The notes below the pieces were generated by a model, which made no database searches, was not told where the DNA came from, and was given only the letters and a program-made list of their open reading frames with translations. The position numbers were made by a program, and so were the translations under genes. From Nitrospirota bacterium (GTDB lineage: Bacteria > Nitrospirota > Nitrospiria > SBBL01 > JAADHI01): DNA of 34,395 nt. The first letter of the stretch is position 1. Every line of letters begins with the position of its first letter. Positions 1 to 34,395 of the stretch are shown here, in pieces. The stretch is taken from NCBI GenBank assembly GCA_029261215.1, contig JAJDBT010000115.1:1-34395 (forward strand), given 5' to 3'.

Positions 1-30
1 GCTGCCGCGTAAACCCGCTGCGCTGAGCTC

Positions 31-75
31 CTGATGTTTTAGTACGGGAAAAACCCGCCCAGACTAAAACATCAG
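31..75. repeat. 13-bp perfect inverted repeat with nested small hairpin
   Basis: Arms CTGATGTTTTAGT (31-43) and ACTAAAACATCAG (63-75) are exact reverse complements. Inside the loop a second hairpin, CGGG-AAAAA-CCCG (45-57), can form. No T-tract follows, so it is not a standard intrinsic terminator for a gene left of the window. It may be a mobile-element end or a transcription-end structure; the sequence does not decide. Confidence 0.6.
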
Positions 76-87
76 GCCCATTAAAAA

Positions 88-180
88 GCGGACAACTCAT
101 GTGCTCTAAATCCGGACAACTCTATTTGCTTTTAACAGAAAAGGGCGAGGTTCGCAGGTTCAGAAATGCGGACTCCTCAT
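88..180. repeat. Short direct repeats, possible IS21-type element end
   Basis: The motif CGGACAACTC occurs at 89-98 and 113-122, and a diverged copy GCGGACTCCTCAT lies at 168-180 (compare GCGGACAACTCAT at 88-100). Multiple short CGGACAA-type repeats near the ends are, from memory, a feature of IS21-family elements, and the later string TGGTACACTTTT (about 215-226) also resembles such ends. No istA or istB coding sequence is in the window, so this is at most a terminal remnant or the edge of an element lying to the left. Confidence 0.35.
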
Positions 181-255
181 TCTCGAAGTCTTCACAGCCG
201 AAGAGTCCATTTGTGGTACACTTTTTGAGATGGATTTAACCAAGGAAGTTTTGTC

Positions 256-567
256 GTGCCGAAACGAAAACTGGGCATTCTGCTCTCGACCCCTCCAGAA
301 AATAAAAATCTAAAAACAGTTCTTGCCCTGATTGATGAAGCCCTAAGGCAAGATGTTCAGCCCTATCTGTATCTCGTGGATGAGGGGGTTAAAAATATCA
401 GGGAAGACGCAATCGAAGCGCTCTGCAAACAAGGGCTTAAGCTTTTTCTTTGTGCCTATGGTGCGCACCAGTATGATATTCCCGTGAATGACAAAGGGGT
501 TTTTGGGGGCTTGGTTGTGCTTTCGGATTTGCTCAAAGGCTGTGATCGATTTGTGGCATTGAATTAA
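256..567 (+). CDS. DsrE/TusD-like sulfur-relay protein
   Basis: 103 residues from a GTG start at 256, chosen because AAGGAAG lies about 7 bases upstream. It belongs to the DsrE fold. TusD/DsrE proteins accept a persulfide sulfur on a conserved cysteine and pass it on within the hexameric TusBCD/DsrEFH complex in the cytoplasm. The matching cysteine is probably C66 in LFLCAYGAH, and the end (LSDLLKGCDRFVALN) fits the TusD C-terminus, which closes with a similar CDRVV string. It is shorter than E. coli TusD (about 128 residues). It is the first gene of a three-gene operon: the next start codon directly abuts its stop (TAAATG). No tusA, tusE, dsrC or dsrAB is in the window, so whether it serves tRNA thiolation or sulfur oxidation/reduction stays open. 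Confidence 0.82.
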   Translation: MPKRKLGILLSTPPENKNLKTVLALIDEALRQDVQPYLYLVDEGVKNIREDAIEALCKQGLKLFLCAYGAHQYDIPVNDKGVFGGLVVLSDLLKGCDRFVALN

Positions 568-924
568 ATGGATGGATTAGAAAAAAAAGTCGTTGTGCTG
601 ATCCAAAGTGATCCGCTCACAAGTCATCGGGCGTGTGAAGGTCTCCGTATTGCGCTGGGCCTGGTTGCGAGTGGTCATGAACTCTCTGTTTTGCTGGCGG
701 GTAAAGGGGTGTGCTTACTTGAAGAAGAGAAAGATGACTTTGTCGATGAAGACCGTTTGGAAAAATTTCTGGCGGTGTTAAAAACCTTTGTTCCGGTATT
801 TTTTATTGATGAAGCGAGCGTGGCCGAAAGCGCGTATTCAAAATTAGATCATGAGACGGTGTTTCTTTCAAAAGAGGCCCTTGCCTTAAAAATTGCCGGA
901 GCCGATACTTTTTTTCGATTTTAA
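568..924 (+). CDS. DsrF/TusC-like sulfur-relay protein
   Basis: 118 residues. The DsrE-family fold is indicated by an N-terminal beta strand (KKVVVLIQSDP), then a helix with HRACEGLRIALGL, then a second strand (ELSVLLAGKGV). The C-terminus ADTFFRF resembles the ILRF end of TusC. In TusBCD/DsrEFH this is the structural subunit between the D/E and B/H subunits. Its ATG starts immediately after the TAA of the DsrE-like gene, so the two are probably translationally coupled. Assignment to TusC/DsrF rests on length, order in the operon and the termini; the fold family is surer than the exact paralogue. Confidence 0.8.
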   Translation: MDGLEKKVVVLIQSDPLTSHRACEGLRIALGLVASGHELSVLLAGKGVCLLEEEKDDFVDEDRLEKFLAVLKTFVPVFFIDEASVAESAYSKLDHETVFLSKEALALKIAGADTFFRF

Positions 925-931
925 ATAAAAA

Positions 932-1198
932 ATGCAAAAAAAACGTAAAATTCTTCATATTTTAAAAGATGCGGCAGATGCGTATCCGCTTGAAGTGATT
1001 CGGAAAACAGCCGTCTCCTGCGATCTTTCAATCCTGCTGATTCAAGAGGCCGTGCATATGAATATCCCCAAATTTCAGGGGAATATATTTGTGTTATCGG
1101 AAGATCTGAATCCTAAAAAGCAGAGCCCCTTTCAGAGCGTCGGATATCAGAAAATGCTTGAATTGATTTTTGAATCCGATTCTGTGGTGACGTGGTAG
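932..1198 (+). CDS. DsrH/TusB-like sulfur-relay protein
   Basis: 88 residues, starting 7 bases after the DsrF-like stop. The N-terminus KILHILKDAAD matches the HTLHRSP-type start of TusB, the middle NIFVLSEDL matches VYALNEDL of TusB, and the protein ends in SDSVVTW, the usual tryptophan end of DsrH/TusB. It completes a D-C-B (E-F-H) order as in E. coli tusDCB. The only cysteine is C30 in AVSCDLS. The gene is last in the operon and a hairpin overlaps its stop codon. Role in the complex: inferred from the family. Confidence 0.8.
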   Translation: MQKKRKILHILKDAADAYPLEVIRKTAVSCDLSILLIQEAVHMNIPKFQGNIFVLSEDLNPKKQSPFQSVGYQKMLELIFESDSVVTW

Positions 1199-1225
1199 CT
1201 TCGAAAAATGCTTGTTTTTCGGAGC
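1198..1225. terminator. Hairpin between convergent genes, possible terminator
   Basis: An 11-bp stem (GCTTCGAAAAA at 1198-1208 with TTTTTCGGAGC at 1215-1225, one G-T pair) and a 6-base loop sits between the dsrH-like stop and the end of the convergent exchanger gene. The T-run is inside the stem and not after it, so termination strength is uncertain. Confidence 0.45.
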
Positions 1226-1228
1226 GCC

Positions 1229-2170
1229 TTAAATAAATAAAAAACTGACATAGACACAGTAGATCAAGACCAGGAGTATGCCTTCCCGGCGTTTTAGGAG
1301 AAGTCCTTTTTTTAAAAAAGGAAAGAGCAGGACGGTCAAAAGCCCCATTACGGGAAAATCCCTCACGAGCAGTGCCGATTGTATCTGGATGGGATGAACG
1401 GCTGCGGTGGCACCCAGCACACCCAGGGTATTAAAAATATTGCTGCCCAGGACATTTCCGATGGCGATGTCTCCCTGATTTTTGAGGACTGCGATAATGG
1501 AGGTGACCATTTCAGGCAGTGATGTGCCAACTGCGACAATGGTCAGTCCAATCACCAACTCCGAAAGACCTGCCCACCGCGCAATGCCCACCGACCCGTC
1601 AACCAGCAGGTTTCCGCCTCCGGCCAATGCTGCGAGTCCAAAAACAATCTTCCCCACATTGCGGGGAATGCCGTGATCTCTCTGCTCCTTCTCCGTATAT
1701 TCGGCCCTGACTGCGGCAGGCTCTTTAAGCGACCAGCGGTAGAGCATGAAAATATAAACCAGGAGGCCGATGAGGGAGAGCATGCCAAACCAACGGGGGA
1801 TTGAGCCGCTCAAAGCAACCAGGTAGGTGAGGATGCTGATCCCAAAAAGCAGTGGGACTTCAAATTGAACCAGGCGGATTTGCACGATGAGGGGGCGAAC
1901 AATCGCCGCGAGTCCCAGGGCCAGGCCAATGTTGCTGATATTGCTCCCGATCACATTCCCGATGGCGATATCGCCGCGTCCCGTAATGATGGCGGAGAGA
2001 CTGACCGCCATTTCAGGGGCAGAAGTGCCCAAGGCAACAATGGTGAGGCCGACGACCAGAGGCGGAATCCCAAGTCTGTGTGCCAGTCGGGAAGCACCGG
2101 TTACGAGGGAATCCCCCCCGCCTGTGAGCAAGAGCAAGCCAATGAGGATGAAGGCAATATCGTTCAGCAC
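1229..2170 (-). CDS. yrbG: CaCA-family Na+(K+)/Ca2+ exchanger
   Basis: 313 residues, inner-membrane protein with about ten hydrophobic segments. It has the two inverted alpha-repeats that define the cation/Ca2+ exchanger family: GLTIVALGTSAPEM followed by GDIAIGNVIGSNISNIG in the first half, and GLTIVAVGTSLPEM followed by GDIAIGNVLGSNIFNTLG in the second half. The acidic GTS(A/L)PE residues coordinate Ca2+ in this family. It should extrude Ca2+ (or another cation) in exchange for Na+. The start used is GTG at 2170; the frame stays open upstream to about 2220 but offers no clear ATG with a ribosome-binding site, so the exact N-terminus is uncertain. It converges on the DsrEFH operon. Confidence 0.93.
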   Translation of the reverse strand: MLNDIAFILIGLLLLTGGGDSLVTGASRLAHRLGIPPLVVGLTIVALGTSAPEMAVSLSAIITGRGDIAIGNVIGSNISNIGLALGLAAIVRPLIVQIRLVQFEVPLLFGISILTYLVALSGSIPRWFGMLSLIGLLVYIFMLYRWSLKEPAAVRAEYTEKEQRDHGIPRNVGKIVFGLAALAGGGNLLVDGSVGIARWAGLSELVIGLTIVAVGTSLPEMVTSIIAVLKNQGDIAIGNVLGSNIFNTLGVLGATAAVHPIQIQSALLVRDFPVMGLLTVLLFPFLKKGLLLKRREGILLVLIYCVYVSFLFI

Positions 2171-2218
2171 AGGGTGGGCACTTTCGGCTGAGCCTGTCTG
2201 ATGGGGAAAGCGACAGGA

Positions 2219-2860
2219 TTATTTATGAACAATAAATGCGCCAAATTCTGTTTCAAGGGTGGTCATAATCCCAAACCCATACGCTTCATTGGGCGGGGTT
2301 TCATTGTGGAGGCGTTTGTGGTCTTCCAGTACATTAATGGTTTCGGTGACCCATTCGCCATTTTCGGGCGAGCCGCTGCGAATCACAATGGTTGTCGGAC
2401 GAAACATCCCGCCAGACTCTTCGGTGCCGACCGCTTTGATACTGCTCCAGGAATACTTAGTGAGTTTGGGAATGCCGAGCAAGTCGGTCCCCAGCGCAAC
2501 ATAAACAGTCGAATTTCTTTCTTTGTCAGGGTCATCCGGGACTCTCAGTATGCGCCACTTCCAGGTAATGAAGGGGTATTCATGCGGGTTCCACTTCATT
2601 TTTTTAAAGATGCGGTTGGGCTTGCCGTTCGCATGGAGCACGGTTTCCTTGTCGATTTCATTCATCTGATAGACTTCGGAGGGAGCCGGGTTGTCCCGCT
2701 GTGGTTTCCAGCCTTCTGGCAGGCCATTTTCGGATTGACTTGAAAAATCCTCAAGCACGATAAAATCGTTGGGATTTTGGGTTTCATCTGAAAAAGCGGT
2801 TCCGCGTGCAAAAAATATCAAATGAAAGAAGATGCCAAATAAAAAAAGAGATCGCTTCAT
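2219..2860 (-). CDS. DUF3047 family exported protein
   Basis: 213 residues from the ATG at 2860, preferred over an upstream in-frame start at 2905 because GGAGGT lies about 10 bases before it and because it opens a clean signal peptide (MKRSLFLFGIFFHLIFFARG). The mature part fits DUF3047: a PFITWKWRI strand, then STVYVALGTDLLG, then SWSS, a VIRSG strand and a C-terminal AYGFGIMTTLETEFGAF. DUF3047 proteins are predicted periplasmic or surface proteins of unknown function, possibly with a carbohydrate-binding-like beta sandwich. It lies between the exchanger (same strand, downstream) and the divergent LolA-like operon. Confidence 0.8.
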   Translation of the reverse strand: MKRSLFLFGIFFHLIFFARGTAFSDETQNPNDFIVLEDFSSQSENGLPEGWKPQRDNPAPSEVYQMNEIDKETVLHANGKPNRIFKKMKWNPHEYPFITWKWRILRVPDDPDKERNSTVYVALGTDLLGIPKLTKYSWSSIKAVGTEESGGMFRPTTIVIRSGSPENGEWVTETINVLEDHKRLHNETPPNEAYGFGIMTTLETEFGAFIVHK

Positions 2861-3033
2861 GAATCTAAACACCTCCATATCGGCTGCGCTTCGCAGGACA
2901 ATCAATGAAAAAGCGCATTGCCATTCAAAATGTGTATCTTAACAGGAAGCGGAATCCCTTGCCAATCGTCTTTCGAAATTGACTGCGCTTTGCAAAGGCT
3001 TTGAATCTTATGATTTCTACAGACCGTATGGCG

Positions 3034-3039
3034 TATAAT
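3034..3039 (+). promoter_or_regulatory. Probable -10 box of the LolA-like/ABC operon
   Basis: A perfect TATAAT (in GCGTATAATCTG) lies in the divergent spacer about 80 bases before the LolA-like start. I see no convincing -35 box at the matching distance, so the promoter may depend on an activator or a different sigma factor. Confidence 0.4.
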
Positions 3040-3068
3040 CTGAGGTGAGATATCTTCTCTTACCTGAG
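3040..3068. promoter_or_regulatory. Operator-like imperfect inverted repeat
   Basis: AGGTGAGA (3043-3050) is mirrored by TCTC-TT-ACCT (3056-3065) around TATCT, with further pairing of flanking bases. It lies directly downstream of the TATAAT, around the expected transcription start of the export operon, a place where a repressor could bind. It could equally be a 5' UTR hairpin. Confidence 0.35.
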
Positions 3069-3120
3069 TGTTCCAAGGGGATTTAAATTCAGCGACGCCT
3101 TCAGAAACGGAGATTACGAC

Positions 3121-3891
3121 ATGAAGCAGCACCCGCGTGGTTTATCCTTGTTGGTCGCAATTTTACCCATTTTTTTTCTGGTTCATCCCCTTTTTGCCCA
3201 ATCACAAAATGAAGCCGAAAAGATCCTGCGCCATGTCGATGACCTGTGGCGGGGGGAATCTTCATCTGCCGAAATGACCATGAAGGTCAAAACCGCGCAT
3301 TATACCCGTACCCTGCGTATGGCGGCCTGGTCCAAAGGCAAGGCCAATACCCTGGTGCGCATTATTTCTCCCCTGAAAGAAAAAGGCACTGCCACCTTAA
3401 AATCAGGCAAGAACATCTTTACCTACCTCCCTCAGACAGATCGAACGATTCGGCTTACTTCCGGCATGATGATGGGATCATGGATGGGCAGTCATTTTAC
3501 CAATGACGACCTGGTCAAAGAAACACGCCGGGAGGATGACTACGAGGCGAAAATCACCTTTCGTGGGGAGCGTGCAGGACAGAACGTGATCGAATTCACG
3601 CTCATTCCAAAGCTTGATGCAGCTGTAGTTTGGGGCAAAGTGGTTCTAACGATTCGCTCAGCGGATTACATCCCTTTGGAAGAGGTTTTTTATGATGAAG
3701 AAATGGCCGTTGCGCGGACCTTCCGTTTCAGGGATTTGAAGGTTCTGGGCGGCCAGTTGCGCCCGGCAGTGATGCGGATTATTCCGGCGGACAAACCGGA
3801 GGAATACACAGAAGTGATTTATGAAACGCTTGAACTGAATCTCCCTGTTGAGGAGGCGTTTTTCTCCATTGCCAATTTAAAGCGGCGATAA
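3121..3891 (+). CDS. LolA-like outer-membrane lipoprotein-sorting protein
   Basis: 256 residues with a signal peptide cleaved after about residue 26 (LVHPLFA/QS). The rest is the LolA/LppX-like half-barrel of the COG2834 type, with the family motif region RTIRLTSGMMMGSWMGSHF then TNDDLVKE and the C-terminal FFSIANLKRR. Such proteins carry lipids or lipidated cargo across the periplasm. The gene starts at ATG 3121 with GGAG 8 bases upstream. It is followed by two FtsX-type permeases and a LolD-type ATPase, a gene set in which the LolA-like protein is presumed to accept substrate from the transporter. It is not the housekeeping lolA by context; the cargo is unknown. Confidence 0.85.
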   Translation: MKQHPRGLSLLVAILPIFFLVHPLFAQSQNEAEKILRHVDDLWRGESSSAEMTMKVKTAHYTRTLRMAAWSKGKANTLVRIISPLKEKGTATLKSGKNIFTYLPQTDRTIRLTSGMMMGSWMGSHFTNDDLVKETRREDDYEAKITFRGERAGQNVIEFTLIPKLDAAVVWGKVVLTIRSADYIPLEEVFYDEEMAVARTFRFRDLKVLGGQLRPAVMRIIPADKPEEYTEVIYETLELNLPVEEAFFSIANLKRR

Positions 3892-3919
3892 TGGGCAGAG
3901 GGTTGTCCCGGAGGATTGG

Positions 3920-5146
3920 ATGATGGACATCATCAAAATTGGATTTCGCAATCTCATCCGAAACCGCCACCGCACGGTGGTGACGACCTTTGCGATGGGT
4001 TTTGCAGGGTTCATCATGATCTTGTTTGCCTCTTTAATGCAGGGCATGCTTCAGGCGAGTGAACGGAACGCCGTTTCCATGGATGTCGGGGATATTCAGA
4101 TTCATGTGGCCGGATTTCGTGATGATCCTGATCTGTACAAACAAATTAAAGCCCCTGATGTTTTGATCAAGAAAATCGAAACGGCGGGTTTGCGCGCCGC
4201 GCCACGTTTGTATGGCTTCGGACTCGCAGCGTCCGGCTCGGCCTCGTCGGGAGTGCAGTTACACGGACTGAACGTGCCTTTGGAAAGGGAGGTGACCGAA
4301 ATCCACAAGCACCTGGCAAAAGGGGCTTGGCTGGATCCAAATGATCCCGGGGGCGTGGTGATTGGGAGGCGCTTGGCAAAAACCCTGGACATTTCTGTGG
4401 GCAGCGAATTGATCTTTTTGGGACAGTCTGCCGATGGCGGGATTGCCAACGCGGTTTATCGTGTCCGGGGTGTATTAAAATCAGTCGGCGACAGCATCGA
4501 CCGTTCGGGCCTGTTTATGGTGGAAACGGCTTTTCGTGGGCTCATGGTGCTGCCCGAGGGCGCGCACGAAATTGCCGTGATGCGGCCAGACCGGCGCGGG
4601 GAGTTGTCTACCGCAAAAAGCCAGATCGCATCCTTGGCCGGAGACTATGAAACACTGGACTGGAAAGAAATCCGCCCGACCATCGCCCGCTTATTGGAGA
4701 TGGCCGATACGCAGCTCATCATCATCATGATCATCATTACCTATATTGCGGTCGCCACAGTGGTGCTGAATGCCATGTTAATGGGCGTTTTTGAGCGCAT
4801 CCGAGAATTTGGCATCATGAAGGCCATCGGCGTCAAGCCCTGGCAGATCATCGGATTGATTTATGTAGAAACACTGGCGCAGACGGCCGCTGCATCGGTA
4901 TTGGCGCTTGGAACAGGCTGGGCGGCTTCGGTGTATCTTCAGAAAAACGGGATTGATTTGACCCACATCGTCAGCGGGGCTTCAGTGGGCGGCGTGGCGA
5001 TTGACCCCATATGGCGGGCTCAGGTCAGCGCCGAGACAGTGATGACCCCGATCCTCTTTTTATTTATCATGGCGGTCATTGCGGTGATTTATCCTGCGAT
5101 GAAGGCCGCGTTCATTCGCCCGGTTGATGCGATTCATGATCAATAG
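3920..5146 (+). CDS. ABC transporter permease, FtsX/LolCE type (first)
   Basis: 408 residues. Layout is that of LolC/LolE/MacB: N-terminal helix (about 16-42), a large periplasmic MacB-PCD-like domain (about 43-260), then three helices (about 268-292, 312-340, 373-395). The cytoplasmic coupling segment MGVFERIREFGIMKAIGV (about 286-303) is the canonical FtsX-domain contact with the ATPase. GGAGG lies 5 bases before the start; the ATG three bases later is an alternative. The second permease (5194) shares the layout, so the pair probably forms a heterodimer driven by the ATPase at 6515. Such transporters use ATP hydrolysis mechanically to extract lipids or lipoproteins from the inner membrane. 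Confidence 0.9.
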   Translation: MMDIIKIGFRNLIRNRHRTVVTTFAMGFAGFIMILFASLMQGMLQASERNAVSMDVGDIQIHVAGFRDDPDLYKQIKAPDVLIKKIETAGLRAAPRLYGFGLAASGSASSGVQLHGLNVPLEREVTEIHKHLAKGAWLDPNDPGGVVIGRRLAKTLDISVGSELIFLGQSADGGIANAVYRVRGVLKSVGDSIDRSGLFMVETAFRGLMVLPEGAHEIAVMRPDRRGELSTAKSQIASLAGDYETLDWKEIRPTIARLLEMADTQLIIIMIIITYIAVATVVLNAMLMGVFERIREFGIMKAIGVKPWQIIGLIYVETLAQTAAASVLALGTGWAASVYLQKNGIDLTHIVSGASVGGVAIDPIWRAQVSAETVMTPILFLFIMAVIAVIYPAMKAAFIRPVDAIHDQ

Positions 5147-5193
5147 AATGAGGCGTAGTATTTTTGATAAAAAAATAGAGGAATAAGCCTTTT

Positions 5194-6432
5194 ATGAATG
5201 TACTCAAGTTTGCGTGGCGTAATCTTTGGCGGCAGAAACGTCGCACCTTGATCACGGCATTTTCAATTGGTTTTGGCGTGTTGTTGGCGGTGACCTTTAC
5301 CGGCACGGGAGACTACGGCTACAGCAACATGATCAACGCGGGTGCGCGCATGGGTCTGGGGCATATTACGATCGAACCTGCGGGATACAATCAGGCCCCG
5401 TCGCTTGACAAGCGGCTGAAAGACACCGGAGCCCTCCGGCAAGCCGTGCGGGAGATGCCGGGGATTGATGCCGTTATTGTGCGCATCGTTGGGCAGGCGA
5501 TGTTTGCCAGCGCTCGCAAAACCGTGAGTGGTATGTTTTTAGGGATCGATCCGGCGCAGGAATCCCCGGAACAAAACCTGTTTTTGCGCTCGATCATCGA
5601 AGGGGATATTTTTAGCGGCACAAGCGGAAGCGCTGTGGTCATCGGTCAAAAAATGGCCAAAAAACTGGATCTTCGGCTGGGCAAAAAACTGATCTACACA
5701 ACGACGGATGCCGAAGGGGAAATCGTGAGCGAAATCGCGCGGGTGTCGGCCATTTTTGAAACAGGGGTCGATGAAATTGACGGCGGCATGGTCTTGCTGC
5801 CGATCGACCGGCTTCGCAGTACATTGCGTTACGGCCCGGATGAGGCCACCCTGATTGCCGTGACGATTCATGATGAGCGACATGCCCTGCGGCTTAAAAA
5901 AGCCATTGCCGAGCGTGTGGGACATCCGAAACGGGAGATCTTGAGCTGGCAGGAAACCCAGCCGGACCTCGCGGGCATTATTGCACTGGATCGGGGCGGG
6001 AATTACATCAGTCAGGTCTTGGTCGGACTTTTGATTGCGGCCGGGATTTTTAATACCCTTTTGATGAGCGTGATGGAGCGGAAAAAAGAATTTGGAGTGA
6101 TGCTGGCCGTCGGGCTTTCGCCTGCTAACCTGTTTAAGCTGGTGGTGGTCGAATCGCTTTGGCTGGCCTTGATTGGCCTTCTGGCCGGGGTGATCATGAC
6201 AACCCCCTGGTATGCCTATCTTTACACGATCGGGATTGATTTAAGCGGGGCGATGGGGGACAACTATAGCGCTGGTGGAGTATTGATCGACCCCATTTTC
6301 AAGATCAAGCTGTATAAAGAGAGTGTGGCGGGGATTCTCATCGGTGTTTTTACGCTGACGATCTTATCCGGCCTTTATCCGGCGTGGCGCGTTGCGCGTT
6401 TGCCGCCCGTCGAAAGTTTAAAAACGGCATGA
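5194..6432 (+). CDS. ABC transporter permease, FtsX/LolCE type (second)
   Basis: 412 residues with the same architecture as the preceding permease: first helix about 17-40, periplasmic domain to about 265, three C-terminal helices, and the coupling segment MSVMERKKEFGVMLAVGL. AGAGGA sits 11 bases before the ATG. Both permeases begin with a near-identical arginine-rich amphipathic start (FAWRNLWRQKRRTLITAF here, RNLIRNRHRTVVTTFAMGF in the first), so they look like ancient duplicates that formed a heterodimer. The gap to the first permease is 47 bases, consistent with one transcript. Confidence 0.9.
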   Translation: MNVLKFAWRNLWRQKRRTLITAFSIGFGVLLAVTFTGTGDYGYSNMINAGARMGLGHITIEPAGYNQAPSLDKRLKDTGALRQAVREMPGIDAVIVRIVGQAMFASARKTVSGMFLGIDPAQESPEQNLFLRSIIEGDIFSGTSGSAVVIGQKMAKKLDLRLGKKLIYTTTDAEGEIVSEIARVSAIFETGVDEIDGGMVLLPIDRLRSTLRYGPDEATLIAVTIHDERHALRLKKAIAERVGHPKREILSWQETQPDLAGIIALDRGGNYISQVLVGLLIAAGIFNTLLMSVMERKKEFGVMLAVGLSPANLFKLVVVESLWLALIGLLAGVIMTTPWYAYLYTIGIDLSGAMGDNYSAGGVLIDPIFKIKLYKESVAGILIGVFTLTILSGLYPAWRVARLPPVESLKTA

Positions 6433-6514
6433 TGGGGTAGTTGGCAATGCCAGTCTATTTTATGTTTTCGCTATCCATTTCTCATAGAGCCTCTGTTCAA
6501 AAAAAGGAAAACCT

Positions 6515-7207
6515 GTGACTTCGGCGATTCTTCAACTTGATGCGGTGACCAAGACTTATTTGCAAGGCAAAGTGGAAGTGCATGCGGTGGATGGGCTTTC
6601 TCTTGAAATTGCGCGGGGCGAGTTCGCCGCGCTTTGTGGCCCTTCCGGTTCGGGCAAAACAACGGTGTTAAATTTGATCGGGGGACTGGATGTGCCGACA
6701 AAGGGCCGCGTGCTCTTGGAGGGGCGGGATCTTTCGAGTCTCGGACGCTCGGCACTTTCGAGTCTTCGCCGAGACCGCATCGGATTTGTCTTTCAGGCCT
6801 ACAACTTGATCCCGGTGATGACGGCTTATGAAAACGCCGAATTCGTGCTCAAACTCCAGGGCGTCCCGGAACGTGAATGCCGGGAGCGGGTCATGACGAT
6901 CTTGGAAGAGGTGGGTTTGCAGGGGCTGGAACAACGGCGGCCCGATGAGATGTCGGGTGGACAGCAACAGCGTGTCGCCATTGCCCGCGCGATTGTGACC
7001 CATCCTGCCATTGTATTGGCCGATGAACCGACGGCCAATGTCGATTCCGCGACTGCGGAAGCCTTGCTGGATTTGATGGAGCAGTTAAATCAGGTAGAGA
7101 AGGTGACCTTTTTATTCTCGACCCACGACCCGCGTGTCATGAAGCGCGCTCGACGTTTGATCCGCTTGCGTGACGGCCAGCTCGAAAAAGATGAGGTTCG
7201 GGTCTGA
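6515..7207 (+). CDS. LolD/MacB-type ABC transporter ATPase
   Basis: 230 residues from a GTG start at 6515 with AAGGA 6 bases upstream. All nucleotide-binding motifs are intact: Walker A GPSGSGKT (42-49), Q-loop Q94 in [10 protein letters not shown], signature MSGGQ (146-150), Walker B IVLADEP (166-172) and switch histidine H204. The [20 protein letters not shown] region is typical of the LolD/MacB/FtsE group. It should form a dimer powering the two permeases encoded just upstream. A spacer of 82 bases separates it from the second permease, with a small TGGCA-A-TGCCA palindrome at 6442-6452, but no strong terminator. Confidence 0.93.
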
Positions 7208-7219
7208 GCGAAAGCGGGT

Positions 7220-7726
7220 TTATTTAAATCGATACCCAAATGTAAGACCCGGAAATGATTCAATGCTGTCTTCTGTGCGTGAGGTAGCGCTGTTTTTTAG
7301 CTCTTCGTCATAGTGTACGATGGATAAGCTCAAAGTGATATTCCAGCCCTGTTCCCACTGCCATTTATAACCGAGGCCCGCACCCAGAACCGTGGTCTTG
7401 TTCTCTTTGTAAAGCACGCCGTCTTTTCGTTCATCGTGATCAAATTCCATTCGCATGGCGTGGGCTCCTAAAAATAAACGATCCCCCTTTTCGTCAAAAT
7501 AGTATTTGAAGCCGATACTCGCAGGCATGCCCAGGGTGAGGCCAAAGTGGCTGTTTTGAATCTCGATTCCGAGCAGACCCGTGTAGGGCGAAAAACCCAG
7601 ATGCGGGGTGCCTCCCCATTCCCCGTCTACGGGTGAATTTGCGGCGGATACGCTCTGACGTGTCGTCAGTATCAGCATGATGATCAGCGGGAAGAACAGC
7701 AGGGTTATTTTTGATCTGATTTTCAT
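7220..7726 (-). CDS. Small outer-membrane beta-barrel protein
   Basis: 168 residues. A signal peptide (about 1-28, cleavage near VSA/A) precedes alternating-hydrophobicity strands such as HFGLTLGMPASIGFKYYF, TTVLGAGLGYKWQW and WNITLSLSIVHY, ending in FGYRFK, close to the aromatic C-terminal signature recognised by BamA. About eight strands are plausible, as in small OmpW/OmpA-like barrels. AAGGAG lies upstream of the ATG. It converges on the ABC ATPase with only 12 bases between stops, and lies downstream of the aldo/keto reductase on the same strand. No specific function can be assigned. Confidence 0.75.
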   Translation of the reverse strand: MKIRSKITLLFFPLIIMLILTTRQSVSAANSPVDGEWGGTPHLGFSPYTGLLGIEIQNSHFGLTLGMPASIGFKYYFDEKGDRLFLGAHAMRMEFDHDERKDGVLYKENKTTVLGAGLGYKWQWEQGWNITLSLSIVHYDEELKNSATSRTEDSIESFPGLTFGYRFK

Positions 7727-7769
7727 AAACAGGTTCTCCTTAAAGTAGCGGCCAGACCTTGATTGCGCC

Positions 7770-8765
7770 CTAGCGCACAGACATCATGCCGATGGAAGCA
7801 GGCAGTTTGTGTTTGATTTCAGCAATTTCGCTCTCGCTCAAGCGAAAATCCATTGCGGCTGAAAACCCATCGACTTGCGCGGCATTCCGCGCCCCCACAA
7901 TCGCCCCCGTGACGGACGGGAGCCGGAGCGTCCAGGCAATGGCGACTTCTCCGGGACTTCGGTCGTGGCGCTTGCCGATGTCGCGCAAGACCTCTACAAA
8001 GGCAAGGTTCTGAGAAAGATGGGGTTCTTTGAAGGCAGGGTTTCCGTTTTTTCGCCAGTCCGATGCGGGGAGCGCATCAATGCGCGCGCGGGTCATTTTC
8101 CCGCTGAGCAAACCATTGTGCATGGGCGAATAGACAATGACGCCGATGCCATTTTTTTCGCAGAAGGGCAGAATGTCGTCTTCGACTTCGCGCATGAGCG
8201 CGGAATACGGGGGTTGCAGAGAGGTGATCGGTGCAATTTTTTGTACCCGTTCCAGTTCTGAAACAGAAAAATTGGAGACGCCGATGTGGCGAATTTTTCC
8301 TTCTGAAATAAGATCAGCGAGGGTCTGCCAGGCTTCTTCGATATGTGGTGCGGCGCCGCCGGGTGGAAAGGCGGGCCAGTGAATCTGAACCAAATCCAGG
8401 ACATCTGTTTCCAGGCGTTTCAGACTGTCTTCGACCTCTGTACGAATCGAATCCGCTTTTAATCGGTGTTTGACGTTTTTGTTGCCTCCCCAAACCAGGC
8501 CGCATTTTGTAAAGACATAGGGTTTTTTCGCGTTGCCCAAGCCTTTCAATGCCTGTGCGACGATTTTCTCTGCATGGCCCAGCCCATAGACCGGGGCTGT
8601 ATCGATCCAGTTGATGCCGCACTCTACGGCGCGCTGGATTGCGGCAATGGAGGCGGCATCATCCTGAGGGCCCCAGCCAAAGCTCCATTCGCCCCCGATC
8701 GCCCAAGTCCCCAAGCCGATGGGCGAGATTTCTAAATGTGATTTTCCCAAAGGGATGAAGCGCAT
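7770..8765 (-). CDS. Aldo/keto reductase
   Basis: 331 residues from the ATG at 8765. This start has AAGGAG 6 bases upstream and gives the usual MRFIPLGKSHLEISPIGLGT opening; an upstream in-frame start at 8804 adds 13 unlikely residues. The (beta/alpha)8 NAD(P)H-dependent oxidoreductase family is clear, with the catalytic tetrad D55 and Y60 (WIDTAPVYG), K87 (VFTKCG) and H129 (VQIHWP). The C-terminal cofactor-binding region is TGAIVGARNAAQVDG. It reduces aldehydes or ketones to alcohols; the substrate cannot be read from the sequence. Cytoplasmic, no signal peptide. Confidence 0.92.
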   Translation of the reverse strand: MRFIPLGKSHLEISPIGLGTWAIGGEWSFGWGPQDDAASIAAIQRAVECGINWIDTAPVYGLGHAEKIVAQALKGLGNAKKPYVFTKCGLVWGGNKNVKHRLKADSIRTEVEDSLKRLETDVLDLVQIHWPAFPPGGAAPHIEEAWQTLADLISEGKIRHIGVSNFSVSELERVQKIAPITSLQPPYSALMREVEDDILPFCEKNGIGVIVYSPMHNGLLSGKMTRARIDALPASDWRKNGNPAFKEPHLSQNLAFVEVLRDIGKRHDRSPGEVAIAWTLRLPSVTGAIVGARNAAQVDGFSAAMDFRLSESEIAEIKHKLPASIGMMSVR

Positions 8766-9034
8766 GATGTTCTCCTTGTAAACAAATTCGTAAAAAACCG
8801 CCAAACGGTAAAGCCCGATTTGATCAGAGCCCCGTGTTCCATTTTTAGAACGGAACCCTCTGTCCGCTTATATGACAGATCAAAAATAAAAAGTCAAAAT
8901 ACGAATGATTCAGCATGCCATACACATTGAGAGACGGTTTGAGTGAGAGTCCTGGCGTCTTTGAAAGAGAATTTTAAAGGCGTAGAATTAAAACAACCCG
9001 CTCTTCTTCCGTGTCCACAGAAAAAAAGGTCACC

Positions 9035-10276
9035 ATGCCCATAAGGCAAAAAATATGTGTTGTCCTGGTTTTTGTGCTTGTTTTTACGGTTTGGCCAAAT
9101 CCGGGCGCGGCTTTTTATGAATGGCAAAATGGCGCGTATTCCGGGGACATCCGCGCACTGGTGCGCGGGTTTGGCATTGTCACACATTACCCGGAGCAGA
9201 ACGATTTTATTCAGGATCAGACGGATTCAGGGCTAGCGGGGATCGGGCGCCTGATCACTCAAGCGGCATGGGGTAAACATCTTTGGCTCGATATGAATGT
9301 CTATCAAACCTATATTCCGGTGGACTTGCTGTCCGGGCAAGGTCATCTGGGCGCCCCGCTGAATGTAGAACGGAGCAGTGTATTGGAGCTGAGCTTTAGC
9401 AATGATCAATATATCCATTTGGCCTTTGATCAACTTCATCTGCGTATCACTTTCGACTGGCTGGATGTGAAGGTCGGACGGCAGCCGATCAACCTGGCGA
9501 CCAATTTTTATTTCACGCCGAATGATTTTTTTTCGCCCTTCTCGGCACAAGTCTTTTACCGCGTGTATAAACCCGGGGTGGATGCGGCGCGCGCTGAAAT
9601 CCGATTGGGGCCGCTTTCACAATTGTCCTTGATCAGTGTTTTGGGATACGGGCGCGATCCGGACAGTGATACCGGTTGGCAGGATGCACCGGACAGCCGT
9701 CGCGCCTCGCACCTCGGTCGGCTTTCAACCGTGTGGCGGGATACGGAATGGGCCTTGTTGATTGGCGAGGTGCGGGATGAAAACATCATCGGTGGATCGG
9801 TGCAAGGGGATGTCTTGAATTGGCTTGGTTTTCGGGCGGAAGGGCATGTGGCCGATCCGAAAGAAAGCGGTCAAGCGGATCACGCAGAGTGGAGCCTTGG
9901 CGTGGATCATCGCTGGGAAAACAGCCTCGATGTACGGCTGGCGTTTTTTTATCATGGGCGGGGTACGGGAAAAGTTTCGGATTACGATGTCTCGTCTGCG
10001 TCCGATGTAAATCCCTATTTGGCCCGACGCTATCTGGCTTTTGGCGGAGGATATGAATTCACTCCGCTGCTCAGGGGAGATGCCTTGGCGCTCGTTAATC
10101 TCGTCGATCATTCTTTTTTTATGGCACTCAATACTGTGTATTCCCTTTCCGATGAAGCGGAACTGGTCTTGAATGCCGCGCTGCCCTTTGGTCAGCGACC
10201 CGCGGGGGACGTCATCGAAAGCGAATTCGGACTTGCCCCCTTCACGTTCAACCTGGAAATTCGCTCCTACTTTTAA
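9035..10276 (+). CDS. Outer-membrane beta-barrel (porin-like, alginate-export-like)
   Basis: 413 residues from the ATG at 9035 (AAGG 5 bases upstream); an upstream GTG at 9011 lacks a ribosome-binding site. A signal peptide ends near GAA/FYEW. The mature protein is rich in alternating strands, opens with the pattern ALVRGFGIV, contains FDWLDVKVGRQPINLATNF (a motif common in alginate-export and porin-like barrels, where a strand ends in GRQ), and ends in FNLEIRSYF with the terminal phenylalanine expected for Bam-dependent insertion. Probably a 16- to 18-stranded barrel. Because a LolA-like/FtsX transporter lies 2 kb upstream it could be an outer-membrane partner, but that is inference only. 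Confidence 0.75.
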   Translation: MPIRQKICVVLVFVLVFTVWPNPGAAFYEWQNGAYSGDIRALVRGFGIVTHYPEQNDFIQDQTDSGLAGIGRLITQAAWGKHLWLDMNVYQTYIPVDLLSGQGHLGAPLNVERSSVLELSFSNDQYIHLAFDQLHLRITFDWLDVKVGRQPINLATNFYFTPNDFFSPFSAQVFYRVYKPGVDAARAEIRLGPLSQLSLISVLGYGRDPDSDTGWQDAPDSRRASHLGRLSTVWRDTEWALLIGEVRDENIIGGSVQGDVLNWLGFRAEGHVADPKESGQADHAEWSLGVDHRWENSLDVRLAFFYHGRGTGKVSDYDVSSASDVNPYLARRYLAFGGGYEFTPLLRGDALALVNLVDHSFFMALNTVYSLSDEAELVLNAALPFGQRPAGDVIESEFGLAPFTFNLEIRSYF

Positions 10277-10394
10277 AAGAACGTGGTGAATGTTTGTTAT
10301 TTGAAGAATGCAGTATAGAGTTGCGTTTTGTAATAAAGTTCGATAAAAAACGGCTTCTGCTTTTTCGGGGAAGAACTAATAGAAAGGGTTCGTC

Positions 10395-11042
10395 ATGGAA
10401 ATCGTATTAAGCGAGGAAGAGATTCGTGTTTTAGGGGCCTTGATGGAAAAAGAGCTGACGACGCCCGATTATTATCCTTTGTCGCTCAATGCGCTCAAAA
10501 ATGCCTGCAATCAAACCACGAATCGCGATCCGCTGGTTTCATACGATGATGACATTGTGAGCGAGGCCCTTGCGGGTTTAATCGACAAGAAACTTGCGTG
10601 GGACGCCCACTTGAGCCGTGTCGCCAAGTATGGGCAGAGCCTGACACAGAAATCAAACATGGTGCCGCGTGAAGCCATCGTCCTGGCGCTTCTTCTGCTG
10701 CGCGGGCCGCAGACCGTGGGCGAGCTGCGCGGCCGTTCCGAGCGGGTGCACCCTTTTGAAAATTTGGAAGAAGTCTACGAGGTTCTGGAAAATTTGAAAG
10801 AATGGGGCTTTATCGAACAACAGCCCCGGCAGGCGGGCAGAAAGGAATTCCGTTTTACACATCTTTTTTCAGACCCCTCTCAAAGACAAACCGAGGAAAC
10901 AATATCGCAGAAGGAAGGGATGCATCGCGCCCGTTCTTCCGAAAACGAAAAAATATCGCAACTCGAAGACGCGCTGAGCGATCTGCGTACCGAGCTGGAT
11001 GAACTCAAAAAGGCCTTTGTTGAATTTAAGGCGCAATTTTAA
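10395..11042 (+). CDS. yceH: YceH family protein (UPF0502/DUF480)
   Basis: 215 residues. The N-terminus LSEEEIRVLGALMEKELTTP and the following YPLSLNALKNACNQTTNRDP are the signature of the DUF480 family, two tandem winged-helix domains (about 1-85 and 90-165). The second shows LLLRGPQTVGELRGRSERVH. A C-terminal coiled coil (about 185-213, SQLEDALSDLRTELDELKKA) is usual for YceH. The fold suggests nucleic-acid binding, but the cellular role is not established. AAAGGG precedes the ATG by about 7 bases. Confidence 0.92.
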   Translation: MEIVLSEEEIRVLGALMEKELTTPDYYPLSLNALKNACNQTTNRDPLVSYDDDIVSEALAGLIDKKLAWDAHLSRVAKYGQSLTQKSNMVPREAIVLALLLLRGPQTVGELRGRSERVHPFENLEEVYEVLENLKEWGFIEQQPRQAGRKEFRFTHLFSDPSQRQTEETISQKEGMHRARSSENEKISQLEDALSDLRTELDELKKAFVEFKAQF

Positions 11043-11162
11043 ATCTCTTCAAACCCTTCACGATTTTTCCCTGATAAAAGAGAAAGCCCTTCAGGCGCAT
11101 TGAATATAAGGCGTTGATTTAATAGAAAAATTTAAATATTTATTGTTTTTTTTAAAAAAAGC

Positions 11163-11190
11163 TAAAGTTTCGCTCAGTCTCTGCCGATAA
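11163..11190 (+). promoter_or_regulatory. Sigma-28 (FliA)-type promoter
   Basis: TAAAGTTT (11163-11170) and GCCGATAA (11183-11190) each match the full E. coli FliA consensus boxes exactly. The spacer is 12 bases and not the usual 11. The site is 18 bases before the start codon of a flagellar-rod-like protein, which supports a real flagellar-class promoter. Confidence 0.7.
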
Positions 11191-11208
11191 GAGTGAGAGG
11201 AGGACTCT

Positions 11209-11553
11209 ATGATTTCAGCAATGAATAGTGCATTGTCGGGTATTTCGGCGGGTCTTAAACGTCAGGATGTTTCGGCACATAATATTGCCAACCTCAGCAC
11301 AGAGGGTTTTGAAAAAAACACGGTGATTCAAAGCGAAGGCAGCACCGGCGGTGTGGTCGTCCATATCGAAAAAAGCAACACCCCCGGTCCGGAGTTTCCC
11401 TCGCCGGATGGCCGTTCGGTGAAAGGCTCAAATGTGAATTTGGCTGAAGAGCTTGTAAACCAAAGCCTCGCCGCACTCACTTTTAGTGCCAGTCTTGCCG
11501 CCCTAAAAGCCACTCAACAATCCGAAGAGAGCCTTATTGACCTGTTTGTGTGA
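11209..11553 (+). CDS. Orphan mini flagellar-rod-like protein
   Basis: 114 residues. Residues 1-35 match the N-terminal flagellar basal-body rod helix (AMNSALSGISAGL then SAHNIANLSTEGFE, the pattern with the conserved asparagine-alanine-asparagine turn), and the last 40 residues (SNVNLAEELVNQSLAALTF onward) match the C-terminal rod domain seen in FlgC/FlgG/FlgE. Between them is only a short linker, so the protein is smaller than FlgC (about 134-140 residues) and far smaller than FlgG. A strong GAGAGGAGG site precedes the ATG. No other flagellar gene is in the window. It could be a non-canonical rod or adaptor subunit, or an independent secreted protein using the same coiled-coil fold. Confidence 0.8.
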   Translation: MISAMNSALSGISAGLKRQDVSAHNIANLSTEGFEKNTVIQSEGSTGGVVVHIEKSNTPGPEFPSPDGRSVKGSNVNLAEELVNQSLAALTFSASLAALKATQQSEESLIDLFV

Positions 11554-11573
11554 GAGGAATGGTTGTTATTCTC

Positions 11574-13259
11574 CTATTCCCCGATTTCAAAGTCAAAGGG
11601 GATGGTTCGCATCTGGTGATTCTCTGGGTGCTCGTAGTCTAAAAGGAGTCGGTATTTCCCAGTGGTTAAGCGCTCAGACTCAGTATTGGGGAGCTCGAAA
11701 ATAGCTGTGGTCGTGCTTGATTTTGAGTCTTTTTCTATAGCCCTTACAAGCTCCGCTTGGTCAAAGATTCGGAGTTTTTTTATGTGGTCTTTTAGGCCCT
11801 TTGCGTGTTGAAATTCGAAAGTTTGGAGGACGGTGAAGGCGCTCTTTGCCACTTTAGGTTCGGGTGAGACGAGCTTGAATGAGCCCATACGTTCGATCTC
11901 TTGAATTTTTTGTTGTGCTTTTTCCAAATGTTTGAGTGTTTCTCCGATCCGTTCTGCGTCGAGCGAAGACGGCTCCTTGATTTTTGATAAAAGGTCTTTT
12001 TCGGTTTGACTCAGGGCCTTGCGTTTGTCCCAATTAGAGGGATCTCGGCCCTGTTCAATGGAGAAGGTCAGCCAGGTTTTTGCCTCGTAAGGCTTTGATT
12101 CGGTGTCTTTTTTTAAAACCAGTTTACGGGAATTCGGCTCAAAGGAGATGTGTTCTCCGCCGTCCATATATGAGCCTGATTCCCCTTGAAAAGAAACCGT
12201 CGTCTCTTTTTTGCCGTCAATTTTTTTATTATAGCTGATTGTCAGCATGGGTTTGTCTTGATCGAAGGACAGTGAGTGAATCTCCTGATTTGTCTTAAAA
12301 GTCTCCGTCATACCGGCCGGGTCTTCCGTCCAGCCGGGTTTGTTTTGATGCACTGTGAGGGGCATGACCGAGGCCAGCTCCGGGGTATCCGCAAAAATTT
12401 TGACCAGGGTGACGGGGACGGTGGTCAGCGCGAGATCGCCAATCACTGCGAAAAATTTGGGGATAGCCGTGTACCAGGACCAGTCCCCTACATTTTTGGT
12501 CATGGGCCAATAGCAACGAAACAAGGGACATTGCTCTTGTTTAATGATGGCCCAATTGCCGGGCCGCAATGCAATGGGCCTGTGTCCGTCATTGATTGTC
12601 TTGTTTATGGTATTGGGGTCTTTAGGTAACAAATCAAACTTGAAATCCAGAACAATGTCACTTTCGTTGGTTTCAATCAGGGCCTTGGCAATTTCCTTGG
12701 CCAGAGAAATCTCTGCCGAAGTGACCGGGTCGGCCAGGGAGAAGGCTTCGGTCGCGCTGCCGATAAAATCAAGAAAGGCGGATTGATTGTCCTTTTCTTC
12801 GCCGTCAAACTCGATTACCTGAATCTGGACGGAAACAACATCGCCTTCAACACGTTTCGGCCCATAGCTGACATTTCCAATCGATGAGGCATAGGATTCA
12901 TCGCCTGTCCGTTCCATGGGGCCGACGATCTTAACGATCTTATGGTCATCCGAATCGCTCTCTCCTTCGTTGAAGGTAAATACCAACACCACTTCATTTT
13001 CGCCCCAAAGGTCAGGCATGTATTTAAAAAACGCCTGATCAAAATAGAGCGTGAAAGAATCCTCATTGGTGGATGACGTCGATGGTGTCTTCTTTGAGAT
13101 AATGTCAGTGTGGGTGTCGGCGTCTTTCCATGGCCCGTAAAGCCGTTGGTTGTTCTGGTCAATTTGAAGAAGATGCACATTCCCGTTCAGGGGCGCGCAT
13201 GCGGAAAAAAGGATGAACAACAAGCCGATGGGAAACCTTCGAACGTTTGAACTCAACAT
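11574..13259 (-). CDS. Predicted lipoprotein of unknown function
   Basis: 561 residues, not recognised. A lipoprotein signal peptide is visible: hydrophobic FPIGLLFILFSAC with the lipidated cysteine at C21. AAGGAGG is 4 bases before the ATG. The mature protein is acidic and hydrophilic, without clear repeats. A short hydrophobic stretch (about 255-285, FFAVIGDLALTTVPVTLVKI) is probably buried. Residues about 425-455 form a helix (KHLEKAQQKIQEIERM) and the last 95 residues look like a beta-sandwich ending in FDFEIGE. It lies 30 bases after ppdK on the same strand but with its own ribosome-binding site, and converges on the rod-like gene. Confidence 0.75.
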   Translation of the reverse strand: MLSSNVRRFPIGLLFILFSACAPLNGNVHLLQIDQNNQRLYGPWKDADTHTDIISKKTPSTSSTNEDSFTLYFDQAFFKYMPDLWGENEVVLVFTFNEGESDSDDHKIVKIVGPMERTGDESYASSIGNVSYGPKRVEGDVVSVQIQVIEFDGEEKDNQSAFLDFIGSATEAFSLADPVTSAEISLAKEIAKALIETNESDIVLDFKFDLLPKDPNTINKTINDGHRPIALRPGNWAIIKQEQCPLFRCYWPMTKNVGDWSWYTAIPKFFAVIGDLALTTVPVTLVKIFADTPELASVMPLTVHQNKPGWTEDPAGMTETFKTNQEIHSLSFDQDKPMLTISYNKKIDGKKETTVSFQGESGSYMDGGEHISFEPNSRKLVLKKDTESKPYEAKTWLTFSIEQGRDPSNWDKRKALSQTEKDLLSKIKEPSSLDAERIGETLKHLEKAQQKIQEIERMGSFKLVSPEPKVAKSAFTVLQTFEFQHAKGLKDHIKKLRIFDQAELVRAIEKDSKSSTTTAIFELPNTESERLTTGKYRLLLDYEHPENHQMRTIPFDFEIGE

Positions 13260-13289
13260 AACGCCTCCTTGATTTTGAGGTTGGGTGTC

Positions 13290-15950
13290 TTAGACCGTTG
13301 AACGGTGCCCGGCTTCGTCTTTCCCTGCAATCGCGGCCTGAGCGGCGGCGAGCCTTGCGATGGGGACACGATAGGGCGAGCAGCTGACATAATCCAAGCC
13401 CAATGTGTGGCAGAAGGCGACGGAACTGGGTTCTCCGCCGTGCTCACCACAAATGCCTATTTTGAGTTTGGGTTTGACGGATCGTCCTTTTTTCACTCCG
13501 ATTTCCATTAAAAGCCCGACGCCTTCCTGATCAATGGCTACAAAAGGGTCTTGAGGCAGAACCTTTTTCTCAACATATTCGGGCAGAAATTTGCCCGCAT
13601 CGTCCCGTGAAAGACCAAAAACGGTTTGCGTGAGGTCGTTGGTGCCGAAGGAGAAGAAGTCGGCTTCCTGTGCGATTTGATCGGCGACCAGGGCGGCACG
13701 CGGTAACTCAATCATCGTGCCGATGGTGTAGGTGATTTTTTGTTTATGACGGGCCATGACGGCGGTGGCGGTTTCGACGCAAAGGGCTCTCAGCTGGGCC
13801 AGTTCGGCACAAGTCGACACCAAGGGAATCATGATTTCAGGCATGACGGTGATCTTTTTTTTGCTTAGGCTGCAGGCTGCTTCGATAATGGCTTCCACTT
13901 GCATCTCGTAGATTTCAGGAAAGGTGATTCCCAAACGGCAGCCCCGATGACCCAGCATGGGGTTAAATTCATGCAGACTTTGTCCCTTTGCTTTCAGGAT
14001 GGTGACCGGTACGCCAATTTCCTTTGAGAGCGCCTCCAGGTCCTTGTTAGTATGCGGCAAAAATTCATGCAGCGGCGGGTCCAAAAGCCGGATGGTGACG
14101 GGCAAGTCTTTCATTTCCCTTAAAATTTCGATGAAATCCTTTTTTTGCATGGGCAGTAGTTTGGCCAGCGCCTTTTTCCGGGCCTCAAGAGAGTCGGCCA
14201 AAATCATTTCCCGCACGGCCAAAATCCGGTCTTCCTCAAAAAACATATGCTCGGTGCGGCAAAGCCCAATGCCTTCTGCGCCAAAGCGACGGGCAACGGC
14301 GGCATCTCGTTTGTTGTCCGCATTGGTTCTGATTTTAAGTTTCCGTGTTTTGTCCGCCCAGGACATCAGTGTATTAAAGGCGGTGCCCAGTTGGGGTTGA
14401 ATGAGCGCGACCTTTCCCAGAATTACTTCGCCCGTTGAGCCGTTGAGACTGATAAAATCCCCTGCTTTTACGGTAATGCCCCGAGTGGTAAAGGTTTGTG
14501 TGGCTTCGTTAATTGTGATTTCTCCACATCCGGCGACGCAACATTTTCCCATGCCGCGTGCGACTACTGCGGCGTGAGAAGTCATGCCGCCGCGCGCGGT
14601 CACGATGCCTTCAGAAGCGTGCATGCCGCCGATGTCTTCCGGTGAGGTTTCTGTGCGGACCAGGATGACTTTTTCATGCCGTTCGGCCATGGCTTCGGCC
14701 TCTTCCGCTGTGAAAACCACTTTCCCAATGGCCGCGCCTGGTGAGGCGGGCAGGCCTTGCGCGATGACATTTAACTTGGCTTTTGGATCGATCATCGGGT
14801 GAAGTAGTTGGTCCAGCTGGTAGGGATCGATACGGGAGATGGCGGTTTTTTGTGTAATCAGACGTTCCTTGACCATGTCCACGGCGATTTGTAGCGCGGC
14901 TGCTGTTGTGCGTTTTCCGACCCGGCTTTGAAGCATGTAGAGTTTGCCATCCTGAATGGTAAATTCGATGTCGAGCATATCGGTATAATGTTTTTCCAGC
15001 TTCTTATAGATATTGAGCAAGTCATTGTAGGCCTTGGGCAGGCGTTTTTTCAGGGCATCGATGGGGAGTGGGGTGCGAATGCCCGCGACGACATCTTCGC
15101 CCTGGGCATTAAATAAAAATTCCCCGAAAAACTTCTTTTTGCCCGTTGAGGGGTCGCGGGTGAAGGCCACGCCGGTGCCGGAGGTTTCGCCCAGGTTGCC
15201 GAAGACCATGGCGACGACGCTGACGCCTGTACCCCAGGATTCGGGGATGTTATTTAAGCGCCGGTAGGTTTGTGCGCGTTTCCCGTGCCAGGAGTTAAAA
15301 ACGGCGTCAATGCCGAGTCGAAGCTGCTCAAGCGGGTCTTCTGGAAAAGGATTGCCCGTGTCCTTCAGGACGATGTCTTTGAAAGCAGTCACCAGGGTTT
15401 TGAGGGAATCGACACTCAAAGCGGTGTCGGAATGGACACCGGTGACGATTTTTTGCTCTTCGAGCGTGCGTTCAAACCGCTCCCGATTGACGCCTAAAAC
15501 GACGTTGCCAAACATGGCGACAAAGCGCCGGTAGGCGTCGTAGGCAAAACGCGCATTGTTGGAGCGTTTGATGAGTCCTTCAATGGTTTGATCATTGAGG
15601 CCGAGGTTTAAAACCGTATCCATCATGCCGGGCATGGAGGCTCGAGCCCCGGAGCGAACGGCCACTAACAGGGGATTATCCGGATCGCCAAATTTTGGCC
15701 CAATCGATTTCTCGACCTTTTTTAAGGCTTTGAGGGTTTCTTCCCACATGCCCTTTGGGTAGGTTTTGTTTAATTTGTAGAATTCAAGGCAAGCTTCTGT
15801 TGTGATCGTAAAGCCCGAAGGCACCGGAATGCCGAGGTGTGACATTTCCGCGAGGCCTGCACCTTTTCCCCCGAGCAGGTCTTTCATATCCCCCCGGCCA
15901 TCGGCTTTTCCATCCCCAAAATAATAGACGTATTTTTTTTTGCCTTTCAT
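13290..15950 (-). CDS. ppdK: Pyruvate, phosphate dikinase
   Basis: 886 residues, the normal length for PPDK. It interconverts ATP + phosphate + pyruvate with AMP + pyrophosphate + PEP in the cytoplasm. Visible parts are the N-terminal ATP-grasp domain (VYYFGDGKADGRGDMKDLLG then GGKGAGLAEM), the swivelling phosphohistidine domain with GGMTSHAAVVARGMGK and catalytic H459, and the C-terminal PEP/pyruvate TIM barrel with the catalytic cysteine C834 in GICGEHGGEP. These align with H455 and C831 of the Clostridium symbiosum enzyme. AGGAG lies 7 bases before the ATG. It follows glyS at 72 bases, giving a recO-glyQ-glyS-ppdK order known from several deltaproteobacterial and related genomes. No PPDK regulatory protein is nearby. 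Confidence 0.97.
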   Translation of the reverse strand: MKGKKKYVYYFGDGKADGRGDMKDLLGGKGAGLAEMSHLGIPVPSGFTITTEACLEFYKLNKTYPKGMWEETLKALKKVEKSIGPKFGDPDNPLLVAVRSGARASMPGMMDTVLNLGLNDQTIEGLIKRSNNARFAYDAYRRFVAMFGNVVLGVNRERFERTLEEQKIVTGVHSDTALSVDSLKTLVTAFKDIVLKDTGNPFPEDPLEQLRLGIDAVFNSWHGKRAQTYRRLNNIPESWGTGVSVVAMVFGNLGETSGTGVAFTRDPSTGKKKFFGEFLFNAQGEDVVAGIRTPLPIDALKKRLPKAYNDLLNIYKKLEKHYTDMLDIEFTIQDGKLYMLQSRVGKRTTAAALQIAVDMVKERLITQKTAISRIDPYQLDQLLHPMIDPKAKLNVIAQGLPASPGAAIGKVVFTAEEAEAMAERHEKVILVRTETSPEDIGGMHASEGIVTARGGMTSHAAVVARGMGKCCVAGCGEITINEATQTFTTRGITVKAGDFISLNGSTGEVILGKVALIQPQLGTAFNTLMSWADKTRKLKIRTNADNKRDAAVARRFGAEGIGLCRTEHMFFEEDRILAVREMILADSLEARKKALAKLLPMQKKDFIEILREMKDLPVTIRLLDPPLHEFLPHTNKDLEALSKEIGVPVTILKAKGQSLHEFNPMLGHRGCRLGITFPEIYEMQVEAIIEAACSLSKKKITVMPEIMIPLVSTCAELAQLRALCVETATAVMARHKQKITYTIGTMIELPRAALVADQIAQEADFFSFGTNDLTQTVFGLSRDDAGKFLPEYVEKKVLPQDPFVAIDQEGVGLLMEIGVKKGRSVKPKLKIGICGEHGGEPSSVAFCHTLGLDYVSCSPYRVPIARLAAAQAAIAGKDEAGHRSTV

Positions 15951-16022
15951 TCAATGTCTCCTAAATTTATGCTCAGTATAGATGACCGGGCTGACCGGTG
16001 TTCATTATGACAGGGTTTTTCT

Positions 16023-18182
16023 TTATTCCTCATCGACAATCTTGGAAAAATCGCCGAAGGGTTCAAATTGCTGTTGTATTTCAAACAACAGACCTAATCT
16101 ATTTTGGCGGAGGGTCTCATTTTTGTCCATGACCATGACCGCATCAAAAAAGTGATTCAAGGGTTCAAACAGGGTGGCGAGGCATTCGAGCACGCCGACC
16201 AGATTTTGGTCTGTCCAGAGAGTGATGACTCTTTTTTGAACGGAAACCAGTGTTTCATACAGTCGTTTTTCGGCCGGATCGTTCAATAAAAGTGAATCGA
16301 CTTTCCCTTCAAAGCCTTCGGGTAAAATTCGGATGGCCCGTTTAAATGCGGTCATGAGCGGTGAAAAAAGAGGCGCTTTTGAAAATTCGGCGAGCGCGCA
16401 GGCTCGGTCAAATAAGTCGGCCGGGTGGTCAATTTCACCAAACAGGACGGCTTCCCGTAAGTCATAGCGAATGCCTTCGGATTGCAAATGGGCATCCATT
16501 CGTTGTTTTAGAAAACGCGAAAGCGGCTGCAAGAGTGTGCTGCCTGAAAATTTGTCCTGGGATTCATACTGGTGAATGGCCTCTAAAATCGCGGCCGCAA
16601 GCGACAGTGGTCTGAAGACGGGTTTTGAAAGCAGGATTTGGATGAGTCCGAGTCCCTGGCGGCGCAAGGCATAGGGGTCTTCCGAGCCCGTGGGGATGAG
16701 GTCTACGCCAAAACAGCCTGTTAGGGTATCGAGTTTATCCGCGATGGCCAGGACTTGTCCATGCAGGTGAGTGGGCAAGGGGCCGCCTGAAAATCGGGGC
16801 AGATAATGTTCTTCAATGGCTGTGGCGACTGCTGGCCCTTCCCCGTCGAGCCCGGCGTAGATTCTGCCCATCGTCCCTTGAAGCGAGGTAAATTCCCGAA
16901 CCACGCCGCTGACAAGGTCCGCCTTGCAAAGATGAGCGGCCCGTTCGATTTCAAGGATCTCGGACTCGGAACAGTCGATGGCTTTGGCGATAAATATGGC
17001 CAGGGTGGTCAGTCGTGACACTTTCTCATGCACGGTCCCTAGTTTTTCTTGAAAGGTGACACGTTGCAGGGGGTTCACCAACTCAGAGAGTTTCTTTTTT
17101 CGGTCTTCGTCAAAATAAAACTGGGCATCTACGAGCCGCGCTCTGAGTACGCGTTCGTTCCCTTTTTGAATGATGGATAGGTTTTTGGCGTCGATATTTA
17201 AAGTCGTGATGAAATGCGGCAGCAGTTCTCCGCTTGGTTTATAGAGTGGAATATATCCCTGGTGTTCGGCCATGGCCGTAATGATGATTTCTTTGGGAAT
17301 GGCTAAAAATGGGGTTTCAAAGTTTCCGCATATGGCCTTGGGATATTCGACGGTGTGTGCAGCGTCCCAAAGCAAGGCCGTATCGGTCAAATCGAGTACG
17401 GCATTTTTTTCTTTGGCCAAGTCTTGCATCTGAGATTCGATTTTGCGGGCACGTTCTTCTGGGTCAATGATGACAAAACGCTGGGCCAGCGTGTCTTTGT
17501 ACATCTCAAAATCAGTGACTTCAAAGGCGTCTGGGGCGGTGATATGGTGTCCGTAGCTGCGATTGCCAGAGGAGACTCCTGCAAAGGAAAAGGGGATGAT
17601 TTCGTTTTTGTAAAGCGCAAGAATGGAGCGGATGGGGCGGATAAACGCAACCCCTGTTTCATTCCAGCGCATTGAGCGGGGAAAGCTCAATTGGGCGAAT
17701 ATTTCCGGGATCATCGTAGTTAGCAAGGATGCCGTCGTTTTTCCCGCCTTGAGTTGATGCACAACGAGGTAGTTCCCTTTTTTCCCTTTGGCCGCAGAGC
17801 CGAGTGATTCTGCCGAGGAAACCTGAATGTCTGAGAGTGCCACGCCCTGCGATGCGGCAAAGCCCTTTGCAGCGGCGGTGGGCGCGCCCGAAGCATCAAC
17901 TGCGGCGCGTTCGGGCGGGCCGACAATCACTTCGGTCACGGTTTCCTGCATTGCATCTAATTCAGGGATGAACAGAATCATGCGCCGGGGTGTGCCGTAA
18001 ACCTGAGCGTCTGAAAATGAAAGGTTTGCGGCCGAAAGGTGCTTTTTCGAAAGGGCCAACAACTGTTCGAGGCTGGGGGCGATGACATTGGACGGGATTT
18101 CTTCCACGCCAATTTCAATCAGCAATGAATATCGGTCTGTTTTGTGTTGAGTGGGTGGCGTGGTAGGCGATGTTTCGTTCAT
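16023..18182 (-). CDS. glyS: Glycyl-tRNA synthetase beta subunit
   Basis: 719 residues. Begins, after a 17-residue leader, with [19 protein letters not shown], the conserved start of GlyS. The HD-like and body domain carries [20 protein letters not shown] then [17 protein letters not shown], invariant features of the beta subunit, followed by the C-terminal anticodon-binding region (about 580-700). With GlyQ it forms the alpha2beta2 bacterial-type enzyme that charges tRNA-Gly. The start overlaps the glyQ stop as ATGA (18179-18182), so the subunits are translationally coupled, which suits their fixed ratio. Confidence 0.97.
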
Positions 18183-19072
18183 TTTTTTAATAATGGAAAA
18201 CCTGCTTCTTCGCGTTTTTTTACATATCCCGCCGCACAGGCGCGGGCCAGGCCGCGTACACGCGCGATATACCCGGTGCGCTCGGTCACGGAGATTGCGC
18301 CACGCGCATCCAGCAGGTTAAAAAAGTGAGAGCTTTTGATGCAGTGATCATACGCGGGAAGCGGCAGGTTTTTTGAAATCAGCGCACGCCCTTCTTCTTC
18401 GGAGCGATTGAAGGCTTCTTTCAGGGCATCGACATTGGCCGCATTAAAATTGTGATCCGAAAATTGCACTTCTCCTTCGTGATGCACGTCGCGATATGTG
18501 ACGTCATCGGTCCAGGCCAGATCGTACACATTATCCACTTCTTGCAGATACATGGCGACGCGTTCCAGTCCATACGTAATTTCCACAGAAGTGGGGTCGA
18601 GCGCGATCCCGCCGATTTCCTGAAAATAGGTGAATTGTGTGACCTCCATGCCGTCGAGCCGCACTTCCCAGCCCAGGCCCCATGCGCCGAGTGTCGGTGA
18701 TTCCCAGTCATCCTGTACAAAACGGATGTCATGATCGGTGAGTGAAAGGCCAAATGACGAAAGGCTCTGTAGATAAAGATCCTGAATATTGTCCGGGGCC
18801 GGTTTTAAAAGCACTTGGTATTGATAGTAGTGCTGCAGGCGGTTCGGGTTTTCCCCGTAGCGCCCGTCGGTCGGACGACGCGAGGCCTGCACATAGGCGG
18901 CTTTCCAGGGTTCCGGCCCAAGTGCGCGTAAAAAGGTGGCGGGGTGAAAGGTGCCGGCGCCGACCTCATTGTCGTAAGATTGGTGGATGATGCAGCCCTG
19001 GTTTGCCCAAAACTGGTGAAGGGAGAGAAACAGTTCTTGAAAGGTCAAACATTTTTTTTGTGTCGGGTACAC
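18179..19072 (-). CDS. glyQ: Glycyl-tRNA synthetase alpha subunit
   Basis: About 297 residues if it starts at the GTG at 19072, which has AAGGG some 10 bases upstream; a TTG at 19096 would add eight residues but lacks a ribosome-binding site. The catalytic class II core is unmistakable: [20 protein letters not shown], then [20 protein letters not shown], then [20 protein letters not shown] and [14 protein letters not shown]. The alpha subunit forms glycyl-adenylate and transfers it to tRNA-Gly together with GlyS. The E. coli protein is 303 residues. The gene lies between recO and glyS on the same strand. Confidence 0.96.
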
Positions 19073-19187
19073 GAGGTGGATTGCCCTTGATGCCAATCAT
19101 GCAGTATACGCAATGCGGAGTCAAAAGTATCAAAGTGAAGGATTTATTGTCAATTGAATTGATGCAAGGGCCGGATTGTGTTCTGTA

Positions 19188-19958
19188 TTACCTTGCCTGT
19201 AGTGAGGGCGCCGTTTTTCGCGCAAAGCGTTGTTCGGATTTTCCTGTGATGTAAGACAGGGTGCTTTTGAAGATTGCTTCGCATTCTTTTTGGATGTCCA
19301 GTGAAGGCCGAAGCCGGTGTGCGCGTTCGTAGTCCATTTTTTGAGAGGCACTTAAAAATGCCCGTGTTCCCTGGCTCATGGGGATCAAGGCTCCCGCCGC
19401 ATTTCTACATTTTGAACAGAGCGCTCCGCCAGCGCTGGCGGAAAAATAGAGCGTTTCCCGCACGCCGGATTTAAAAACCGTATGGCAGCTTTGGCAGTTA
19501 TCCCAATGGGGCTGATAGCCGCTGTTCATAATGAGCTGATTGATGAAAAGCATGATCGACAGGGGCGGGTTTTTTTTCTCTTCTAAATGTTCAAGGCCCT
19601 GAAGCAGCAGTTTGAAAATTTGGGCATTGGCTTCTCCATCCGGGGTCATTTGTGCGACAAGGTCCACCATGCGGGAAGCCCGTTCGATGTCGTTCCAGTC
19701 TTCCCGCAGGGACTGGAAAGAGTGGATAATGTCGCATTGATTAATCCGTGCAAGCTGATCTCCCGGTTTTTCAAAGACAATCAGCGTGCAGTGAGTGAAG
19801 GGTTCGAGCGATGCGCCAAAGCGGCTTTTCATGCGCCGAGCCCCTTTTGCAACGCCTTTGAGAATCCCCTTGTGACTCGTAAAAAAGGTGATCAAACGGT
19901 CGGCCTCGCCCAGCCGGATTCCGCTCAATACAATTGCCCTGGTAGATAAAAGCGCCAT
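19188..19958 (-). CDS. recO: DNA repair protein RecO
   Basis: 256 residues. The N-terminal OB-fold (STRAIVLSGIRLGEADRLIT, then GILKGVAKGARRMKSRFGASL) and the helical C-terminal domain with a zinc-finger-like cluster C155-x2-C158 and C181-x2-C184 identify RecO. RecO loads RecA onto SSB-coated DNA in the RecFOR gap-repair pathway. I see no strong ribosome-binding site before the ATG at 19958, so the start is less sure than the identity. It is the first gene of the recO-glyQ-glyS-ppdK block; the 115-base gap to glyQ may hold its own promoter, though I cannot point to one. Confidence 0.93.
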   Translation of the reverse strand: MALLSTRAIVLSGIRLGEADRLITFFTSHKGILKGVAKGARRMKSRFGASLEPFTHCTLIVFEKPGDQLARINQCDIIHSFQSLREDWNDIERASRMVDLVAQMTPDGEANAQIFKLLLQGLEHLEEKKNPPLSIMLFINQLIMNSGYQPHWDNCQSCHTVFKSGVRETLYFSASAGGALCSKCRNAAGALIPMSQGTRAFLSASQKMDYERAHRLRPSLDIQKECEAIFKSTLSYITGKSEQRFARKTAPSLQAR

Positions 19959-20031
19959 GAAAAAAGATTTTAGGAGCTATTGTCTGATTTTACAAGAGGC
20001 TTGAAAATGATCATGGCCTCGAAAGGCTGAC

Positions 20032-20045
20032 GCTAAAATTTTAGC
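20032..20045. promoter_or_regulatory. 14-bp perfect palindrome in a divergent spacer
   Basis: GCTAAAATTTTAGC lies in the spacer between divergent recO and the SNase-like gene. It is flanked by CTGAC just before and GTCAG at 20059-20063, giving a second, outer inverted pair. Its size and place suit an operator for a dimeric regulator or a hairpin; no known regulator site is recognised. Confidence 0.35.
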
Positions 20046-20125
20046 TGGAGATCCCATTGTCAGCGAGGATCATGATATGCTAGATAAATGTTCTCTTCAA
20101 AGCGTGTGGCGTCTTTAAAAAACCA

Positions 20126-20674
20126 ATGAGGATCAGGGTGAAAGTGGAGGAGATATTTCTCTTAAAAAAAAGGGTCTCGGTGGTTTTTAAAAAAGTCGTG
20201 TTGTTCGGGCTGGTTTTTTTATTTTTATTCCCGACCTCAGGTTTTGCCGTGCCCTCCTCTTTTATTGCCGAGGTGGTTGCGGTTCTTGAGGGTGATACGC
20301 TGAAGGTCTTGAAATCACGGCAGATTATTGTGATTCGTTTGCAAGGCGTGGATGCGCCTGAAAAAAACCAGCAATATGGGGAACAGGCCAAAAACTTTAC
20401 AGAAAGCATTGTGTTTGCTCAGAAAGTGGTGGTGAATTTAAAGGGAGCGGATCAGCGTGATCACCTCGTGGCTGAGGTGATTCTGGAGGATGGGCGCAGT
20501 CTCAATCGTGAACTGGTTAAGGCTGGCTTTGCCTGGTGGGATCGTGCTCGATCAGAAGATTTGTCTCTGGGGTGGCTTGAAGAGAAGGCGCGGGAAGAAA
20601 AACTGGGTCTTTGGCTTGGGGAAGATCCTGTCCCGCCCTGGGAATTTCGCGCCAGTATGGGCAATATCAATTAA
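20126..20674 (+). CDS. Exported staphylococcal-nuclease-like (TNase) protein
   Basis: 182 residues with an N-terminal signal sequence (FKKVVLFGLVFLFLFPTSGF, cleavage near 41), so probably periplasmic or secreted. The thermonuclease OB-fold shows the Ca2+/catalytic residues D57 (VLEGDTLKV), R71 (IVIRLQGVDAPEK), D76 and E79. The family then expects an arginine before LVAEV; here the sequence is ADQRDHLVAEV, with H113 at that place and R111 two residues earlier. The C-terminal segment RSLNRELVKAGFAWW fits well. It may therefore have altered or weak nuclease activity. The ATG at 20126 lacks a clear ribosome-binding site; GTG codons at 20138 and 20144 are alternatives. Confidence 0.85.
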   Translation: MRIRVKVEEIFLLKKRVSVVFKKVVLFGLVFLFLFPTSGFAVPSSFIAEVVAVLEGDTLKVLKSRQIIVIRLQGVDAPEKNQQYGEQAKNFTESIVFAQKVVVNLKGADQRDHLVAEVILEDGRSLNRELVKAGFAWWDRARSEDLSLGWLEEKAREEKLGLWLGEDPVPPWEFRASMGNIN

Positions 20675-20834
20675 AGGTTTATTGATGCTTCAAATGGCGG
20701 TCTCAGAAATCGATTCGGATACCTTCCTCTGTCACAAAATGCACATCAGCGCTTCTTCAATCTTCGTCCAAAAATTAAAAACACTTGTTATCAGCCGCCG
20801 CACAAAAAATTAAATGAAAAGGGAAGGGTTGAAT

Positions 20835-21692
20835 ATGAAGGCTATTCTTGCCAGCATGTTAATCGGGAGCACTCTCTGTTTTTCTAGTAGTCTTTTTGCG
20901 AAAGATAAGGCATTTTCCCCCTTGTTTGTGTCCGATCAAGAAGAAACGCTTGTGTTTATCCCGGGCGGCTGTTTTAAAATGGGCGACGAAGATGAGCGCG
21001 GAGTGCATCCTGCCTATCCTGTCCATGAGGTTTGTCTCAACGATTTTTATATGGAAAAATACGAAGTCACGGTCGGCGAATTTAGGCAGTTTGTTCGGGA
21101 CACCGCCTACAAAACAGAGGCTGAAAAAACGGGCGGCTGTCTTTTTTGGATGCGAAAAGGCTGGCGAAAGGCCGAAGGTGTGGTTTGGAAACGCCCGGGT
21201 TTTGTTCAGACGGATGCCCATCCCGTGACCTGTGTCAGCTGGAATGATGTTGTGGCCTATATTCAGTGGTATCGGATAAAAACAGGGCTGGATTTTCGAC
21301 TCCCGACCGAAGCCGAATGGGAGTATGCCGCGCGCGGGGGCGGAAAGCGGATAACAGAACACAATGCGGATGATCTTGATCAATATGCATGGTTTCAGGC
21401 CAATGCCAATGGCAGAACCCATGTTGTAGGGCTGAAAAAGCCAAACGGCCTGGGTTTATATGATATGGGCGGAAATGTTTGGGAATGGGTACAAGACCGC
21501 TACAGCGCGTCTTATTATGCACAAGCTGAAAAGGACAACCCTCAAGGCCCTGATGAAGGGGAAGGGCGTGTTATCCGGGGCGGCTCCTGGTATGGCTCTT
21601 CCAAAGGGATCGGGGCGGCGCATCGCAACTGGACTTATGCCTTTAAACGATACAACAGTCTGGGGTTTCGTCTTGTTTTAGAAAGTCCTTGA
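20835..21692 (+). CDS. Exported FGE/SUMF1-fold protein without catalytic cysteines
   Basis: 285 residues from the ATG at 20835, chosen because AAGGG lies 6 bases before it and because it opens a signal peptide (MKAILASMLIGSTLCFSSSL, cleaved near FA/KDK). The formylglycine-generating-enzyme sulfatase fold is clear: LVFIPGGCFKMGDEDERG, YMEKYEVTVGEF, PVTCVSWNDVVAYI, FRLPTEAEWEYAARGG, LGLYDMGGNVWEWVQDRY and the end RVIRGGSWYGSSKG then NSLGFRLV. In true FGE the segment after RGGS carries the two copper-binding cysteines; here it has none. It is therefore unlikely to make formylglycine and is more likely a structural or binding member of the superfamily. Confidence 0.88.
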   Translation: MKAILASMLIGSTLCFSSSLFAKDKAFSPLFVSDQEETLVFIPGGCFKMGDEDERGVHPAYPVHEVCLNDFYMEKYEVTVGEFRQFVRDTAYKTEAEKTGGCLFWMRKGWRKAEGVVWKRPGFVQTDAHPVTCVSWNDVVAYIQWYRIKTGLDFRLPTEAEWEYAARGGGKRITEHNADDLDQYAWFQANANGRTHVVGLKKPNGLGLYDMGGNVWEWVQDRYSASYYAQAEKDNPQGPDEGEGRVIRGGSWYGSSKGIGAAHRNWTYAFKRYNSLGFRLVLESP

Positions 21693-21754
21693 AGACCCTT
21701 CCTTTTCCCTGAGATAATTTCTCCTGCGATCATTAAAAATAGAGGTGTTTAAAT

Positions 21755-22024
21755 ATGTCGAGCCAGGCAACAAAGGAAAAAATTGAACACAAAATGAAGA
21801 CGGAACTGTCAGCCACATCTGTAGAAGTGATTGATGACAGCTGGAAACATGCGGGCCATGCACAGGCTGGCGGGGGGGGGCATTTCACGTTGTCGCTCGT
21901 CTCGGAAAAGTTTGAAGGGGTTTCCCTTTTGAACCGAAACAGAATGGTGTTTGATGTACTTAAGGAAGAAATGAAGGGCGAAATTCACGCCCTTGCCGTG
22001 AAAGCCAAAACACCGGGCGAGTAA
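21755..22024 (+). CDS. BolA family protein
   Basis: 89 residues. The class II KH-like BolA fold shows EVIDDSWKHAGHA, GGGGHFTLSLVSEKFEG, LLNRNRMVFDVLKEEM and GEIHALAVKAKTP, with the invariant histidine in IHAL and the H-x-GH region that binds Fe-S clusters with monothiol glutaredoxins. BolA proteins take part in iron-sulfur trafficking and stress responses. AGAGGTG precedes the ATG. A run of nine G (21872-21880) lies within the Gly-rich segment; it is in frame as read. No glutaredoxin gene is adjacent. Confidence 0.93.
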   Translation: MSSQATKEKIEHKMKTELSATSVEVIDDSWKHAGHAQAGGGGHFTLSLVSEKFEGVSLLNRNRMVFDVLKEEMKGEIHALAVKAKTPGE

Positions 22025-22036
22025 TCCCGAATCGTC

Positions 22037-23119
22037 TTATTTCGCAAAATGCACAGCATAAACAGGCGGGAAGTGACTGGAGATTTCCTGCCAGTCGTCC
22101 CCGCCGTTTTCTGAAATCCACAGACCTCCGGTGGTTGATCCCATGGCGAGCTGTGATCCGCTTTCATCGACATCCAGTCCGTGCCGGTAGACCAGGTCAT
22201 AACACTGTTCTCCCGGCAGGCCTTTTGATAAAGACTCAAAGTGTTGTCCCCCGTCGCGGGTACGATTGACGACCAGGCGTGCGCCGACCGGCACCCGTTT
22301 TTCATCCTTTACGGCAGGCACAAACCATGCGGTTTCGGGGTTTTTGGGGTGAACGGCGAGTGCAAAACCAAAAACAGACGGTGAGACTTCTGTTAATTCT
22401 GCCCAATCTTGTCCCGCGTTTTTAGACACAAAAATGCCATTGTGGTGCTGGCACCACAATGTATCGGGATTTGCAGCCGAACTGCGAATGGCGTGCGCAT
22501 CCTGAACATGATTCAGTCCTGAAAGCTCAGGCGGCACGTAGGCGGCACGCAGACCCTTCCCGCGCGGCACCCAGGACCCGCCATCATCCGTGCTGCGCCA
22601 TACCCCGCCAGTCGAAATGCCTAGTGTAATGCACGCGCCATTGTTGGGGTCGATACAAATAGAGTGAATGCCGGGTTCATCGTATCCGCCGCCCTGCCAT
22701 TGTTTGCGTTCGGGCAGGTTCCAAAGTGAATTGACCAATTTCCATGACGCGCCCCGGTCGTCGGAGCGAAATAATCCGCCGGGAATGGTGCCAGCCCAAA
22801 GCCGTCCGGCTTGATCCGCTGTGCCTGGCATGAGGCACCAAAGCAGTTTGACGTTAAAATCCTTTTCTTCCGAGGTCTCTTTAGGAAAGGCGGGTGTCGC
22901 CATTTCTTCCCAGTGCGCTCCTGCATCCGTGGAGCGGTGCAGTTTAACGCCAAAATGACCGAGGTCGAGTGCCGCGTAGACTGCACCGTCCCGGCTATCC
23001 TGAAGGACATAGGAAACAGGGTCTCCGAGAAAATAAGGGTCTCTAACGCGCCATTTTCCTTCAATACAATCGAGCCTGAAAAGTCCTTTCCGTGTCGCTA
23101 CCCAAAGTCGATTTGCCAT
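22037..23119 (-). CDS. Cytoplasmic Asp-box (BNR) beta-propeller protein
   Basis: 360 residues without a signal peptide (MANRLWVATRKGLFRLD). Six Asp-box motifs at 63-70 (STDAGAHW), 119-126 (SDDRGASW), 176-183 (STDDGGSW), 232-239 (SKNAGQDW), 287-294 (TRDGGQHF) and 336-343 (SENGGDDW) give a propeller like sialidases and YCF48/Hcf136. The spacing (about 50 residues) suggests six or seven blades. No sialidase arginine triad is evident, so a glycosidase label is not supported. The gene starts 2 bases after the stop of the MoaD/ThiS-like gene, and its AGGAGGA ribosome-binding site lies within that gene. It is therefore coupled to the ubiquitin-like partner; its reaction is unknown. Confidence 0.85.
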   Translation of the reverse strand: MANRLWVATRKGLFRLDCIEGKWRVRDPYFLGDPVSYVLQDSRDGAVYAALDLGHFGVKLHRSTDAGAHWEEMATPAFPKETSEEKDFNVKLLWCLMPGTADQAGRLWAGTIPGGLFRSDDRGASWKLVNSLWNLPERKQWQGGGYDEPGIHSICIDPNNGACITLGISTGGVWRSTDDGGSWVPRGKGLRAAYVPPELSGLNHVQDAHAIRSSAANPDTLWCQHHNGIFVSKNAGQDWAELTEVSPSVFGFALAVHPKNPETAWFVPAVKDEKRVPVGARLVVNRTRDGGQHFESLSKGLPGEQCYDLVYRHGLDVDESGSQLAMGSTTGGLWISENGGDDWQEISSHFPPVYAVHFAK

Positions 23120-23121
23120 TT

Positions 23122-23391
23122 TTATCCTCCTGACAAGGCTTGCATAATATAGATTTCTGATGAAGGGGTGATCGCATCACTGAGTGTTGCTCTATCTGAA
23201 AGCGGGATATTATCGATAAATACGGTGACATGTTTTCTCAGCTGACCCTGGTCGTCTACGATATAGGACTGCAAGGCCGGATGTTTTAAAAACGCGTTGT
23301 TCAAAATCTCCCGGAGTGTTGCGCCCGGAACCTCAAAGCTTCGGGCATCGATAAACCGGCTGAGATGATCTGTCAAATAGATTTGAGCCAT
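23122..23391 (-). CDS. MoaD/ThiS-like ubiquitin-fold protein
   Basis: 89 residues ending in the required diglycine (MQALSGG). The beta-grasp features are IYLTDHLSRFI, VPGATLREILNNAF, LRKHVTVFIDNIPL and PSSEIYIMQALSGG. In MoaD and ThiS the terminal glycine is adenylated and thiocarboxylated by an E1-like enzyme to donate sulfur. No moaE, thiF, moeB or thiG is present here; the partner is the Asp-box propeller directly downstream. The last two codons GGA-GGA, with the preceding A, are also the Shine-Dalgarno of that next gene. I see no strong ribosome-binding site for this gene itself. It is divergent from the histidine kinase. Confidence 0.87.
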   Translation of the reverse strand: MAQIYLTDHLSRFIDARSFEVPGATLREILNNAFLKHPALQSYIVDDQGQLRKHVTVFIDNIPLSDRATLSDAITPSSEIYIMQALSGG

Positions 23392-23610
23392 AATGAAGCT
23401 GAGTATACTGAATTGCTTTTCAGGATTTCAATCATGAGAATCTCTGGAGTCGTTTTATTTTCAAGGTATTTGTCTTTCTGTCTTTTTTATCCTTTTTTCG
23501 CTACACTCGAAAGTAGATTTATATCGCTCAGAAGTGCGAAATGACGCTTTGATGTCTTGGCGGTGCCGTCGAGTATCATTAAAATAGACAAAAAACAGGA
23601 GACGAGAAGG

Positions 23611-26600
23611 GTGCATAAAACGGGGCTGAGAAAAAAAATAATCCTGACGATTCTGTCCGTCGGAGTCCTTTCTGTCACCATTGGACTAATCACAACGGCC
23701 TGGCAAGGTACGGCGGCACTAAGGGAAGCCCTGGGGGACAATTTTGAAGGTTTGGCCCAAGAAACAGCCCAAAAGGTTGATCTTGCCATGACCAGGGAGG
23801 TTGCAGAACTTCGTCCTGTGAGAAGTTCGGACGTGATTCTCTCTGCCGTCCTGGAAAGTAACCACCGTTTGGATGGATTACCTGAAGAAGAGGTGGCTCG
23901 GCGGATTCAGGAAAGTGCCACTTTGGAGAAAGCAAAACAGTTATCCAACAATGCATCGGCTTTTCTGAAGGAAACGATCCGAATAAGTGAGAAAGACGGT
24001 ACCCAGCTGAGCAGTGTTGTCGTGGATAAACGGGGTCTGCTTGTTGCCGGAACGAATGCGTCTTTACCGTATCGCTTTGACCGGGAAGGCTGGTGGCGCA
24101 CGGTGCTTCGCATGCAAAACGACACGGTTTTTTTAAGTAATGTGTATCAGGAAAAAACCACAGACCGTTTTGTTTTTGATCTGGCGATTCCGATTTACAA
24201 TCCAGCGTCCGCCGAAATCATTGGTGCGATCAAGATCACCTTTGATTTGAAGGGCTTTCTGAGTCCATTGATTATTAAAACCCGTTTTGGGAACACGGGA
24301 CATGCCATGCTGATTGATTCGGATGGGACTGTATTGGCCTGTCCGATTCTTCCTACGGGCATGCATATCCCACAGGGAGAACTTGTGCGTCTTGTGACCG
24401 CGATGGAACAGGGCTGGGTCATCGCAGAGGACGATGGTCATGGAGGGAAGGATTCCATTGTTGGCTTTTCTCCGGTTGAAGGGGTGATCCGTATTGCGGG
24501 TCTTGCTGGCGGAAATCGGTGGCACAGTTTTATTCGACAGGCCCCGGAAGAAACGTATGCCCCGATCGATTCTCTCCTTCGCGCCATTTTGGCCGCCGGA
24601 GGGCTTTCCATCGGGTTTTTAGCCATCATCGGGTTTTTTGCATCAAAAAAACTGGTGGAACCCATCCACCTGCTTCATCTTGGCGCGGAAGAAATTGGAA
24701 AAGGCGCGCTCAATCATCGCCTGAATATTCGAACGGGCGATGAAATTGAGCAGCTGGCCGAAGAATTTAATCAAATGGCCGAAAAACTCAATGCATCCTA
24801 TACAAATCTGGAAGATCAAGTCAGAGACAGAACCATGGAGTTGAGAGAGACCGTGGAACAGTTGCAAGAAATGGATCGTCTCAAATCCGAGTTTCTTTCA
24901 AATATGAGTCATGAATTGAGGACGCCGCTGACGTCCATTATCGGTTTTTCTGAAATTCTGCTGGACAAGGTTTCGGGCGGACTGAATGAAACACAGACAA
25001 GGTATGTCCAGAACATGTCGAATTCGGGACATGACCTTTTGGAGATTATTGGTAATATTCTGGATCTTTCAAAAATACGGTCCGGGAAAATGCAGATTAA
25101 TGCAAGGCCTTGCCAGATAGATGAAGTGATCGACGCAGCCAGAGCGACCGTCATGCCTTTGATCAAAAAGAAGGGGCTGCATTTAGAAAGAGAGATCGAC
25201 GATGCCTTACCCGTCATCTTTGCCGATGAGGGAAAGGTGCGGCAGATTCTTTTAAACCTGTTGAGCAATGCGGTGAAGTTTACGGCAGAAACCGGGACGA
25301 TTGCGATCAGGGGTCGGCTGGTCTCGGTTGAAGGCACTGCCTCTGTTGAAATCTCTGTGGCCGATACCGGGATGGGTATTCGGCAAAATGATCTGGAGAT
25401 GATTTTTAGTGAATTCAGACAGGTCGATGCGTCTTATACACGAGACAATCCGGGCACGGGGCTTGGGCTGCCGATCACCAAACATTTTGTAGAGATGCAT
25501 GGGGGAAAGATATGGGTGGAGAGTATGCCTGGACGCGGTTCTACATTTACCTTTTCCCTGCCTCTGAGGACGACGGTCATTGAAGGGCTTGAACCTGCGG
25601 TCGAAGCGGAAGGCGTCGCGAGTGAGAAAACGGAGCGCATTTCGTCAAAAATGCCAAGGACCACAGAACAGGTTGCAGACCCAGATCTGTCTGCGGTACA
25701 GACATCCGAGGAATCAGAGTCACCCACCATATTGGTGGTTGAGGATGATCGGGCCGCCAGCGAATTAATCCGTATTTATCTGGAGCGGGAGGGCTACAAA
25801 GTGGTGACCGCTTATGATGGGGCAGAAGCGGTCGAGAAAGCCCGTTTGCTGCTCCCCTTTGCAATTACCCTCGATATTATGCTTCCAAAAAAGGATGGCT
25901 GGCAAGTACTCCAGGAACTGCAATCTTTTCCTGAAACAATGAATATTCCGATTATCATTCTTTCGATGGTTGATGACCCTGAGACCGGCTTTAGTCTGGG
26001 TGCGGTTGACTACCTATTAAAACCCCTTGATAAAGAAGCCTTGCTCAAATCGCTTTCAAAATTAAGCCTTGTCGAAAGGTCGCAATTAAAACCAGTAACC
26101 ATTCTTCTGATTGAACCGGACCGAGAAGTTGCGCAAAGCATTACAGCCATTTTGGAGGAAACGGCATTTGGGCTTATTTTAGCGACAGATATCGAGCAGG
26201 GGGTGCTGCTTGCGCTGGAAGCCCAGCCGGACATTATTCTATCTGGCATTGGTGGTTTTCCCGATCAGTCGAGTCTGGATCTCCCAAAAAAAATGGCCCG
26301 ATACAGAACGATCAAAGACATTCCGGTGATCGTCTACCTTCATGGAGAGCTTACTCTGGAAGTTCAGGAGCAGTTGGAGGGGGAGATCAGAAAAATTCTG
26401 CATTTTGATGGGGGATCAATCAAAGAAGCGCTGCTTTCTGAAATCAAGAAATATGAAAAATTGTATCCGGACAAGGCGCGAATGATTGACGGCCTGACGG
26501 GCCTGTTTAATGAACGGTATATGAAAAGTCGTCTTTCCGATGAGGTGGAGCGCGCTTTTCGCTACAAACGGACGTTTTCTCTCGTCGTTTCAAATGTGGA

Positions 26601-27003
26601 TGCTTTCAAAGCCTACAATGAACGAAACGGGGTGGAGAACGGGAATAAAGTGCTTTCAGATATTGCCAATATTTTTAAGGAAAATCTAAGATTGGCCGAT
26701 GTTGTGTTCCGTATTGGCGGCTCGACATTGCTGGTATTGATGACGGAAACCATCCAGAGACCCAGCATCCTTGTGGCTGAGAAACTGAGACGGCTTGTCG
26801 AATCGCACTTGTTCCCAAGTCATGACCCTCAATCGGGAGAACATCTGACCATCAGTATTGGCGTGTCCACCTTTTTTAAGGATGCAAAAACAAGCGAGAT
26901 GATTATTGGCAAAGCCTTCGATGCACTGGAAAAGGCAAAGGCTTCCGGGGGCAACTGTGTCCTGGGCTCCACAACAATGGATGGGGAGGGTTCTGAGCAA
27001 TGA
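23611..27003 (+). CDS. Hybrid histidine kinase with pseudo-receiver and degenerate GGDEF
   Basis: 1130 residues from the GTG at 23611 (AGGAG 9 bases before it); a TTG at 23557 is an unsupported alternative. Order: helix about 6-28; periplasmic Cache-like sensor about 29-320; helix about 321-343; HAMP about 344-396; HisKA with phospho-acceptor H434 (SHELRTPL); HATPase with N553 (LLSNAVKF), DTGMG near 584 and GTGLGL; first receiver about 705-815 with acidic pocket EDD 711-713 and phospho-acceptor D755; second receiver about 829-940 with S878 in place of the aspartate (DIILSGIG); GGDEF-like domain about 955-1120. There the signature reads GGSTL (1036-1040), so cyclase activity is lost. Its stop overlaps the next start as ATGA. 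Confidence 0.9.
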   Translation: MHKTGLRKKIILTILSVGVLSVTIGLITTAWQGTAALREALGDNFEGLAQETAQKVDLAMTREVAELRPVRSSDVILSAVLESNHRLDGLPEEEVARRIQESATLEKAKQLSNNASAFLKETIRISEKDGTQLSSVVVDKRGLLVAGTNASLPYRFDREGWWRTVLRMQNDTVFLSNVYQEKTTDRFVFDLAIPIYNPASAEIIGAIKITFDLKGFLSPLIIKTRFGNTGHAMLIDSDGTVLACPILPTGMHIPQGELVRLVTAMEQGWVIAEDDGHGGKDSIVGFSPVEGVIRIAGLAGGNRWHSFIRQAPEETYAPIDSLLRAILAAGGLSIGFLAIIGFFASKKLVEPIHLLHLGAEEIGKGALNHRLNIRTGDEIEQLAEEFNQMAEKLNASYTNLEDQVRDRTMELRETVEQLQEMDRLKSEFLSNMSHELRTPLTSIIGFSEILLDKVSGGLNETQTRYVQNMSNSGHDLLEIIGNILDLSKIRSGKMQINARPCQIDEVIDAARATVMPLIKKKGLHLEREIDDALPVIFADEGKVRQILLNLLSNAVKFTAETGTIAIRGRLVSVEGTASVEISVADTGMGIRQNDLEMIFSEFRQVDASYTRDNPGTGLGLPITKHFVEMHGGKIWVESMPGRGSTFTFSLPLRTTVIEGLEPAVEAEGVASEKTERISSKMPRTTEQVADPDLSAVQTSEESESPTILVVEDDRAASELIRIYLEREGYKVVTAYDGAEAVEKARLLLPFAITLDIMLPKKDGWQVLQELQSFPETMNIPIIILSMVDDPETGFSLGAVDYLLKPLDKEALLKSLSKLSLVERSQLKPVTILLIEPDREVAQSITAILEETAFGLILATDIEQGVLLALEAQPDIILSGIGGFPDQSSLDLPKKMARYRTIKDIPVIVYLHGELTLEVQEQLEGEIRKILHFDGGSIKEALLSEIKKYEKLYPDKARMIDGLTGLFNERYMKSRLSDEVERAFRYKRTFSLVVSNVDAFKAYNERNGVENGNKVLSDIANIFKENLRLADVVFRIGGSTLLVLMTETIQRPSILVAEKLRRLVESHLFPSHDPQSGEHLTISIGVSTFFKDAKTSEMIIGKAFDALEKAKASGGNCVLGSTTMDGEGSEQ

Positions 27004-27377
27004 ACAAGAAGATCCTTGTGGTCGATGATGACGAGACTGTGCGGGAGTTGATCCGGGCAGCGCTTAGAAGCTACGACATTGTCGAAGGAACCAACGGACT
27101 TGAAGCCCTGGAAAAAATTTCAACAGAACATCCTGCGTTGCTTCTTCTGGATGTCATGATGCCAAAAATGAACGGTTTTGAGGTGGTTGAAGCCCTTAAG
27201 GCAAACCCTGAAACGGCGGAGATTCCGATTTTATTAATGTCAGCACGAGGTGATTCGGGAACCCTGGAGAGAGGGCAGTCCGCAGGGGTACACAGTTATA
27301 TCACAAAGCCTTTTTCTCCTCGGGCCTTGCTCGAAAAGGTTGATAACATTCTGGGGGCACAGTTACCGGGTGGGTAA
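27000..27377 (+). CDS. CheY-like single-domain response regulator
   Basis: 125 residues, one receiver domain only. The acidic pocket is DDD (9-11), the phospho-acceptor D51 (LLLLDVMMPKMNGF), S81 (LLMSARGD) and K103 (YITKPFSP). There is no output domain, so it acts by protein contact or as a phosphate relay. The ATG overlaps the kinase stop (ATGA), so it is almost certainly made with the kinase and is its likely target besides the kinase's own receiver. It converges on the HD-GYP gene with 20 bases between stops. Confidence 0.94.
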   Translation: MNKKILVVDDDETVRELIRAALRSYDIVEGTNGLEALEKISTEHPALLLLDVMMPKMNGFEVVEALKANPETAEIPILLMSARGDSGTLERGQSAGVHSYITKPFSPRALLEKVDNILGAQLPGG

Positions 27378-27397
27378 ACAATGGTGATCATCCGACA

Positions 27398-28510
27398 TTA
27401 AGTGCTGGGATTGGGTGTCGGTTCTTCGTAGTCTCGATTGATCTTGAGAATTTCAGGCAGCAGATGGATAAACTGATCAACCAAGGCCGGGTCAAAATGT
27501 TTCCCCCGCTCTTTTTTAAGGAGTGCAACGGTTTCTTCAATGCTCCACGACGGTTTATATTTTCTTTTCGAAGTGAGTGCGTCAAAGACGTCTGCAATGG
27601 CAACGATCCGCCCGACCAAGGGGATCTCTTCCCCCTTGAGTCCCTTGGGGTACCCGGTTCCGTCCCACTTTTCATGATGATTCAAGGCAATCGCATAGGC
27701 TGTTTCCAGGAGTTTCGTATCGTGTCCGCTGAGTATGTCCGCGCCCATTGTTGAATGGGTCTTCATGATTTCCCATTCCTCAGCATCGAGCTTTCCCGGT
27801 TTAAACAAGATTTTGTCCGGAATCCCAATCTTGCCGATATCGTGCATTGGACTGGCATTAAAGAGCAGTTCGCACTCTTGTTCGTTGAGCCCCATCCCCT
27901 TGCCCAGCATGGCAGAGATCTCGCTGATACGAATGATGTGATATCCGGTTTCATTGTCGCGGTATTCCACGGCCCGGCCGAGAAGCCGGATGGTTTGAAG
28001 CCGCGTATCATAGAGTTCCTTGGTACGGGCCTGAACCATTGCTTCCAATTGGGCGTTCTGATTCCGTAAGGCTTTTTCTGAAAATACCATTGAGAGTAAA
28101 TTTCTAATCCGCGTAAGCAACTCGACCCGATTAAAGGGTTTTGCGACAAAGTCGAGGGCCCCTTCGCCAAGCGCACGAATCCGGTGCTCACGATCATCCA
28201 GCGCCGTTAAGATGAGAATGGATGGGAGATTGCCATTTTCGTATGCTTTCAGTTGTTTCATGACCTCAAAGCCGTCCATTTTGGGCATCATCAGGTCTAA
28301 AAGAATCAAGTCACTCTTCAATTCTTTGTAGATCTCCAATGCGTGCAATGGACTGTCCGTGCAGACGACATTGACATAACCCTCTATACGCAGAATCTCC
28401 TTCACCAGTGTGAGGGATGCAGAATTATCCTCTACAACGAGGATGTTCGCCGTTTTTAAGTCCGTTTCATGTAGATGACTGATTTGATTCACTGAGTATC
28501 CCTCATCCAT
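27398..28510 (-). CDS. HD-GYP cyclic-di-GMP phosphodiesterase response regulator
   Basis: 370 residues. N-terminal receiver (about 22-140) with phospho-acceptor D72 (LILLDLMMPKMDGF) and K124 (VAKPF), a coiled-coil linker (about 143-168), and a C-terminal HD-GYP domain (about 172-360). Metal-binding and signature residues are present: H191 after NETGY, HD at 223-224 (MHDIGKIGIPD) and HHEKWDGTGYPKG at 278-290. RpfG-type proteins hydrolyse cyclic-di-GMP to GMP or pGpG, here probably under phosphorylation control. It sits opposite the hybrid kinase/CheY operon, so it may be a target of that kinase. The ATG at 28510 has a weak ribosome-binding site; a GTG at 28492 preceded by GAGGG is possible. 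Confidence 0.93.
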   Translation of the reverse strand: MDEGYSVNQISHLHETDLKTANILVVEDNSASLTLVKEILRIEGYVNVVCTDSPLHALEIYKELKSDLILLDLMMPKMDGFEVMKQLKAYENGNLPSILILTALDDREHRIRALGEGALDFVAKPFNRVELLTRIRNLLSMVFSEKALRNQNAQLEAMVQARTKELYDTRLQTIRLLGRAVEYRDNETGYHIIRISEISAMLGKGMGLNEQECELLFNASPMHDIGKIGIPDKILFKPGKLDAEEWEIMKTHSTMGADILSGHDTKLLETAYAIALNHHEKWDGTGYPKGLKGEEIPLVGRIVAIADVFDALTSKRKYKPSWSIEETVALLKKERGKHFDPALVDQFIHLLPEILKINRDYEEPTPNPST

Positions 28511-28666
28511 TTCATCAATAGGCCCTGTTATCTTGCTTTTATATTGTAATTTGTTAATTATATCAGTAAATTTTTACGTAATCCAGTGCATTATAACACC
28601 TGTATCAAATCATCGGCCCGGTCTCTTTGCGATCTTTTCAAAAAAAACCACTGAAGCCGGGGAAGC

Positions 28667-29599
28667 TTATGGGTGATTCTGGGAAGGCACAATTTCAAGG
28701 AGCGCATTCCCCCAAAGTGCATGCACTTTGGCTGTCGGATGGATTTCATCAAAATAGACAAATTCATCAAACTGTTTACCCAAAAGGCAATCGGGATGAA
28801 AGGTAAAAGTGACGCTGCTAAAACAGGCATCACTGGTGTTGTTGAATCCGAGCGCAGGACCGTTGGCCAGGATGTGCTTAAAAAAAGTAAAGGTATCGAA
28901 TTCGATGAGATCCATGCCAAGCTCTATTTCGATCTGCCTGACTTGTCTGGATAACCCTTTGTTAAATCGCTTGCTTTTTTGTGTTGTTTTTTTGACTAAA
29001 GCCCTGTTCCCCGACATTTTTGATATGAGCGTTGTTTCGGGTAAGGCTCCGACATCGGGCAGGTTTAATACAATGATGGATGTTGCCCCTGCAGCCGCTA
29101 ATCTGCGGAGGTTCATTCCCGTCATTTCAATGGCCCGCGCCATAATCTGTTTTGCCTTCATTTTATTCGGCGCGTCCCGCGCATCCCGGATGTCATTCCC
29201 GCCAATTCCGACCACATAAAGCGCATCAGAAGGGGCCAGGCCGCCATTATTCAGCAGGAAGGCGCCGACCTGGGTGGTTAAGTCAATGAGTCCCGCAGTA
29301 TGCGCCCTTGCAGAGGCAACGGCATAGTTGGTGCCGACTGCCGGCCCGATCAAGTGTAGCGAGGCCTCGGCGGAAAGCCCCAGACCTTCCGCGAGCACAT
29401 CGACCGCAAGCGGGCCGTTCGTAATGCGGTTCATAAAATAAGGGGCTGGAAAGGGACTGCCGCCCAAAGCGGCGAGGTTGCCAGTATCTTCCAGGCTGTC
29501 GCCAAAAATAAAAACCTGACTAAAAGCGTGGGCCGGGAGTTCAAGAAAAAAAAGAAGGGACAGACAAACAACAATATGACAAAAGCCTTTTTTGGGCAT
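28667..29599 (-). CDS. Exported GDSL (SGNH) esterase/lipase
   Basis: 310 residues from the ATG at 29599, chosen because AGAGG lies about 8 bases before it and because it opens the signal peptide (GFCHIVVCLSLLFFLELPAHA). Block I FIFGDSLEDTGN has the nucleophile S35 in the GDSLxDTGN form typical of plant-like and autotransporter esterases. Block III is VVGIGGNDI with the oxyanion asparagine, and the catalytic Asp-His pair is in FDEIHPTAKVH near the C-terminus. It hydrolyses esters or lipids in the periplasm or outside. Two cysteines (DACFSS and PDCLLG) may form a disulfide. There is no autotransporter domain. It lies downstream of tex on the same strand. Confidence 0.9.
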   Translation of the reverse strand: MPKKGFCHIVVCLSLLFFLELPAHAFSQVFIFGDSLEDTGNLAALGGSPFPAPYFMNRITNGPLAVDVLAEGLGLSAEASLHLIGPAVGTNYAVASARAHTAGLIDLTTQVGAFLLNNGGLAPSDALYVVGIGGNDIRDARDAPNKMKAKQIMARAIEMTGMNLRRLAAAGATSIIVLNLPDVGALPETTLISKMSGNRALVKKTTQKSKRFNKGLSRQVRQIEIELGMDLIEFDTFTFFKHILANGPALGFNNTSDACFSSVTFTFHPDCLLGKQFDEFVYFDEIHPTAKVHALWGNALLEIVPSQNHP

Positions 29600-29684
29600 G
29601 TGGATTACCTCTTTGTTGTGCTGTGTATGGGAAATACGCATCCAGCGTGGTTTGTTTTATTTTGTATGGAACGCTAAAACCGTT

Positions 29685-32006
29685 TTACTGTTGATCCTTT
29701 CGTGCTTTTTCAAGTGCAGCGGCCATCGCCGTTTGTTGCGGCGGCGGGCCCGCGTTTTGTTGAGGGGGGTGTTTTTTTTGTGTGTGTTTTGGTTGGGGTT
29801 TTGGTTTTTGTTCCTGTTTTTCGGGGGGCGTCTCTGTCCTCATGCTCAGGGCAATGCGCTGGCGATCGAGATCGACCGAGTGAACCCTGACCTTCACGAT
29901 GTCTCCCGCTTTAACGACTTCGTGTGGATCGGAAACGAAGCGGTCAGCCAGTTGTGAAATATGAACCAGACCGTCCTGATGCACGCCGATATCCACAAAC
30001 GCGCCAAAATTGGTGACATTGCTGACCACGCCTTCGAGCTGCATGCCGGGTTTCAGGTCGCTGACTTTTTCGATCCCGCTCTTAAATTGCGGCATCGAAA
30101 ATTCAGGACGGGGGTCACGTCCCGGTTTTTCCAGTTCCAAAAGAATATCGCAAATCGTCGGTTCGCCAAAAGTGTCACCGATAAAATCTTTCGCCTTCAC
30201 TGCACGCAGAAAGGCCGCATCCCCAATAAGCGTATTGATCTCGCGCCCGTTTTTTGTTGCAATGCGTTCCACCACGGGATAGGCTTCAGGGTGCACTGTG
30301 GAGGCGTCCAGAATGTTTTCTCCATTCATCACCCGTAGAAAACCCGCGCATTGTTCAAAGGCTTTTGGTCCGAGGCGGGGAACCTTCATCAGGGTGTTTC
30401 GGTTTGGATAAGGGCCGTTTTCATCTCGAAATTCAACGATGTTTTTTGCCAGAACCGGGCTTAGGCCCGAAACGAAACTGAGCAGCGGGACAGAGGCCGT
30501 GTTCAGATCAACACCGACGGCGTTCACGCCGTCTTCGACCACATGGTTCAGGGAGTTGGCCAAACGCACCTGATTGACATCGTGCTGGTACTGGCCCACG
30601 CCAATCGCCTTCGCTTCGATCTTTACCAATTCGGCCAATGGATCTTGCAGCCTCCGGGCGATGGACACCGCGCCCCGGAGAGAAACATCCAAATCCGGAA
30701 ACTCCAGCGAGGCAAATTCGGAGGCCGAATACACAGAGGCCCCCGCTTCCGAGACAATCATTTTTCGTACCTTGAGTTCGGGGTGCCGTGCGATGAGATC
30801 CGCGACCAGGCGGTCGGTCTCCCGCGAGGCCGTGCCATTGCCGATGCTGATCAAGCTCACGCCATGTTTTGCGCAGAGCTGTGCCAGTACGGCAATCGAT
30901 TGATCCCACTCGTTTCTGGGGGCATGGGCGTAGAGGGTGGCCGTGTCGCGCAGTTTTCCCGTCCCGTCAATCACAGCGGCTTTAATGCCCGTTCGGATAC
31001 CGGGGTCGAGCCCCATCGTCACCCGAGGCCCGGCAGGGGCGGCGAGGAGCAGGTCGTGTAGATTTCGGGCAAAAACCTTGATCGCTTCTTCCTCGGCCTT
31101 TTCCCTTAATTGGCGCTTCATTTCCAAATCCAGATGCAGCGAGAGTTTCACCCGCCAGGCCCAACGCACCACTTCCAGTAACCACGGATCTGCCGCGCGG
31201 CCCTCGTTCTTAATATTAAAATGGTGGGCGATCATGTGTTCGCTGGCGGAAGGGGTGTGCGTGGCTTTGGCCTCCGCCTCCCCTTCATCAAAAACAATGG
31301 TGAGCCGCAAAACCTCTTTTTTCTGCCCTCGAAATAAGGCCAAGGTTCGATGTGATGGAATCGACTTGATCGGCTCGATAAAATCAAAATAGTCCGAAAA
31401 TTTCGCCCCTTCGCCCTCCTTGCCCTTAATCACCAAAGCCTGGATTTTGCCCTTGTTGAGCACATGTTCCCGCAAGGCCGCAAGCAGGGCGGCGTCTTCG
31501 GCAAAGTGCTCCATCAAAATATCGCGTGCGCCCAGGAGGGCCTGCTGCACATCCTGAATGTCTTTTTCGGGGTTGAGGTAATTGGCCGCTGTCTCTTCCG
31601 GATTTAAAGTCGGGGTCGTGAGCAATGCAAAGGCCAAAGGCGTAAGCCCTGCTTCGTGGGCGATTTGTCCTTTTGTGCGGCGTTTTTTCACAAAGGGGCG
31701 ATACAAATCTTCCAGCCGCACCTTGGTTTCCGCCGCCAGAATGTCGGCTTGCAAGGTCTCGCTCAGTTGTCCCGTCTCTTCAATCGCTTTCAGGACAACC
31801 GTGCGCCGGTCTCCCAGTTCGCGCAGGTAGGTGAGGCGTTCCTCCAAAAGCCGCAGTTGGATGTCATCCAGACCGCCCGTCGCCTCTTTGCGATACCGTG
31901 CAATAAAAGGCACCGTCGCGCCTTCGTCAAGCAAAGCCACCGCCGCCGTCACTTGTTTCTCTTCCGCTTTCAATTCCCTTGCAATGCTTTGATGCAGATT
32001 CATCAT
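29685..32006 (-). CDS. tex: Tex family transcription accessory protein
   Basis: 773 residues, the usual length. N-terminal Tex helix-rich domain ([35 protein letters not shown]), the YqgF/RuvX-like domain from about 325 ([18 protein letters not shown]), helix-hairpin-helix repeats ([36 protein letters not shown]), and an S1 RNA-binding domain at about 653-722 ([30 protein letters not shown]). The last 50 residues are rich in Lys, Pro and Gln. Tex binds nucleic acid and affects transcription; homologous to eukaryotic Spt6. AGGGA lies before the start; the second ATG three bases later is equally possible. Confidence 0.96.
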
Positions 32007-32421
32007 CGATTTTATTCCCTATAGGTTTTGCGTCGGGGTATTTTAACAGAAAAAAAGAGAGAGGTCTTTAGGGGTGATCGTGAGGTGGGAAAATAAGATT
32101 GAAAAAAAGCAAAGGCCTGAAAAACACTCATCCCACGATTCGATTCGAGTATTGAATCCCTCCTACAAAGGTTCAACCATCAGCTCAATGATAAAGTACA
32201 ACACTTGGGAGAGCGAAAAGGCTCTTGAATTCTACTTTGTTAAACATTACCCAATCCATCTCACGAATCCATCGAAGAGCGGAAGGCAATGAGTCAGTTG
32301 CAGTTTTGACTTGGAACTTTCGTGAGTACGCGATCTCCTGTAGCATTCTGGTTGACGAGAAAACATTCTCCATTTGATTCAAGGTGAAAGATTCTGTGAG
32401 TGGTGCTGGGAGCCGTTATGT
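32007..32421. other. 415-base stretch without a convincing gene
   Basis: Between tex and the small His-rich gene. Short open frames on both strands (32074-32292 plus, 32185-32382 minus) overlap each other, lack good ribosome-binding sites and show no recognisable domain. The first 70 bases before tex probably carry its promoter (AT-rich, 32025-32060). I see no repeat or RNA gene. Confidence 0.5.
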
Positions 32422-32640
32422 CTAGTTCACGTTCCGGGAGCGGTTGACAATTATAGAGCCGACAATGGTGCCGAGAACGATCCCTTCGATGACATGATGT
32501 GAATGGTGCCCAAACCTGAAAAGGTGCCTCATTTCATGCCCTCGACCGTGACGGCCATCACGCCCCCCTTTAGCCATAGCAGGTGCTGCCGTAACAAACA
32601 CGCTCAGTGATAATACGATGATCCAAGTTGTTAATTTCAT
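32422..32640 (-). CDS. Small exported His/Gly/Arg-rich protein
   Basis: 72 residues. A signal peptide (LTTWIIVLSLSVFVTAAPAM, cleaved near AMA/KGG) is followed by a basic His-rich segment (RHGRGHEMRHLFRFGHHSHH) and a glycine-zipper-like hydrophobic stretch (GIVLGTIVGSIIV). GGAG lies 7 bases before the ATG, supporting a real gene in spite of its size. The His cluster could bind metal ions; the hydrophobic end could anchor it in a membrane. It is downstream of the DUF5666-like genes on the same strand. No family recognised. Confidence 0.7.
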   Translation of the reverse strand: MKLTTWIIVLSLSVFVTAAPAMAKGGRDGRHGRGHEMRHLFRFGHHSHHVIEGIVLGTIVGSIIVNRSRNVN

Positions 32641-32719
32641 ATTGTCTCTCCAAATGATCTGATTATGAATGGATGTCCAGGCCTGCTTCAGGCCCCGTTT
32701 TCCTTACGATTAAACCCGT

Positions 32720-32976
32720 CTACATACGCTTGAGCAACAATGTTTCCGGCAAGCTGCCGAAGGGTTGCTCGTTGTCCGATTCAAGGCCGCGCAACCGTTC
32801 AATCATGGAATCGTCGATCAGGATGTTGGCATTAACCTTTACCGTGCGTCCGTTAATCAGGAACGAGTCGAGTGTCACATTACTTACGGTGCCGACGGTT
32901 TCATTGTCGTTATTACGGCTGCCGCCGGAAAAATGGTAAGCACAACTATGGTTGTAGAAAATCGATGGCTATACAT
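32720..32976 (-). pseudogene. Frameshifted small exported DUF5666-like gene
   Basis: An ATG at 32976 with AAGGCGG upstream opens a signal-peptide-like start (MYSHRFSTTIVVLTIF) that stops within 31 codons. In the neighbouring frame, open from just after 32972, the sequence reads NETVGTVSNVTLDSFLINGR, then TVKVNANILIDDSMIERL, then PFGSLPETLLLKRM and a TAG at 32720-32722. Joining the two frames around the T-run at 32924-32935 (ATTTTTCC on the minus strand) would give a coherent exported protein of about 85 residues with one DUF5666-type strand pattern. The span is 257 bases, not a multiple of three. It may be a pseudogene, an assembly error or a slippage-controlled gene. Confidence 0.55.
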
Positions 32977-32997
32977 GATTCCGCCTTTTCTATTCTT

Positions 32998-33034
32998 GGT
33001 TTTTTTGCCGACCGCTTCGGTCGGCAAAAAAACC
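32998..33034. other. Long perfect hairpin, T-tract before and A-tract after
   Basis: GGTTTTTTTGCCGACC (32998-33013) pairs perfectly with GGTCGGCAAAAAAACC (33019-33034) around GCTTC. It lies 5 bases after the stop of the DUF5666 protein and about 22 bases before the next start. On both strands the U-run comes first, the reverse of a normal intrinsic terminator, so it may act as a processing or mRNA-stabilising hairpin. Confidence 0.7.
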
Positions 33035-33038
33035 TAGC

Positions 33039-34395
33039 TTAATCTTCGAATTCCACTTCTTCGGCAGTGATGACGCCACCGGCAAAGCTGCCTTTGGTCT
33101 TGACCAGCACCCCGACTTTCACCTGATTAAAAAATGCGATTCTTCCAATCGTTTGATCGTTCGTATTCTTAAAATCCTGATCCTGAACGGTGTTCGTGTT
33201 TACCGTCACCCCGAGGAGGGTGAGGTTCGAATTGTTAATCGCTTCGACAGGTGCTTGAAGACGAACAGGTTTGCCTTGATCCTTCTTGTTTCGTTCAACC
33301 CGCGTTGCTGTCACCACACCGTTTTTGGACAAATAGCCTCGGATCTCCAATCGGTCTTCATCTGCAATCGAAGAAAACGTGATGACTCCACTCTCTTTAT
33401 CTTCAAGCCGAGTCCCGCCGTTCATGACCACCACCACATTGCCCAGCAAGGTCACGGTGTTGAGACCTGAAGTGCTTTTAGTTTCAACATTGGCTTCGAC
33501 CCTGATCTGGTTTTCGTGAAACTTCACTTTACGGGCAATCAATACCCCGGAGCCGTTCATCCGGCCTTCTACTTCCAGGCGCACATTGTCGGCGACATCC
33601 TCACGCGAGCCATCCTCAAAAATGGCCGATGAGGCATCAACGGCCTGCCCATTGATCGAAAACGCTGAGCTGGAGAAAAATGCGGTGACCAGCCCCTCGA
33701 TTTCAGCGACCTGATTTATGCTCAGACCAGGGATACTGTCTTCTTGTTGGATGCGGGTGGCGGTCATCGCCGTGCCGGTGCCGCTACTGCGGGTGCCTTT
33801 GACCTCAACCAGTAAAGCGTCTGCGAGATCGGCTGCTGTCATTCTTTCAAAGACAGTTGAGTCGCTGAAATTCACTGCCTGGATACCGATTAAAAATGTC
33901 GTACCGGAAAGCCCCGACACTCTTCCTTTCAGCTCCAATTCTGTCGCGCTGTTGTCTCTTTTAATATAGGTTGCCTGGACTTTGTCGTCTCCAAAAACCA
34001 GACCGCTGACTTGAAGCATGTCGTCATTTGCTAAATCGGAGAAGAGGACTTCGTTGCCCACGCTGTCCTCAATTTTGGTGGCATCATCGACAATAATCGT
34101 TCGCCCCAGAGTAACGAGGGTCTTTGTAGGGGGATCTATATTGTCGATGGGCCCTTCCACCTCGTTTTCAAATTCGACCTCTGTGGCTGTCCCAGTGGTG
34201 CGGTTCTCATTAATGGTTCCCCGGATGGTGACCACTTGTCCGACCCGAAGATCGTCTTGAGTCGTTCCCGTTTGCTTATCGTCGATGATAAATGTGGCCG
34301 CATCTGTGTTGAATTTGACCCCGCCCCGAATCACACTGCCAAAACCTTCGATGGTGCCCTGGCTGATGCCTGTCCCGCCGATACCGCCGGAGGCA
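33039..34395 (-). CDS. DUF5666 repeat protein (partial, runs off the right edge)
   Basis: At least 451 codons; the frame stays open to the window edge, so the start and any signal peptide are outside. The visible N-terminal part GGIGGTGISQGTIEGFGSVI followed by RGGVKFNTDAATFIID is the usual opening of the mature DUF5666 proteins. At least five repeats follow, each about 60-80 residues with the pattern (E)G-x-(V/I) ... inG-x-x-V ... T: LKGRVSGLSGTTFLIGIQAV, IEGLVTAFFSSSAFSINGQA, VEANVETKSTSGLNTVTLLG and LQAPVEAINNSNLTLLGVTV are examples. These are OB-like beta repeats in exported proteins of unknown function. A GTG at 34334 is only an internal codon. Confidence 0.85.
   Translation of the reverse strand, partial: ASGGIGGTGISQGTIEGFGSVIRGGVKFNTDAATFIIDDKQTGTTQDDLRVGQVVTIRGTINENRTTGTATEVEFENEVEGPIDNIDPPTKTLVTLGRTIIVDDATKIEDSVGNEVLFSDLANDDMLQVSGLVFGDDKVQATYIKRDNSATELELKGRVSGLSGTTFLIGIQAVNFSDSTVFERMTAADLADALLVEVKGTRSSGTGTAMTATRIQQEDSIPGLSINQVAEIEGLVTAFFSSSAFSINGQAVDASSAIFEDGSREDVADNVRLEVEGRMNGSGVLIARKVKFHENQIRVEANVETKSTSGLNTVTLLGNVVVVMNGGTRLEDKESGVITFSSIADEDRLEIRGYLSKNGVVTATRVERNKKDQGKPVRLQAPVEAINNSNLTLLGVTVNTNTVQDQDFKNTNDQTIGRIAFFNQVKVGVLVKTKGSFAGGVITAEEVEFED

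Follow-up and report, generated by a model that had tools for sequence, protein, structure and literature searches.

What might a small β-grasp protein with a terminal diglycine do in the company of a β-propeller that lacks a leader? The question is raised by two adjacent genes of a Nitrospirota bacterium, which lie on the minus strand of the window (the whole analysed stretch of 34,395 nucleotides), where the initial annotation had placed them (Table 1). Ubiquitin is presumed to descend from ubiquitin-like sulfur carriers, all known members of which are understood by way of their partner enzymes. A widespread carrier with a β-propeller as its sole fixed partner points to an unexplored route of sulfur transfer or protein tagging. 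The annotation had described a β-grasp protein ending in Gly-Gly (the carrier), whose stop codon is followed after two nucleotides by the gene of a propeller with six Asp-boxes and without a signal peptide. The spacing was borne out by the sequence, the propeller by its translation and the carrier by its ALSGG tail and by a family profile that matches CysO structures.

Table 1. Positions of the carrier and propeller genes and of their shared elements in the window
Feature	Position	Strand	Basis or details
MoaD/ThiS/CysO-like β-grasp CDS, 89 aa, C-terminus MQALSGG	23122..23391	-	ORF translation; own-genome profile match E 1.1e-32
Leaderless seven-bladed Asp-box propeller CDS, 360 aa	22037..23119	-	AlphaFold2 pLDDT 95.2, pTM 0.93; Foldseek 3b7f TM 0.91
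GGA GGA, terminal diglycine codons and propeller Shine-Dalgarno	23125..23130	-	Sequence; codon statistics, 73 loci
Carrier stop TAA, 2-nt gap, propeller start ATG	23117..23124	-	Sequence
Propeller-gene stretch with conserved top-face residues	22184..23095	-	T9, R10, K11, H55, D147, H152, D207, H209, Q224, H226, R275, R312

On the coding strand the junction reads TCA GGA GGA TAA AA ATG. Both terminal Gly codons go into an AGGAGG motif located 6 nt upstream of the propeller ATG (23117-23119). Because the diglycine codons are in this way the Shine-Dalgarno of the next gene, ribosomes that finish the carrier would be expected to translate the propeller from the same mRNA; the Shine-Dalgarno is read from sequence and codon statistics, and coupling in the cell would be its consequence. 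For the codon statistics, the penultimate Gly codon was scored and a propeller ATG 0-8 nt past the carrier stop was counted as a close start. GGA occupies this position at 31/32 close-start loci compared with 7/39 distant ones (Fisher p=5e-12). Among loci with a GC content of at least 0.6, the counts are 27/28 and 0/23, respectively, and GGA makes up 6% of the Gly codons in the propeller genes of these GC-rich loci. Such a bias at abutting genes argues that the codon is selected there as a ribosome site, so that the double use of the diglycine codons proposed by the initial annotation holds wherever the genes abut. The idea that Gly-Gly is retained merely as a ribosome site is refuted, since the diglycine is kept equally well with a far start or a reversed gene order. 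The overlap neatly illustrates how the same six bases can be constrained by protein and translation alike.

The initial annotation had mentioned similar pairs in other genomes, and a survey of co-occurrence bears this out. Of 118 distinct propeller loci that could be tested, drawn from nine phyla, 115 have a carrier gene adjoining the propeller gene, in either order; the loci stem from 20 class-level relatives, 80 named-genome loci and 20 further loci of the window's phylum, with one locus repeated. A β-grasp gene adjoins the propeller gene at every one of the 20 class-level loci. The named genomes, searched with the propeller as the only query, cover Pseudomonadota, Planctomycetota, Verrucomicrobiota, Acidobacteriota, Actinomycetota, Bacteroidota, Chlorobiota and Chloroflexota, and the carrier is present at 77 of their 80 loci, the exceptions being a contig edge (L127), a carrier gene interrupted by one nonsense codon (L095) and one locus with no carrier (L103). 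Selection bias cannot account for the linkage because the loci were picked by the propeller and not by the pair. The further loci of the phylum have the carrier in 19 of 20 cases; at the remaining one (L169, G209:C1:2926357-2927442) the propeller gene contains an internal TAG and has no adjoining carrier, and a second, paralogous propeller of that genome is intact. Propeller and carrier have apparently decayed jointly there.

The carrier gene comes first in the clade of the window and in a Bacteroidota/Chloroflexota clade, and the propeller gene comes first in two subfamilies of class relatives (types A and B) and at L126 and L129, often with a 4-nt ATGA overlap. The recurrence of the same partners in both orders argues for a functional pair, and a chance or incidental neighbourhood is ruled out by linkage at this frequency. 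The intergenic distance is below 0.5 kb at most loci and reaches about 1.3 kb at L128; no natural fusion of the two genes was seen at roughly 120 loci. A larger operon was also considered and rejected, as clustering of the neighbours of about 100 loci gave no third gene conserved across phyla. In the tree, the window propeller falls within a mainly betaproteobacterial clade (support 95/96), at a distance from the type A subfamily of the class to which the bacterium belongs, and it is present in 2/5 searched members of the genus. This placement and patchy presence make horizontal acquisition likely. Judged from the genome sequences, the carrier-propeller pair is a real, widespread two-protein module. 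It has apparently not been described so far: a literature search retrieved no paper on the pair, a search in part weakened by ThiS being also an English word.

The carrier can be assigned to the ThiS/MoaD/CysO/SAMP superfamily on the basis of family-profile matches and predicted fold. Its family profile matches solved CysO proteins with E values of 1.9e-14 and 1.8e-11, Pfam ThiS recognizes 10/17 members of the family and the AlphaFold2 model of a read-through chain displays the strand-strand-helix-strand pattern. The window protein by itself scores 16.8 bits with Pfam ThiS (cut-off 22.5) and 33.9 bits with NCBIfam SAMP1 (NF041918; cut-off 60), and its score thus lies below the level of SAMP1 membership. 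Gly-Gly forms the exact C-terminal end in 119/122 pairs, as in ubiquitin-like sulfur carriers, and has been lost in one Nonomuraea carrier. Linkage and diglycine, whose lack of conservation the initial annotation had named among the refuting observations, are both clearly conserved. Two carriers (L067:5702-6004 and L113:5699-5983) continue for 11 and 4 residues beyond Gly-Gly, respectively, overlapping the propeller start; these extensions would have to be trimmed, or else be effects of annotation or assembly. Identification as MoaD was rejected, given the missing moa context, the location of MoaE on another contig and the lack of any gene family recurring beside the pair across phyla. CysO was rejected likewise: the partner here is a propeller and not CysM with the JAMM peptidase Mec, and the genome has its own cluster of carrier, cysteine synthase and E1 elsewhere (L137). 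A second, solitary carrier gene (L031:9956-10225), three genes away from the pair in genome G002, encodes a protein with 78% identity to the window carrier.

Repeats and modelled fold both identify the partner as an Asp-box β-propeller. Asp-boxes occupy residues 62-70, 118-126, 175-183, 231-239, 286-294 and 335-343, the Pfam models BNR (29.5, cut-off 27) and Sortilin-Vps10 (40.1, cut-off 33) are exceeded and the chain begins directly in the first strand of the seven predicted blades. Public records annotate such proteins as exo-alpha-sialidase and the fold is common to GH74, which might make the propeller a glycosidase with an incidental carrier. This reading is very improbable. GH74 enzymes are secreted double propellers, and a GH33 or GH74 identity was rejected for a leaderless single propeller that has neither a tandem second propeller nor the sialidase F/Y-R-I-P motif. 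GH74 structures align at 11-18% identity with a TM of about 0.65 in Foldseek, against 0.91 for the best match 3b7f, and the linkage in both gene orders excludes an incidental carrier. The label exo-alpha-sialidase is misleading for the family, and the pairing replaces it.

The best match belongs to the same family (34% identity in the structural alignment; E 4e-120 with the propeller family profile) and is likewise seven-bladed. The crystal structure, a structural-genomics entry, has stood unexplained since 2007. It represents Reut_B4987 (YP_299179.1) of Ralstonia eutropha JMP134, whose function is given as not known in PMC2716378; the available part of that paper does not mention a β-grasp partner.

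Residues were assigned to the faces of the propeller by combining the order of strands in the model with the topology described for Asp-boxes (PMC2716378). The loops of the top face hold 11/18 conserved charged, His or Gln residues (R10, K11, H55, D147, H152, D207, H209, H226, R275, R312, H313), and the three conserved residues of the bottom face are structural Asp-box aspartates. With the structural aspartates counted in, conserved charged residues are not significantly enriched on the top face (p=0.13). According to the same source, the active residues of all known Asp-box glycosidases are in loop 2-3 of the top face (PMC2716378). A core of T9, K11, H152, D/C207, H209, Q224, H226, R/H275 and R312 is kept family-wide, also in four solo propellers that are 31-37% identical (three from Rhodobacterales, one from Streptomyces: L142, L144, L145 and L147), all with Cys for Asp at 207. 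The core site is not carrier-specific because propellers without an adjoining carrier gene retain it. The site therefore probably has a ligand of its own, with the carrier as an added donor or cofactor. The identity of residue 207 switches together with carrier residue -3, where S or T accompanies Asp in 97 pairs and Ala accompanies Cys in 21, with no exceptions. This switch would fit a tail that reaches the site, and it may reflect merely one or two evolutionary events.

Docking of the carrier was assessed with a Planctomycetota locus (L052; propeller 56% identical) where the genes are in frame and can be read through as a single chain with a 19-residue linker. AlphaFold2 folded this tethered construct with a pLDDT of 92.7 and a pTM of 0.90, the linker staying below a pLDDT of 50. 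By our own estimate, an unplaced carrier would give a pTM of about 0.76 (the propeller is 76% of the chain; d0 about 7.8 Å), and a value of 0.90 requires a mean error of the carrier near 3 Å. The difference between 0.90 and the expected 0.76 therefore supports a carrier docked on the propeller in this model. The initial annotation had looked to a predicted complex for the diglycine tail entering the propeller: contact is supported indirectly, by the one tethered construct, and the tail is not confidently placed, with an estimated pLDDT of about 60 for the last four residues.

Strict pairing and predicted docking would also fit a β-grasp protein that is a permanent small subunit, chaperone or regulator of the propeller, its Gly-Gly docked in the propeller channel with no E1 chemistry involved. 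The joint decay in G209 agrees with this, as does Roseomonas MO-31, a draft genome in which no E1 (ThiF family) scores over the cut-off. The positive top face could hold a free C-terminal carboxylate in the manner of Ycf48/HCF136, which binds D1 carboxylates through a conserved Arg patch and has its outside wrapped by the C-terminal tail of D1 (PMC10403576). Ycf48/HCF136 resembles the window propeller in being a seven-bladed Asp-box protein (Foldseek TM about 0.57) and differs in being a lumenal Photosystem II assembly factor with 12-17% identity and no ubiquitin-like partner. We nevertheless regard a permanent subunit as unlikely: a conserved terminal Gly-Gly is the signature of E1-activated carriers, E1 exceeds the family cut-off in 35/36 pair-bearing genomes, a tail that served just for binding should show more variation and the two C-terminally extended carriers would have their tail docking blocked unless trimmed.

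The E1 count has little weight as evidence of co-occurrence because E1 is near universal. As the initial annotation had noted, neither E1 nor MoaE is near the pair; a profile search found none on the contig of the window, and the matches of this genome are located on other contigs. Two strong E1 genes are at C95, clustered with another carrier. This sulfur cluster (G000:C95, L137:5396-10037) comprises a ThiS-like protein that runs past its Gly-Gly (..MGGGSGHDLRQ), a cysteine-synthase-like protein, E1, a threonine-synthase-like protein, a carrier ending in IAGG, a small NIL-like protein and the second E1, where the two synthase-like labels are our reading of the sequences. An E1 was found adjoining the pair at a single locus, that of Sulfidibacter corallicola (L122:4439-5656), divergently oriented with start codons about 38 bases apart. 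One E1, TtuC, serves several carriers in Thermus (PMC3980101), and a dual role of Mycobacterium MoeZR is reported (PMC3227635). With E1 encoded elsewhere in nearly all pair-bearing genomes and shared E1s established in other bacteria, the missing nearby E1 means little.

The initial annotation had suggested sulfur transfer or protein tagging, and these still offer the natural reading. In protein tagging, the carrier would become joined to lysines, as SAMP1, TtuB or Urm1 do, and the propeller would read the tag or present substrates. SAMP1 is the best NCBIfam match of the carrier, though under the cut-off, TtuB and Urm1 perform both jobs (PMC3980101, PMC8561144), and the Asp-box propellers of sortilin, Ycf48 and DAIP are known protein-binding modules (PMC10403576). 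We give tagging a low probability, however. Neither an E2 nor a conserved JAMM peptidase is found beside the pair, and Prok-JAB exceeds its cut-off in just 22/36 pair genomes. A fixed 1:1 partner across phyla resembles a carrier with a dedicated enzyme more than a general tag, and the polar pocket is retained in carrier-less propellers. A ubiquitin-like defence system was rejected as well, since neither protein matches the PADLOC models.

In the explanation that we favour, with about even confidence, the β-grasp protein would carry sulfur after activation by an E1, and the propeller would be the enzyme or receptor dedicated to accepting it; the pairing is observed and the chemistry is what we infer from it. 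After coupled translation, an E1 encoded elsewhere would adenylate the terminal Gly and a sulfurtransferase would convert it to a thiocarboxylate, as in other members of the family. The carrier would then dock on the propeller as in the fused-chain model, so that Gly-Gly might reach the Lys/Arg/His/Asp/Gln site of the top face. Finally, a small-molecule ligand of the propeller could receive the sulfur; the propeller would thus take the role of ThiG, MoaE, CysM or TtuA. Somewhat less probable than the carrier-acceptor reading itself is the further proposal that this is the first β-propeller enzyme with a ubiquitin-like carrier as sulfur donor, a new class spanning at least nine bacterial phyla.

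Among known systems, CysO (PDB 3dwg and 4n6e) is the closest solved β-grasp protein and shares with the window carrier the terminal Gly-Gly and a dedicated partner. CysM, a PLP enzyme, and BexX, a ThiG-like barrel, are the partners in these two structures, and neither of them is a propeller. To our knowledge, ThiS-ThiG, MoaD-MoaE and TtuB-TtuA have no β-propeller partner either. The latter pairs follow the same logic of an E1-activated carrier with a dedicated acceptor, and one E1 can serve several carriers (PMC3980101). In their 2006 survey of the contexts of ubiquitin-like proteins in prokaryotes, Iyer et al. do not use the word "propeller".

The surroundings of the pair vary between clades. 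In both type A and type B, as well as in a copy on a Pseudomonas aeruginosa plasmid that belongs to the clade of the window, the pair is surrounded by genes for an ECF sigma factor with DUF6596 and for YCII and VOC/PhnB-like proteins, and this neighbourhood suggests a stress- or metabolite-related role. Such genes are found within 6 kb of the pair at L034, L035, L037, L046, L048 and L140, which represent three propeller subfamilies; the window's own locus is without them. Two long open reading frames of the window, at 11574-13259 (561 aa) and 9011-10276 (421 aa), have no Pfam match. A BolA-family gene at 21755-22024 is convergent with the propeller gene and also adjoins the pair in G002.
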